Assembly: GCA_000997385.1 (NCBI GenBank)
Contig: LCBT01000001.1
Coordinates: 1 to 49,706 of the forward strand
Direction: 5' to 3'
DNA length: 49,706 nt
DNA from: Candidatus Daviesbacteria bacterium GW2011_GWA1_41_61
GTDB lineage: Bacteria; Patescibacteriota; Microgenomatia; Daviesbacterales; UBA10151
Below the pieces are notes generated by a model. It saw nothing but the letters and a program-made list of their open reading frames with translations. It made no database searches and was not told where the DNA came from. This document shows positions 1-49,706 of the stretch, in pieces. Both the position numbers and the translations under genes were made by a program. How positions within the stretch are numbered: position 1 is the first letter of the stretch; every line of letters starts with the position of its first letter.

Positions 1-1
1 T

Positions 2-1504
2 ACCTCAGCCGGACCCTGGAGAAAGATCTGTACAGATGGTGATACAACTTGCATTGCCGGATCATCAGGTGGTTATTGGACACTCTCCGGCAATAATCTT
101 TATCCTACCACCATAGGTAACAACGTCGGCATCGGGACAACGAGCCCTCAATCTAAATTAGATGTAATTGGCACCCTTGAAGTAGGTACCGGAACAAGAG
201 GTGTACAGCTTACCTCTACTGCACCCGATAATTTTCAGTTGATGACTCAAACCAATACCCCAAACACAAACTGGCAAATAGGCACAGGTAATGGCTCTGG
301 AGCTTTTGACATCACCAAGCCATATATTGCCTCTAATGGCTATATCTCCATGATGGCTGGTAATGTCGGTATCGGGACAACCAGTCCACAGAGAGCTCTC
401 ACTATAGTAGCTCCCAGCAACGCCTGGACTATGACAGTACAAAATGCTGCGAAAACAAACGAAGGTTTTCTTATTGGCTTCGATGCATCTGGAAATACTG
501 TTCAGCAACTTGGGGATACTAGCAACGTTAGTAAGATTTATTTAAATACCGCAGGTAATTCTTACTTAAACGGTGGCAACGTTGGCATCGGGACAACAAA
601 CCCTACAACAAAATTGGATATAGGAGGTAGCACTATCTGGAATGGGGTTACGATCCGAAGCAACGCCGGTGGTGTGGGTTATATTTTCAATGACAACAAC
701 TTCCACATCGAAGCCAATAATTATCTTTGGATCAATGGTGATACTAGCGCTCCTACAGAGATAGGCTATGGAGGCGGCAACACCATCCTTAACCGCAGCA
801 GTGGCAATGTCGGCATCGGGACGGTGACACCATATAATAAACTCGACGTTGCGGGTAATCTAGGTATGCGAGATAACGATATTTACTTTAGGGGAACGGG
901 GGGGGTAGACGGAAATCATGGTGTTGGATTCTATGGTGGTCCAGGGAAATTGTGGGGCGCCAGTGATGACGTGAATGGTCCTGTTCTCTATGGCTATAAA
1001 CTCGAGGTTAATGGGCAAGTTAAGATCACAGGCGGCTCTCCAGGAGCAGGAAAGGTTTTAACTTCAGATGCCACAGGTCTAGCCACCTGGCAAGTAGGAG
1101 GCGGAGGCAGTTCAGTTTTAGCTACTTTTAATGGCGGCAGATCAGACCTATGTGATAATTGTAGTCAAACCAATGTCTCTGGCTCGCTCACTGCTCCTGC
1201 CTCCGGTATGCTGACTCTAGATTACTCCCTGCTTATGGATTCACCTTATTGTGGTATCATAATTTCAACTTACATAGATGGTGTTAGAATAAGAGAGCAA
1301 AACGTCAAGGGATGTTTTGGACCTCTTAAAGCCGGGAATAGTGACTGCCCCGATGCACAGATGCCTAGCCAGGCATTTATCTATAAAGCGGCTGTAAGCG
1401 CCGGCTCACATTCTTTTAATGTTAACGGCTGGACCGGTGGAGGAGCTTGCGGCAATACCCGGGGATTTCAAGTAAGCCCGGCTTACTTCCAGTGGCAACC
1501 CTAA
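2..1504 (+). CDS. Partial surface/tail-fibre-like repeat protein
   Basis: The reading frame is already open at base 2, so the N-terminus lies outside the window; the first internal ATG (239) is not the real start. The visible part carries four copies of a GNVGIGTTxP motif about 72-80 residues apart, each followed by a (K/R)LDV-like stretch. This pattern is common in phage tail-fibre-like and large surface proteins of CPR bacteria. A linker of the type PGAGKVLTSDATGLATW leads into a C-terminal domain of about 120 residues with several cysteines, probably a disulfide-stabilised beta domain. I see no S74 peptidase chaperone domain. The likely role is adhesion or cell-surface display, inferred only from the repeat style. 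No transmembrane segment is visible in this part. Confidence 0.75.
   Translation, partial: TSAGPWRKICTDGDTTCIAGSSGGYWTLSGNNLYPTTIGNNVGIGTTSPQSKLDVIGTLEVGTGTRGVQLTSTAPDNFQLMTQTNTPNTNWQIGTGNGSGAFDITKPYIASNGYISMMAGNVGIGTTSPQRALTIVAPSNAWTMTVQNAAKTNEGFLIGFDASGNTVQQLGDTSNVSKIYLNTAGNSYLNGGNVGIGTTNPTTKLDIGGSTIWNGVTIRSNAGGVGYIFNDNNFHIEANNYLWINGDTSAPTEIGYGGGNTILNRSSGNVGIGTVTPYNKLDVAGNLGMRDNDIYFRGTGGVDGNHGVGFYGGPGKLWGASDDVNGPVLYGYKLEVNGQVKITGGSPGAGKVLTSDATGLATWQVGGGGSSVLATFNGGRSDLCDNCSQTNVSGSLTAPASGMLTLDYSLLMDSPYCGIIISTYIDGVRIREQNVKGCFGPLKAGNSDCPDAQMPSQAFIYKAAVSAGSHSFNVNGWTGGGACGNTRGFQVSPAYFQWQP
125..825 (+). repeat. Four in-gene GIGT repeats
   Basis: A near-identical 17-base motif, gt(c/t)gg(c/t)atcgggac followed by aac or ggt, occurs at 125-141, 365-381, 581-597 and 809-825. 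Spacings are 240, 216 and 228 bases, all multiples of three, so the repeats stay in frame and encode VGIGT. Nucleotide conservation here exceeds that of the sequence between the copies, which suggests duplication or gene conversion of the repeat module. Confidence 0.8.
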
Positions 1505-1551
1505 CCTTCTATTGGCTTCTTCCCTCAGTTATTCCTTTAGTTGACAGAAGA

Positions 1552-1581
1552 TTGACATCTATATATGCTGGATTAAATATT
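1552..1581 (+). promoter_or_regulatory. Possible promoter of the NRAMP-like gene
   Basis: A perfect TTGACA (1552-1557) lies 18 bases before AATATT (1576-1581), with the ATG at 1586. A second TTGACA sits at 1541-1546. The -10 match is only fair and the start codon is very close, so the mRNA would be leaderless or the real -10 differs. Confidence 0.35.
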
Positions 1582-1585
1582 ATCT

Positions 1586-2959
1586 ATGTCTGAAAAAATC
1601 TTGGAGAGGGTAGTAGAAACTCCGGCTATTGCCTTAGATAAAACTATTACTGCTACCAAACAGGTAACTCAAAATATCCCTATTAATAAATCTATTAAAG
1701 AAGCTCGAGAGTACTGGCATACCTTAGGACCAGGGCTGACTACAGGGGCTTCTGACGACGATCCATCCGGCATTGCTACTTATTCCCAAGCTGGAGCCCA
1801 ATATGGCTTCCAGCTCCTTTGGCTGGCCGGATTTACCTTCCCCTTAATGTCCGTTGTCCAGGAGATGTGTGCCAGAATCGGCCTGGTTACCGGCCGGGGA
1901 CTGGCTGCCAACATCCGTCTTCATTTTCCTAAATGGGTTTTGTATTTAGCAGCCTTCTTACTTTTTTTTGCCAACTCCTTAAATATTGGAGCAGACTTAG
2001 GGGCCATGGCCAAAGCTACTCAGCTTTTATACCCCCAACTTAATTTTGGCCTGTTAGTAGTAGGTTTTACTGTTTTGAGTTTGGGTCTACAAATATTTAC
2101 TTCTTATGAAAAATATGCCAAATATCTAAAGTGGCTGGCCTTGGTGCTTTTGGCCTATATCTTTTCTGCCTTGAGTGTAAATTTAGATTTTAACCAACTT
2201 CTTAAAAATGCGGTAGTCCCTTCCCTTATCTTCTCTAAGGAACAGATCTTTATTGTGACGGCAATACTGGGGACCACCATCTCCCCTTATCTTTTCTTTT
2301 GGCAAACCTCCCAAGAGGTCGAAGAACAGATCCTGGAAGGCAAAACTACTGTTAAACTCCGGCAGGAAGAAACCACCAATAAGGAGGTCAAAGATATGAG
2401 GATTGATGTTTGGTCAGGGATGTTTTTGTCCAATTTAGTGATGTTCTTTATTATTGCTGCCTGTGCTGCAACTCTTTATGCTTCAGGGGTAACAAATATT
2501 ACCACCGCAGCTGATGCTGCCGAAGCTTTAAAGCCCATCGCCGGAGACCAAGCTTACCTACTTTTTGCCTTAGGGATTATTGGGACAGGATTATTGGCTA
2601 TTCCGGTTTTAGCAGGATCAGCTTCTTATGCCATCTCCGAAAGCTTTGGCTGGAAAAACGGCTTATATCGTGATTTAAAATCTGCCTATTCCTTTTATGG
2701 AGTGATTATGCTTTCGACAATAATAGGTCTGGCTATTAATTTTGTGGGTATAGATGCCATTAAGGCTTTAATTTATACTGCTGTAGCCAACGGTCTAGTG
2801 GCTCCGGTCATCCTGGTTCTAATACTTTTATTAAGTAATAACAAAAAGATTATGGGAAATAGAAGCAATCATCCGTTAACGACTGCCCTAGGGTGGCTGA
2901 TTACCGTTGTTATGGTCGTCGCAGGAGTAGCCACTATCATTTCTCTTTTCTCCCGCTAA
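1586..2959 (+). CDS. NRAMP-family divalent metal transporter with altered metal site
   Basis: A 457-residue inner-membrane protein with about eleven hydrophobic helices and a soluble N-terminal tail of about 45 residues. The start of the first helix reads GASDDDPSGIATYSQAG (around residues 54-70), the NRAMP TM1 motif, but with DPSG where the family usually has DPGN. In TM6 the sequence is TTISPYLFFWQ (230-240), where classical NRAMPs have a metal-binding M-P-H; here Met is Ser and His is Tyr. In characterised NRAMPs the methionine favours soft transition metals over Mg/Ca, so its loss argues for a different ion choice (inference). The gene stands alone on the plus strand, and its stop overlaps that of the convergent CapA-like gene. 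Confidence 0.85.
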   Translation: MSEKILERVVETPAIALDKTITATKQVTQNIPINKSIKEAREYWHTLGPGLTTGASDDDPSGIATYSQAGAQYGFQLLWLAGFTFPLMSVVQEMCARIGLVTGRGLAANIRLHFPKWVLYLAAFLLFFANSLNIGADLGAMAKATQLLYPQLNFGLLVVGFTVLSLGLQIFTSYEKYAKYLKWLALVLLAYIFSALSVNLDFNQLLKNAVVPSLIFSKEQIFIVTAILGTTISPYLFFWQTSQEVEEQILEGKTTVKLRQEETTNKEVKDMRIDVWSGMFLSNLVMFFIIAACAATLYASGVTNITTAADAAEALKPIAGDQAYLLFALGIIGTGLLAIPVLAGSASYAISESFGWKNGLYRDLKSAYSFYGVIMLSTIIGLAINFVGIDAIKALIYTAVANGLVAPVILVLILLLSNNKKIMGNRSNHPLTTALGWLITVVMVVAGVATIISLFSR

Positions 2960-4044
2960 TCTTTATCTTCTGCCAGTTTAAAACTTGCATCCTTTATCTC
3001 CTCTAAAATCCTTTTCTTCTCTTCACCTTCTAAAAAATGCGGTTGACCGAAGTCATCGATCAAAACCGGAAAAAAGTGAACATCAATTAACTGCTTACTG
3101 TAAAAAGTATACTTTCCTAAGACCCCTTCCCTGGTTTTTTCTGACCACATCTGATCAAAGATAAAGTTCCCATGAGCATAGGTAATAATCTTATCCTTGT
3201 AAATCTCTACCGGCTGAATCCAATGAGGATGGTTGCCGATAATGAGATCTGCCCCTGAGTCTACGGCTAGATGAGCCAGTTCTTTTTGTCTTTTAGTCGG
3301 CTGGCTGACATATTCTGTCCCCCAATGAAAAGTCACCACTACTATATCTGCTTTTGATTTGGCCTCACTGGTCTCCTGCTTAATTTTTTCATCCTCAGCC
3401 CAGGAAATTCCTGGTTCCTTATGTCCAATCTCGTTATAACCCAAGAAGGCCAATTTCATCCCTCTTACCTCCATGTAAGTTGGACCAAAACTGCCAGTAA
3501 CTTTAATCCCTGACTGATCTAAAAGTTTAGTTGTTTTATCTATACCCTCCAGTCCATAATTTCCAGCATGATTATTGGCCAGACTAACAATGTCCACTCC
3601 TGCAAACTGTAAACCGCTTATGTTTTGAGCACTACCGCAAAAACTCATTCCCTGTTGTGTCGGCAGACACCCTTCAAACAAAGGGGTTTCTAAATTGACC
3701 AGTGTAAGATCGGCATCCTGTAAGATCCCGGCTGTTTTTTCATAAGACCAAAGAAAATTGTTTTTAATTGTCATCTGATAATTAACTGATCTGGCAGGGA
3801 TAATATCTCCGGTGGCTATTAAGGTTCTGATTTTATCCTGGGGAAGATTTTTTACCAGGGAGTGGTTCCCATTAAAGATTTGATCTAAAGAAGGGGTTTG
3901 GAGGTTGGAGAAATTCAATTTCTGTATTGGGTCTGGAACTAAGCGGGAATCGATTTTTGCTCCATCAGGAGAGGATAGATAAAGATAAGACAGTAAAACT
4001 AATAAAACAATAACCAACACTAACCTTAAATTTGACAGAATCAT
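2956..4044 (-). CDS. CapA/PgsA-like metallophosphatase-fold protein
   Basis: A 362-residue protein with an N-terminal membrane anchor or signal segment (residues about 5-24), then the CapA-type fold related to calcineurin-like metallophosphatases. Visible motifs in order are ATGDIIPAR, LVNLETPL, SLANNHAGNYG, GNHPHWIQ and YAHGNFIFDQ, all typical of the bacterial capsule/poly-gamma-glutamate CapA family. Family members take part in exopolymer synthesis or export, or act as extracytoplasmic phosphoesterases; the substrate cannot be told here because the partner ligase genes capB/capC are absent. The gene is monocistronic and convergent with the upstream transporter. Length is normal for the family. 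Confidence 0.85.
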   Translation of the reverse strand: MILSNLRLVLVIVLLVLLSYLYLSSPDGAKIDSRLVPDPIQKLNFSNLQTPSLDQIFNGNHSLVKNLPQDKIRTLIATGDIIPARSVNYQMTIKNNFLWSYEKTAGILQDADLTLVNLETPLFEGCLPTQQGMSFCGSAQNISGLQFAGVDIVSLANNHAGNYGLEGIDKTTKLLDQSGIKVTGSFGPTYMEVRGMKLAFLGYNEIGHKEPGISWAEDEKIKQETSEAKSKADIVVVTFHWGTEYVSQPTKRQKELAHLAVDSGADLIIGNHPHWIQPVEIYKDKIITYAHGNFIFDQMWSEKTREGVLGKYTFYSKQLIDVHFFPVLIDDFGQPHFLEGEEKKRILEEIKDASFKLAEDKD

Positions 4045-4124
4045 CCCATGATTATTTTAAAATAGTTTGAGAAGAATTTCACTTAAGAAGATCACATCTG
4101 GATTTTCTCTTATCAAAGGAAGTG

Positions 4125-4249
4125 GTTCTTATCAAAAAGAAGAACTGGTCAAACTGAGGGAGAAAAAGGTCAATGGAGGCTCAACAGCTCTCTGGTCAGG
4201 AGGATATAAAACCGGGCCGGGAAGAAATATCCCTAATGCTATTCTCCTG
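4125..4249 (+). ncRNA. Possible structured leader RNA
   Basis: The 235-base gap between the divergent CapA-like and surface genes can fold into three helices: GTTCTT/AAGAAC (4125-4130 with 4140-4145), AGGGAG/CTCTCT (4157-4162 with 4188-4193), and CAGGAG/CTCCTG (4197-4202 with 4244-4249), the last enclosing GGATAT/ATATCC (4202-4207 with 4227-4232, sharing one base). A 64-codon TTG-start frame (4067-4261) also spans it but has no ribosome site and no recognisable protein features. I do not recognise a known riboswitch class. Helices of this size can arise by chance. Confidence 0.25.
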
Positions 4250-4279
4250 GTTAGAAAATAGAAAAATTTATATTAGAAT

Positions 4280-5377
4280 ATGATTATGGGAATAAAATTA
4301 GTCAAGGTTCTCTCAGTTATCTTTCTTATAACCCTACTCTTTGCTGATTTTCCACCTCTTTGGCAAAATCCAAGAATTCCGCCAAAAATTGGAGAAGCGT
4401 ACGCGGTTGATGCTACTAAAACTTATACTTTTGATTCGACTACAGAGAGTTGGAGTGCGACTGCGTGCGGAGCTGCCGGAGCTGTCTGTATTTGGCAGTC
4501 GGGTGATGGTAGTCCGGCGAACGGTAGTCTTGAAGAACCAGAGACAAGAAAAAATAAAGGTGGAACGTGGACTTGGCAACTTTCAGGTATTACATGGGAG
4601 AGTTTAGGAGTACCAAGCGGAGCGACTGTAACAGCCGTTGATGGTTCTTACAATCATACGATGGCAGTGTGTACAAATTGTAATATAACAGGAAGCAATA
4701 CGTCTGGCACTCTTTCAATTCGTGATTCTGGCGATACGGCAACTATTGCCACTCTTGAAACTGCCGTGTCATATACCGGGGCCGCAACGTGGGCCAGCAG
4801 AAATGCTTCTGGCGCACAATCGATTGGCGCGGCGTATCAAGCAAGCAATACCGGTATTATCCTTAAGCTTTCAGGGAGTATCCAAACCAACAATGTCACC
4901 GGCGCGGCGGCAACTATCCGGCAAGACCAGTTATCGCTTGTCATTACTTATACTGCGGCCGCGGTTGTTTCTGTATCTGTGTCTGACGGCGTAGTAAGCT
5001 ATGGTACTCTGCTGGCTAATGCTTCAAAAACTACCCTATCCGGGGAGCTAAATGATATGCAAACAGCCACTAATGATGGTAATGTAACGGAAAACTTCAA
5101 CATTAAAGGACAAGACGCTACGGGGGGCGGATGTACTTGGACTCTTGTCTCAACCAACGGAAGCGACCAATATGTTCACCAATTCTGCAACGCTACCGAT
5201 AACTCTTGTACTTCGCCACCGACTAACTACACTGCTTTAACTACCAGTTATCAAGCTCTCAAGACCGGGGTAGCTGTTAGTGGAACTGTTGATTTCCAAT
5301 TACGTCTTACAACTCCAAACCCCTCAAGTTGTTATGGGCAACAATCAGTTGATGTTACTGTTCAAGCTGCACAATAA
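4280..5377 (+). CDS. Secreted beta-protein with C-terminal WTL domain
   Basis: A 365-residue exported protein. Residues 1-40 form a signal peptide with likely cleavage after AYA. Residues about 45-225 are a Thr/Ser-rich beta domain that includes two CxxC-like pairs. Residues about 230-365 form a domain clearly homologous to the next gene: shared landmarks are DGxVxYGTL, QTATNxGNxTENFNI.GQ, a WTL tripeptide, YVHxFC and PPTNYTALTTSYQ, ending QSVDxTVQA. The WTL and the partner gene at 6020 recall the WxL surface system of Gram-positives, but that link is my inference. TATATT at 4269-4274 suggests a leaderless mRNA starting at the ATG. Function unknown; probably wall-associated. Confidence 0.8.
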   Translation: MIMGIKLVKVLSVIFLITLLFADFPPLWQNPRIPPKIGEAYAVDATKTYTFDSTTESWSATACGAAGAVCIWQSGDGSPANGSLEEPETRKNKGGTWTWQLSGITWESLGVPSGATVTAVDGSYNHTMAVCTNCNITGSNTSGTLSIRDSGDTATIATLETAVSYTGAATWASRNASGAQSIGAAYQASNTGIILKLSGSIQTNNVTGAAATIRQDQLSLVITYTAAAVVSVSVSDGVVSYGTLLANASKTTLSGELNDMQTATNDGNVTENFNIKGQDATGGGCTWTLVSTNGSDQYVHQFCNATDNSCTSPPTNYTALTTSYQALKTGVAVSGTVDFQLRLTTPNPSSCYGQQSVDVTVQAAQ

Positions 5378-5399
5378 ATTAACCGCTCTACAGTTCAAC

Positions 5400-5428
5400 T
5401 TGACAAACAATAAAATCTCTGAAATACT
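5400..5428 (+). promoter_or_regulatory. Promoter of the small WTL-domain protein
   Basis: A perfect TTGACA (5400-5405), a 17-base spacer and AATACT (5423-5428, four of six). Predicted transcription start about 5435, two bases before the ATG at 5437, giving an almost leaderless mRNA. Confidence 0.6.
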
Positions 5429-5436
5429 TAAATTAG

Positions 5437-5964
5437 ATGAAAATGAAAAAGCTCTTTTCAATAAAATTAAAAGGACTCTTTTTAATCTCTCTATCTCTTA
5501 TAATAGTTTCAACTATCTTTGTAGGTGTAGTAAAAGCGGCATCGACAGCCAGCGTGACCGCTACTGTCACTGTTCAAAATATTTCTGTTACTGTTACCGA
5601 TGGCACTGTTGCATATGGAACCTTAGCAACAAGTGTCTCTGCCGACACCAATCCCGCCGATACACAGACTGCTACTAATAACGGTAATATAACAGAAAAC
5701 TTTAATATTCTAGGCCAAAACTCTGCAAACTGGACTTTAGGAGCTGCGGCGGGAGCGAACACCTATGTTCATAAGTTTTGCACTGCTACTTGTACTACAC
5801 CACCCACCAACTACACCGCCCTTACCACAAGCTATCAGACTTTAGCAACAAGCGTGGCAGCCAGCGGTACTCAAACATTTGATTTGGAAATTAGCACTCC
5901 TACCTCATCAACCAATTATACCGCGCAATCAGTGGATATAACTGTTCAGGCGGTAGCTCCATAA
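5437..5964 (+). CDS. Small secreted WTL-domain protein
   Basis: A 175-residue exported protein: positively charged start, hydrophobic core and likely cleavage after VKA (about residue 34), then one copy of the domain that forms the C-terminus of the preceding protein (DGTVAYGTL, NNGNITENFNILGQ, NWTL, YVHKFC, PPTNYTALTTSYQ, SVDITVQA). It looks like a tandem duplication of the domain. One Cys pair probably forms a disulfide. It has its own promoter, 60 bases downstream of its paralogue. By analogy with WxL proteins it could be held at the wall by the protein encoded at 6020 (inference). Biochemical role unknown. Confidence 0.8.
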   Translation: MKMKKLFSIKLKGLFLISLSLIIVSTIFVGVVKAASTASVTATVTVQNISVTVTDGTVAYGTLATSVSADTNPADTQTATNNGNITENFNILGQNSANWTLGAAAGANTYVHKFCTATCTTPPTNYTALTTSYQTLATSVAASGTQTFDLEISTPTSSTNYTAQSVDITVQAVAP

Positions 5965-6019
5965 GCCTATAAATTCTTGTTGCCTTTCTTCTTTTTCTTC
6001 TGTATGATTATCAGTAAAG

Positions 6020-6757
6020 ATGATGAAAAAAATTTTTATCGCGCTTTTCCTTTTAGGACTGATTTCCCCAACTGTTGCATACGGACGGATTGGGGTGGGA
6101 GTTGGGACAGGTAAAATCCAAGTTGAAGATAAACTAAAGCCCGGGATAATTTATGAGCTGCCATCTTTAACAGTATTAAATACCGGAGATGAGGAGTCAG
6201 ATTATGAAGTAAATGTATCTTACCATGAGAAGCAACCGCAACTTCGACCTCCTCAAAATTGGTTTATTTTTTCTCCCCAGAAGTTTCATCTAGAACCTGG
6301 TAAAGTTCGAACAGTCACCATTAAATTAAATTTGCCGGTCAGAACAGAACCAGGTGAGTATTTTGCTTATTTAGAAGGGCACCCGGTAAAAAAAAGCGTT
6401 TCCGGCAACACGACCATTGGAGTGGCGGCGGCGGCTAAACTCTACTTCACAGTTATCCCGGGAAATTTTTTAGAAGGAATTTATTATAAAATTGCCTCTT
6501 TTTGGAAAGTCTATTCTCCCTGGCCGCAGAGACTTCTTATTTTATTAGTCATAGGAGTAGCTTATCTTTGGGTTCGGAAACACTTTAACATTCAGATTGG
6601 ACTGAAAAAGCCGGGGGCGACAAGCCCTGAACATCATACAGAAAGTTCTTTTAAGCCTCTTCGTCGGCTGTCCAGAAAAGAACTATTTTTACAAAAGCAA
6701 AATGAGTCAAAAACTTCTATTTTAGAGAATAAATTAGATAAAGATAAAAATGATTAA
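6020..6757 (+). CDS. WxLIP/DUF916-like membrane-anchored surface protein
   Basis: A 245-residue protein: signal peptide (1-21), an immunoglobulin-like domain (about 25-155) resembling the DUF916/WxL-interacting protein or pilus-chaperone fold (VLNTGDEESDYEVNVSY, then FSPQKFHLEPGKVRTVTIKL and EPGEYFAYLEGHP), then a transmembrane helix (about 170-190) and a basic cytoplasmic tail ending in many Lys. In Firmicutes such proteins accompany WxL proteins and anchor or bind them. The position directly behind two WTL-domain proteins supports a partner role here. The 3' end overlaps the likely ATG of the dockerin gene (6750) by eight bases. The family call rests on pattern recognition only. Confidence 0.65.
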   Translation: MMKKIFIALFLLGLISPTVAYGRIGVGVGTGKIQVEDKLKPGIIYELPSLTVLNTGDEESDYEVNVSYHEKQPQLRPPQNWFIFSPQKFHLEPGKVRTVTIKLNLPVRTEPGEYFAYLEGHPVKKSVSGNTTIGVAAAAKLYFTVIPGNFLEGIYYKIASFWKVYSPWPQRLLILLVIGVAYLWVRKHFNIQIGLKKPGATSPEHHTESSFKPLRRLSRKELFLQKQNESKTSILENKLDKDKND

Positions 6758-6765
6758 AAAAAAAA
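6756..6765 (+). repeat. A10 tract at the start of the dockerin gene
   Basis: Ten consecutive A bases follow ATG ATT at 6750-6755. With ten A bases the ATG frame stops after ten codons. With nine (or twelve) it reads straight into the dockerin frame and supplies a full signal peptide. It is a slippage-prone tract, or a sequencing/assembly error in a homopolymer. Confidence 0.7.
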
Positions 6766-6795
6766 TTATTTTTTCTATCTAACGCTGTTTTTTTA

Positions 6796-7446
6796 GTGTT
6801 TATAACGCTGTTTTTATTTGATGCAAAATATACCCAAGCAAGTTTTACAAGTAACGTCAACGCAACAGTTAAAATAAGCGTCTGTGGTAATGGAATTATT
6901 GAAGGAGGAGAAGACTGTGAAGGAGTGGATTTGAATAGCCAAAGTTGTACTACTCTAGGTTTCGACGCTGGTACTCTATCCTGTGATATCGCCTGCAGCT
7001 TTGATACCACTGACTGTCTTACTCCTACCCCCATCCCCTCTCCGACTGCCACTCCCATACCAACGGCTACTTTAACCCCGACTTTAACTCCTACCCCAAC
7101 TTCAGCACCCAGCAACGTTTCTACTACCTCAACTTCCAACCCCACTTCCCAAACCACCTCTACGCCTACTCCTAATCCCTCCCCAGCTGGTAGTTTATTG
7201 CAAATTCCTGTCGCCGTAGTCACGCCAATGCTTCCTCTACCCATTCTCTCTTTTGATACTGATGGTAATGGCAAGTTGGAAACAACCGAGATTTATTTCG
7301 TGGTTAAAGACTGGGTCGAACAATGGAGGGAAGATTATGATTTTTCCCAAAAGACCCCTAAAAAACAAAAGAAGTGTGATATTAATCAAGACCAAAGATG
7401 TAACTTATTTGACTTTTCTATCTTGATGTATTATGTAGAACGATAA
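6796..7446 (+). CDS. Secreted Cys-rich protein with C-terminal dockerin domain
   Basis: A 216-residue protein as read from the GTG at 6796; the natural start is probably the ATG at 6750, which would add MIKKK plus a hydrophobic stretch if one A of the poly-A tract is skipped. Order: hydrophobic segment, a Cys-rich CGNGIIEGGEDCEG module (about residues 31-75) of the kind often called myxococcus Cys-rich repeat, a Pro/Thr-rich linker (77-130), then two EF-hand-like calcium loops, DTDGNGKLETTE and DINQDQRCNLFD, as in dockerin type I. Dockerins bind cohesins with calcium, and the next gene encodes a cohesin-like domain three bases downstream, so the pair probably interact. No enzyme domain is attached. 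Confidence 0.75.
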   Translation: MFITLFLFDAKYTQASFTSNVNATVKISVCGNGIIEGGEDCEGVDLNSQSCTTLGFDAGTLSCDIACSFDTTDCLTPTPIPSPTATPIPTATLTPTLTPTPTSAPSNVSTTSTSNPTSQTTSTPTPNPSPAGSLLQIPVAVVTPMLPLPILSFDTDGNGKLETTEIYFVVKDWVEQWREDYDFSQKTPKKQKKCDINQDQRCNLFDFSILMYYVER

Positions 7447-7449
7447 ACG

Positions 7450-8466
7450 ATGTTCAAAAAGATAAGTGTTATTTTTGTAGTAATATCGGCGGCTATTTCC
7501 TCCTGGCTGGTTATTCATTTGCTGGCTATTTCTGGAGTTTTTTTAGCTTTAGCCAGCCCCATCTGGTGGTTGTTATTCCCTAAAAAATCAGTTTGCCTTC
7601 TCTGCCGAGCGGAAAAGGACGGTAAATGGTGCTGGCTCTGCCGGGAAAAAATAGTTAAAAGTGAAGGAACTACCCCTAAAAGTCTGTTCTCATCTGTTTT
7701 AAATGGTTTTTTGATCTTATTTTTTACCATTATTTCTTTATTGTTGGTCTATTCCGAAGGCCGTCTTTTATCTTATCTGGGTTTTCCCCCGGTTTCCAAA
7801 ACAGCTTCTTTTATTATCCCAACTAAAGGACAATATCTTCTCGGTGAGGTTTTTCCGGTTAAAATCGAGGTTACCGGCATTAAAACTGCTGTCAACACCA
7901 TTCAAGCCGATCTGGGCTTTGATCCTCGAGTGGTTGAGGTAACCCAAGTTTCAACCGAGGGCTCATTTGCCAATATTTTTATCCAAAAGGTTATTAATAA
8001 TAATGAGGGCTATGTCCGGCTGACCGGCGGACTACCTAATCCCGGTTTCAGTCAACTGCAGGGAACATTTGCCACAGTGTATTTCCGTGGTAAAACACCT
8101 GGTCCTGTCAAAATTAAGTTTCTCCCTACCTCCCTAGTTTTAGCCAACGATGGACTGGGGACAGATGTCTTAAAAGACCTCGCGTCTGTTTCCTATTTAA
8201 TCCTTCCTGAATCCGTACCCGTCTCCCAAACCCCAATATCTGATGAGCCAGAGGAAAGTACAACCTTAAAACCCACCACTTTGGGAGAGGAAACGGGCAG
8301 CACCCAAATGATTTTTTATGAAGAGAATGTTTTAGGTAAAAGCATAAAAAGTCAATTTAAACAAAACGATCAAGAAGTTCGGCTTTCTATCTTTTTGGAC
8401 GGTCTAAAGCAATTTGATAACTTTATCCTTAATCTATGGGGAAAAGCCATCGGTACAGTTAAATGA
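7450..8466 (+). CDS. Membrane-anchored zinc-ribbon and cohesin-domain protein
   Basis: A 338-residue protein. Two hydrophobic helices (about 5-45) precede a small zinc-ribbon-like pair of CxxC motifs (C49/C52 and C61/C64), followed by another membrane helix (about 80-105). Residues about 118-258 read like a cohesin domain: GQYLLGEVFPVKIEV, QADLGFDPRVVEV, GYVRLTGGLPNPGF, then GTFATVYFRGKTPGPVKIKF. The C-terminal 70 residues are charged and low in structure. Cohesins hold dockerins in cellulosomes and in other surface assemblies. Start at 7450 is three bases after the dockerin gene stop, so the two are translationally linked. The zinc ribbon between helices is unusual for a cohesin scaffold. 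Confidence 0.75.
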   Translation: MFKKISVIFVVISAAISSWLVIHLLAISGVFLALASPIWWLLFPKKSVCLLCRAEKDGKWCWLCREKIVKSEGTTPKSLFSSVLNGFLILFFTIISLLLVYSEGRLLSYLGFPPVSKTASFIIPTKGQYLLGEVFPVKIEVTGIKTAVNTIQADLGFDPRVVEVTQVSTEGSFANIFIQKVINNNEGYVRLTGGLPNPGFSQLQGTFATVYFRGKTPGPVKIKFLPTSLVLANDGLGTDVLKDLASVSYLILPESVPVSQTPISDEPEESTTLKPTTLGEETGSTQMIFYEENVLGKSIKSQFKQNDQEVRLSIFLDGLKQFDNFILNLWGKAIGTVK

Positions 8467-8713
8467 ATCTCTCGGACTTATAAACTTCCTTGGGAGAAGG
8501 TAAAGGATCACTTTTTTTTATGGCATTAGTCAACTGAGGCAAACCAAAATAGAAAAAAACAAACTGCAGGATTAAAAAGACAAGTAATGCTACTAAAAAA
8601 CCCAGTTCGTGATTTTGTCTTAAAGAATAGTTTTCAGACTGATTTCTAACTTTGCTCACCGGCGGTGTTACCATATTCAAAATACCATCCTGGGTTGTTA
8701 GATTTACTATCAC
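8459..8713 (-). CDS. Small single-pass membrane protein
   Basis: An 84-residue protein with a GTG start (8713) and GGGA eight bases before it; a shorter version could start at the ATG at 8674 (71 residues). A polar N-terminal half is followed by one strong transmembrane helix (about 40-60) and a charged tail. The family is unknown to me. It lies 11 bases downstream of the small ORF at 8725-8874 in the same direction, so the two likely form an operon, and its end overlaps the convergent cohesin gene by eight bases. Confidence 0.55.
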   Translation of the reverse strand: MIVNLTTQDGILNMVTPPVSKVRNQSENYSLRQNHELGFLVALLVFLILQFVFFYFGLPQLTNAIKKSDPLPSPKEVYKSERFI

Positions 8714-8724
8714 ATAAGTTATCC

Positions 8725-8874
8725 CTATAAAGTTTTATCCAACCTTATATGGCCCCCTTTATGCTGAGCTTGCATAGTAATCAGATTGGCTAAAACAGTG
8801 GACAGATTGATAATTTCTGTTTTGTTAACTTTTTTAGAAGGTATTTTTTTAAAAGGGGTGTCTCTCCAAAACAT
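8725..8874 (-). CDS. Small basic 49-residue protein
   Basis: ATG at 8874 is preceded by a strong Shine-Dalgarno (AAGGAGAG, six-base spacing from GGAG), which is the main reason to accept this short frame; it ends with TAG at 8725-8727. The protein begins MFWRDTPFKK, is rich in Lys, and has a helix-like centre (TEIINLSTVLANLITMQAQ). No known family recognised. It is probably co-transcribed with the membrane protein at 8459-8713. Confidence 0.55.
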   Translation of the reverse strand: MFWRDTPFKKIPSKKVNKTEIINLSTVLANLITMQAQHKGGHIRLDKTL

Positions 8875-8902
8875 CTTCTCTCCTTAAATCTGAATCAGTT
8901 GT

Positions 8903-8975
8903 AGGGTAGGTCCGAGAAATTTTAGGTTATGTATTATTGTACCTTTAATTATTCTCGGTAAATTCTACCTACCCT
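8903..8975. repeat. Long imperfect hairpin (inverted repeat)
   Basis: AGGGTAGGT (8903-8911) pairs perfectly with ACCTACCCT (8967-8975), and CGAGAA (8913-8918) with TTCTCG (8952-8957), leaving an AT-rich centre. It lies in the 235-base gap between the divergent small ORF (8874) and the PAP2 gene (9110). No T-tract follows, so it is not an obvious terminator; it could be a regulatory site or a small palindromic element. I see nothing else in the gap apart from a TATATT at 9093-9098. Confidence 0.6.
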
Positions 8976-9109
8976 CAGCCTGATTAAAAGCATCATAGAC
9001 TTTAAACTTGAGAAAACAACAATAGAGTTGTAAGGATCTGGTAAATGAAGCTTCAGTATTCATCTCCCTTCCCTAGCTACTACTTTTCATGTTATATTAA
9101 AACTTGCCC

Positions 9110-9766
9110 ATGTTTTCTAAGAAATTCCTTCTTTCTGCCTCTATCACCCTACTGCTGCTGTTTGTCTATTTTTCCTACTTAGTCAGTCAGGACACCCTCA
9201 AGCCCCTTGATTTCAGTATCACCGTTAAATTACAAGACCACCTTCCCAGGCGTTTAGACTTACCATTTTCTATCCTTTCAATTATCGGGCTGGCAGAGGT
9301 TACTGCTATCGGGGGACTGGGCCTTATGATATACTTTTTCTTAAAACATTACTGGCTTACTTTTATTAGCCTTTCACTCTTTGGGATAGGAACATTGGTC
9401 GAAGTAATGAGTAAGATCTTTATTTACCAGCCAGGCCCTCCTTTATTTTTTCACCGCAATGTCCTCTCCCTTAATTTACCCAGCAGTAATGTGGTTCCAA
9501 CCGATTTCGCCTACCCTTCCGGTCACATGTTTAGAACTACTTTTTTAATCACCTTTGTAGTAACAGCCCTTCTTCTTAAAAAACCTCTCTTTACAACCTG
9601 GCCCTTCCATTTATGGATGCTTGGTTTCCTTTTAGCAATGTTTGTTTCCCGTATTTACTTAGGAGAGCACTGGACTACTGACGTGGTAGGAGGATTTTTA
9701 CTTGGCAGCTCTTTTGGCATCCTTGCCGGAATAACTATACCAACAAGGATAAAATGTGAGATTTGA
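9110..9766 (+). CDS. PAP2-superfamily membrane phosphatase
   Basis: A 218-residue polytopic membrane protein with about six helices. Two of the PAP2 catalytic motifs are clear: YPSGH with its histidine (about 138-142), and SRIYLGEHWTTDVVGG with the second His and Asp (about 184-199). The first motif, usually K-x6-RP, is present only as K-x-x-x-YQPGP, so the arginine is replaced. Family members remove phosphate from lipid pyrophosphates such as undecaprenyl pyrophosphate or phosphatidate at the outer membrane face. I chose the ATG at 9110 over the TTG two codons upstream; TATATT at 9093-9098 would place the transcript start about five bases before it. Substrate not deducible. Confidence 0.85.
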   Translation: MFSKKFLLSASITLLLLFVYFSYLVSQDTLKPLDFSITVKLQDHLPRRLDLPFSILSIIGLAEVTAIGGLGLMIYFFLKHYWLTFISLSLFGIGTLVEVMSKIFIYQPGPPLFFHRNVLSLNLPSSNVVPTDFAYPSGHMFRTTFLITFVVTALLLKKPLFTTWPFHLWMLGFLLAMFVSRIYLGEHWTTDVVGGFLLGSSFGILAGITIPTRIKCEI

Positions 9767-9843
9767 TGGCGATCTCTCATTATCATCTAAATTCAAATAG
9801 CAATCCTAATCACAAATTGGTAAAATATACAGGGTAGAAACTT

Positions 9844-9916
9844 GCCCCCGTAGCTTAACGGATAGAGCGTCGGTCTTCGGAACCGAAAGTTGGGGGTCCG
9901 ATTCCCTCCGGGGGCG
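9844..9916 (+). tRNA. tRNA-Arg (anticodon UCG)
   Basis: Cloverleaf of 73 bases: acceptor GCCCCCG/CGGGGGC, anticodon stem TCGGT/ACCGA around loop CTTCGGA (anticodon TCG), and a T-arm with loop TCCGATT instead of the usual TTCRANY start. The CCA end is not encoded. It lies 18 bases before the acidic-protein gene. Confidence 0.93.
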
Positions 9917-9934
9917 CTGTAAGGAGGTGTAAAT

Positions 9935-10255
9935 ATGAATAAACCAAAATTTAAAGGTTTTGTGGATTATCAGTCACCAGTTAAAGGTGGTAAAAAAGTT
10001 AAACCTTTGGGGAAGTTACCTGATCAGCAAAAACATGATCAAACTCAACCTTTGGAAGAAAAAGATTCAGAGACAGCCTTGGGTCATGAACCAGCTTCCG
10101 GATCAGATCAGATAGCTGATGTTGATCAGATTGCTGAAAGTATGGGTATATATGATGCAGAAGAGGAAAAATCTGACAATCCAAAAGATGAGCCAGAAGA
10201 TGTGGTTGAAGAGGTAAACATTGCCAAAGAAATTGAGGAAAATAAGGAAAGCTAA
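9935..10255 (+). CDS. Small acidic, probably disordered protein
   Basis: A 106-residue protein with a very strong ribosome site (AAGGAGGTG) before the ATG. The first 27 residues are basic (KPKFKGFVDYQSPVKGGKK), the rest is highly acidic and low-complexity (runs of Glu/Asp, ending VEEVNIAKEIEENKES). No family recognised and no membrane segment. It sits between tRNA-Arg and tRNA-Lys and may be co-transcribed with them. The bipolar charge suggests a nucleic-acid or ribosome-binding role, but that is speculation. Confidence 0.7.
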   Translation: MNKPKFKGFVDYQSPVKGGKKVKPLGKLPDQQKHDQTQPLEEKDSETALGHEPASGSDQIADVDQIAESMGIYDAEEEKSDNPKDEPEDVVEEVNIAKEIEENKES

Positions 10256-10265
10256 ATAGAATGTA

Positions 10266-10337
10266 GGCCCCATAGCTCAGTGGTAGAGCAGTTGCCTCTT
10301 AAGCAATTGGTCGGAGGTTCGAATCCTCCTGGGGTCA
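10266..10337 (+). tRNA. tRNA-Lys (anticodon CUU)
   Basis: Cloverleaf of 72 bases: acceptor GGCCCCA/TGGGGTC, D-arm AGCTC...GAGC, anticodon loop CTCTTAA (anticodon CTT), T-arm GGAGG-TTCGAAT-CCTCC. CCA not encoded. Its 3' end runs into the att-like repeat that is duplicated at 11936. Confidence 0.95.
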
Positions 10338-10378
10338 CTAGTTAACAATAGTTAAAAATAGATGAAAGAAGTTAACAG
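10331..10378 (+). repeat. att-like repeat 1, at tRNA-Lys(CUU) 3' end
   Basis: A 48-base sequence that starts inside the tRNA acceptor stem and contains AGTTAACAATAGTTAA and a second AGTTAACAG. It matches 11936-11983 at 45 of 48 positions. A shorter version lies at the 3' end of the other tRNA-Lys (37016-37052, minus strand). A direct repeat that includes a tRNA 3' end is the classical mark of site-specific integration. Confidence 0.75.
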
Positions 10379-10427
10379 TAGTTGCATAATTTGCATTATT
10401 GATTGATTTTTGAAATAATTATTTTAT

Positions 10428-10973
10428 ATGAAAGATATAAGTAATTCTGTTAATAGCCAAGGAGGTTTCTTCTCCAATGTATTAGGAATTTTAGTTATCG
10501 CAGTAATTGCCATGATTGTTGCTTTCAACTTAGGAATGAGATACGAAAAGTTAAAACCTCAAAAAACGAACGAACCGCAGAATGTCAAAGTAACTTCTCA
10601 AGAAACGCCTCTGAAAGAAGATCTTGAAGAAAGATGTGGAAAGTTACCTTCGGAAGCTTATCCAAAAGGAGAGACTGGATGGTCAGACATTCAAGGACCT
10701 TTTTGGTCATCTGATTGCCGTTACGCAATTTCTTCTTTATCGATAGTAGGAAGAGGCTTAGGACCAAACGTTTCTTCTGAAGATACACAAAAATTTGTTT
10801 CAAGCTTGCCAACTGGAGTATACCTGTACGGCGATGCAAATAAAACCTTAACGAAAGTTTATAAAAATGGTACTGTAGAAGAATGGAAAAACAGAGAAGA
10901 CTTTACATTTAATAGTGAAGGTAAGAAATATAATTATAATGTAATTGATAAAAAAGTTACCCTAAACCCTTAG
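10428..10973 (+). CDS. Single-pass membrane-anchored cassette protein
   Basis: A 181-residue protein with a short cytoplasmic start, one transmembrane helix (about residues 14-36, NVLGILVIAVIAMIVAFNLG) and an outward-facing domain with two cysteines (Cys70 and Cys96) likely to form a disulfide. The soluble part contains WSDIQGPFWSSDCRYAISS and a YLYGDANKTLTKVYKNG stretch reminiscent of beta-sheet repeats. No known family recognised. It is the first cargo gene of cassette module 1, between att-like site 1 and element A, and has no obvious Shine-Dalgarno. Confidence 0.65.
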   Translation: MKDISNSVNSQGGFFSNVLGILVIAVIAMIVAFNLGMRYEKLKPQKTNEPQNVKVTSQETPLKEDLEERCGKLPSEAYPKGETGWSDIQGPFWSSDCRYAISSLSIVGRGLGPNVSSEDTQKFVSSLPTGVYLYGDANKTLTKVYKNGTVEEWKNREDFTFNSEGKKYNYNVIDKKVTLNP

Positions 10974-10979
10974 ATTTTT

Positions 10980-11008
10980 CTGACAAAAACTGAACAGTTT
11001 GATATAAG
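10980..11008 (+). promoter_or_regulatory. Promoter of element A copy 1
   Basis: CTGACA (10980-10985, five of six), exactly 17 bases, TATAAG (11003-11008, five of six). The predicted start at about 11015 coincides with the first conserved bases of element A (TACCGAATGATC), which supports A being the start of a transcript. Confidence 0.6.
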
Positions 11009-11013
11009 TATCT

Positions 11014-11157
11014 TACCGAATGATCCTCGTGGTGAAAGTATCCTCCTTCGCCTTACGGTTTCGGCGGGACAAGCCTTTACGATTTTTGGTGATTCACCTT
11101 GGCTGCAAGGATCGAAATCTTACTCCCTCCGGCTCATTACGACACGGAGGTTTTCTT
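11014..11157 (+). ncRNA. Element A copy 1: candidate structured RNA
   Basis: Conserved part 11014-11118, followed by a terminator. GATCCTCGTGG (11021-11031) can pair with the region ending CAAGGATC (10 of 11 positions, one C-A mismatch, two G-U pairs), closing the element. Just inside is the conserved TGAAAGTATC. An inner CGCC/GGCG hairpin is also possible. Promoter in front and terminator behind make an RNA of about 140 bases. The HigB-like toxin remnant starts 17 bases after the terminator, so it may be a free small RNA or an attenuator for the toxin. No known RNA class recognised. Confidence 0.5.
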
Positions 11158-11158
11158 T
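11126..11158 (+). terminator. Rho-independent terminator after element A copy 1
   Basis: CCTCCG (11126-11131) pairs with CGGAGG (11145-11150) and is followed directly by TTTTCTTT. It ends the predicted element A transcript just before the toxin remnant. Confidence 0.7.
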
Positions 11159-11174
11159 ATGATATTATCGAACT

Positions 11175-11503
11175 ATGGCCTGGAGAGTTTTATTTTTTCA
11201 AACAACAAGAGGTGAATATCCTGTTAAGGAGTTTATTGAAAAGCAGGACGGAAACACGGTTGCAAAAATTAATCTTTCGATAAGATTGTTAATAGATTAT
11301 GGTCCGTTTTTAAAACCTCCAGACATTAAAAAGTTACAGAATAAATTATATGAACTTCGCATCCAGGGAAATCATCAGTAAGAATTTTCTATACAATAGT
11401 TGCAGGAGAATATTATTTACTCCACGCTTTTATAAAGAAAAGTCAGAAAATACCTCCTAAAGAATTAAAAGTGGCGCTTGACAGAATGAAGAAAATAATA
11501 TAG
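11175..11503 (+). pseudogene. HigB/RelE-like toxin gene, frameshifted
   Basis: The first 68 codons read as a HigB/Gp49-type toxin (VLFFQTTRGEYPVKEFIEKQ, then KLYELRIQG), then stop at 11379-11381. The expected C-terminal half, RIFYTIVAGEYYLLHAFIKK and KELKVALDRMKKII, continues in another frame to TAG at 11501-11503. Restoring one A in the GGAAAT stretch near 11370 joins both halves. Either the toxin is inactivated or this is a base-call error. Full length would be about 109 residues, normal for the family. The antitoxin gene follows 36 bases later. TATTAT at 11163-11168 suggests a leaderless transcript from the ATG. Confidence 0.75.
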
Positions 11504-11514
11504 CATATATGCTA
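11501..11514. promoter_or_regulatory. Perfect palindrome between toxin and antitoxin
   Basis: TAGCATATATGCTA is a perfect 14-base palindrome that overlaps the toxin stop codon and lies 26 bases before the antitoxin ATG. It is a good candidate operator for the XRE-family antitoxin, or its own promoter region; no experimental support. Confidence 0.45.
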
Positions 11515-11539
11515 TAAATCTAAAATATAGGAGGAGTAT

Positions 11540-11821
11540 ATGAAAAGACAACATTTAGATTTTGAAGTATGGGAAAAGGAAGCTTTAAAAGATCCTAAGC
11601 TAAGGGCAGAATATGACAAACTACAGCCACAGTTTGCTATTCTAAGAGCAAGGATTGAAAAAAGATTAACTCAAAAAGAACTAGCTCAAAAAATTGGCAC
11701 CAAACAATCAGTTATTTCCAGACTTGAATCGGGTAGAGCTAACCCATCCGTTGCCTTTCTTAAGAAGTTAGCCCAAGCTCTAAACTCTCATCTGGAAATT
11801 AGATTTACCAATTTTAAATAA
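11540..11821 (+). CDS. HigA-like XRE-family antitoxin
   Basis: A 93-residue protein with a Cro/C1-type helix-turn-helix (about residues 37-88): RLTQKELAQKIGTKQSVISR is the recognition-helix region, followed by LESGRANPSVAFLKKLAQAL. The N-terminal 35 residues are the toxin-neutralising or dimerisation part seen in HigA-like antitoxins that follow a Gp49-type toxin. A strong ribosome site (GGAGGAG) sets the start. Toxin-first order matches higBA. The frame is intact although the toxin is broken. It would bind DNA upstream and repress the pair, as in the family. Confidence 0.85.
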   Translation: MKRQHLDFEVWEKEALKDPKLRAEYDKLQPQFAILRARIEKRLTQKELAQKIGTKQSVISRLESGRANPSVAFLKKLAQALNSHLEIRFTNFK

Positions 11822-11828
11822 TCCTGCT

Positions 11829-11934
11829 GTACTTTATTATGCACCTTTTAACCCAAATGTATAAGCAAATTCAGAGTTTAGGCCGTCCTGAAGGAATAAT
11901 TCGGAGAATTCCCGTAGTCTGTTTAAGGTACTAG
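11829..11934 (+). repeat. Element B copy 1
   Basis: A 106-base non-coding element starting seven bases after the antitoxin stop. It matches 14019-14124 over its whole length without gaps (roughly 80-85 percent by eye) and 35526-35619 on the minus strand. The core AGTTTAGGCCGTCCTGAAGG and GGAATAATT is the most conserved. A small hairpin AATTC/GAATT follows. It abuts att-like site 2. Confidence 0.75.
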
Positions 11935-11935
11935 C

Positions 11936-11983
11936 GGGCTCACTAGTTAACGATAGTTAAAAATAGATGAAAGAAGTTAATAG
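11936..11983 (+). repeat. att-like repeat 2
   Basis: Direct repeat of 10331-10378 (45 of 48 identical), including the last bases of a tRNA-Lys acceptor stem (GGGCTCAC compared with GGGGTCAC) but not the rest of the tRNA. It marks the joint between cassette modules 1 and 2. Confidence 0.75.
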
Positions 11984-12003
11984 AAGATTTATTGTTTTTA
12001 TAT

Positions 12004-12636
12004 TTATCGACCGCTAAAAACTGCCACTCTTTTAAGATTTGGGAGTTCATCCAACTCACTTCTTGATACAAGTAAACCAGTAGTTCCATGTTGGACTAGA
12101 TTAACTTTGATATCAGGAAATAATTTAGCTATGAAGCGCGCTGTTCGTGGGTCATCATCATCAAATTCAACTTCTTCATAATGTTCTGTTAGCCTTAGTA
12201 ACGCGTGTGCCTTACTTACAGCGGTTCTAACTCCATCAGGTGTATAAAAAACCCCTCTAAAATATTTAGCAACTCTTCCTCTGTGTAATGTTTCCTCTGT
12301 CATATCAACCCATTGACCTTTATGAGATCGTCCTGTGTTTCCATAAATATCCGTTCCATCGGCAACTAGTTTTTCAAATGCACCCACTACACTAGGATAA
12401 ACATTTCTTCTTGCATGAAACTCAAAAGATATTCTTTCCTTAAGGCTATTAATGGGAGTATCAACTCTATTGTGATTAAGGCTAAGTTGAGATATATCAG
12501 CTATTGTTAGATTAGGTGAACGATGTGGACGTATCCTACCCATAACTAATCCCGATACGCGAGTAACAACTTCACGGCCTATTAAAGTATCATCAAAATC
12601 AAAAACACGAGCTCTTGACGATAAATGCTCTTTCAT
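12004..12636 (-). CDS. HAD-superfamily-like protein
   Basis: A 210-residue protein. Motif I of the haloacid-dehalogenase fold is clear at the N-terminus (RVFDFDDTLIG, nucleophile Asp and second Asp). Motif II is probably IYGNTGRS, motif III lysine SKAHALL, and motif IV VEFDDDDPRTARFIAKLF with the acidic pair. About 85 residues of cap lie between motifs I and II. The substrate is unknown; such proteins are often phosphatases. It is the first cargo of cassette module 2 and faces away from the others. TTGTTT-N17-TAGGAT on the minus strand just before the ATG gives a nearly leaderless promoter. Confidence 0.75.
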   Translation of the reverse strand: MKEHLSSRARVFDFDDTLIGREVVTRVSGLVMGRIRPHRSPNLTIADISQLSLNHNRVDTPINSLKERISFEFHARRNVYPSVVGAFEKLVADGTDIYGNTGRSHKGQWVDMTEETLHRGRVAKYFRGVFYTPDGVRTAVSKAHALLRLTEHYEEVEFDDDDPRTARFIAKLFPDIKVNLVQHGTTGLLVSRSELDELPNLKRVAVFSGR

Positions 12637-12695
12637 TTAAGCAGTATCCTAGCAAAAACTATAGGTAAAAACAAGCATACAAAAGACATGTGATG

Positions 12696-12899
12696 TATAA
12701 TATTTCTACCGAATGATCCTTGTGGTGAAAGTATCCTCCTTCGTTTGAAAACTTCGGCGGGACAAGCCTTACGTTTTGCGATAGCAAAAGGCAAGCTTTG
12801 CTTACTGTTAGGGAGCCCTTCGACTACGCTCAGGGTAAACTTTTTTGATGATTCATCTAGGCCCGCTTCGCCAGCGAGGCGAGCCACAAGGATCGAAAT
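12696..12899 (+). ncRNA. Element A copy 2, with insertions
   Basis: TATAAT (12696-12701) stands directly before the conserved start (12707, TACCGAATGATC). GATCCTTGTGG (12714-12724) pairs perfectly with CCACAAGGATC near the end (11 of 11). The first 60 bases match copy 1 closely. The copy is 193 bases instead of about 105 because it holds two extra blocks: one around 12780-12834 containing the hairpin CCCTTCGACTACGCTCAGGG, and a GC-rich palindrome at 12859-12885 that recurs elsewhere in the window. No terminator is evident, and the Fic promoter follows. Confidence 0.5.
12859..12885 (+). repeat. GC-rich palindromic repeat, copy 1
   Basis: AGGCCCGCTTCGCCAGCGAG followed by GCGAGCC. Related copies lie at 43482-43514 (inverted, inside a terminator) and 47579-47610 (inside htpX). 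Here it is inserted into the 3' half of element A. Confidence 0.65.
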
Positions 12900-12907
12900 A
12901 TTGCTTC

Positions 12908-12970
12908 TTGTAAATCGTCTAATATTCGTCTATAATACGACTATGGAGTATTTCAAGCTTCGCTTATAAT
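12908..12970 (+). promoter_or_regulatory. Tandem promoters of the Fic gene
   Basis: TTGTAA (12908-12913), 17 bases and a perfect TATAAT (12931-12936) form one promoter. A second perfect TATAAT (12965-12970) lies nine bases before the Fic ATG and would give a leaderless transcript. Both -10 boxes are followed by ACG(A/T)CTAT, so the region is a short duplication. The upstream transcript would begin with an eight-codon frame, MEYFKLRL, ending at 12969. Confidence 0.5.
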
Positions 12971-12978
12971 ACGTCTAT

Positions 12979-14013
12979 ATGTTTAATCCTCGTTATAAAA
13001 TTACGGATCGTCTCCTGGCAAATATTAAAAGAATTAATACTTTAGTAAATGAACTCAATAACAGACGATTTCCTCATGTTGTTTTGGTAGAACTTGAAAA
13101 AACTGCAAGGGCTGTTTCAACATATGCTTCAACCAGCATCGAAGGTAATCCCCTACCCTTAACAGAGGTTAAAAAAATCCTCAAATCAAAGCCTGCTCAT
13201 ATAAGAGATAGCGAGAAAGAGGTTCTAAATTACAATCAAGCACTCCAGAATTTAAATGAAAAACTTGAAAAAGCACAAGTAAAATTATCTCTTGATCTGA
13301 TATTAAGAATTCAAAATCAAGTTACCGAAGGACTATTGCCTAAATTTGAGTCTGGAAAACTGCGAGAGAAACCAGTGGTTGTGAATGATCCAAGAACTAG
13401 AAAGGTTATATATCTACCTCCCGATGCAAAAGATGTAAAGACGCTTATAGAGAACCTTGTTGAATTTGTTAACGTTCACCGAGATAAAATAGATCCGCTT
13501 ATTTTAGCCGGTGTCTTTCATAAACAAATTGTCATTATCCATCCGTTTATGGATGGAAATGGACGAACAACCCGCCTTGCCACAAAAGTTTTACTAGCTG
13601 AAATGGGTTTAAATACTTTTAATCTTTTTAGTTTTGAGAATTACTACAACAAAAATGTTACAAAATATTTTCAGACTGTAGGAGAATTTGGTAATTATTA
13701 TGAACTAACAAGTAAAATTGATTTCACTTCATGGCTGGAATACTTCACAGAAGGAATTATTGATGAACTTTTAAGAGTACAAAAACTGCTTCCAGCAATT
13801 GGAATAAGTCCAGAAACTAAACTTCAACATTATCATCTCAAGATACTTGAGTTTATTAAAGAAAAAGGGTTTATTGCTGATCGGGATTATGCAAAATTAG
13901 TTGACAGGGCAAGAGCAACACGAGCGTTAGACTTTAAGAAGTTAATAGAGTTAGGTTTAATTAGTAGGAAAGGTAAAGGCAAGGCAACTTATTATGTTTT
14001 AAAAGAGAAATAG
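12979..14013 (+). CDS. Fic-domain AMP-transferase-like protein
   Basis: A 344-residue protein. The N-terminal region has STSIEGNPL (about residues 52-60), matching the inhibitory-helix motif S/T-xxx-E-G/N that blocks ATP in class II Fic proteins. The Fic core has HPFMDGNGRTTR (about 190-201), with catalytic His and the anion-binding GNGR. The C-terminal 70 residues look like a winged helix (YHLKILEFIKEKGFIADRDYAKL and RALDFKKLIELGLISRKGKGKATYYV), as in the common FicHTH architecture. Such proteins transfer AMP or related groups to target proteins and can act like toxins. It is the second cargo of cassette module 2. The built-in inhibitory motif means no separate antitoxin is required. Confidence 0.92.
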   Translation: MFNPRYKITDRLLANIKRINTLVNELNNRRFPHVVLVELEKTARAVSTYASTSIEGNPLPLTEVKKILKSKPAHIRDSEKEVLNYNQALQNLNEKLEKAQVKLSLDLILRIQNQVTEGLLPKFESGKLREKPVVVNDPRTRKVIYLPPDAKDVKTLIENLVEFVNVHRDKIDPLILAGVFHKQIVIIHPFMDGNGRTTRLATKVLLAEMGLNTFNLFSFENYYNKNVTKYFQTVGEFGNYYELTSKIDFTSWLEYFTEGIIDELLRVQKLLPAIGISPETKLQHYHLKILEFIKEKGFIADRDYAKLVDRARATRALDFKKLIELGLISRKGKGKATYYVLKEK

Positions 14014-14018
14014 CTATT

Positions 14019-14124
14019 GTACTTTGCTATGCATTTTTTAGTCCAAACAGATAAGCAAATTCGGAGTTTAGACCGTCCTGAAGGAATAATTTAAAGAAAT
14101 CTCTTAGTCTATTTAAGGTACTAG
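14019..14124 (+). repeat. Element B copy 2
   Basis: Same length (106 bases) as copy 1 and aligned without gaps; begins five bases after the Fic stop and ends in the same GGTACTAG. The small hairpin differs in sequence but keeps pairing (ATTT-aaag-AAAT in place of AATTC-gga-GAATT). It is not followed by an att-like site. Confidence 0.75.
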
Positions 14125-14141
14125 GTAGTAAAAGACAGTAA

Positions 14142-15620
14142 TCAGATGTGAGGTATCTGAAAAGGCAAAATTTTGTTTAAAAGTTCTTCTGATTTTTTTC
14201 TGTAAATGACCTGGGTTTTAGGGAAGTAAAGAAAAGTAGCTGGGGAATCCTCCACTAAAACTTTTTGAAAATCTAAATATTTTTCCTTCCTTTTTGCTAT
14301 GTCAGTAACCCTTCTGCCATCTTCTAAATCCTTATCCACCCGGGCAAAAGAATATTTAGAGAGGTTAGTTAACTGCTGGGTGGAATGCCACAAAGCGTAC
14401 TGGTCCGGGTCGGAAGGGATAGATTGAGTAATTAACAAAGCCTGAAAATCTTGAGGAATACCGCCCTCCACTCTTAATACAGCCGCAATGCCTGCCTTAT
14501 TCCAAGATTGGACAATCCTCTCCCCTATTTTCATCAAAACCGGGGTGGTAGTTAAAACAATGGGGGTAGCTGAAGTAGTCCCAGCTTTGCTTAAATAGCT
14601 TTGAACCAAATGAGGATCATTTAAATAACCTTTTATCTGGTCATTATAAGCCCAGGAATGTTGAGGAATAGGTGTTTTAGCCCTCTCCTCCCCTTCAATT
14701 GATGGTGTAGCAAAACTTAAAGCCTTTCTAAAATTCTTATTTTTATCAGAAAAGAGTTCTTTTGAGGTATTATAAAAAATAGCTACTATTTTATTAAAAT
14801 TGGTCATCCTCTTAATCATAACTGAAGGCTGATTTATTAACCCTTCTCCTTCTGACAATCCAACTAAACTTTCAACTTCTCCCAACTCAAAAGCCGTCTG
14901 AGCGGTTTTTTCATCAGGATAAAAACGGATAATAACTTGGGGATAATTATCATTTGGGGAGACAGGAACCAGCACTAATTTGGTGAGTAGGTTATGGCTT
15001 GACTCCTCCTGGGCAACCCTAAATTTACCTAGACCAATTAAGCTGCCTTCTTTAAAAAGCGGATCAGTCAAAAGAGTTGGAAAAGGGGTAAAAGAATCAG
15101 CTAATTTAAATTCAATAGTTGTTTGATCGGGGTAGGAAACCTCTACATCCGGTAAGTTAAAACGGAGATCAAAAGACTTTAATCCCGTCTGATCATTCCA
15201 TTTTAAATTATCCCGCAGTTTAACTTTATAAACCTGTACCTTTTCATCTGTCTGCCACTCTGAGGCTACTTTGGGCTGAGGCATACCCGATCTATCCAAA
15301 CTTATTAAGGGCTCAGAAAGTAAATTAGTAACAACTGGAGGTAAGTTGTCTTTGGTATAAACTCCCACCAAACCCTCAGAGATAGTATTTTTATGTTTCA
15401 GGCGGGAACTTATTCCTATTAAAAATCCCAGCAGCAACACTGCTAAAATGCCCAAAAGAACAATTTTTTGATTAGCCAGATGTAAAGCTTTAGAATTTTT
15501 AGAAGGGGTGGTCCTAAAATCTGAGAAAGATTTTTCCCTTTTAAACCTGAAAAGTATTTTTCGGGCATAGCGGGTCATCACTTTGCCCAAAATAAGGATA
15601 GTCAGTCTGATCTTCTTCAC
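14142..15620 (-). CDS. Membrane-anchored peptide-binding-like protein (SBP family 5)
   Basis: A 492-residue protein with a basic N-terminus, one transmembrane helix (about 50-70) and a long extracytoplasmic domain. YKVKLRDNLKWNDQTG (about 130-145) and later VQSWNKAGIAAVLRV are hallmarks of family 5 oligopeptide/nickel-binding proteins (DppA/OppA type), although the protein is shorter than usual and the middle is divergent. It has no lipobox, and no ABC permease or ATPase genes are nearby, so it may not serve transport. Its ATG overlaps the SecG stop by four bases, implying translational coupling with secG. The 3' end borders the accessory cassette. Confidence 0.75.
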   Translation of the reverse strand: MKKIRLTILILGKVMTRYARKILFRFKREKSFSDFRTTPSKNSKALHLANQKIVLLGILAVLLLGFLIGISSRLKHKNTISEGLVGVYTKDNLPPVVTNLLSEPLISLDRSGMPQPKVASEWQTDEKVQVYKVKLRDNLKWNDQTGLKSFDLRFNLPDVEVSYPDQTTIEFKLADSFTPFPTLLTDPLFKEGSLIGLGKFRVAQEESSHNLLTKLVLVPVSPNDNYPQVIIRFYPDEKTAQTAFELGEVESLVGLSEGEGLINQPSVMIKRMTNFNKIVAIFYNTSKELFSDKNKNFRKALSFATPSIEGEERAKTPIPQHSWAYNDQIKGYLNDPHLVQSYLSKAGTTSATPIVLTTTPVLMKIGERIVQSWNKAGIAAVLRVEGGIPQDFQALLITQSIPSDPDQYALWHSTQQLTNLSKYSFARVDKDLEDGRRVTDIAKRKEKYLDFQKVLVEDSPATFLYFPKTQVIYRKKSEELLNKILPFQIPHI

Positions 15621-15835
15621 AAAAGTATTCCAAGGACTGAAATAATCAGTAACAGCGAAGCCGCAGCTACTGTCATGCTAAAAAGTATCCGTTCAATTCC
15701 CCGTTTAGTGCTATAAAAGGCAATCTCTCCCCCAAAAGCTGATCCCAGTCCTGTTCCCTTGGCTTGAAGCAAAACCAAAATAATAAAAATTATTCCTAAA
15801 ATAATTTGAACCAAAGATAAGATTTCTTTATTCAT
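15617..15835 (-). CDS. secG: SecG, protein-export translocon subunit
   Basis: A 72-residue protein with two transmembrane helices (about 5-23 and 50-70) joined by a loop with the SecG signature LLQAKGTGLGSAFGG. SecG is the small non-essential subunit of the SecYEG channel and helps SecA-driven export. Length is normal. It heads a two-gene unit with the peptide-binding-like protein, overlapping its start by four bases. This may reflect coordinated expression with a secreted protein, or only compactness. Confidence 0.92.
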   Translation of the reverse strand: MNKEILSLVQIILGIIFIILVLLQAKGTGLGSAFGGEIAFYSTKRGIERILFSMTVAAASLLLIISVLGILL

Positions 15836-15882
15836 AGTAATTCATATTTTACTAAGAAATACTTTCTAAGTCTAGACAACCG

Positions 15883-16284
15883 TTATTTGGTCAACCATTG
15901 TAGAAAGTGAATAATCAAGCCAATGACAAAGGAAATCAGGATAGCTGCCTGAAAGGTAGACAAATTTAAGGAGGGAATAATAAATCCCCCCCAGGAAAAC
16001 CCTGGAAATTGGTAGGGTAAAAGTTGGAAATAGGGCACCGCTAACATCAAAAGATATAAAGCTAGGACATTGGCAAGCCAAGCAAAAATACCCAAAGTTA
16101 AAAGATTTAAAGGCAGCAGCAGAATCTTAATTAAAGGAACTAAGATGATGTTAGCTCCCATAAAAGCTAAAGCTCCCACAGCCAACCCTTTAATCCCACC
16201 GTCAATCGAAAGGGCGGGTATCGCTTGAGATGTTACCCATAAAGCCCCTAGATTGATTAAAAAATTCCTTAAGATAGCCTTCAC
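15883..16284 (-). CDS. Phage-holin-4-like membrane protein (YvlD type)
   Basis: A 133-residue hydrophobic protein with four helices. The order LINLGALWVTSQAIPALSIDG, a GLAVGALAFMGANIILVPLIK helix and LLLPLNLLTLGIFAWLANVLALYLL matches the Phage_holin_4_2 / YvlD family, which is common in bacterial chromosomes and usually not a phage lysis gene. Function unknown, probably envelope-related. It lies between secG and uvrC on the same strand, with 21 bases to the uvrC stop. Confidence 0.85.
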   Translation of the reverse strand: MKAILRNFLINLGALWVTSQAIPALSIDGGIKGLAVGALAFMGANIILVPLIKILLLPLNLLTLGIFAWLANVLALYLLMLAVPYFQLLPYQFPGFSWGGFIIPSLNLSTFQAAILISFVIGLIIHFLQWLTK

Positions 16285-16305
16285 TTAACCATTATACTCC
16301 TCGGA

Positions 16306-17622
16306 CTACGTTCTGCGGAAGTGTAATCCTTTCGGGTTATACAATACATTAAGGTTGTAGGAGTGACTCCTGAGTTTCCGGTGGTAAGAAATAGCAAAAC
16401 GGTGAGCCTCATCTCTGATCTTTTGTAATAAACGAAGAGAGAGGGAAGATTTAGAAAGTTTTATAACCTCTTTATCTCTGGTGTAAAGCCATTCCATCTT
16501 CTTGGCTAACCCCAAGACCGGCACCTTCCAACCAGCTTTGGATATTTCTTCCCAAGCACCTCTGACCTGCCCCCTTCCTCCATCTATCAATACCAGATGG
16601 GGTGTCGGCCACTCGGGGTGTTTAACCCGGCGGCTGACAACCTCTCTCATCATCGCCACATCATTTACTTTCCCCTTTCCGTCAGCCGAAGGATTGATTT
16701 TAAAACGGCGGTACCACCTTTTATCAATCTCTCCAGAAGTTAGAACTACTAAAGAACCTACGGCGTATTGACCTTGGATATTGGAAATATCAAAGCATTC
16801 AATTCTTTCCGGAAGCTGAGGCAACTTTAGATCCTTTTGCAGCCTTTCTACTGCCAAGCTGTTTTGAGCTTCTACAAAGTTAGGGTTTTCTAAGTACACC
16901 TCGGCCCGGTTAGGCTGGGAAAGATATTCCACACCCTCAATTATTCTTTTTGTAGCCTGGGCTCTTTCAAATTCCCTCTTTTGGGCAAAAGTTTTCATCT
17001 CTTCTTTTAGGCTGGCTAACAGGTCCTCTTTTTTCCCTTGCATAAACTGAGAAAAGCCTCTGGTAATTTTTAAATATTCTTTTTGATCTATCTTACCGGC
17101 ACAGGGCCCCGGGCATAAATTTAAATGATAGTAAAAACATGGTCTCTTTACCCCCTCTTTAGGGGGACTGGTACACCAAGGGAAAACCCGGCGAAGTTTT
17201 TTTAAAGTAGCCCTGACAGCTTTAGAGGAAGGAAAAGGTCCAAAATATTCTTTAGCATCATCAAGCTCTGTTTTCCGGGCTATTAAAATACGGGGGAAAG
17301 GCTCGTCGGTAATTTTAATATACAGATAATCTTTATCGTCAGTCAGCCTGATATTGAAAGGCGGCAAATACTTTTTAATTAAATTCGCCTCTAAAATCAG
17401 CGCTTCAATATCCGATAAAACTTCCAAGGTTTCACAGTTGGCTATTTTTTCTACCAAAGACGCAGTTTTAGGGTTATCCGGTTTTCCGTTAAAGTAGGAG
17501 GCGACACGGTGATACAGATTAATTGCCTTCCCAACATACAAAATTTTCCCGTTTTTGTCTTGAAAGATATAGACGCCGGGTTTATGAGGAAGCTGCCATT
17601 TATTAATAAAGGCAGGAATCAT
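16306..17622 (-). CDS. uvrC: UvrC, excinuclease subunit C, lacking the C-terminal HhH region
   Basis: A 438-residue protein. N-terminal GIY-YIG nuclease: KPGVYIFQDKNGKILYVGKA (about 14-33), for the 3' incision. A Cys cluster follows (CTSPPKEGVKRPCFYYHLNLC), then a UVR domain (about 200-235) that binds UvrB, then the RNase H-like 5' nuclease with FDISN (about 285) and HLVLIDGGRGQV. It ends just after RDEAHRFAISYHRKLRS, where typical UvrC of about 600 residues continues into a helix-hairpin-helix DNA-binding region. The 21-base gap downstream cannot encode it. Either this lineage has a minimal UvrC or the end was lost. The final residues LYNPKGLHFRRT are not family-like. Confidence 0.93.
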   Translation of the reverse strand: MIPAFINKWQLPHKPGVYIFQDKNGKILYVGKAINLYHRVASYFNGKPDNPKTASLVEKIANCETLEVLSDIEALILEANLIKKYLPPFNIRLTDDKDYLYIKITDEPFPRILIARKTELDDAKEYFGPFPSSKAVRATLKKLRRVFPWCTSPPKEGVKRPCFYYHLNLCPGPCAGKIDQKEYLKITRGFSQFMQGKKEDLLASLKEEMKTFAQKREFERAQATKRIIEGVEYLSQPNRAEVYLENPNFVEAQNSLAVERLQKDLKLPQLPERIECFDISNIQGQYAVGSLVVLTSGEIDKRWYRRFKINPSADGKGKVNDVAMMREVVSRRVKHPEWPTPHLVLIDGGRGQVRGAWEEISKAGWKVPVLGLAKKMEWLYTRDKEVIKLSKSSLSLRLLQKIRDEAHRFAISYHRKLRSHSYNLNVLYNPKGLHFRRT

Positions 17623-17668
17623 ACCAGCGCATTGTACTATGGATACCGGTTATTGGCAAAAAGGCTGG

Positions 17669-19537
17669 TTATTTGCCGGGGGCTGACAGCTTAACAGACT
17701 TCTGGCGCAGATGAATGACTAAAGTCATAAAATAAATACCCGCAATAACCGTTATTAAGCCGCCAAAAACATAAGGGAAAGGATAAAAGAGAAAGAAAGG
17801 TTTAACCGTAACCTTTTTACTGATTGTCTGGCCGGCTACTTTTACCTCCACTAAGCTGTCAAAGCTTTGCCAAACAAAAGGAGTTTTTAGGTTAATTTTA
17901 TAAGTTGTCGACCCGAAGGGAGGGATCACTCCTAACTCTACTGAAGAAGGGCCTAAATTTTCTATACCTTGGGAGTTGATTATTAAGCTCTGGGGAGACT
18001 GGGCGAGATTACCTTGATTTAAGACCCTAATCGGTACGCTGGCGGAAAATCCTGCCCAAATAGCTTCAGGTAGATCCACAGCAACTTCCACCTTAGGGTT
18101 GGTCACAAATTGTCCCTCGGAGATAGAAACTCCAACATCATCACTGACAAAAGGCCCAGTGGAAGAAAATCCTTTTTTAGCCAGCACAAAATGGTTTAGA
18201 TCAAACTTATTAAAATAATCAACTCCTCCCGAGGTATTCTCCCATGTCGGATCAACCATTACCCAACCACTTTTCTCATCATAATACTCGGGCCAGGCAT
18301 GAAGTAAATCCCGGGAAAGTGATAGCGGTCTTAAATTTTTATTCTGACTGTAGGCATAGCCATCCAACTCCCGGGCGGGCACGCCAGCAGCTCTGGATAA
18401 AGCTATAAAAAGGTCCGTAAACTCCATACAGACAGTAGAAGTGGGGTTATTTAAAGCTGTAACTGCTCCCAAGCGGTCAAAATTAGGGTCATTAATCCGC
18501 TGGGTGTCATATTTTAAAGTATCAACCACGAAACGGTAAATCAGTTTAATTTTATCTCTGGTAGTCTTTGGAGTTTCTTTCTTAAAAATCTCTGAAAGCG
18601 TCGCAGCTATGGCAGGGTTATCTTTTTCCCAATATTGATCAGTTTTAGTAAGCTCCTGTATTTGTTGAGCGGTTAAAATTAGGGGCTGTTTCGATTTTGG
18701 CTTAATATACAGTTGGGCAGTACCGGTGGCTAAAACAGTCTTTTTGGAGTTACCGGGTATTCTATACCAAGCTAAATAATTTCCATCTTCATCAATAGTT
18801 ACATTCAAAGGCTGAGGATGAAGCTGATTGATAACCACATCCTGGTATTGGGTATCAGGGGGTAAGGATAAAGAAGCAGTTACCGGAAAGAGGGAGGTAT
18901 TGGCCAGTTTATATTTAATATTAAAGTCAAAAACCTGGGATGTTCCAAAGCTGATAGAAACACCACTTTGTTCTAACTGCTCCTTAGTAAAGCTAAACTG
19001 CAGCTTATCCAAAGGAGTAGATTGGGATTTAGGCAGAGGAGAGATGGAGGTAGGATCACCAAAACTTAAGGGAACCAAAAGGGCCAGGTTGTATTTATCA
19101 ATATTTGAGGCCTCAGGAATTTTGGGGAGATTTACCTCCCAGATCTTACCAGTAGGTTGGGCAAAATCCTTGGATTTAAACTTTAAGGTAAAGGTTTGTG
19201 TTTTATCTAACCCTGCTATCTGCTGGTTAAACTTAACAGTCATTACCGTTTTATTACCTTTATTTTCAACATATGTTTCCATAGCCCCAGATTCATTGTA
19301 GGCAGAAGCTTCAACCACGGTGGTAGAACCGATAGTTAAGGTAAAATTGGAAGCGTAGTAGCGGTCAGTAAGGTTTTTCAGGCTGATCTTTTGGGTGACT
19401 TGAGCCAGTCCCTCTTTATTGATGTCATATGTTACATCATAAGAAGTAGAAAACTCGTTTTCTGCCAAAGCCGGAGCAGGCAAAATAAAAAAGAAAATCA
19501 CCAGCAGGGCAATAAAGACAGATAATATTTTCCTCAT
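17669..19537 (-). CDS. Secreted transglutaminase-like protein with membrane anchor
   Basis: A 622-residue protein: signal peptide (1-25), an N-terminal beta region (about 30-290), a transglutaminase-like cysteine-protease fold with the triad Cys in STVCMEFTDLF (about 370), His in LLHAWPEYYD (about 412) and Asp in VDPTWEN (about 429), a NEW3-like beta domain, and a C-terminal transmembrane helix (about 590-610). Such domains act as extracytoplasmic peptidases or cross-linking enzymes; the substrate is unknown. It is between uvrC and uvrA on the same strand but has no functional link to repair. About 55 bases separate it from uvrA. Confidence 0.85.
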   Translation of the reverse strand: MRKILSVFIALLVIFFFILPAPALAENEFSTSYDVTYDINKEGLAQVTQKISLKNLTDRYYASNFTLTIGSTTVVEASAYNESGAMETYVENKGNKTVMTVKFNQQIAGLDKTQTFTLKFKSKDFAQPTGKIWEVNLPKIPEASNIDKYNLALLVPLSFGDPTSISPLPKSQSTPLDKLQFSFTKEQLEQSGVSISFGTSQVFDFNIKYKLANTSLFPVTASLSLPPDTQYQDVVINQLHPQPLNVTIDEDGNYLAWYRIPGNSKKTVLATGTAQLYIKPKSKQPLILTAQQIQELTKTDQYWEKDNPAIAATLSEIFKKETPKTTRDKIKLIYRFVVDTLKYDTQRINDPNFDRLGAVTALNNPTSTVCMEFTDLFIALSRAAGVPARELDGYAYSQNKNLRPLSLSRDLLHAWPEYYDEKSGWVMVDPTWENTSGGVDYFNKFDLNHFVLAKKGFSSTGPFVSDDVGVSISEGQFVTNPKVEVAVDLPEAIWAGFSASVPIRVLNQGNLAQSPQSLIINSQGIENLGPSSVELGVIPPFGSTTYKINLKTPFVWQSFDSLVEVKVAGQTISKKVTVKPFFLFYPFPYVFGGLITVIAGIYFMTLVIHLRQKSVKLSAPGK

Positions 19538-19592
19538 TAATTAGTATTCTACCAAACTTTAAGGATGAAATTCTAATCACAAATCGAGCCGT

Positions 19593-22499
19593 TTATAGTA
19601 CTTTTGCTAAATATTTACCAGTAATGGAGGATTTATTTTCTGTTAGTTTTTTGGGGGTTCCTGTAGCTATAATCTCTCCTCCTCCATCTCCGCCTTCTGG
19701 ACCTAAATCTATTATCCAGTCAGTGTTTTTAATCACATCTAAGTTGTGCTCAATGATAACTACTGTATTACCGAAGTTGACCAGCTTTCTTAAAATAGTT
19801 AACAGCCTTTCTATATCAGCAAAATGCAGTCCTGTGGTAGGTTCATCCAAAATATATAAAGTATGCCCGGTAGGCCTTTTGGAGAGCTCTGAAGCTAACT
19901 TTATCCTTTGGGCTTCTCCCCCTGATAAAGTAGGGGCAGGTTGACCCAGCCTGATATAGCCCAACCCTACTTCATTTAAAACTGCTAATTTACTCTTAAT
20001 CTGAGGAATGTTTTCAAAAAAATTTAAGGCTTCTTCCACTGTCATCTCTAACACATCAGCAATATTCTTCTCCTTAAAATGAATCTCTAAGGCTTCCCGA
20101 TTATATCTTTTTCCCCCACAGGCCTCACAATCCACATAAACATCAGGCAAAAACTGCATTTCAATTTTGATCTGTCCCTCTCCCTCGCAAACTTCGCACC
20201 TTCCGCCCTTCACATTAAAACTAAACCTGCCCGGTCCATAACCCCTAACTTTTGCCTCCGGAGAGCTGGCAAAAAGATCCCTTATAAAAGTAAAAGCTCC
20301 GGTATAAGTAGCCGGGTTAGAACGGGGAGTCCTGCCAATAGGAGACTGGTCAACTAAAACCACCTTATCAATATTTTCTACCCCTTCCATTCCCTGAAAT
20401 TTCCCCGGACGTTCTTTGCTGTGGTAAAACCTGGCTGCTAAGGCTTTAAATAAGATGTCGTGGATTAAAGTTGATTTACCTGAACCAGAGACACCGGTAA
20501 TGGCTATAAACTGCCCTAAAGGAAACTCGACATCAATATTTTTTAAATTATGCTCAGCGGCCCCTAGCAGTTTTAAACTCCCCATATTAACATAAGGCCT
20601 GTCTAAAACCCCGTCAACAGTAACACTCTTTTCGCCTGATAGATATTTGCCGGTTAACGAGTTATTATTCTTCATAATTTCCTCAGGGGTCCCCAAAGCG
20701 ACTACTTTTCCCCCGTGTTCTCCCGCCCCTGGACCAAAATCAATCAGAAAATCAGCATTTTCCATCGTTTCCCCGTCATGCTCTACTACTACAACTGTAT
20801 TCCCTAGATCCCGCAGCCTCTTTAAAGTTTCAATCAGCCTGGCATTATCCCTTTGGTGCAAACCAATAGAAGGCTCATCTAAAACATAAAGAACCCCGGA
20901 AAGGCCTGAGCCAATCTGAGAAGCTAATCTGATCCTTTGGGCTTCACCTCCAGCTAAAGTATTCGAAGGCCGGTCCAAAGTTAAGTAATCCAAACCCACA
21001 TCAATTAAAAATTGCAGCCTGGCGGTAATCTCTTTAATTATAGGATCACCAATTGTCAATTCTCTTTGTGAAAGCAGAGAATTTTTAAGATGCTCTACCC
21101 ACTGTAAAGCTTTTCTAATAGAGAAGGCTGTTACCTGACTGATATTCCGGCCCTCAAGGGTAATAGATAAGGCCTCTTTCCGTAGTCTGGCTCCCTGACA
21201 CTCTGGGCAACTTTCCCTCACCATATACTTTTCAATCTCTTTTCTAATATATTCTGATTCTGTCTCTTTATATCTTCTCTCTAAATTCACTACCAATCCT
21301 TCAAACTCCGAATAGAAATGAGTCCAACGTCCTTCCCTATTTTTACCTTCAACTTTAAATTGCTCCTTAAAAGCTCCGTACAGTAATACCTTCCGAGCCT
21401 CTTCGGATAAATATCCCAGCCTGGTATTTAAATCAAAACCATATTCCTTCCCCACTGCCTCAATCAGCCGGCTAAACCAAGTCTCGCTTTCTCCAAGTTT
21501 AGACCAAGGTAAAACTCCTCCTTCGGCAATGGTTAAAATAGGATTTAAGATAGAGCTGGGATCAATCTTTAACAGTATTCCTAAACCAGTGCAAGTAGGA
21601 CAGGCTCCATGGGGAGAGTTAAAAGAAAAAGTTCTAGGTTCAATCTCCGGTAAAGAGATGTTATCCAAAGGACAGGCAAATCTTTCTGAATAAAGACGGT
21701 CTTCCATTTTCTTAGGATTTTGAGGGAACTCTAACGAAGCATCCAAAACATCACAGACAATCACCAACCCTTCTCCCATTTTTAGCGCTGTTTCAATACT
21801 TTGATTCAATCTTGATAACAAAGTTTGTTCATGAATACTTTTATTATTCAATACTAAACGATCAACAATAACATCTACGGTGTGTTTATTGGTTTTGATA
21901 AGCACCAGGTCCTCACTTAAATCCCGAAGCTGTCCGTCAACCCTAACTTTAGAAAAACCTTTCTTCCTCAAATCCTCAAAAAGCCCGCTGTACTCACCCT
22001 TCCTGTCTTTCACCACCGGAGCCAAAATCATCACTCTTCTCCCCTTTTTACTAGACTCTTGACTCTTGTTACTTGTCACTTTCTCGACTATCTGATCAAC
22101 ACTCATCCTGGCTATTTCACTGCCGCAAATTGGACAATGGGGATGGCCAACACGGGCAAACAACAGTCTTAGGTAGTCATAAATCTCGGTAGTAGTCCCA
22201 ACAGTAGAACGGGGATTATGGGAAGCGCTCTTTTGATCAATGGAGATAGCCGGAGATAAGCCTTCAATATAATCCACATCGGGCTTATCCATAATTCCCA
22301 AAAACTGTCTGGCATAAGAAGAAAGGGATTCCACATACCTTCTTTGTCCTTCAGCATAAAGGGTATCAAAAGCCAAGGAAGATTTACCGGAACCGGAGAT
22401 TCCAGTCAAAACAACCAGTTTGTTCTTAGGAATATCCAGATCCACATTTTTTAAGTTGTGTTCCCTGGCTCCTTTGATGATAATTTTATCAGTACTCAT
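19593..22499 (-). CDS. uvrA: UvrA, excinuclease ATPase subunit
   Basis: A 968-residue protein with two ABC-type ATPase modules. Walker A sites are GISGSGKSSLAFDTLYAEGQ (about 34-53) and GVSGSGKSTLIHDILF (about 665); signature motifs are LAGGEAQRIRLASQIGSGLS and LSGGEAQRIKLASELSKR. Zinc-binding CxxC pairs appear at CPICGS, CPTCTG, CPECQG, and CEVCEGEG with CEACGGKR. UvrA dimers scan DNA for damage and load UvrB. Length is slightly above the usual 940. It lies 84 bases downstream of uvrB on the same strand and is probably in one transcription unit with it. I see no TGTTACA-type site before it. Confidence 0.98.
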   Translation of the reverse strand: MSTDKIIIKGAREHNLKNVDLDIPKNKLVVLTGISGSGKSSLAFDTLYAEGQRRYVESLSSYARQFLGIMDKPDVDYIEGLSPAISIDQKSASHNPRSTVGTTTEIYDYLRLLFARVGHPHCPICGSEIARMSVDQIVEKVTSNKSQESSKKGRRVMILAPVVKDRKGEYSGLFEDLRKKGFSKVRVDGQLRDLSEDLVLIKTNKHTVDVIVDRLVLNNKSIHEQTLLSRLNQSIETALKMGEGLVIVCDVLDASLEFPQNPKKMEDRLYSERFACPLDNISLPEIEPRTFSFNSPHGACPTCTGLGILLKIDPSSILNPILTIAEGGVLPWSKLGESETWFSRLIEAVGKEYGFDLNTRLGYLSEEARKVLLYGAFKEQFKVEGKNREGRWTHFYSEFEGLVVNLERRYKETESEYIRKEIEKYMVRESCPECQGARLRKEALSITLEGRNISQVTAFSIRKALQWVEHLKNSLLSQRELTIGDPIIKEITARLQFLIDVGLDYLTLDRPSNTLAGGEAQRIRLASQIGSGLSGVLYVLDEPSIGLHQRDNARLIETLKRLRDLGNTVVVVEHDGETMENADFLIDFGPGAGEHGGKVVALGTPEEIMKNNNSLTGKYLSGEKSVTVDGVLDRPYVNMGSLKLLGAAEHNLKNIDVEFPLGQFIAITGVSGSGKSTLIHDILFKALAARFYHSKERPGKFQGMEGVENIDKVVLVDQSPIGRTPRSNPATYTGAFTFIRDLFASSPEAKVRGYGPGRFSFNVKGGRCEVCEGEGQIKIEMQFLPDVYVDCEACGGKRYNREALEIHFKEKNIADVLEMTVEEALNFFENIPQIKSKLAVLNEVGLGYIRLGQPAPTLSGGEAQRIKLASELSKRPTGHTLYILDEPTTGLHFADIERLLTILRKLVNFGNTVVIIEHNLDVIKNTDWIIDLGPEGGDGGGEIIATGTPKKLTENKSSITGKYLAKVL

Positions 22500-22583
22500 A
22501 CGAATATTTCCCGAAAGAAGAAACGATCTATTTTAACCCATTTGACAAGATTTTAAAAGGGGTTAAGAGGTTAACTACAAAGA

Positions 22584-24548
22584 CTATATACTTAAATCCT
22601 CAATCTGATCTCTTAGTTTAGCTGCCGTCTCAAAATCTAAAACTTCCGCTGCCTGCTTCATTTCTTCCTCCAACTGCTTAACGATCCTTTTCCTATCACT
22701 CTCTGGAATATCCTCTACTTTCAAAACCTCCTCACCTTTTTCTTCCTCAACCTTTTCTATTAGTCTTTCCCTTAAAGCTTTTTCTATTGATTTGGGAATT
22801 ATATGATGTTTTTTATTGTACTCCTCCTGAAACTTCCTTCTTCTTTGCACCTCATCAATAGCTGTCTTCATTGATCCGGTAATATTATCAGCATACATTA
22901 CCACTTTTCCCTCCACATGTCGGGCAGCCCTACCCATGGTTTGAATAAGAGATGTCCTGGACCTTAAAAAACCTTCTTTGTCAGCATCCAAAATAGCCAC
23001 CAATGATACCTCTGGTAGATCTAAACCTTCCCTGAGCAGATTAATCCCGACAATAACATCAAATTCCCCTAGTCTTAGGGACTGTAAAATATCACTTCTT
23101 TTTAGAGTCTCTATATCTGAATGCAAATAATTGACCTTGATGCCTCTTTCTTTCAAAAACTCCGATAAATCTTCAGCAGTCCTTTTAGTTAGAGTAGTAA
23201 CCAAAGCTCTTTGGCCCTTCTTAACCCTTTCTTCAATCTCCAGGATAAGATCTTCAATCTGTCCTTCAATAGGCCTGACAAGAATTTCCGGGTCTAACAC
23301 ACCCGTAGGCCTAATCAACTGCTGGGCAATATTATCCTTGCCAGCCAAGGATACCTCATATTCATCCGGGGTAGCTGAGGTATAAATCGCCTGGTTAATA
23401 TTCCTCATGAACTCATCAAATTTTAACGGCCGGTTATCTAAAGCTGAAGGCAACCTAAATCCAAAGTCAATTAATATTTCCTTTCTGGACCTGTCACCGT
23501 TATACATTCCCCTAATTTGTGGCAGGCTGATGTGTGACTCATCAATAATGATTAAAAAATCATCGGGAAAAAATTGAAGTAATGTGTAAGGGGGGTCACC
23601 TGGAGCTCGGCCATCAAAATACCGGGAGTAATTTTCAATACCGTTACAATAACCAAACTCTTTTATCATCTCCAGGTCATATTGGGTCCGCTGCTGCAAC
23701 CTTTGGGCCTCCAGAAGTTTTCCGTTTTTCCTCAACTCTGTCAGCCTCTCCTCTAAATCTTTCTCAATTTGGATTAAAGCTGGCTCCATCCTTTGGTCAG
23801 GAGTAATATAGTGTTTTGCAGGGTAAATCACTTGGGTTTCTTCTACCGGGGTTAAATCTCCTGTTAAAGGATTTAAAACGGAAACCTTTTCCACTTTGTC
23901 ACCCAAAAGCTCCACCCTGATAGCGTTATCAAGGTAAGAGGGAAAAATATCGATAGTGTCACCCCTAACCCTAAAGGTGGAACGGTGAAAATCAATATCG
24001 TTTCTTAAATAATACATCTTACTCAGGATCTTTAACATCTGGTCCAAACTAACCTTCATTCCCTTTTTCACTTCCAAAATAGCCTGGCCGTATTCCACCG
24101 GAGAACCTAAGTTATAAATAGCCGAGACAGAAGCTACTACCACCACATCTTTTCTGGTCATCAAAGAGGCAGTGGTAGAAAGCCTCAGTTTTTCTATCTC
24201 ATCGTTAATCTGGGTTTCTTTTTCGATATAGGTATCAGATTGAGGAATATAGGCCTCAGGTTGGTAATAGTCATAGTAGGAAACAAAGTACTCTACAGCA
24301 TTTTGGGGAAATAAAGATCTAAACTCCTGAGCTAGTTGCCCGGCTAAAGTTTTATTATGGGAGATTATCAAGGTAGGCTTTTGGACAGCCTGGATAATAT
24401 TAGCCATGGTAAAGGTCTTACCACTACCTGTTACCCCTAAAAGGACCTGGTGTTTTTTACCGGACTTAATACCTCCAACTAACTTTTTAATAGCCTGAGG
24501 CTGATCTCCGGTTGGTTTAAACTCAGACACAATCTGAAATTTTGGCAT
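22584..24548 (-). CDS. uvrB: UvrB, excinuclease helicase subunit
   Basis: A 654-residue protein with Walker A GVTGSGKT (about 39-46), the beta-hairpin FVSYYDYYQPEAYIP (about 88-102) that inserts into damaged DNA, DESH helicase motif, QTMGRAARH motif VI, and a C-terminal UVR domain (EAAEVLDFETAAKLRDQI type, about 630-652) that contacts UvrC. Length is normal. It is first in the uvrB-uvrA run. A TGTAACA site 11 bases before the ATG resembles the palindrome before lexA. Confidence 0.98.
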   Translation of the reverse strand: MPKFQIVSEFKPTGDQPQAIKKLVGGIKSGKKHQVLLGVTGSGKTFTMANIIQAVQKPTLIISHNKTLAGQLAQEFRSLFPQNAVEYFVSYYDYYQPEAYIPQSDTYIEKETQINDEIEKLRLSTTASLMTRKDVVVVASVSAIYNLGSPVEYGQAILEVKKGMKVSLDQMLKILSKMYYLRNDIDFHRSTFRVRGDTIDIFPSYLDNAIRVELLGDKVEKVSVLNPLTGDLTPVEETQVIYPAKHYITPDQRMEPALIQIEKDLEERLTELRKNGKLLEAQRLQQRTQYDLEMIKEFGYCNGIENYSRYFDGRAPGDPPYTLLQFFPDDFLIIIDESHISLPQIRGMYNGDRSRKEILIDFGFRLPSALDNRPLKFDEFMRNINQAIYTSATPDEYEVSLAGKDNIAQQLIRPTGVLDPEILVRPIEGQIEDLILEIEERVKKGQRALVTTLTKRTAEDLSEFLKERGIKVNYLHSDIETLKRSDILQSLRLGEFDVIVGINLLREGLDLPEVSLVAILDADKEGFLRSRTSLIQTMGRAARHVEGKVVMYADNITGSMKTAIDEVQRRRKFQEEYNKKHHIIPKSIEKALRERLIEKVEEEKGEEVLKVEDIPESDRKRIVKQLEEEMKQAAEVLDFETAAKLRDQIEDLSI

Positions 24549-24558
24549 GACGAATCAT

Positions 24559-24565
24559 TGTAACA
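24559..24565. promoter_or_regulatory. Possible LexA operator before uvrB
   Basis: TGTAACA at 24559-24565, 11 bases upstream of the uvrB start; together with flanking bases it agrees at 9 of 13 positions with the TAATGT-A-ACATTA palindrome (reverse strand of the site before lexA). The flanks here are not themselves palindromic. Confidence 0.35.
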
Positions 24566-24605
24566 CGAATAAGACCCGAAAAAAATGACTCCCAAACTCA
24601 ACTCT

Positions 24606-24887
24606 TTATCTAGACCCGAATCTTCGACTTTCCCCAGGAAGACGTAAGGAATTTTCTACTTGAGTCATTGAATCACATCTAATCCTTAGATGACAACGAT
24701 CTCTCATTTCATCAATTGCCGACATAAAGGCACCAGCATCAGCTACACCGTATAGCTTATAATGATTTAAAACAGCTAATGCCCTTGGTGAAAGGTTACT
24801 TTCATCTGCCGCCCTAAAAACCTCTTGTACTCTATGAGCAGCTACTCTGCTTGTATGAACTCCAAACAATTGTTCGATTTTAGCCAT
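24606..24887 (-). CDS. Small helical protein of unknown function
   Basis: A 93-residue protein with a very strong Shine-Dalgarno (AAAGGAGGTGG) before the ATG at 24887. It is Arg- and Ala-rich, predicted mainly helical, with VHTSRVAAHRVQEVFRAADE and LSPRALAVLNHYKLYGVAD. Two cysteines lie at the HLRIRCDS and MRDRCH positions. No family recognised. Promoter TTGACA-N18-TAAATA lies about 85 bases upstream and a terminator-like hairpin sits between the two, so expression may depend on readthrough. Codon use is more Arg/CGN-rich than its neighbours, a mild hint of a different origin. Confidence 0.65.
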   Translation of the reverse strand: MAKIEQLFGVHTSRVAAHRVQEVFRAADESNLSPRALAVLNHYKLYGVADAGAFMSAIDEMRDRCHLRIRCDSMTQVENSLRLPGESRRFGSR

Positions 24888-24912
24888 TTTTAATCCACCT
24901 CCTTTCTTTTCT

Positions 24913-24945
24913 AAAAAAACACCCGCCCGCCGAAACGGATGGATG
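24913..24945 (-). terminator. Terminator or attenuator ahead of the small helical protein
   Basis: On the minus strand CATCCATCCG - TTT - CGGCGGGCGGGTG is followed by seven T. The pairing is imperfect (outer CATCC/GGGTG, inner CCG/CGG). It lies between the GH15 stop (25012) and the Shine-Dalgarno at about 24900. It could end the glucan operon, or attenuate the small gene whose promoter is upstream of it. A CTTGAT-tt-ATCAAG hairpin precedes it in the leader. Confidence 0.5.
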
Positions 24946-24970
24946 TCACTTGATAAATCAAGATTGTTTA

Positions 24971-25000
24971 TATTTACACCTTAAATACTCATTCTGTCAA
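24971..25000 (-). promoter_or_regulatory. Promoter of the small helical protein
   Basis: On the minus strand: perfect TTGACA (25000-24995), 18 bases, TAAATA (24976-24971). Confidence 0.5.
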
Positions 25001-25011
25001 GAACTCAAATT

Positions 25012-26994
25012 TTATTTTACCGGGTTGCAACCTTCACAAATGCCTAATTCCTCTAACTTTTCTAAATACTGTATGACTGTCAGAATAAATTCGGCATGAC
25101 TCCAGATTAAAGGGGCCACCGAAAGCTGCTCTCCAGTGTAAGGGTTTAGCTGCTCCGATAAAATCCCTGAAGTCAAAGCCCGGGCCACAATCCATTTTAG
25201 GTCCAGTTTAACCTCATTTAAATCATCTTCATTTTCAGCCCGGGCGATCTCATATTGAGTCATCCATAAAGTAGTAATAAACCAAGGATTGCCCGGAACA
25301 TCGGGGCTGACACGGTAGTATTCATCATCCTCATAGCGGGCAACGCCGCTGATATGAGTTTTGCATAAAAGTTTTTCGGTGATTACTTTATATGCCTCAA
25401 TAAGTTTTTGGTCGTTTTTGTCCAATACTCCAAACCGAAAGACACCATAGAAGGAACTGGCATCAATCGTTTGGTCCCGGGTTAACTCATCACCCTGTTT
25501 AAGAAGATATTTATGGAAAAATTTATTCTCCTCACTGTAGAGAAATTTTAAAATACCCTCCTTAATCTCCTCTGCTGCTTGCCGGTATTTTACCTCATCT
25601 TCACCCTTTTCTAAAAGTTTGGCCAGGCTCGAGGCAGCGTTTAAAGCTCCGTAAACCGCACAACTGGTGTAAGTTGAAGTCCCAAACTTTTGTTCCCACA
25701 AATCATAGCTGGGTTGAGGCAGTTTAGTAAAATCATCCCTGTATCTGGCTAAAAACTCAGCTGCTTTTTTAATAAAGGAATTATAAATCGCTTCAATAAA
25801 TTCTAAGTCCTTGGTTAAACGGTAATGCTCCGCCAAAGCTACCAGTACCAAGGCAGTCTCATCTTCCTGAATAGCCAGTTCTCTTTTTCCATCCCGAAAC
25901 CAAGGGTGCCAGGAGCTGCCTAAAGACTTATCGGAGCGGTATTTATGAAGCAAATACCCTTCTTCCTCCATCACCTCATTGCAAAACTGAAAAAAGTTTT
26001 TGGTCACATCAAAATAACCAGCCTTATCCAAAGCCAAAGCCGTAAAAGCCCCATCCCTGGGCCAGACATAGCTGTAAGTATCCCGCCCGTATTTAAGCAT
26101 TTCCGAATCACCGGAAGCAATGATTCCGCCGTTATTATCTACATGGGTACGCATAATAAGCAGTGATTTCTTGAAAAAACCAATCACGCTTTCCTCCAAA
26201 CCATAAAAGTTAAAATTGTATTTGTTGACCCAAGCCCGCCAGTAAGCCTGAGTGCTGTCAAACAGATGATCAGGATTCTTTTCTAAAACATAATAGTGCA
26301 GATTTAAAGCCTCCTTAAGGTGGGTATCTACGGTTATCCAATAGGAGAAGACCTCTGCCGAAGATCCGGCTATCTTTAAAGTAAAACCCACTACCGAGTC
26401 TACCGGACCGTGTTCAATTGGATTTTTGGCTAAAAATCCATCCTCAGCATCTTTAAAAGTTCCTTCTTTTCCTTCAATACTCTGCAGCCCAATACTAAAA
26501 TCATCAAAGCCTTTGCCGTTTGACATTCCTCCAATGACAAAAATCCTCCTGCCTTTATAATGGACAATGGTCTGACTGACCGGTTCATAGTAGGCAGTGT
26601 TAGCGCTGCTGTTTTCATAAATATCAAACCGCTGGTTAAAAAAAACCTTAACTTGTCTTTCCCGCGCCGAGAGGTTTTTGGCAATCACTTTGCGCAAGAA
26701 GATATTTTTTTCGTTATAGACCAAGTCAACAAACTCAATCTCTAACTCCAATCTGGTGTTTTTAGCGATAACTTTGGAAGCTAATGTTTCGAAGCGGTAA
26801 TCAATATTTATCTCCCACTCTCCCGACTCAAACCAACTAAATTGATTATCCACCCAAACACCGATCTTGTGGACAAACCCCCCTGAAACATGGTTTTCCA
26901 GTCCAACAAAGGGAAAATAAAAATCATGCACTTGAGCAAAATTATCAAACTGAACTAAAATATTGCCATTTCCTAAGCTGAGTGACCTGGGCAT
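25012..26994 (-). CDS. GH15 glucoamylase-like glycosidase
   Basis: A 660-residue protein. An N-terminal beta-sandwich domain (about 1-260; starts LGNGNILVQFDNFAQVHDFYFP) precedes an (alpha/alpha)6 barrel with GH15 landmarks YVWPRDGAFTALALDKAG, QEDETALVL (about 372) holding a likely catalytic acid, and WSHAEF (about 633) holding the second. No signal peptide, so it acts in the cytosol. GH15 enzymes release glucose from alpha-1,4 glucans or cleave trehalose-type substrates. It is the last gene of the glycosyltransferase-GH57-GH15 run, 24 bases after GH57, which suggests a role in glycogen turnover. Confidence 0.92.
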   Translation of the reverse strand: MPRSLSLGNGNILVQFDNFAQVHDFYFPFVGLENHVSGGFVHKIGVWVDNQFSWFESGEWEINIDYRFETLASKVIAKNTRLELEIEFVDLVYNEKNIFLRKVIAKNLSARERQVKVFFNQRFDIYENSSANTAYYEPVSQTIVHYKGRRIFVIGGMSNGKGFDDFSIGLQSIEGKEGTFKDAEDGFLAKNPIEHGPVDSVVGFTLKIAGSSAEVFSYWITVDTHLKEALNLHYYVLEKNPDHLFDSTQAYWRAWVNKYNFNFYGLEESVIGFFKKSLLIMRTHVDNNGGIIASGDSEMLKYGRDTYSYVWPRDGAFTALALDKAGYFDVTKNFFQFCNEVMEEEGYLLHKYRSDKSLGSSWHPWFRDGKRELAIQEDETALVLVALAEHYRLTKDLEFIEAIYNSFIKKAAEFLARYRDDFTKLPQPSYDLWEQKFGTSTYTSCAVYGALNAASSLAKLLEKGEDEVKYRQAAEEIKEGILKFLYSEENKFFHKYLLKQGDELTRDQTIDASSFYGVFRFGVLDKNDQKLIEAYKVITEKLLCKTHISGVARYEDDEYYRVSPDVPGNPWFITTLWMTQYEIARAENEDDLNEVKLDLKWIVARALTSGILSEQLNPYTGEQLSVAPLIWSHAEFILTVIQYLEKLEELGICEGCNPVK

Positions 26995-27018
26995 CGATTA
27001 GCCAATAGGTTGCAATAA

Positions 27019-28275
27019 CTACAACCCACAACCTCCTTCCAAGTTTATTGTTTTTGAGTTTCCTTTTTTGTAGTCCTTTTTTAGGCTGTCAATTCTTAGC
27101 CTTAAATCAGACAAGACATTCATAAAAGAGATAAAAGCCTCATAAGGAGATGAATAGGGATTAAAGTACTTATGGACGTCACCGTCATTCCACCATTTAG
27201 TACACATATAATAAAAATGGTCCGAAGTAGTAAGCCGGCGCCAATCTTCTATTAACTTATCATCACCGCTATTTATTACCGTCTTCTCCAGTGAATAGAG
27301 TTTCTCTAAAGCATCCTCCTGGATAGGGTTTGACCTCCAGGCAGAAAGGTCCCGCTCTATATCAGCCCAGGAAATAAATTGCGGAACATTCAACTCTGCC
27401 ACAGCTTGGTACTTGGCTATAGCCTCAAGCGGAGTAACAAAATTATTATCGGGGTGTTTTAGGATCTCCCCGGGTAAAGAGGTAAGAAACTTAAAAATTC
27501 CCGTATCTTCCCACTGATGTTCCCCAAAAGTCTCATAATCCATAAACAGGTTAACTACTTCTCCATTGCCGTTTATAGCCGATACCCATTGGGCAAATTT
27601 AGGCGCTGTCAGCGGATACTCACCCCACTCCTTAGAAGAGAACCTAAAGGCGATATCATCAGATAGTTGGTAATTTTTGCAAAGCAGTTTGAGTTTTTTA
27701 ACACCCTTGGGTTGATAGACAAAATTGGGACTTTGCCAGCCTAAAACATGATCAGCGCCTTCAGCCAAAATACCTTTATATCCCAGCTTTTCAATAACTT
27801 TAGCTAAATCATTGTTATAAATAAGTTCAGTGTTGCGGAAGACTTTGGGTGTGATCCCAAAAATTTTTTTAATTTTCTGCCGGTGCATTTTTACCTGGCT
27901 GATAAATTCTTGCGGAGAATAAAGAAAGGAAAGAGAATGGTAATAAGTTTCACTTAAAACTTCCACCTTTCCGGTTTTTACTAACTTCTGAAAGGAATGT
28001 AAAAGTTCAGGGTAAAATGTTTCACAAGCATCCAGAAAGATTCCCGAAAAAGAAAAGCTTAGTTTCAACTGGGGATATTTTTGTAAAAGTTCATAAAACA
28101 CCTCATTGGCTGGCAAATAACACTTCTTAGCTACTTTTTGAAAAATTTTTTTATTATTTAGGTTACTCTCAGAGTGGTCCTCAAAATACTGATGATCCTG
28201 CCCGATGTCAAAAATGCGGTATTTTTTAATCCTAAAAGGTTGATGAACTTGAAAATAAAAACAGACGCTAGGCAT
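27019..28275 (-). CDS. GH57 alpha-glucan hydrolase/transferase
   Basis: A 418-residue protein starting at the ATG at 28275, chosen because GGGGAG lies just before it and because the family begins with the motif FYFQVHQPFR right after this Met. GH57 motifs in order: HQPFR, FSGIFLD, RNTELIYN (about 145-152, nucleophile Glu) and MDYETFGEHQWED (about 242-254, acid Asp). Members are alpha-amylases, 4-alpha-glucanotransferases or branching enzymes; which one cannot be decided here. Cytosolic. The start overlaps the end of the glycosyltransferase gene by eight bases, so the two are coupled in translation. Confidence 0.93.
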   Translation of the reverse strand: MPSVCFYFQVHQPFRIKKYRIFDIGQDHQYFEDHSESNLNNKKIFQKVAKKCYLPANEVFYELLQKYPQLKLSFSFSGIFLDACETFYPELLHSFQKLVKTGKVEVLSETYYHSLSFLYSPQEFISQVKMHRQKIKKIFGITPKVFRNTELIYNNDLAKVIEKLGYKGILAEGADHVLGWQSPNFVYQPKGVKKLKLLCKNYQLSDDIAFRFSSKEWGEYPLTAPKFAQWVSAINGNGEVVNLFMDYETFGEHQWEDTGIFKFLTSLPGEILKHPDNNFVTPLEAIAKYQAVAELNVPQFISWADIERDLSAWRSNPIQEDALEKLYSLEKTVINSGDDKLIEDWRRLTTSDHFYYMCTKWWNDGDVHKYFNPYSSPYEAFISFMNVLSDLRLRIDSLKKDYKKGNSKTINLEGGCGL

Positions 28276-29488
28276 TATCTTCTCCCCTACTAAATAGTTT
28301 ATGATAAATACTGATACATTTTCTAGCTGCCTCTTTCCAGCTAAGCTTTTGGACCTCTCTTTGCCCATTTTCCTTTAAACACCCATACAAAGAAGGGTTG
28401 TTCAAAACTGCCAATATCTTATCTGCCATCTCATCAATATCCCAAAAATCAACCTTTAGAGCATGCGTTAAAGCCTCTGAGACCCCTGACTGCTTCGAAA
28501 TTAAAACGGGAGTCCCGTTGACCGCCGCCTCCAGAGGGACAATTCCAAAAGGTTCAGAAACCGAAGGAAGTACAAACAAATCTGCTATCCGATAAACAGT
28601 ATTTAACTCATTCCCCCTTAAAAAACCGGCAAACAACACTTTGTCCGAGATACCCAAACTGGCTGCTTGAGAGATGATCTGGTTTTCCATATCCCCGCTT
28701 CCAGCAATAACAAAAATAACCTGAGGATTGTAAGATAAGACTTTTTTAGCTGCTTGTAAAAAATAATCCGGCCCTTTTTGCATGGTAATTCTGCCTACAA
28801 ACAAAACTATCTTATAACCTAAAGCTTTCCAATGTGATAAACCGTTATCTTCAGGCTGAACAGGTTGATAATCTTCAGGATCAATCCCATTCCACACCAC
28901 CTCGATCTTATCAGGACTGATACCATACCTTTCAACAATAATATCTTTGGTATATTGGCTGACTGCAATAACCTCATCTGCTTCCTCCATCCCTTCCTTT
29001 TCCAGGTTGTAAACCAGTTGGTTAATATTTTCCCCGCTTCTATCAAATTCTGTTGCATGGACATGAACTATCAGTGGTTTACCGCTGACTTTTTTAGCTG
29101 CCAAACCTGCCCCAAAGGATAGCCAATCATGGGCATGGATAATATCAAAAGACTCCTTCCCGGCAATCATACCTCCTTCTAAAGCATAACGGTTGACCTC
29201 GGCTAATAAACCATTGGCATAGATCTTTGAGGATAATCCGGAAAAAAGCTGTTGGTAAGAGGTAACGGTAGAATAAGGGATCAGCAGGGAATCAACAGGC
29301 CTTAGTTTTACCCGGCTGTTGGCAAAAACCAATCTTAAGTTGGGAATAGTCAGGTCCATCTTATAGGGCAATACAAAAATCAACTCCACATCTTTAGACG
29401 CTAATGCCCGCGTCAGTCCTAAACATGCAACGCCAAGCCCCCCACTGTTGTAGGGGGGAAATTCCCATCCAAACATTAGTATTTTCAT
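28268..29488 (-). CDS. GT4/GT5-type glycosyltransferase, glycogen-synthase-like
   Basis: A 406-residue protein beginning at the ATG at 29488 (MKILMFGWEFPPYNSGGLG, the usual N-terminus; 13 codons upstream are less likely). Landmarks: the GGLG donor loop, DIIHAHDWLSFGAGLAA, WNGIDPEDY, ILFVGRITMQKGPDYFL-like segment and the C-terminal SVSEPFGIVPLEAAVNGTPV nucleotide-sugar motif. The sequence resembles bacterial glycogen synthases and related alpha-glucosyltransferases. First gene of the alpha-glucan operon with GH57 and GH15. No clear Shine-Dalgarno. An inverted repeat ACAGT-ac-ACTGT lies just before the start. Confidence 0.9.
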   Translation of the reverse strand: MKILMFGWEFPPYNSGGLGVACLGLTRALASKDVELIFVLPYKMDLTIPNLRLVFANSRVKLRPVDSLLIPYSTVTSYQQLFSGLSSKIYANGLLAEVNRYALEGGMIAGKESFDIIHAHDWLSFGAGLAAKKVSGKPLIVHVHATEFDRSGENINQLVYNLEKEGMEEADEVIAVSQYTKDIIVERYGISPDKIEVVWNGIDPEDYQPVQPEDNGLSHWKALGYKIVLFVGRITMQKGPDYFLQAAKKVLSYNPQVIFVIAGSGDMENQIISQAASLGISDKVLFAGFLRGNELNTVYRIADLFVLPSVSEPFGIVPLEAAVNGTPVLISKQSGVSEALTHALKVDFWDIDEMADKILAVLNNPSLYGCLKENGQREVQKLSWKEAARKCISIYHKLFSRGEDNA

Positions 29489-29493
29489 GTTAA

Positions 29494-29505
29494 ACAGTAC
29501 ACTGT
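29494..29505. promoter_or_regulatory. Small inverted repeat before the glycosyltransferase
   Basis: ACAGT at 29494-29498 and ACTGT at 29501-29505, two bases apart, 6 bases upstream of the glycosyltransferase ATG (minus strand). A possible operator; short enough to be chance. Confidence 0.25.
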
Positions 29506-29575
29506 ACTTCTTCTTCCATAGTCTCAATCTTTTGAAAAGATTGCAAGATATCTATTCTGATACAAAAATAGGGGG

Positions 29576-29612
29576 TTGACAGCTTCGGGTTGTATTTGGT
29601 AATGTTACATTA
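29576..29612 (+). promoter_or_regulatory. lexA promoter region with palindromic operator candidate
   Basis: A perfect TTGACA (29576-29581) is followed 18 bases later by TAATGT (29600-29605, a weak -10). The -10 lies inside TAATG-TTA-CATTA (29600-29612), a palindrome apart from its central base. A repressor bound there would block the -10, as expected for LexA autoregulation. The sequence does not match the Firmicutes GAAC-N4-GTTC box, so it may be lineage-specific. Confidence 0.5.
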
Positions 29613-29624
29613 ATAGGATCATCT

Positions 29625-30239
29625 ATGCCCATTACACTCTACCGCCGTCAAAAACAGATCCTTGAGTTTATCCGGCAATATATTGAAAAGTATGGTTATT
29701 CCCCCACTTTAGGAGAGATTGCTGAAAGTATCGGGGTTTCCTCACTGGCTACTGTTCATGAACATCTGCAGGCTTTAGTCCAAAAAGGAGTTATAAAAAA
29801 ATTTGAAGGAGCAGTCAGAGGGATTGAACTGATGGATCAAAAAGTTTCTCATCTCTTAAAAGGTATTGAGCTGCCTATTTTAGGTTTTATTGCTGCCGGT
29901 CAACCCATCATGACTTATACTGATCCGGATGCTACAGTTAACGTTCCAGCTCATATGGTTTCCGGGAAGAAAAGGTCTTATGTCTTACAAGTTAAAGGAG
30001 ATTCGATGATTGAAGATGGAATATTAGATGGGGATTATGTCATCATTGAAGAACAAAGTGTAGCCAAAGACGGAGAGATTGTAGTAGCTTTACTGGAGAA
30101 TGGGTTGGCTACCTTAAAAAGGTTTTACAAAGAACCAAATAGAATCAGGTTAGAACCTGCCAATGCCGCCATGGCCCCAATTTATGCTACAGAAGTTAAA
30201 ATCCAGGGCAAATGCGTCGGGGTAATAAGGCGGTTCTAA
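29625..30239 (+). CDS. lexA: LexA, SOS repressor with self-cleavage domain
   Basis: A 204-residue protein, normal length. N-terminal winged helix (about 1-70): QKQILEFIRQYIEKYGYSPT and AESIGVSSLATVHEHLQALV with the recognition helix. Cleavage site Ala91-Gly92 in FIAAGQPI; catalytic Ser127 in VKGDSMIEDG and Lys165 in LATLKRFYKE, as in the S24 family. RecA-stimulated self-cleavage relieves repression of repair genes. Divergent from the glucan operon, with its own promoter/operator. uvrB, 5 kb away, shares the operator core TGTTACA. Confidence 0.97.
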   Translation: MPITLYRRQKQILEFIRQYIEKYGYSPTLGEIAESIGVSSLATVHEHLQALVQKGVIKKFEGAVRGIELMDQKVSHLLKGIELPILGFIAAGQPIMTYTDPDATVNVPAHMVSGKKRSYVLQVKGDSMIEDGILDGDYVIIEEQSVAKDGEIVVALLENGLATLKRFYKEPNRIRLEPANAAMAPIYATEVKIQGKCVGVIRRF

Positions 30240-30369
30240 CTTTTCTTACCCGTTTATTACCTTACTCTAATGCAGTTTTTACAAAAGTTTACTACCGTAG
30301 ATAGTAGGAATAGTCCTCTATACTAAATAAGTATGGGGTGAGGCTAAAGGAAGGAGCAGCTTCCTCAAG

Positions 30370-30531
30370 ATGCAGGCCAAAATGCCCAGCTATCTACAGA
30401 CGGATAGCCAAAAGCGTAAGCAAGAAATTATAAGATCGGCTGTTGAATACTTCCAGGAGTTAATCAGGCAGCACAACTCCAAGGAAAAAGCTAAACAAAA
30501 GGTCTTCCAAAGAACAGGTGTAGTATTATAA
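30370..30531 (+). CDS. Possible 53-residue basic helical protein
   Basis: A short frame beginning MQAKMPSYLQTDSQKRKQEI, strongly helical and Lys/Gln-rich, ending in a TAA at 30529-30531. A GGAG lies 13 bases before the ATG, and a small hairpin AGGAAG-gagcag-CTTCCT sits between them. A TATACT box at about 30319 could start the transcript. No family recognised. The first 130 bases after lexA (30240-30369) otherwise hold nothing I can identify. Confidence 0.4.
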   Translation: MQAKMPSYLQTDSQKRKQEIIRSAVEYFQELIRQHNSKEKAKQKVFQRTGVVL

Positions 30532-30553
30532 GAGCGCCTAAATAATCTTTTGC

Positions 30554-30761
30554 TTAATGACGTAGGGAGATAGATTTAGACTTTTTAAGTTTGTAGTAGA
30601 TATATAGTGCTGCTGTGCCTCCCATAAGGACAACAATCAAAGCATCAACTTTGTGGAAATAAGGTCCTAAGGTATCCCAATTTTCTCCTAAACTAAACCC
30701 AATCCAAGCTAAGAAGTGAAGATATTATTGAGATAATCCAACTTGCAACTACTTCTAACAT
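30554..30761 (-). pseudogene. dedA-family gene remnant with large internal deletion
   Basis: The minus strand reads MLEVVASWIISIISSL, the expected N-terminus of a DedA/SNARE-associated membrane protein, then in another frame AWIGFSLGENWDTLGPYF and VDALIVVLMGGTAALYIYYK, the expected C-terminal helix and tail, ending TAA at 30554. Together about 70 of the usual 200 residues remain, so roughly 130 residues in the middle, including the catalytic region, are gone and the frames do not match. It looks like a recent deletion. It leaves rsmI directly behind with its own promoter. Confidence 0.7.
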
Positions 30762-30789
30762 AGACCTACCTTACTGTATACGATATACT
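30761..30789 (+). promoter_or_regulatory. Promoter of rsmI
   Basis: TAGACC (30761-30766, four of six), 17 bases, TATACT (30784-30789, five of six). Predicted start about 30796, immediately before the ATG at 30797, so the mRNA is leaderless. The -35 lies in the dedA remnant. Confidence 0.5.
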
Positions 30790-30796
30790 ACTGACC

Positions 30797-31471
30797 ATGT
30801 TATACATTGTAGCAACACCTATTGGAAATTTAAAGGATATCACACTAAGGGCTCTAGAAGTCCTAAAGGAAGTTGATGGAATTATTTGTGAAGACAGCCG
30901 GAGAACCAGTTTGCTGTTAAACCACTATCAGATTAAAAAACCCTTGCTGGTATTAAATGATTATAATGAAGCTAGAGTTTTTCCATCGATAGTAGAAAAA
31001 CTTAAAATAGGAGAAAACCTGGTTTTAGTTTCTGATGCCGGGACTCCTTTAATCTCTGACCCGGGATATAAGCTTGTCAGAACATGCCTGGAAGAAAACA
31101 TTCCTGTTGACTCTTTACCCGGTCCAGCCTCTCCCGTAGTAGCTTTAACACTGTCAGGGCTTCCTCCTGACAAATTTTTATTTTTAGGATATCTGCCGGA
31201 AAAACCGGGGAAGAGGACAGCTTTACTCAATCAACTACCAGCCATAAGCCACACGTTACCAACTACCTTCATTGCTTTTATCTCTCCCCACAAACTGATC
31301 AAAACATTAGAAGATATGCTACAAGTTTATGGCAATCTTGAGGTCGTCCTAGCCCATGAACTAACTAAAGTTCACCAGTCAGTCAAGAAGGACTCTTTAA
31401 AAAATTGGTTAAGTAAATTTAAAACCCAAAAGCCTAAAGGAGAGTATGTACTTTTATTTAATCTTAGTTAA
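30797..31471 (+). CDS. rsmI: RsmI, 16S rRNA C1402 ribose 2'-O-methyltransferase
   Basis: A 224-residue protein of the tetrapyrrole-methylase fold. Signatures: YIVATPIGNLKDITLRA at the N-terminus, EDSRRT, VLVSDAGTPLISDPGYKLV (SAM pocket), and DSLPGPASPVVALTLSGLPPDKFLFLGYLP. The usual C-terminal helix domain of about 50-60 residues is absent (normal length about 280), so this is a shortened version. It methylates the ribose of C1402 in the ribosomal decoding centre. The 3' end overlaps the convergent PEP-synthase-like gene by eight bases. Confidence 0.95.
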   Translation: MLYIVATPIGNLKDITLRALEVLKEVDGIICEDSRRTSLLLNHYQIKKPLLVLNDYNEARVFPSIVEKLKIGENLVLVSDAGTPLISDPGYKLVRTCLEENIPVDSLPGPASPVVALTLSGLPPDKFLFLGYLPEKPGKRTALLNQLPAISHTLPTTFIAFISPHKLIKTLEDMLQVYGNLEVVLAHELTKVHQSVKKDSLKNWLSKFKTQKPKGEYVLLFNLS

Positions 31472-32939
31472 ACTTTTTACTGACTATTCTTCTTTCCATC
31501 CAAGATAAATGATCCGGGATAGAGGAAGCTTCTGCTAAAGTATTGACCACTACTCCAAAGGTTCCCTCTTCAATTACCAGCTCCAAGATATCCGGGTGTA
31601 AAGTCAATTCCCCTTTAACTAAAACTGGAATTTTAACTTTATGAACAGTCTTAAACAAAGGCTTAATAAATTTAATTAAAGCTCCAACTTGTCTGTTGTA
31701 ATATCCTCCATCTTGAGTTTTGTACCCTCCTAAAAGTTCCTGCAATTTATCTAAATTTAAAATTACTCCATCAATACCAACTGTTAAATAATCCTCCAGA
31801 TTAATCACATTCTCCGGAACCGCTGCTTCCATCCACAGCTTTAGAGTTCCTTTCCTGGTAATACCCCTTACCGCCAACTCCCTTTTAAGCTGCAGTAGCT
31901 CATCAGAGCTGCGAAGGTATGGCACCCCCAGCTCTAAATTTAAAAGATCCTTCTTATTTCTGGCAAATAAATAAGCCTCAGAGGCTTTATCCAATAATTT
32001 TTTATCATGGATAAGCCTGGCAGCTCCTTCTATCCCTTGATCTTTTATATCAGGCAGTTTATAAATTACTGGTTTGTTTAAAAAACTTAAAGAGGCTTCA
32101 GATAACTTAAAAACTGTCTCGTCATACCCTAGTGGAGTGGTGATACTTTCAACCCTCTCCCCTTCAATTAAGACTCCGTCAACATTGTTTTCAATAGCAA
32201 AACCGCTGGAGAGATTTAAGAAAAGCTTGACAGCATATTTACTTAAATCCTGCTGTTCCTTTTTAGGAATCACAATATCAGCAGCTTTAGACACCGGCAG
32301 TGTTTGAGTAAAAGGAGAAAGTGCCACTAAATAGACCTTACCATCCCCCACCAAAAAGTGATAAATTTGGGGGATAAAAAGCTTTTTACCGGCCTCAATC
32401 ACCGCTTGATCAATTTTTTGCAATTCCAAAGGATTAATTTTAACAGCTGATTTGATAACTACCTCTTCCAGTTCCGGATCAAAATAGGCTTTGGCCTCGC
32501 TGACCTTGTGGGAGATCAGATAAACCACTTGAGGGGTTAAATTTAAGGTAATCCCCTGACTGAAGCCTTCCTGCCATAACTTTTTTTTGATTTCTTCCAA
32601 CCAAATCTCTAAAAGTTTGACCCACACAGCACTTTTCTTTTTAACAGACTCCCCCCTCAGATAAAAATTCTCTTTTTCTTCCAGCTCTTTTCCCAACTCA
32701 GATGGAATAGGGGTAGCCAGCAACTCCTTTTTCAAAAGCACTAATCTTTGTTCAAACACTTCTCTTTGAGCATACTTAAAGTGTTTCAAAACAGTCTGTA
32801 GGATAAACTCAGGAGGACTGACGGCAAAACCTTTTGCCACAATAAAACCAGCTCTAGCTAACTTAGCTAAATTAAATAAATGAGACCCAAAGATGGGTTG
32901 GTCTATTTCCGTAATGTGAGGGATAGGCAGGACAATCAT
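31464..32939 (-). CDS. Degenerate PEP-synthase/PPDK-like protein
   Basis: A 491-residue protein that follows the layout of phosphoenolpyruvate synthase but is much shorter than the usual about 800. The start (FNLAKLARAGFIVAKGFAVSP) and DGKVYLVALSPFTQTLP match the ATP-grasp part and its end. KLFLNLSSGFAIENNVDGVLIEGERV, VIYKLPDI and the final TIM-barrel part match the PEP-utilising domain. Missing are the phosphohistidine domain with its TSHAAIVAR-type motif and a convincing catalytic Cys near the C-terminus. It therefore probably does not make PEP and may be regulatory or decaying. It is next to the DUF192 and thermonuclease genes, with no gap to the DUF192 gene. Confidence 0.65.
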   Translation of the reverse strand: MIVLPIPHITEIDQPIFGSHLFNLAKLARAGFIVAKGFAVSPPEFILQTVLKHFKYAQREVFEQRLVLLKKELLATPIPSELGKELEEKENFYLRGESVKKKSAVWVKLLEIWLEEIKKKLWQEGFSQGITLNLTPQVVYLISHKVSEAKAYFDPELEEVVIKSAVKINPLELQKIDQAVIEAGKKLFIPQIYHFLVGDGKVYLVALSPFTQTLPVSKAADIVIPKKEQQDLSKYAVKLFLNLSSGFAIENNVDGVLIEGERVESITTPLGYDETVFKLSEASLSFLNKPVIYKLPDIKDQGIEGAARLIHDKKLLDKASEAYLFARNKKDLLNLELGVPYLRSSDELLQLKRELAVRGITRKGTLKLWMEAAVPENVINLEDYLTVGIDGVILNLDKLQELLGGYKTQDGGYYNRQVGALIKFIKPLFKTVHKVKIPVLVKGELTLHPDILELVIEEGTFGVVVNTLAEASSIPDHLSWMERRIVSKKFN

Positions 32940-33431
32940 TTACTTTATTAGATAAACTTGATCTCCTAACTTAATACTGTGAGCTGCGACAAAACCAGCA
33001 CTCACCTCTAACATCATATTGATCGAAACAGTTGGCTCATAAACAGGCAGGTTTGAGTCTGGTTGATTTGGCAGAGGCGGTTGAACATTGGGAATAATAT
33101 CCACTACCTTGCCATCCCTAATAAAGATAAAATCTAAAGGAAAGTTCATCCCTTTCATCCAAAACTGAGTTTTTTTAGTCTCCGGAAAAACAAACAACAT
33201 CCCGGAGTTACTAGCCAGGGATAGACGTCCGCCTAAACCCTTACTTCTTTCAGAGGGGGTATCAGCTACTTCTACATTCACTACTGTTTCATTAATTTTA
33301 ATTTGAGTCCGGCTTAAATTTTGATTTAAGGGTAAAACAGACTGTAAAATACTGCTGTTGCTAGACAAATATAAAGCCCCCAAAATCACCAGTACCAAGG
33401 CAATTATCTGGATGGCAAATTTTTTATCCAT
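32940..33431 (-). CDS. DUF192-family exported protein
   Basis: A 163-residue protein with an N-terminal signal/anchor (about 8-26) and a DUF192 domain: VEVADTPSERSKGLGGR, GMLFVFPETKKTQFWMKGMNFPLDFIFI, MMLEVSAGFVAAHSIKLGD. DUF192 proteins are small beta-barrels of unknown function, usually anchored outside the membrane. Ends where the PEP-synthase-like gene begins. A second, shorter member lies at 35044-35379, so the genome keeps at least two. Confidence 0.93.
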   Translation of the reverse strand: MDKKFAIQIIALVLVILGALYLSSNSSILQSVLPLNQNLSRTQIKINETVVNVEVADTPSERSKGLGGRLSLASNSGMLFVFPETKKTQFWMKGMNFPLDFIFIRDGKVVDIIPNVQPPLPNQPDSNLPVYEPTVSINMMLEVSAGFVAAHSIKLGDQVYLIK

Positions 33432-33440
33432 TATAAACTA

Positions 33441-34088
33441 TTATACTCCCTGGCACTTTCCCCACAACCCCTTATTAGAAAGACGGGCTTGTCTTTCTGC
33501 CTCTTGAAACTGCTGGGCAAATTTAACATCCGGAGGGAAAGTCACAGCCTTAGCAAAGCCTTCCCTAACCAGATAATCATTAACAAAAATCTCCTCCCCA
33601 TCATCTGTTTGGACATAGACATATCTTAAAAGCCTATCAAATTTATCAGTTTCGGAGATATCTTTGACTAAAATAACTTTCTTTCCCTCAACCAACTGCT
33701 TAGTTTTAGAAGCTGCTTCCTTTCCAAAACAACCAACAGGTCTCCGCGGATCAACAGTCTCTGGTGTGTCAACTCCTATTAATCGCACCTTCTTAAGCTC
33801 TCCGTCCAGTGATACCTCAATAGTATCACCGTCAATTACCCTATTAATTTGAGCCTGCTGACCAGTAACTCCCAGAGATTGGGAAAGGCTGCTCTCTTGG
33901 GAAGGAACAATAACCGGACTTTGGATTTGGGAAGGGGTTTGATTTTCGTTAGAAAAGAAGCGCGATAGCGATTCATTTTGAAAGCCAGACCAGATTAACC
34001 CCACACCCGCCAAAGACAACAAGGCTGCTACTGCAAGTAATTTCCAGCTATTTGTTGAAGATAGACGTTCCCTTGGTTCCTTATCCAT
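33441..34088 (-). CDS. Membrane-anchored staphylococcal-nuclease-like protein
   Basis: A 215-residue protein with one N-terminal membrane helix (about 17-35), a Ser/Gln-rich linker and an SNase domain (about 80-212). Catalytic region: INRVIDGDTIEV with Asp for calcium, KVRLIGVDTPE with Arg and Asp, and DKFDRLLRYVY with Glu/Arg partners. The CFGKEA segment matches prokaryotic thermonucleases. Extracellular nucleases in CPR bacteria may supply nucleotides by degrading external DNA or RNA (inference). Lies nine bases upstream of the DUF192 gene. Confidence 0.93.
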   Translation of the reverse strand: MDKEPRERLSSTNSWKLLAVAALLSLAGVGLIWSGFQNESLSRFFSNENQTPSQIQSPVIVPSQESSLSQSLGVTGQQAQINRVIDGDTIEVSLDGELKKVRLIGVDTPETVDPRRPVGCFGKEAASKTKQLVEGKKVILVKDISETDKFDRLLRYVYVQTDDGEEIFVNDYLVREGFAKAVTFPPDVKFAQQFQEAERQARLSNKGLWGKCQGV

Positions 34089-34093
34089 AATAA

Positions 34094-35047
34094 TTAATCA
34101 GAAAATACCTGAGTGAACATATATCCAAAGTCGGAAGCATTAGCTACACCAATACCAATCTTGCTGTAATCAGCAGATAAAATATTAGCCCGGTGTCCGG
34201 GGCTATTCATCAACCCCTGATGGGCTAACTGCAACGAGGGAGCATAAGCTAAGTTCTCTCCAATCACTGAGTAATCAATCCCTCTTTGGGAAGCCCGGTC
34301 CGAGACATCTTCCCCCTCAGGAGAATAGTGGGAAAAATAGCCTTTGGTAAGCATATCAGCACTATGGCTTCTGCCAACTTCCCTTAAACTGGTGTCAAAA
34401 ATTAAGACCTTAAGGCCTACTTTGACTCTTTCACTATTTACCAAAGCGACCATCGCCATCTCCGCCTGGGAATCATAAGTAAAATCAGTTGTTTGAAAAC
34501 CTAAAGCTAACCTCTGGTTACTGCGGGGCTTGATGGTTAAAAAGGACAAGGTATCGCTGACCAGTCCTCCAAATACTCCTTTTAAAGGAACTTCTAAACG
34601 GTAAGTTTCTGATAAAATGGCTGAACCCAAAAAAGAGTTGTGGACTTCTTTTTTTATTTGAGGTTTAACAGGGAAGGTGGCCACCAACACCAAAAGGATG
34701 GAGACAAAAACCAAGCCTCTGGCTACAGCCGGAAAAATACTAAAAAAATGGTCTGCCGGCAACTTTAGTTTAGTTTTTAAATGGTGGAAGGCCAGTCTGA
34801 CGGAAATAAAAAAAACAATTTCCAAAAAATACCAAGCCACAATAAATCCTACAGCATTAGCAAAAGAGTGAGGCAGAGAGAATAAATTTTCCAGTTGGGA
34901 GGCTGCTAAATTGTAGTATTTTAAAGATAAAAGTAAGGATAAGACAAATCCACCCAGATCCATCAACTCGAAGATAAAGGGTTTACCCCAACCATCAAGT
35001 ATAAAAAAAATTAACACTCCAAAAATTAATAAATCAACCCAATTCAT
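34094..35047 (-). CDS. CvpA-like membrane domain fused to CAP domain
   Basis: A 317-residue protein starting at the ATG at 35047, chosen for the four-base ATGA overlap with the preceding gene; 31 extra upstream codons have no support. Residues 1-155 have four hydrophobic helices of CvpA type (NWVDLLIFGVLIFFILDG start). Residues about 200-317 form a CAP/SCP domain: MVALVNSERVKVGL, RSHSADMLTKGYFSHYSPEG, IGENLAYAP, and HRANILSADYSKIGIGVA with the usual His/Glu. CAP domains act outside the cell in adhesion or lipid and metal binding. The fusion suggests a surface protein held by the CvpA part. Confidence 0.88.
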   Translation of the reverse strand: MNWVDLLIFGVLIFFILDGWGKPFIFELMDLGGFVLSLLLSLKYYNLAASQLENLFSLPHSFANAVGFIVAWYFLEIVFFISVRLAFHHLKTKLKLPADHFFSIFPAVARGLVFVSILLVLVATFPVKPQIKKEVHNSFLGSAILSETYRLEVPLKGVFGGLVSDTLSFLTIKPRSNQRLALGFQTTDFTYDSQAEMAMVALVNSERVKVGLKVLIFDTSLREVGRSHSADMLTKGYFSHYSPEGEDVSDRASQRGIDYSVIGENLAYAPSLQLAHQGLMNSPGHRANILSADYSKIGIGVANASDFGYMFTQVFSD

Positions 35048-35379
35048 AATTGAATCTTTAAAATATCGCCTACTTCTGTTTGGGAAAGATTTATATTTTT
35101 TTGAGGAAGTTCTAAAACAAACTGGTTCAGTGGATTCCAAAAGAATAATCTATTAGGGGCAACAGAGGTACTGACTTTAACTACTTTAAAACTTCTATCT
35201 AAAACAATAATATCAATCGGTTCTTTTAAGAAAAAAGTGTGAATTCCAAAACGGGTTTTAAAAAGTAAACAGCGAGAGTTATCTTTACTGAGTAAGCCTA
35301 AAAGTTTATCCTGCAAAGAAGAGGCCAGTTTAAAGTCGCTTCCCACCACAGTAGATTTAGTAAAATTAACTATTTTCAC
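35044..35379 (-). CDS. Short DUF192-like protein
   Basis: A 111-residue protein with the DUF192 core but no signal peptide: LASSLQDKLLGLLSKD, CLLFKTRFGIHTFFLKEPID, VLDRSFKVVKVSTSVAPNRLFFWNP. It is the first gene of a minus-strand run and its stop overlaps the CvpA-CAP start by four bases. Function unknown. Cytoplasmic unless exported by another route. Confidence 0.8.
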   Translation of the reverse strand: MKIVNFTKSTVVGSDFKLASSLQDKLLGLLSKDNSRCLLFKTRFGIHTFFLKEPIDIIVLDRSFKVVKVSTSVAPNRLFFWNPLNQFVLELPQKNINLSQTEVGDILKIQL

Positions 35380-35488
35380 TAACCTACTGTAGCATATTAC
35401 TTTGACTAGAAAAACCCTAACTACTGGCTGTTAATTTTTATTCTCTGTTTCCATGTAAGTACAGTATTTCAAAAAAATTAGGAAATAC

Positions 35489-35512
35489 AATTATTGTTAA
35501 TTTGGTGATCCC
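35489..35512 (-). repeat. att-like repeat 4 (degenerate)
   Basis: On the minus strand GGATCACCAAATTAACAATA, which agrees with the tRNA-Lys(UUU) site (GGTCACCAG-TTAACAATA) apart from one inserted base and one substitution. It abuts the end of element B copy 3 and marks the left edge of cassette module 3. The bases between here and the DUF192 gene (35380-35488) hold nothing recognisable. Confidence 0.5.
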
Positions 35513-35525
35513 AACGATACTCTCC

Positions 35526-35619
35526 ACAGACTGCGGGAATTCTTTGAATTATTCCTATCCGACGGCCTAAACTCTGAATACGCCTATTTATTTGGACTAA
35601 AAAATGTATAATAAAGTTC
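35526..35619 (-). repeat. Element B copy 3
   Basis: The minus strand matches copies 1 and 2 from GAACTTTATTATACATTTTTTAG through the core AGAGTTTAGGCCGTC and GGAATAATTC to CAGTCTG, then diverges. The AATTC-aaa-GAATT hairpin is kept. It differs from the others in the CGGATA stretch where they have CCTGAA. Confidence 0.7.
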
Positions 35620-35660
35620 ATTAGTTCCATCTAACTTTTAAAGATAATTAGGGTATGGCA

Positions 35661-35688
35661 AAATATATGGCAATATGGTAATATATTT
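35661..35688. promoter_or_regulatory. Inverted repeat and -10 before brnT
   Basis: AAATATAT (35661-35668) and ATATATTT (35681-35688) are perfect inverted arms separated by 12 bases, ending at the BrnT ATG (35689). TAATAT (35679-35684) inside it may be the -10. Such a site fits autoregulation by the BrnA antitoxin, but AT-rich palindromes are frequent by chance. Confidence 0.4.
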
Positions 35689-35973
35689 ATGAATACATCC
35701 TTTGAATGGGATGAGGATAAAAACGCCGAGAACCTAAAAAAGCACGGAGTCAATTTTGAAACTGCGCAATACGCATTTATTGACTTAAAGCGTGTGATCG
35801 CTAAGGATCTGGCGCATAGTAAGATAGAGAAACGTTATTATTGTTTCGGCAAAGTGAAAGGAGGTGTTTTAACTGTCCGCTTTACCTATAGAAGTAGCCG
35901 AATCCGAATAATTGGTGCAGGTTACTGGAGAAAGGGCAAAAATATCTATGAAAAACAGAATCAAATACAGTAA
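35689..35973 (+). CDS. brnT: BrnT-family toxin
   Basis: A 94-residue protein with BrnT landmarks: FEWDEDKNAENLKKHGVNFE at the N-terminus, RVIAKDLAHSKIEKRYYCFG and LTVRFTYRSSRIRIIGA. BrnT is a RelE-fold ribonuclease toxin that blocks translation. The antitoxin start overlaps the last 26 bases. Found in cassette module 3. The ATG is too close to the likely -10 for a normal leader. Intact frame. Confidence 0.93.
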   Translation: MNTSFEWDEDKNAENLKKHGVNFETAQYAFIDLKRVIAKDLAHSKIEKRYYCFGKVKGGVLTVRFTYRSSRIRIIGAGYWRKGKNIYEKQNQIQ

Positions 35974-36178
35974 TGAACCAATAGAGGCGAGAGTAATAAA
36001 TGATTTTTTACCCAGTCCTGAAGATTTGAGTTTAAATGAGAAAAAGACCAAGGTGACATTAACACTTACGGAGAAGAGTCTGGACTTTTTTAAAAGTGCT
36101 GCTAAAAAACATGGAGCTTCTTATCAGGCAATGATCAGAAGGCTTATTGATTATTACGTGGTAAACCAAAGAGTTTAA
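35948..36178 (+). CDS. brnA: BrnA-family antitoxin
   Basis: A 76-residue protein from the ATG at 35948 (a 12-codon longer frame is less likely). It contains KTKVTLTLTEKSLDFFKSAA, then HGASYQAMIRRLIDYYV, typical of the BrnA/CopG ribbon-helix-helix C-terminus that binds DNA, with the toxin-binding part in front. The overlap with brnT couples their translation. The stop overlaps element A copy 3 by two bases on the opposite strand. Confidence 0.9.
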   Translation: MKNRIKYSNEPIEARVINDFLPSPEDLSLNEKKTKVTLTLTEKSLDFFKSAAKKHGASYQAMIRRLIDYYVVNQRV

Positions 36179-36270
36179 TTCGATCTCTGTGGCCAAGACG
36201 GATCACCAAACTTGGTGTCAGCACTCGCTCTCTAACAGAAAGATACTTTCACCACAAAGATCATTCGGTA
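36177..36270 (-). ncRNA. Element A copy 3: candidate structured RNA
   Basis: Minus strand, 94 bases. GATCTTTGTGG pairs with CCACAGAGATC over all 11 positions (one G-U). The C-G pair at position 5 of copy 2 is here T-A, a compensatory change. The conserved TGAAAGTATC follows the first strand. The loop between (about 36195-36245) is unrelated to the other copies. It would run antisense to the end of brnA. The terminator is weak or absent (AAAC-tctttg-GTTT only). Confidence 0.5.
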
Positions 36271-36276
36271 AAAGTA

Positions 36277-36306
36277 TTTATATCTGTTTCTCGGCTGATA
36301 ATACAA
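36277..36306 (-). promoter_or_regulatory. Promoter of element A copy 3
   Basis: Minus strand: TTGTAT (36306-36301, four of six), 18 bases, TATAAA (36282-36277, five of six). It places a transcript start at the first bases of the conserved element, as in copy 1. Confidence 0.5.
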
Positions 36307-36325
36307 TTGCCACTCAAGAAATTAT

Positions 36326-36997
36326 CTAGGGGAGTGACTTCGGTAAAGGTCTTAAATCTTTAAATTCTATATCCGGTCTAATCTCTCTAGTTGGCTCTTC
36401 ATTATTTCTGTTTATCCAGATTGCATCAAAGCCTTGTTCTTTAGCTGGAATTATATCGTGTATATAACTTGCTGCAACATGCAGCACTTCTTCCTTTTTA
36501 GCTTTAAATCTTCGAAGCATTTCCTGCCAGTGCCCATGAGATGGTTTATAAGAACCAACTTCTTCAGCAGTTACTACAACATCAAATTCAATTCCCATTA
36601 GTTCGATTGACCTTTTAATAATTTCATTATCAATATTAGAGAGTATTATTAGTTTGTAACCTTTTTGTTTTAATTCAGCTAAAACATCATGTGTCTCTGG
36701 AAAAGGTTGCCAGTTATAAATAGAATCTGCGAATTCAAGAGCGCCTTTGTCTGAAATGTCAAAACCCATTTGTTTTAAGAGTTTTTTGGCTGAAAGCTGT
36801 AAAACTTCATGATATTTTCTGTATTGTTCCGCTTCTACCTCTAGTTCAACCTTAATGTATTTATCAGATATGTTTGTTAAGTCCAAATCAAGACCATTCT
36901 TTTCAGACAGTTTTCTTAGAGCTTCTCTAATTCCACCTCCCCAATCAATTAGGGTACCATAACAATCAAAGGTAATGTATTTTTTGCCTTTAAACAT
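36326..36997 (-). CDS. HAD-family hydrolase, haloacid dehalogenase type II-like
   Basis: A 223-residue protein with HAD motif I TFDCYGTLIDW (about 9-19), motif II LIILSNIDNE (about 114-123), Lys in GSYKPSHGHW (motif III), and motif IV HVAASYIHDIIPAKEQGF. The cap domain is helical, between motifs I and II. The FDCYGTL start and NIDNE are typical of 2-haloacid dehalogenase type II and related phosphatases; the true substrate is unknown. It is the first cargo after the att-like site of module 3, close to tRNA-Lys(UUU), and reads away from the tRNA. Confidence 0.93.
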   Translation of the reverse strand: MFKGKKYITFDCYGTLIDWGGGIREALRKLSEKNGLDLDLTNISDKYIKVELEVEAEQYRKYHEVLQLSAKKLLKQMGFDISDKGALEFADSIYNWQPFPETHDVLAELKQKGYKLIILSNIDNEIIKRSIELMGIEFDVVVTAEEVGSYKPSHGHWQEMLRRFKAKKEEVLHVAASYIHDIIPAKEQGFDAIWINRNNEEPTREIRPDIEFKDLRPLPKSLP

Positions 36998-37015
36998 GTT
37001 AATAATTGTTATCTT

Positions 37016-37052
37016 CTGTTAACTCCTTTTAACTATTGTTAACTGGTGACCC
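37016..37052 (-). repeat. att-like repeat 3, at tRNA-Lys(UUU) 3' end
   Basis: Minus strand, starts inside the tRNA acceptor stem (GGGTCACC) and contains AGTTAACAATAGTTAAAA and AGTTAACAG. It matches att-like sites 1 and 2 but lacks a block of about 10 bases between the two GTTAA parts. Confidence 0.7.
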
Positions 37053-37119
37053 GCCTCGGACTCGAACCGAGAACCAATAGCTTAAAAGGCTATTGCTCTA
37101 ACCATTGAGCTAGCGGGCC
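37047..37119 (-). tRNA. tRNA-Lys (anticodon UUU)
   Basis: Minus-strand cloverleaf of 73 bases: acceptor GGCCCGC/GCGGGTC, anticodon loop CTTTTAA (anticodon TTT), T-arm with TTCGAGT. CCA not encoded. Together with tRNA-Lys(CUU) it gives both Lys isoacceptors in the window, and both carry accessory cassettes at the 3' end. Confidence 0.94.
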
Positions 37120-37172
37120 AATATGATGTATTTTACCTTATTTAAGCTGAAGTGAAAAGTCTAAATTAAACT

Positions 37173-37400
37173 TTAAAGATCTTGGGTTTCCTGGGAAAAA
37201 CTGGCATTCATTTGTTCCAACTCTAGCAGATCTCTCTCCATAGCTGTTAAATCATTATCTAAACTTTGAAGACTGCCTGATGTTCCTTCTGAGATATTTA
37301 GATTAGGTAAAGAAGGATAAACCCTTCTTCTCTCCAAAGCAAAATATAGTCCCCCAACTAAAACTGTAACAATCAACAAAATAAGCAAATACCGAATCAT
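37173..37400 (-). CDS. Small membrane protein with coiled-coil-like tail
   Basis: A 75-residue protein: N-terminal transmembrane helix (about 3-22, YLLILLIVTVLVGGLYFAL), basic RRR, then a helical acidic tail (LDNDLTAMERDLLELEQMN) with heptad character. No known family recognised. TAAAAT (37415-37410) ten bases before the ATG gives a nearly leaderless transcript. It stands alone between the two tRNA genes. Confidence 0.6.
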   Translation of the reverse strand: MIRYLLILLIVTVLVGGLYFALERRRVYPSLPNLNISEGTSGSLQSLDNDLTAMERDLLELEQMNASFSQETQDL

Positions 37401-37440
37401 ATTTAGAATATTTTAACATAACTTCCAGATAGGCTAGCCT

Positions 37441-37469
37441 TTGGGAAGAATTTTTGTTAAAATTATGAT
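37441..37469 (+). promoter_or_regulatory. Promoter of tRNA-Glu
   Basis: TTGGGA (37441-37446), 17 bases, TATGAT (37464-37469). Predicted start about 37476, 30 bases before the tRNA. Confidence 0.55.
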
Positions 37470-37480
37470 CACGCCAACAT

Positions 37481-37496
37481 GTCTAACGTGTTAGAC
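37481..37496 (+). repeat. Inverted repeat in the pre-tRNA-Glu leader
   Basis: GTCTAAC-gt-GTTAGAC, seven-base perfect arms two bases apart, between the predicted transcript start and the mature tRNA. Possible RNase P leader structure or a regulator site. Confidence 0.4.
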
Positions 37497-37505
37497 CCGT
37501 TTGAC

Positions 37506-37579
37506 GGCGCGTTCGTCTAGAGGCCTAGGACACTGGGTTTTCATCCCAGGAATCAGGGGTTCGAATCCCCTACGCGCTA
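37506..37579 (+). tRNA. tRNA-Glu (anticodon UUC)
   Basis: Cloverleaf of 74 bases: acceptor GGCGCGT/ACGCGCT (G-U at the first pair), anticodon stem CTGGG/CCCAG around TTTTCAT (anticodon TTC), T-arm GGGG-TTCGAAT-CCCC. CCA not encoded. The last three bases overlap the stop of the convergent oxidoreductase gene. Confidence 0.93.
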
Positions 37580-38305
37580 CTGATAACCAATAAACCTTTC
37601 TTTTTTAATACTTTTAGAGGCTACTCCTGCTTCTTCTAAATCTTTAACAATGGCTTCCACCATCACCTCCGGTCCAGCAATATAGTAAATATACTCATTG
37701 AGATTATCCAAATGATCCTGGATAAACCTGGCATCAATCCTTCTGTTCTCTCCCTGCCAGTCCTCGTCATCAGTCATAGTAAAAATTACTTTTATATTAG
37801 AATTTTCCTTAGATATTGCCTGTAAATCCTTAAAAAAAGCTGTTGACCTCTTACTTCTGTTGGAATAGATCAATGTAATTTGATAGGGCAACTTGTTTAA
37901 AATCACATAGCTGATCATGCTCATAAAGGGGGTGATGCCGATGCCTCCAGCCATAAATACCAAAGGTCTATCAGTTTCCTCAGGCAGCAGGAAACCTCCT
38001 TCAATAGGACCAAGCTCAACCTCTGTCCCCACAGGCACTTCCTGAAAAGTTTTTTTAAAAGCACTAACCCCTCTTCTGGTAGCCATTACTATCTCCCCTT
38101 CACCTGGGGCATTAACTATGGAAAAATGACGCATTGCCCCCCGGGAATCCAGATATGGAGGATTGAGCAAAGTGATAAACAAATATTGTCCAGGCTTAAA
38201 CTTAGCCTGTTTACCCATTAAATCAAAAGTGACCTGAAGGGTACCTTGAGCAATCTCCTTTTTATCTTTAATTTTAGCTCTCATATCTAGAATACTAATA
38301 ACCAT
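37577..38305 (-). CDS. Ferredoxin/flavodoxin-NADP reductase-like flavoprotein
   Basis: A 242-residue protein with an FAD-binding beta-barrel (MRHFSIVNAP, the R-x-x-S motif, about 59-68) and a nucleotide domain (FMAGGIGITPFMSMI, about 114-128, and YYIAGPEVMVEAI). It is a single-chain reductase of the FNR family without an iron-sulfur domain, so it needs a partner carrier. It is cytoplasmic. The gene is followed (38348) upstream on the same strand by yraN after a gap of 42 bases. Partners cannot be identified here. The stop overlaps tRNA-Glu. Confidence 0.92.
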   Translation of the reverse strand: MVISILDMRAKIKDKKEIAQGTLQVTFDLMGKQAKFKPGQYLFITLLNPPYLDSRGAMRHFSIVNAPGEGEIVMATRRGVSAFKKTFQEVPVGTEVELGPIEGGFLLPEETDRPLVFMAGGIGITPFMSMISYVILNKLPYQITLIYSNRSKRSTAFFKDLQAISKENSNIKVIFTMTDDEDWQGENRRIDARFIQDHLDNLNEYIYYIAGPEVMVEAIVKDLEEAGVASKSIKKERFIGYQ

Positions 38306-38347
38306 ATATAAGAGTTTAATTAAATTAAAGTCAAAATAGGGTAAGTT

Positions 38348-38707
38348 CTATCCTGTAATGTTTTTAATTAGCTCAATGTCAGGTTTTTGGGGATTATCAG
38401 CAAAATCTATTCCTATAAAATCCAATCTATAAGGTCCATTGCCCCAGTTGATCTTCAGTAAATAAAACTGGGCAGTTTTTAATAAATACTTAATCTTCCA
38501 AGGAGTCATTGATTCTACAGGTAAACCAAAATCATGGGAAGACCTGGTTTTTACTTCCACAAAAACTAAATACTCTTTATCCTGGGCAATAATATCTATC
38601 TCCCCACCCCTGATTCTGTAATTCCTAGATAAAATTTTATACCCTTGCTTCTTTAAAAACTCACAAGCAACGTCTTCACCATTATCTCCAACAACCTTAG
38701 TTGACAT
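38348..38707 (-). CDS. yraN: YraN, UPF0102 nuclease-fold protein
   Basis: A 119-residue protein with UPF0102 motifs: GEDVACEFLKKQGYKILSRN, GGEIDIIAQDKEYLVFVEVK with the D-ExK active-site pattern of the endonuclease fold, and RLDFIGID. The biochemical role is unsettled; the family is often next to rnhB as here (seven bases apart). Length is normal. Confidence 0.93.
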   Translation of the reverse strand: MSTKVVGDNGEDVACEFLKKQGYKILSRNYRIRGGEIDIIAQDKEYLVFVEVKTRSSHDFGLPVESMTPWKIKYLLKTAQFYLLKINWGNGPYRLDFIGIDFADNPQKPDIELIKNITG

Positions 38708-38714
38708 ACTACTA

Positions 38715-39365
38715 CTATGTCAAAAATTTTCCCAGACTAAAAGACTTTCTGTGAATCCTACATAGTCCATGTTTTTTAATAGCTTCCTGATGAGCTTTAG
38801 TTCCATAACCTTTATGTTTGGCAAAACCATAGTAAGGGTATTTTTGATGAAGATTAACCATTAATTTATCTCTGTACACTTTAGCAATAATGGAAGCAGC
38901 AGAGATGGAAGCACAGATTTTATCTCCATCTTTGACAGCTTGCTGTCTTTTTCTGGTAAGATGTTTTATATAAGCAGAGCTTGCAATTTTCACTACGTTC
39001 AAATTGTAGAAAGCATCAAATACAACAAAATCTGGTTTAGGTTTTACACTTATTACTGCTTTTCGAAAGGCTTTTTGAGTAGCTTTACCAATTCCCATGT
39101 TATTTATATCCCTTACGCTAATCTCCGCAATTGACCAACCTAAAGCTACTTTTTTAATTTCTTCAGCTAATCTTTCTCTTGTTTGAGGTTTTAAAAGTTT
39201 TGAATCAGCTATCCCTTCCGGCAAAACCACATCCTTAGGGAAAACCACCGCCCCCACCACTACCGGCCCGGCAAAACAACCTCTTCCTACTTCATCAAGG
39301 CCACAAACATAGCTATAACCGCTTTCCCAAAGTTTTATTTCAATATCTAGAGTTGGAAAAATCAC
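38715..39365 (-). CDS. rnhB: RnhB, ribonuclease HII
   Basis: A 216-residue protein with the RNase HII signature CGLDEVGRGCFAGPVVVGAVVF (about 21-42, catalytic Asp and Glu), further Asp in FVVFDAFYN and in the ASISAASIIAKVYRD segment. It removes ribonucleotides and RNA primers from DNA. The start overlaps the rplS stop by four bases (ATGA). The order rplS-rnhB-yraN is classic. Confidence 0.97.
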   Translation of the reverse strand: MIFPTLDIEIKLWESGYSYVCGLDEVGRGCFAGPVVVGAVVFPKDVVLPEGIADSKLLKPQTRERLAEEIKKVALGWSIAEISVRDINNMGIGKATQKAFRKAVISVKPKPDFVVFDAFYNLNVVKIASSAYIKHLTRKRQQAVKDGDKICASISAASIIAKVYRDKLMVNLHQKYPYYGFAKHKGYGTKAHQEAIKKHGLCRIHRKSFSLGKFLT

Positions 39366-39676
39366 ACTCTTGTAGCTTGGCGGCCAGTAAGGCCTCGCAG
39401 ATAATACAGCTTGCTTCTTCTGACATTGGCAGCTTTTTTCTTTACTTCAATTTTAACCAAAGACTTGCTGTCTAGAGGCCAGATTCTTTCTACTCCAATA
39501 CCTCCAGGCCCAATATGTCTTACCACCATCATCCTATTTTCCTCCCTGCCCCTTAGAGCAATTAAAATGCCCTCAAAAACTTGAGTTCTGGTTTTATTTC
39601 CTTCCACCACTGTGGAGTGAACCCTTAAGGTATCTCCAATATAAAGATTAGTATTTTCAAATTTAGCGGTAATCAT
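39362..39676 (-). CDS. rplS: RplS, ribosomal protein L19
   Basis: A 104-residue protein, slightly short but complete. Family motifs: IGDTLRVHSTVVEGNKTRTQ, FEGILIALRGREENR, GIGVERIWPL and the C-terminal AANVRRSKLYYLRGLTGRQA. L19 sits at the interface of the two ribosomal subunits. First gene of the L19-RNase HII-YraN run, 54 bases after the dnaE stop. Confidence 0.97.
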   Translation of the reverse strand: MITAKFENTNLYIGDTLRVHSTVVEGNKTRTQVFEGILIALRGREENRMMVVRHIGPGGIGVERIWPLDSKSLVKIEVKKKAANVRRSKLYYLRGLTGRQATRV

Positions 39677-39729
39677 CGTTGATTATAATTTTATCCTTTT
39701 TAAGCTTTCAAGTCAATTCAAAGTTTTTT

Positions 39730-42700
39730 TCAGTCCAATTTAGTAAGCCTAATTGTCCCTTTACCCAACAGCCCTTCTACCTCTTCCACAAAAGCCGGAC
39801 TGTGGGTAATACCAAAAGGAAGATCCATTCTTTTTAAGTTATTCCCTCCATTTGGCAAAAGTAGAGCTACCTTCAGTTTCCCCGGATAGCCTCTTAAAAT
39901 CTTATTAACTTTTTGCAACATCTCCACCCCACAGTTTCGGGGAACTGTAATTTCCACCTCTTTTTCCTTACTTTCTTTTGGCAATAAAGCGCTCCTGCCG
40001 GAATACTGCCTTTCTGCTTTAGGCAGTTGGGTTTGAATCTGTCCCGGGTCAAAAGTTTCAGGATCATACAAGGAAATCCTCTCCACAACCAAACTCAACT
40101 GATCTTCCCTTTTATCTACCTTACCCCAAACCACCACTACCTTATCTTTTTCTAAAAACTCCTTGGAAGCCTGAAAAGTGGTAGGGAAAACTACTGCTTC
40201 AATCTCTATTGCTCCATCAGAAAGCCTGACAAAAGCCATTTCTGCCTGGCTTTTTTTAGTAATAACCCTTTTTACTTCGGTAACCACTCCTCCTAAAATC
40301 ACTTTCTGACCAACAAGGTCCTCACTTAGATCTGCCAGTTTATAATGGCACCTGCTTTCCACCTCTCTTAAAATCTTTTGGAAAGGGGGTTCATGAAGGT
40401 AAAAACCTAGCAGCTCTCTTTCAGAGTTAAGCAGCTGATCAAGTTCCCACTCCGGAACATCCGGCAAAGGGACTACAATCTCATCCGAAATTTCCTCCTC
40501 CCCAAACAAACCAACCTGACCATTATTTCCCTTTTTGGCTTTCTGGTGAGCTTTTTCTAAACACTGGTCTAAAACCAACATCTGGGCTGCCCTTGATCCT
40601 AAAGCATCTAAAGCTCCGGCTTTAATTAAGCTTTCCAAGGTTTTCCTGTTGACCAACCTGTTATCTGCCCTGCTACAAAGATCTGCCAAAGATTTAAAAT
40701 TTTGCCCTGAGTCTATTGAAAGGTTTCTAGCTTCTAAGATAGACTCAATGGCAGAAATTCCTACATTCTTAATAGCCGACAGGCCAAACCTAATACCCTG
40801 TTTTTGCACCCTGGCTTCAACATTAGTCACCTGTCTTTGCAACTCTTCTTGGGAAAGCTTCTGAATATCCTCGATTTCAAACCCCACTTTGGATTTGTTG
40901 ACATCGGGGGGTAAAACTACAATCCCCATCCTTTTGCACTCCTCCATGGCATGGGCAATCTTATCGATATCCCCATACTCAGCTGTCATTACAGCTGCCA
41001 TAAACTCCACCGGGAAATTAGCCTTCATATAGGCTGTTTGATAGGAAACCATAGCATAGGAGGCTGCATGAGCTTTATTAAAACCATAACCTTCAAACGG
41101 TTTTATTAATTGATACAAACCTTCAGCCTTTTCTTTTGTTAAGCCATTTACGATACACCCTTCAATAAAGTGATCCCTTTGTTTAGCCATCTCCGCCGGT
41201 ATTTTTTTACCCATGGCTTTCCTAAATTTATCTGCTTCTTCCCAGTCATAACCGGCAATGTTAATTGCCGTATAAAGTACGTCATCTTGATAAACTAATA
41301 AACCGAGTGAATTTTGAAGGTATTCCTTCATCCGCGGGTCATAATAGGTTATCTTATTAGGGTTGTGTTTTCTGGCAATATAATCCTCAATGATATTCAT
41401 CGGTCCCGGCCTGTAAAGAGCAACCATGACCATGATATCGAAAATACTCGTTGGTTTTAGTTCTACCAAATAGCGCGTCATCCCAGAACCTTCCAACTGA
41501 AACAGTCCCATAGTTTCCCCTTTTGCTAATAACTCAAAGGCTTTCTGATCATCTACTGGAATACTGTCTAAATCTACTGTTATTCCTCTGTTTTGTTTCA
41601 CAATTTGTGTAGCATGGCCTAAAATCGATAAGTTACGGATCCCTAAAAGGTCCAATTTTATAAGGCCAACTCCTTCATAATCATCACTGATAGAGAACAT
41701 ATCATATTGGCTGATTATTTTATCCCCATTGGACTCTCTCTGGAGTGGTGTATAATTTGTCATCTCTGTCGGGGAAATTACCAGTCCCGCAGCATGGACT
41801 GAAGCATGACGTACTGTTCCCTCCACTTTTTTGGCCAGATCGATGAGAGTTTTTACTTGTGGATCTTCCTTATAAAACTGGTTTAAGTCCGACACCTCTT
41901 TTAAGGCATCATCCAAACTTTGATGAAAACCCTGCTTTGGTGGAGGAATAAGTTTGGCGATCCGGTCAACTTCTCCATAAGGCATACCTAAAACCCGACC
42001 AATATCACGGATGGCAGCCCGTCCCATCATTGTGCCAAAAGTAATAATTTGGGCCACTTTATCATGTCCATATTTATTCATCACATAACGGATAACCTCA
42101 TCACGCCTGTCATCGGCGATATCACTGTCAATATCAGGAAATTTAGGCCGAAGAGGGTTCATAAACCTCTCAAAAGGAAGCATATAAGCTATTGGGTCAA
42201 TGTTTGTGACCCCTAACACATATAACACTAAAGACCCCGCAGCAGAACCCCTGGTATTGGTAATAATACCTTGACTATGTGCCCAATTGATAAAATCGGA
42301 AACTATTAAAATATAGACAGCAAAATTTTTTGATTCAATAACAGACATCTCGTAGTCTAATCTTTCCCTATAATAAGGATCACCTGTGGGAAACTTCTGT
42401 TTAAATCTTTCGTCACAAATCTGCCTTAGGTATGCCATCGCTGATAAATTCTGGGGAATATCGAAAATAGGAAAGATGGGCTTGCCTAAAGTCAGCTCTA
42501 AGTTTACTTGATCAGCAATTTTGTTAGTATTTTCTACAGCCTGGGGAAGATCTACAAACATCTGGGACATCTCCTCAGGGGATTTTAGATAAAGATTAGG
42601 AGTATCTATCATCCGCAGTCTATTAATATCTTTAATAAACTTCCCTGTCTGGACACATAAAACTGCATCTTGAGCCTGGGCATCATCCTCCTGAACATAG

Positions 42701-43422
42701 TGGTAATCATTGGTAGCTACAACAGGTAACCCTAATTTAGGACTAAGTTCTTTGACAGCTTGCCACCAAATGTTCTGAAACTTAGCCATCCTCTCTAAAT
42801 CCTGTTTAACTTTTGGGTCTAAATTGGAGCTGTTTTTTAAAATAGTTTTATACTCATGATCCTGAAGCTCTAAATAAAAATTACCTTCTCCGAAAATCTC
42901 CAGGTATTTTTTAACTGTTTCCTCACCTTTGGAAAAATCCTCTTCTTTTAAACTTTCTGCAAACTCTCCTCCCGGACACCCAGATAAAGCCATGATTCCT
43001 TCATGAAGCTGCTTTAAAAGTTCCTTATCTACCCGGGGTTTGTAGTAATAACCCTCCAGGTGGGCAATAGAGGTAAGCTTCATCAAATTTTTATAACCGT
43101 CATAGTTTTTTGCCAATAAGGTTAAATGATAAGGCTCGGTATCTACCTTTCCTTCCTTATCTTTGTGAGATCTTTTAGCCACATAAACTTCACAGCCAAT
43201 AATTGGTTTAATCTCAGCCTCAAGGCAAGCTTTATAAAATTCTATTACTCCATACATCACTCCATGATCTGTTACAGCAATAGCCGGCATCCCCATCTCT
43301 TTGACCTTTTTCACTAACTTTTTTATCTTGGAAATGCCATCAAGGAGGGAATATTCAGTATGGCCATGTAGATGAACAAAGTTAGGCATAAGAGTCGGGG
43401 CAGATACTTTAACGATATCCAT
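39730..43422 (-). CDS. dnaE: DnaE, DNA polymerase III alpha subunit
   Basis: A 1230-residue protein: PHP domain at the N-terminus (HLHGHTEYSLLDGISKI), the C-family polymerase core with PDIDSDIADDRRDEV (about 430-444, catalytic Asp residues) and GSAAGSLVLYVLGV, a helix-hairpin-helix part (LGIRNLSI), and a C-terminal OB domain (VILGGVVTEVKRVI). It is the replicative polymerase. The start at 43422 is the first ATG; MPNFVHLHGH at residue 12 is an alternative. The beta-clamp-binding motif near the end is not obvious to me. Transcribed after the gatB terminator. Confidence 0.98.
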   Translation of the reverse strand: MDIVKVSAPTLMPNFVHLHGHTEYSLLDGISKIKKLVKKVKEMGMPAIAVTDHGVMYGVIEFYKACLEAEIKPIIGCEVYVAKRSHKDKEGKVDTEPYHLTLLAKNYDGYKNLMKLTSIAHLEGYYYKPRVDKELLKQLHEGIMALSGCPGGEFAESLKEEDFSKGEETVKKYLEIFGEGNFYLELQDHEYKTILKNSSNLDPKVKQDLERMAKFQNIWWQAVKELSPKLGLPVVATNDYHYVQEDDAQAQDAVLCVQTGKFIKDINRLRMIDTPNLYLKSPEEMSQMFVDLPQAVENTNKIADQVNLELTLGKPIFPIFDIPQNLSAMAYLRQICDERFKQKFPTGDPYYRERLDYEMSVIESKNFAVYILIVSDFINWAHSQGIITNTRGSAAGSLVLYVLGVTNIDPIAYMLPFERFMNPLRPKFPDIDSDIADDRRDEVIRYVMNKYGHDKVAQIITFGTMMGRAAIRDIGRVLGMPYGEVDRIAKLIPPPKQGFHQSLDDALKEVSDLNQFYKEDPQVKTLIDLAKKVEGTVRHASVHAAGLVISPTEMTNYTPLQRESNGDKIISQYDMFSISDDYEGVGLIKLDLLGIRNLSILGHATQIVKQNRGITVDLDSIPVDDQKAFELLAKGETMGLFQLEGSGMTRYLVELKPTSIFDIMVMVALYRPGPMNIIEDYIARKHNPNKITYYDPRMKEYLQNSLGLLVYQDDVLYTAINIAGYDWEEADKFRKAMGKKIPAEMAKQRDHFIEGCIVNGLTKEKAEGLYQLIKPFEGYGFNKAHAASYAMVSYQTAYMKANFPVEFMAAVMTAEYGDIDKIAHAMEECKRMGIVVLPPDVNKSKVGFEIEDIQKLSQEELQRQVTNVEARVQKQGIRFGLSAIKNVGISAIESILEARNLSIDSGQNFKSLADLCSRADNRLVNRKTLESLIKAGALDALGSRAAQMLVLDQCLEKAHQKAKKGNNGQVGLFGEEEISDEIVVPLPDVPEWELDQLLNSERELLGFYLHEPPFQKILREVESRCHYKLADLSEDLVGQKVILGGVVTEVKRVITKKSQAEMAFVRLSDGAIEIEAVVFPTTFQASKEFLEKDKVVVVWGKVDKREDQLSLVVERISLYDPETFDPGQIQTQLPKAERQYSGRSALLPKESKEKEVEITVPRNCGVEMLQKVNKILRGYPGKLKVALLLPNGGNNLKRMDLPFGITHSPAFVEEVEGLLGKGTIRLTKLD

Positions 43423-43472
43423 TTAACTATGGAAGTCCCCTCAATTTCAAGTAGGAAATTGGTAAGAACCTC

Positions 43473-43516
43473 AAAAAGGCCAGGCTCGCCTCGCTTCGCT
43501 AGCGAAGCGGGCCTTT
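43473..43516 (-). terminator. Terminator of the gatCAB operon containing a palindromic repeat
   Basis: On the minus strand AAAGGCC ... GGCCTTTTT encloses the GC-rich palindrome at 43482-43514. The stem and T-run end the gatCAB transcript. The loop is itself a strong hairpin. The stop codon of gatB overlaps the stem. Confidence 0.7.
43482..43514 (-). repeat. GC-rich palindromic repeat, copy 2
   Basis: Minus strand AGGCCCGCTTCGC-tagc-GAAGCGAGGCGAGCCT, matching 12859-12885 and 47579-47610. Here it forms the inner part of a terminator. Confidence 0.7.
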
Positions 43517-44849
43517 AAGGGGTGTCCCCAGATTTTAGTTTCTTTTCTAAAACTACCATTACTTTCTCCACATTAACTTTACCTTGGGTTTTTCTCATCA
43601 CTCCACCAATTAAAGCCTGCAAAGCATTAAGTTTACCCCTCTTATAGTCTTCTACTGATTTAGGATTTTTCTTTATCACCTCTAAAACAATCTTTTTTAT
43701 CACAGCCTCATCCTCAATTATTCCAACCCGCTTAGCAGCAATGAACTCCACCGCACGCAAGACCTGGTCTTGTGAAGCTAAAGTGATTTTTTGGTTCACA
43801 ATATAGTTAGCCAGCTCTTGTGGCTTTATTTGTTGGGCTTCCCCTAGTTTTACAGCTTTTTCAAAGTAGTATCCCACCTCTTTTAATTCCACCAACACTT
43901 GGGCATTTTGTTTAGAAATTCCATATTCAGAAACAAATCTCTGCATTTTTGCCTGTGGCAACTCCACCATTTCTTCCTTCACCCTTTCCTCTTCACTCTT
44001 CATTTTTAGCTCCGGCAAGTCCGGTTCCGGGAAGTATCTATAATCATGAGCTTCCTCTTTGGATCTTTGCAGATATGTCTCCCTTTTATCTTCATTCCAG
44101 CCTCTGGTTTCCTGAGTTAACTTCTCACCCTTTTCTAAAGCTTCAATTTGTCTTTTTATCTCATACTCAATAGCTGCAGTCATAAACCGGAAAGAGTTGA
44201 TATTTTTTAACTCCACCCGGTAGTTTGGCAGTTCTTTTTGTCCAACTGGACGAACTGACACATTGGCTTCCAACCTCATATCTCCTTTTTCCATATCAGC
44301 ATTGGAGACACTTAAGTAGCGAAAGATCTGCTGCAGCTTTTTAGCATAATCTTTGACCTGAGAAGGATCGGTAAAATCAGGCTCGGTGACAATCTCTACC
44401 AAAGGAACCCCTGACCTATTAAAATCAATCAAAGTCTGTCCATCAGAGTGAGTTAATTTTCCGGTATCTTCTTCCTGATGGACACGGTTGATTCTAATTT
44501 TGCTAACATTACCTTCCTTATCCTCCACTTCCAGCCACCCTTCAACACAAAGAGGCCACCGATATTGAGAGATCTGATAACCTTTGGGGAGATCGGGATA
44601 AAAATAATTTTTTCTTTCAAATCTAGAAAGATCTACTATCTTACAATTTAAAGCCAAACCAATCTGAATACACTTAGTAATAGCTTCCTTATTTGTATAA
44701 GGTAAAGCTCCAGGCAGACCTAAGCAGATAGGGCAAGTATGGGTATTGGGCTCTTTACTAAAATAGTCAGCAAAACATCTGCAGAACATCTTAGATTTTG
44801 TATTCAGCTCCACATGGACTTCTAAACCGATAACAGGTTCGTATTTCAT
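43515..44849 (-). CDS. gatB: GatB, aspartyl/glutamyl-tRNA amidotransferase subunit B
   Basis: A 444-residue protein beginning at the ATG at 44849, which overlaps the gatA stop by four bases (ATGA) and gives the family start YEPVIGLEVHVELNTKSKMFCRC. Further motifs: CPICLGLPGALPYTN with the zinc-like CxxC, RKNYFYPDLPKGYQISQY, and the C-terminal YqeY-like tail (KGKLNALQALIGGVMRKTQGK). It phosphorylates Glu-tRNA-Gln (and Asp-tRNA-Asn) and passes ammonia to the tRNA substrate. Last gene of gatCAB. Confidence 0.97.
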   Translation of the reverse strand: MKYEPVIGLEVHVELNTKSKMFCRCFADYFSKEPNTHTCPICLGLPGALPYTNKEAITKCIQIGLALNCKIVDLSRFERKNYFYPDLPKGYQISQYRWPLCVEGWLEVEDKEGNVSKIRINRVHQEEDTGKLTHSDGQTLIDFNRSGVPLVEIVTEPDFTDPSQVKDYAKKLQQIFRYLSVSNADMEKGDMRLEANVSVRPVGQKELPNYRVELKNINSFRFMTAAIEYEIKRQIEALEKGEKLTQETRGWNEDKRETYLQRSKEEAHDYRYFPEPDLPELKMKSEEERVKEEMVELPQAKMQRFVSEYGISKQNAQVLVELKEVGYYFEKAVKLGEAQQIKPQELANYIVNQKITLASQDQVLRAVEFIAAKRVGIIEDEAVIKKIVLEVIKKNPKSVEDYKRGKLNALQALIGGVMRKTQGKVNVEKVMVVLEKKLKSGDTP

Positions 44850-46198
44850 AGTTTTGGTTTCACCTTTCTCCAACTTGTTGCCTGTTCATAACTTTCTGCA
44901 ACATCCAAAATAGTTTCTTCATCCATATATTTACCCAAGATCTGCAGTCCTACGGGGAGTCCTTCCGAAAATCCACAAGGAACGGAAAGTCCGGGAATCC
45001 CAGCCAAACTGGCAGGAATGGTATAGGCATCTGATAAGTACATCTTTAAAGGATCATTCACCTTCTCTCCTAAATTCCAGGCAGTGGTTGGAGAAACAGG
45101 ACCAACGATAACATCACACTTTTGGAAAGCCTTAGCAAAATCCTGTTTGATCAAAGTTCTCACTTTAGCAGCTTTAGCAAAATAGTCATCATAATAACCG
45201 GTTGACAGGGCAAAAGTCCCCAACATAATTCTTCTTTTTGCTTCTGATCCAAATTTATCACGGGTTTTACCAAACCTAATGCCGGTAAATTTAGCCAGGT
45301 TAGAAGAAACCTCTGAGGACATAACGATGTAATAAACAGCTATACCATATTCTGTGTGGGGCAATATTACCTCTACAACTTCTGCCCCTAACTTTTCCAA
45401 TTTCTTGATCGCCTCTCTTACAACTTTCTCCACTCCCTCATCTAATCCCTTCCCAAAGTATTCCCTCGGCACCCCCACTCTGACCCCCTTCAAATCTTTC
45501 TTTAATTCCGAACTCTGAACTTTAAACTCTGAATTCTGGCAGTTGCTATCATACCCATCTTTTCCTGAAATCCATTCCAGGACTAACCTGGCATCAGCCA
45601 CAGTTTTAGTAAGGGGCCCAATCTGATCTAAGGATGAGGCCATAGCAATAGCTCCATACCTGGATACTCTCCCATAGCTTGGCTTGAGTCCTACCACTCC
45701 ACACAAAGAGGATGGCTGCCTGATAGAACCGCCAGTGTCTGTACCTAAAGCAAAGACACACATGTCAGAAGCAACTGCCACAGCAGAACCAGAAGAAGAA
45801 CCACCGGGAACTTTAGTTAAATCCCAGGGATTTTTGGTAGGACCATAAGCTGAGTTCTCTCCTGAGGAACCCATGGCAAACTCATCACAGTTAGTTTTAC
45901 CAATCACAGAGATATTTTTTTCCAGAAGTCTATCAACAGCTGTGGCATTATAAGGAGGAACAAAACCTTCCAAAATCTTTGATCCGGCAGTGGTAGAAAT
46001 GTCCTTAGTAACTATGATATCTTTAATAGCTGCTGGTATCCCTTCAGTGCCATTCTCCTTTGCCCAAAGATAGACATTTAAAGAAGGATTTAATTTCTTC
46101 ATTCTTTCTCTGTAAGCTCTATTGAGTTCTACTTCCGAAAATTGTCTTTCCTTCAACCCCTTAATAGTTTCTATTAATGTCAGTTTTGTTAAATCCAT
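44846..46198 (-). CDS. gatA: GatA, aspartyl/glutamyl-tRNA amidotransferase subunit A
   Basis: A 450-residue amidase-signature protein from the ATG at 46198, four bases after gatC. Landmarks: IPAAIKDIIVTKD with the catalytic Lys, PGGSSSGSAVAVASD, and ALGTDTGGSIRQPSSLCGVVG with the catalytic Ser pair. It frees ammonia from Gln for the amidation of misacylated tRNA. The presence of GatCAB implies that Gln-tRNA is made indirectly. 12 further upstream codons exist but are less likely. Confidence 0.97.
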   Translation of the reverse strand: MDLTKLTLIETIKGLKERQFSEVELNRAYRERMKKLNPSLNVYLWAKENGTEGIPAAIKDIIVTKDISTTAGSKILEGFVPPYNATAVDRLLEKNISVIGKTNCDEFAMGSSGENSAYGPTKNPWDLTKVPGGSSSGSAVAVASDMCVFALGTDTGGSIRQPSSLCGVVGLKPSYGRVSRYGAIAMASSLDQIGPLTKTVADARLVLEWISGKDGYDSNCQNSEFKVQSSELKKDLKGVRVGVPREYFGKGLDEGVEKVVREAIKKLEKLGAEVVEVILPHTEYGIAVYYIVMSSEVSSNLAKFTGIRFGKTRDKFGSEAKRRIMLGTFALSTGYYDDYFAKAAKVRTLIKQDFAKAFQKCDVIVGPVSPTTAWNLGEKVNDPLKMYLSDAYTIPASLAGIPGLSVPCGFSEGLPVGLQILGKYMDEETILDVAESYEQATSWRKVKPKL

Positions 46199-46202
46199 AA
46201 TT

Positions 46203-46496
46203 TTACCCTTCCTCAAACACTCCTTTAGTGACAAAGAAGCCCTCTTTTTTTTGAGAAGTATTCTTTAAAGCTTCTTCTTGTGACAAACTCTCCCCTACTT
46301 CATCATCCCTTAAAACATTGGAAAGTCCGGTAATGTTAAAGGTAGGCTCAACACCAGCAGTATCTACAGAATTTAATTGATCAATATAATCTAAAATTTT
46401 AGAAAGCTGATCCGAGTATTTCTCCACCTCCTCCTCAGAAACAGGAATGTTAGCCAACTTAGCCACTTTTTGCACTTGCTGTGGATTTAACTTCAT
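46203..46496 (-). CDS. gatC: GatC, aspartyl/glutamyl-tRNA amidotransferase subunit C
   Basis: A 97-residue protein from the ATG at 46496 (a TTG two codons upstream lies before the predicted transcript start). Family motifs: VQKVAKLANIPVSEEEVEKY, LSKILDYIDQLNSVDTAGVEPTF and LRDDEVGES. GatC is the small stabilising subunit that wraps GatA and GatB. First gene of the operon, with a strong promoter directly before it. Confidence 0.95.
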   Translation of the reverse strand: MKLNPQQVQKVAKLANIPVSEEEVEKYSDQLSKILDYIDQLNSVDTAGVEPTFNITGLSNVLRDDEVGESLSQEEALKNTSQKKEGFFVTKGVFEEG

Positions 46497-46504
46497 ACAC
46501 AAGG

Positions 46505-46533
46505 ATTATACTTGATCTAAAGGAGTCTGTTAA
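46505..46533 (-). promoter_or_regulatory. Promoter of gatCAB
   Basis: Minus strand TTAACA (46533-46528, five of six), exactly 17 bases, perfect TATAAT (46510-46505). Predicted start about 46498, two bases before the gatC ATG, so the mRNA is leaderless. The -35 overlaps the obg stop codon. Confidence 0.7.
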
Positions 46534-47489
46534 GCAGTTGCATTGAGTAATATCTTCAGTTTTTCTAAACTATCCCAGTCATGAATAGATATAGGAAGGA
46601 TTTTTCTTTTAAATTTCTTAAGCTGAGATGTTTTCTTTTTAACCTCTTCTTTATCCACCAAATCAGACTTAGTCAATAAAATAAGCTCTTTCTTTTTTAG
46701 AAGTTCCGGATTAAATTTTTTCATTTCCTCCCTGACCACCTGATAATCTCTGGCTACATCATCAGACTCTGAGGTAATACAGTGAAGTAATAATCCTACC
46801 TTCTCAATATGTTTTAAGAATTTAATTCCTAGGCCCTTTCCAGTAGAAGCTCCCTCAATTAGTCCTGGGATATCAGCCATAATTTTACCATCTATCACAC
46901 CTAAATTTGGTTCCAAAGTAGTAAAAGGGTAACTGGCCACTTTGACATTAGCAGCAGTTAACTCATTTAACAAACTACTTTTACCGGCATTAGGTAAACC
47001 AATTAATCCAAAATCAGCAATCAGCCTTAAAATTAATTTAAGGTGTTTTTCTTCACCAGGCAATCCTGTTTGAGCATATCTTGGGGTAGTATTTCTGGAG
47101 TTAGCCAACTGGGCATTACCTCTGCCTCCTAAGCCACCCTTACAAAGTAAAATTCTCTGCTCCATGTTATTTAACTCAATCTGATCACCACTATATTGAT
47201 CAATCATCAACGTTCCAATAGGTAGAGTAATCTCTAAATTTTTACCATCCTTACCAGTTTTTTTATTTCTATCACCAAACTGACCATTCTCGGCTGCTAT
47301 TTTTTGGGTTTTGGAAAACTGGTTTAAAACAGTGAGATCCGAGGTAACTTTAATATTGATATCTCCACCCCTCCCACCATTTCCTCCATCAGGCCCACCT
47401 TTTTGGTTTCTGGAAGGAACAAAAGAAACCCTACCAGGCCCCCCATGTCCTGCTCTAAAAATAATATTCTCCACTTCATCAATTAACAT
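46530..47489 (-). CDS. obg: Obg/CgtA GTPase without C-terminal domain
   Basis: A 319-residue protein: glycine-rich Obg fold (about 1-155; RAGHGGPGRVSFV, GGPDGGNGGRGGD, GGLGGRGNAQLANSRNTTPR) and a GTPase domain with GLPNAGKSSLLNELT (G1), PFTTLEPNLGV, MADIPGLIEGAS (G3) and LLTKSDLVD (G4). The optional C-terminal OCT domain is absent, so this is the short form. Obg helps assemble the 50S subunit and links it to the stringent response. It follows htpX by nine bases on the same strand. Confidence 0.97.
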   Translation of the reverse strand: MLIDEVENIIFRAGHGGPGRVSFVPSRNQKGGPDGGNGGRGGDINIKVTSDLTVLNQFSKTQKIAAENGQFGDRNKKTGKDGKNLEITLPIGTLMIDQYSGDQIELNNMEQRILLCKGGLGGRGNAQLANSRNTTPRYAQTGLPGEEKHLKLILRLIADFGLIGLPNAGKSSLLNELTAANVKVASYPFTTLEPNLGVIDGKIMADIPGLIEGASTGKGLGIKFLKHIEKVGLLLHCITSESDDVARDYQVVREEMKKFNPELLKKKELILLTKSDLVDKEEVKKKTSQLKKFKRKILPISIHDWDSLEKLKILLNATA

Positions 47490-47498
47490 AAAAGGGGG

Positions 47499-48455
47499 TT
47501 AAACTTTGCCTTCCATTTGCTGGAGAGCTTTTACCCGCGCCTGAATAGGAGGATGGGTGTTAAAAAGTCCGGCAAACCAGCCCGCTCCGCTCGCAGAGCG
47601 AGGCGAGCCTACTGCAGATTGGCCCTTGAGAGGATTGACAATATAAAGATGGGCTGTGCCTCTGTTGGCTACCTCCAAAGGCTCCTTATCACTAGAAATT
47701 TTTACTAAAGCACTGGCTAAACCTTGAGGATATCTGGTTAAAAGTATTCCTGAGGCATCAGCCAAAAATTCCCTTCTTCTGGATAATGCCAGCTGAATTA
47801 AAGTAGCGACAATCGGAGCCAAAATAGCTGCCGCAAGAGCCAAAACCAAAAAGATGGTGTTTCCTTTATTATCACTATCATTATCTCTCCCCCCATGCCA
47901 CATAGACCTCAAAAAGAAATCGGAAAGTAAAGCTATTGTCCCTACCAAAACAGAAACCACCGTCATGACTAAAGTATCGCGGTTCCCTACATGGGAAAGC
48001 TCATGAGCAACGACCCCTTCCAGTTCCTGTTTATTAAGCTTTTGTAAAATTCCCGTGGTTAAGGCTATGGCTGCATGCTTGGGATCTCTGCCTGTGGCAA
48101 AGGCATTGGGAGCGCTGTCATCAATGGTATAAATTTTAGGTAAGGGCAGCCCCCCAGCGATAGTTAAATTCTCCACCAACCTGTAAAGCTCTTTGTTACT
48201 TTTTTCATCAACAGGTTTGGCCCTAGAAATCCCAAGGACTATTTTATCCGACCAATAATAGGAAACAAAATTCATTATTCCGGCAATAATTAAGGAAATG
48301 CCCACTATTCCTAAACCACCCAAATCTCCAAAGCCAAATCCCCGGGCAATAATATAAATAACTCCCACAGTAAAGAGAGTAAAAAAGAAAAATATCACCC
48401 AGGTTTTAAAGATGTTTTGCGAGACATGATCCCAAGCTGTATTTACCGTTGTCAT
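47499..48455 (-). CDS. htpX: HtpX-like M48 metalloprotease
   Basis: A 318-residue membrane protease: two N-terminal helices (about 15-65), GRDPKHAAIALTTGILQKL, zinc motif HELSHVGNRD (about 145-154), two further helices, then RREFLADASGILLTRYP with the third zinc Glu. It degrades misfolded membrane proteins. In the C-terminal linker (SPRSASGAGWF, before GLFNTHPPIQ) the coding DNA is the palindromic repeat at 47579-47610, absent in typical HtpX. A promoter at 48465-48493 gives a nearly leaderless mRNA. Confidence 0.95.
   Translation of the reverse strand: MTTVNTAWDHVSQNIFKTWVIFFFFTLFTVGVIYIIARGFGFGDLGGLGIVGISLIIAGIMNFVSYYWSDKIVLGISRAKPVDEKSNKELYRLVENLTIAGGLPLPKIYTIDDSAPNAFATGRDPKHAAIALTTGILQKLNKQELEGVVAHELSHVGNRDTLVMTVVSVLVGTIALLSDFFLRSMWHGGRDNDSDNKGNTIFLVLALAAAILAPIVATLIQLALSRRREFLADASGILLTRYPQGLASALVKISSDKEPLEVANRGTAHLYIVNPLKGQSAVGSPRSASGAGWFAGLFNTHPPIQARVKALQQMEGKV
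47579..47610 (+). repeat. GC-rich palindromic repeat, copy 3, inside htpX
   Basis: Third copy of the palindrome (AGCCCGCTCCGCTCGCAGAG and GCGAGGCGAGCCT). The insertion is in frame and adds about 11 codons to HtpX between its membrane part and the C-terminal HPP motif. Confidence 0.65.
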
Positions 48456-48464
48456 ATCAAGCTA

Positions 48465-48493
48465 ATTCTAGCACAAATGAGAAAAGATTTCAG
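48465..48493 (-). promoter_or_regulatory. Promoter of htpX
   Basis: Minus strand CTGAAA (48493-48488, four of six), 17 bases, TAGAAT (48470-48465). Predicted start about 48458, three bases before the ATG. Confidence 0.5.
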
Positions 48494-48505
48494 TGAGAAA
48501 CTAAA

Positions 48506-49057
48506 TTAGAATTTAACTTTAACATCAGCTTTTTCTTCTTCACTTGCTTTGAAGAACTCTTCTTTAATAAAGCCAAACATTGAAGCTACCCAAGCTGAAG
48601 GTATAGTTTCTAAAGAGTTGTTATAGTCTAAAACAGAGGTGTTGTAAAACTGCCTGGAAGCAGCCACTTTTGTTTCCGTATCTGACAATTCCTCTTGAAG
48701 TTGTTTAAAGTTCTCTGTAGCCCGAAGCTGGGGATAATTTTCCGCTACCGCAAATAAAGTTTTCAAAGCTCCGCTTAACATGTTATCTGCCTGTGCAGCT
48801 TCATGGGGATTTTTAGCATTCATCAGGGAAGTCCTGGCTTTGGTAACATTTTCTAAGACGTCCTTCTCATGCTTAACATAACCTTTAACTGTCTCCACTA
48901 AATTAGGAATTAAAGAAGAACGACGTTTAAGCTGAACATCAATCTGAGACCAAGCCTCCCTAACTCTGTTTCTTAAGGTAACAAGGCTGTTGTAGGTTGT
49001 GAGTAACCAAATGAGGACTACAAAAATTATTCCCCCAATTATCAGTACCGGTGTCAT
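48506..49057 (-). CDS. lemA: LemA-family membrane protein
   Basis: A 183-residue protein with one N-terminal helix (about 4-20) and the helical LemA bundle: [54 protein letters not shown], and [13 protein letters not shown] with the typical ending [19 protein letters not shown]. Function is unknown; often next to htpX, as here (about 50 bases apart). Its start overlaps the polX-type stop by four bases. Confidence 0.95.
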
Positions 49058-49706
49058 GTTCTTATATTAAACCATTTAGCAAATCTTGTCCACTCCCAGG
49101 AATTGATAATATCATCCTTAGTTAACCAACCCCGCCTGGCCACCGATACTCCAAAAAACATGTTTTTTAATGCCAGAGCTTCATGGGAATCCGTACTAAT
49201 TACCAATTTAACCCCTAAAGATTTGGCTTCCCTCGCCAGGTCATCGGGTAAATCTAAACGGTTAGGATAAGCATTAATCTCTAAGGCCTTACCACCAGCA
49301 GCAGCAAATTTGAAAATCTCTGGCCAATCCACCTCTGAAGCTTCCCGTTCGTTAAGCAATCTGTTTGTCGGATGGGCTAAAACTTTGACATAAGGATTTG
49401 CTAAAGCTTTAAGAAGGCGTTTGGTCATTTGAGCTTTTGGCTGATGGTGGGCAGAATGAACTCCTAAAACAGCAAAATCCAAAAGCTTTAAACCCTCATC
49501 AGGCACGGAAAAAGAACCGTCAGGTAAAATATCCACTTCGAGTAAATTTAGTACTCTAATATTTTTGTAAGAGTAATTTATTTGATCAATCAATCTTGAC
49601 CTCTTTTCAATAAGTTCAACAACCTGTTTTGGGCTATGGTTGGCTGCACTTGGCTGGTGGTCAGAAATACCGATATATTCATAACCCAAATCAGCGGCAA
49701 CTTCAA
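49054..49706 (-). CDS. polX: PHP domain of a PolX-type protein (partial)
   Basis: At least 217 residues; the frame is open to the window edge, so the N-terminal polymerase part is outside. Visible: [53 protein letters not shown], and [11 protein letters not shown], the metal-binding set of the PHP domain. The upstream residues EVAAD and the insert around [14 protein letters not shown] resemble bacterial PolX, whose PHP domain is a 3'-5' exonuclease. A stand-alone PHP phosphoesterase cannot be excluded. Confidence 0.8.

Follow-up and report, generated by a model that had tools for sequence, protein, structure and literature searches.

A five-gene locus of Candidatus Daviesbacteria that joins the WxL-cluster layout to a cohesin-dockerin plug, apparently for assembling and tethering surface proteins or fibers

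Host attachment by Patescibacteria is a leading open question, and the surface proteins of these bacteria are mostly unannotated. A run of five adjacent genes in the window analyzed here (the whole 49,706-nt stretch at positions 1 to 49,706 of contig LCBT01000001.1, Candidatus Daviesbacteria bacterium GW2011_GWA1_41_61) poses it in a tangible form: what would a bacterium with a genome of 1.06 Mb, small as a preceding sequence-only reading had supposed, build from two WTL proteins, a membrane anchor, a dockerin protein and a membrane cohesin? All five open reading frames lie on the forward strand at 4280-8466, just where that reading had placed them, with short distances between consecutive genes (59 bp, 55 bp, an overlap or 38 bp, and 3 bp; Table 1). 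The kit joins the WxL-cluster layout of gut bacteria to a cohesin-dockerin plug of the kind known chiefly from cellulosomes, and its role is apparently the assembly and tethering of surface proteins or fibers.

Table 1. Positions (window numbering) and basis of the features discussed
Feature	Position	Strand	Basis
Gene 1, long WTL protein, 365 aa	4280..5377	+	ORF, alignment, AF2 model
WTL domain of gene 1, residues ~216-365	~4925-5374	+	
Promoter-like site TTGACA-N17-AATACT with TG, upstream of gene 2	5400..5428	+	consensus scan only
Gene 2, short WTL protein, 175 aa	5437..5964	+	ORF, alignment
VTATVT, mature N-terminal strand of gene 2 (residues 40-45)	5554..5571	+	candidate donor strand
Gene 3, DUF916/WxLIP_PGBD-like membrane anchor, 245 aa	6020..6757	+	alignment, AF2 model, Foldseek, profiles
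Gene 3 hairpin modeled with low confidence, ahead of the conserved TTIGVAAAAKLYFTV strand	6380..6430	+	pLDDT 63-73 in blocks 121-140
Gene 4, secreted Cys-rich protein with C-terminal dockerin, 216 aa as ORF	6796..7446	+	ORF, Pfam, alignment
NVNATVKI, N-terminal strand of gene 4	6853..6876	+	degenerate copy of gene 2 motif
Dockerin-like domain: loop 1 DTDGNGKLETTE, loop 2 DINQDQRCNLFD and helix FSILMYYVER	7246..7443	+	Pfam, alignment
Gene 5, membrane protein, 338 aa	7450..8466	+	ORF, Pfam, alignment
Cohesin domain of gene 5, residues 132-218	7843..8103	+	Pfam PF00963

A WTL gene adjoins the anchor gene in 13/13 named loci, which span Woese-, Ames-, Pace-, Moran-, Wolfe-, Nomura-, Dojkabacteria and others, as well as beside all nine anchors found in 380 sampled genomes (9/9), and the dockerin and cohesin genes come next in 9 of the 12 readable named loci. 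The genes are neighbors across the phylum and, their order being conserved, the arrangement is not due to chance; like the gene 3 fold and the gene 5 Pfam match described below, this passes the checks on which the sequence-only reading could have failed. In several relatives (L049, L085, L086, G409 and G111), the long WTL gene is either divergent or found on a separate contig, which makes genes 2-5 the apparent core unit; the promoter-like site is the sole 10/12 consensus match in the region, from a scan that returned 15 sites where 9.9 ± 3.5 were expected.

The long WTL protein consists of an N-terminal signal/transmembrane segment, a variable N-terminal domain (residues ~44-215) and the C-terminal WTL domain, the short one of a signal peptide, a free N-terminal strand and a single WTL domain; the two secreted proteins do, as had been noticed, have in common a C-terminal domain of ~140 aa, 54-57% identical and with the W-T-L tripeptide, and it constitutes a new domain family. 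The WxL domain proper (Pfam PF13731) is characterized by two W-x-L motifs on adjacent strands, the first being preceded by DxRG, whereas the WTL family has one conserved W-[TSI]-[LI] only and no DxRG in its alignment. Pfam WxL matches none of the 26 WTL members, and hhalign gives probabilities of 0.6% and 0.2%, i.e., no detectable homology, against small and large WxL domains (taken from Enterococcus plasmid WxL genes found with a WxL consensus, which had no match among PDB chains). With no support from Pfam, hhalign or the PDB profile search, WTL was rejected as a WxL member. Run through Foldseek in full, the gene 1 model (poor in its N-terminal half, with a pLDDT of 92-98 across residues ~231-365 in its WTL part) found no PDB match below 0.001, and its best relevant matches, the pilus tip adhesins CsuE (0.04), CFA/I (0.055) and FimH (0.077), are a hint only. 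An acceptor groove in WTL is hypothetical, since there is neither detected WxL homology nor a significant PDB match for the model.

What holds of the likeness to WxL/WxLIP clusters is therefore the layout. WxL/csc clusters comprise a large protein in which the shared domain is always C-terminal, a small domain-only protein and a membrane-anchored DUF916 protein (Siezen 2006, PMC1534035; Hassan 2022, PMC9772566; Hassan 2023, PMC10599100), and the locus has one WxLIP-like and two WTL genes to set beside them; since WTL is not detectably WxL, it is analogous in layout only. A further difference is that the LPxTG protein of those clusters is replaced here by the dockerin protein and the membrane cohesin.

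Gene 3 encodes a signal peptide, one PapD-like Ig domain, a transmembrane helix (~168-189) and a basic tail, with the hydrophobic segment aligning in 17/17 family members. In Foldseek, its model matches the PapD-like chaperones DraB (1.7e-6), Caf1M, FaeE and FimC, E. faecium WxLIP (9i1y; 5.8e-6) and WxLIP bound to long WxL (9i25; 1.4e-5). The direct sequence link is weak (72.8%, E 3.2e-5 between the gene 3 family and Firmicute WxLIP profiles; Pfam PF06030 at only E 0.17, in 1/17 members) and is made instead via two-domain DUF916 proteins of Patescibacteria, which the gene 3 family matches at 97.6% (E 3.8e-12) and which in turn match Firmicute WxLIP at 98.5% (E 2.4e-15). One such bridge protein (L021) is above the Pfam WxLIP_PGBD cut-off, and its gene is followed by one for a dockerin and one for a cohesin of the gene 5 type. 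Judged by its profiles and predicted fold, gene 3 is a one-domain relative of WxLIP, in keeping with the anchor that had been proposed: it shares with EfmWxLIP1 the PapD-like PGBD fold, the C-terminal transmembrane helix and a disordered hairpin ahead of the last strand, but has one extracellular domain rather than two, the second WxLIP domain (HBD/DUF3324) of the csc/WxL clusters being absent. As the WxLIP hairpin is predicted to donate a strand to WxL (PMC10599100), the gene 3 hairpin is, by analogy, a candidate for the strand donated to WTL.

The best-conserved part of the short WTL protein is its mature N-terminus (VxATVT): across 14 loci, the tail has a pairwise identity of 0.75 vs. 0.46 for the WTL domain, with A, V and T invariant. 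A variant of it opens gene 4, an open reading frame without a proper start, whose protein-carrying frame opens only at GTG 6796; from ATG 6750, which overlaps the end of gene 3, the frame is closed by a stop ten codons on, downstream of a run of ten A, and the true start is probably near this ATG, with the frame broken at the A-run. NVNATVKI scores above 221/221 control secreted proteins for the gene 2 motif, and the gene 4 N-termini score 14.1 vs. 6.6 for the 221 controls and 6.8 ± 0.7 for shuffles, the top-scoring “control” being the very gene that occupies the gene 4 position in locus L046. Among the 14 gene 4 N-termini, two (L049, L086) cannot be told from the controls and three (L040, L041, L088) reach no higher than the top 5-14%; an earlier test with an unsmoothed matrix went in the same direction (p 4e-6), though such rank-test p-values are optimistic because the loci are related. 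The conserved VxATVT N-terminus and its copy in the dockerin protein go beyond what the sequence-only reading had observed.

The two-loop dockerin seen at the end of gene 4 is borne out by its family, as Pfam Dockerin_1 matches 10/10 members (best 2.7e-10) and both EF-hand/dockerin loops, as in the type I repeat, are recognizable in nearly all ten, whereas the copy in the window alone, with 17.3 bits, is below the cut-off of 22.9. Gene 5 has two N-terminal transmembrane segments flanking a Cys zinc-ribbon-like loop, followed by an outward-facing cohesin, a linker and an amphipathic C-terminus. The cohesin-like domain suspected there passes the Pfam Cohesin cut-off (24.7 vs. 24.1 bits; 26.8 bits in the genome search), with 8/10 family members matching (best 3.1e-9). 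From the adjacency of their genes, the gene 4 dockerin would bind the gene 5 cohesin. As in non-cellulosomal cohesin-dockerin pairs, relatives of Pfam cohesin and dockerin type I are encoded side by side; unlike in those pairs, the cohesin sits on a two-TM, zinc-ribbon-like membrane protein and the dockerin belongs to a Cys-rich protein that has the shared N-terminal strand.

The reading that we prefer, at a probability of roughly 55%, is a csc/WxL-type assembly with a dockerin-cohesin-tethered base subunit, on the plan of the Firmicute clusters. The long WTL protein would be the exposed functional subunit (tip or adhesin) and the short one a repeating or adaptor subunit, with gene 3, the membrane-tethered PapD-like WxLIP relative, holding or chaperoning the WTL domains. 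Gene 4 would be the base subunit, joined to a WTL domain by its variant of the short WTL strand, with its dockerin plugged into the cohesin that gene 5 embeds in the membrane. This tether would replace the LPxTG protein (CscD) that sortase anchors in Firmicutes; the structure may be a donor-strand fiber with tip, shaft and base. Insertion of the N-terminal strands into WTL domains, polymerization of the WTL subunits and what the tip subunit binds are matters that we infer, and host attachment is a guess. The absence of any usher-like or dedicated polymerase gene counts against this preferred reading.

More tentatively, WxL-type clusters might themselves be donor-strand fiber systems, and this locus their Patescibacteria branch, with pilin-like WTL, a membrane PapD-like protein replacing the periplasmic chaperone and usher, a FimH-like tip, and a base locked by dockerin-cohesin in place of sortase. 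Like chaperone-usher pili and TasA/TapA (PMC9674648, PMC10151520), the locus has a PapD-like fold (gene 3) beside a subunit; the short WTL protein carries a free N-terminal strand and none precedes the domain of the long one, which is a FimH-like layout, and gene 4, opening with a similar strand, would be a TapA-like minor base subunit. Unlike in those fibers, there is no usher, the subunit domain is of a new family and polymerization is a prediction.

Unlikely, albeit not to be dismissed lightly, is a static WxL-type complex forming no fiber, where gene 3 would keep a single long and a single short WTL protein at the membrane and dockerin-cohesin would be a second tether. The gene 3 fold fits this, as does the published view that the products of WxL clusters, the large and small WxL proteins and WxLIP, form a complex (PMC10599100, PMC1534035), but a short WTL tail far better conserved than its domain and recurring in gene 4 would be unneeded if gene 3 alone held the complex. 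Quite improbable is a cellulosome-like display platform, in which the gene 5 cohesin would capture dockerin proteins genome-wide and genes 1-3 would be a separate neighboring system. The genome does encode other dockerins, three of them clear (C5:36621, C5:44178, C2:160115) and another at C3:145121, besides two additional cohesins above the Pfam cut-off (C3:145516-146405), and dockerin-cohesin occurs without an anchor in L089, L094, L097, L099 and L103; however, some of these other dockerins adjoin cohesins of their own, genes 3-5 are tightly packed, enzymes are absent at the locus, and 11 of the 20 loci fetched by cohesin have anchor, dockerin and cohesin genes in this order, as do 9 of the 12 gene 3 loci. 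A cellulosome itself, i.e., a multi-cohesin scaffoldin with dockerin-bearing glycoside hydrolases, is rejected and, contrary to the comparison once drawn, nothing points to one: genes 1-5 have no matches to enzyme families, and there is no multi-cohesin scaffold at the locus, each gene 5 having a single cohesin.

The preferred reading, a csc/WxL-type assembly with a tethered base, also bears on Firmicutes, where the N-terminus of the small anchoring protein likewise resembles that of the small domain protein: LPxTG proteins have it in common with small WxL in 4/5 pairs, from 3/4 clusters. A shared N-terminal strand would account for the CscD peptides, the alignment of which was called “not informative” (PMC1534035) and the role of which has gone unexplained since 2006. 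For Patescibacteria, a recurring cluster with a predicted assembly order offers concrete, testable parts, and cohesin-dockerin surface tethering is worth testing in the phylum because a cultured epibiont has the dockerin-domain protein SEML1_0315 as one of its essential envelope proteins (PMC10633639). The gene 4 relative in genome G013, an exchange that the earlier reading had not touched upon, retains the strand and the Cys module, yet a membrane helix takes the place of the dockerin at its end, and no cohesin gene follows it.

Five closely spaced genes with short intergenic gaps occupy positions 4280-8466 of the + strand (1.06-Mb genome, 99.75% complete, 7 contigs), just as listed in the sequence-only reading, which took them for a surface complex, and the locus is best understood as a variant of the WxL-type surface clusters whose domain family and mode of tethering are both new. 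Genes 1 and 2 share a domain of ~140 residues (54-57% identity; hereafter WTL, after its W-T-L tripeptide), and the region's best promoter-like site (a consensus match only) lies immediately upstream of gene 2. The gene 4 ORF is broken near its start (6750-6800): translation from the ATG at 6750, which overlaps the end of gene 3, would terminate ten codons on, at a stop preceded by a run of ten As, and the frame encoding the protein begins at GTG 6796 and lacks the positive charges typical of the start of a signal peptide. This may be either an assembly error or homopolymer phase variation.

Genes of the locus and other features observed
Feature	Position	Length	Strand	Description
Gene 1		365 aa	+	C-terminal WTL domain behind a variable domain
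Gene 2		175 aa	+	Signal peptide, short tail, WTL domain
Gene 3		245 aa	+	Secreted Ig-like domain, one TM helix
Gene 4		216 aa (ORF)	+	Cys-rich module, Thr/Pro linker, two EF-hand/dockerin loops
Gene 5		338 aa	+	Two TM segments flanking a Cys-rich zinc-ribbon-like loop, then cohesin
Secreted-looking protein	window 239-1504			Multiple GNVGIGTT[SN]P motifs that recall beta repeats of the tail-fibre type; no Pfam match
Gene 4 homologue, genome G013	L016:10579-12189			Strand and Cys module retained; TM helix at end, no dockerin
Long WTL proteins	L043:3-1283; L046:2006-3877			Apparent fusion with a subtilisin-like protease domain (by eye); loci without dockerin and cohesin
Intervening gene, Woesebacteria genome	L040:6267-7337			Transposase/integrase-like gene between long and short WTL genes (by eye)
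Window genome, locus L024	C3:138000-154000			Dockerin protein, then two cohesin proteins
Window genome	C5:34000-47000			Cohesin-like and cohesin-like+dockerin proteins beside a 1772-aa secreted Ser/Cys-rich protein
Window genome, lone dockerin proteins	C5:36621 (C5:34000-47000); C2:160115 (C2:156000-164000)			

The gene order is conserved well beyond the window: using the gene 3 family as a query against 84,980 species yielded 13 loci (Woese-, Ames-, Nomura-, Pace-, Moran-, Wolfe-, Dojkabacteria and unnamed Patescibacteria), in all of which a WTL gene directly adjoins gene 3, a dockerin gene and then a cohesin gene following in nine of the 12 with a readable downstream side. The system is patchily distributed, since only 9/380 genomes sampled across the phylum carry gene 3 (each with an adjoining WTL gene, at up to about 60 bp in eight and 0.8 kb in G154), and within their own family, of which 45 genomes were searched, it occurs in the window genome and G013 alone.

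The sequence-only reading held up for the WxLIP fold of gene 3 and for the dockerin and cohesin families, but not for a kinship of WTL with WxL, which profile comparison did not support; WTL matched no known family and, although confidently modelled as a mostly beta fold in gene 1, had no significant match in the PDB. Gene 3 is predicted (AF2, mean pLDDT 78) to have a PapD/WxLIP fold, its model matching chaperones of the PapD type as well as the solved WxLIP of E. faecium, both alone and bound to long WxL. By sequence profile, its family connects to two-domain DUF916 proteins of Patescibacteria (97.6%, 3.8e-12), which match Firmicute WxLIP over their full length (98.5%, 2.4e-15) as well as PDB WxLIP chains (0.002); compared with Firmicute WxLIP directly, it reaches 72.8%. 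At L021, in a same-family genome, such a two-domain protein exceeds the Pfam WxLIP_PGBD cut-off, with genes for a dockerin protein and a cohesin protein of the gene 5 type after it, so that the anchor-dockerin-cohesin plan (this order in 11/20 cohesin loci) extends beyond the WTL subtype. This second version of the cluster (L087, L090, L091, L102, L021, L022) pairs two-domain DUF916 proteins with large secreted proteins of other kinds, of which many terminate in xTP.[YF] or a similar sequence; dockerin and cohesin genes come next.

The mature N-terminus of 14 short WTL proteins across the phylum reads VxATVT (A, V and T invariant), and this free tail probably binds something, as it is better conserved than their own domain (pairwise identity 0.75 versus 0.46); in long WTL proteins the domain directly follows another one. 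Gene 4 proteins open with a degenerate version of this motif (window, NVNATVKI; L017, TVTATVQI; L045, VVSATVTL), scoring 14.1 on average versus 6.6 for 221 secreted controls drawn from these loci (Mann-Whitney p 1.7e-7, optimistic because the loci are related), and none of 1,000 shuffles exceeded 9.0. The gene 4 proteins of L049 and L086 score like the controls, and those of L040, L041 and L088 are set apart only mildly; the highest-scoring control, at L046, follows the anchor, i.e., sits in the gene 4 position.

The WxLIP hairpin strand is predicted to enter a gap in the WxL sandwich (PMC10599100), which resembles donor-strand complementation in light of the structural similarity between gene 3 and pilus chaperones. 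We infer by analogy that WTL domains at the membrane would be completed by gene 3, whose place could then be taken by an N-terminal strand, either from the short WTL protein next in line or from gene 4. The result would be a fibre with gene 1 as tip, gene 2 as shaft and gene 4 as base, held by gene 5; the main rival is a static complex that does not polymerise.

Pfam matched dockerin in 10/10 gene 4 and cohesin in 8/10 gene 5 family members, and the window genome (G000) has further cohesin/dockerin sets at L024, L052 and L053. The strongest argument for a tether rather than a cellulosome is that three endings serve one role: the sortase signal of LPxTG proteins in Firmicute csc/WxL clusters, the TM helix in G013 (where the gene 3 protein shares 81% identity with that of the window and no cohesin gene follows the gene 4 homologue), and, here, dockerin on a membrane cohesin. 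Siezen et al. found the CscD proteins too short and divergent for alignment, and guessed that their role is to anchor the others (PMC1534035). In enterococcal plasmid-borne WxL clusters (L104, L107, L113, L116), the small LPxTG and small WxL proteins share a mature N-terminal motif, e.g., YxSNGxxxF (NYESNGQASFY/SYTSNGIVEFT; EYDSNGVTAF/NYDTNGVITF), a likeness beyond most shuffles in 4/5 pairs, from three of the four clusters, and one that forms an independent parallel to the strand shared by gene 4 and short WTL.
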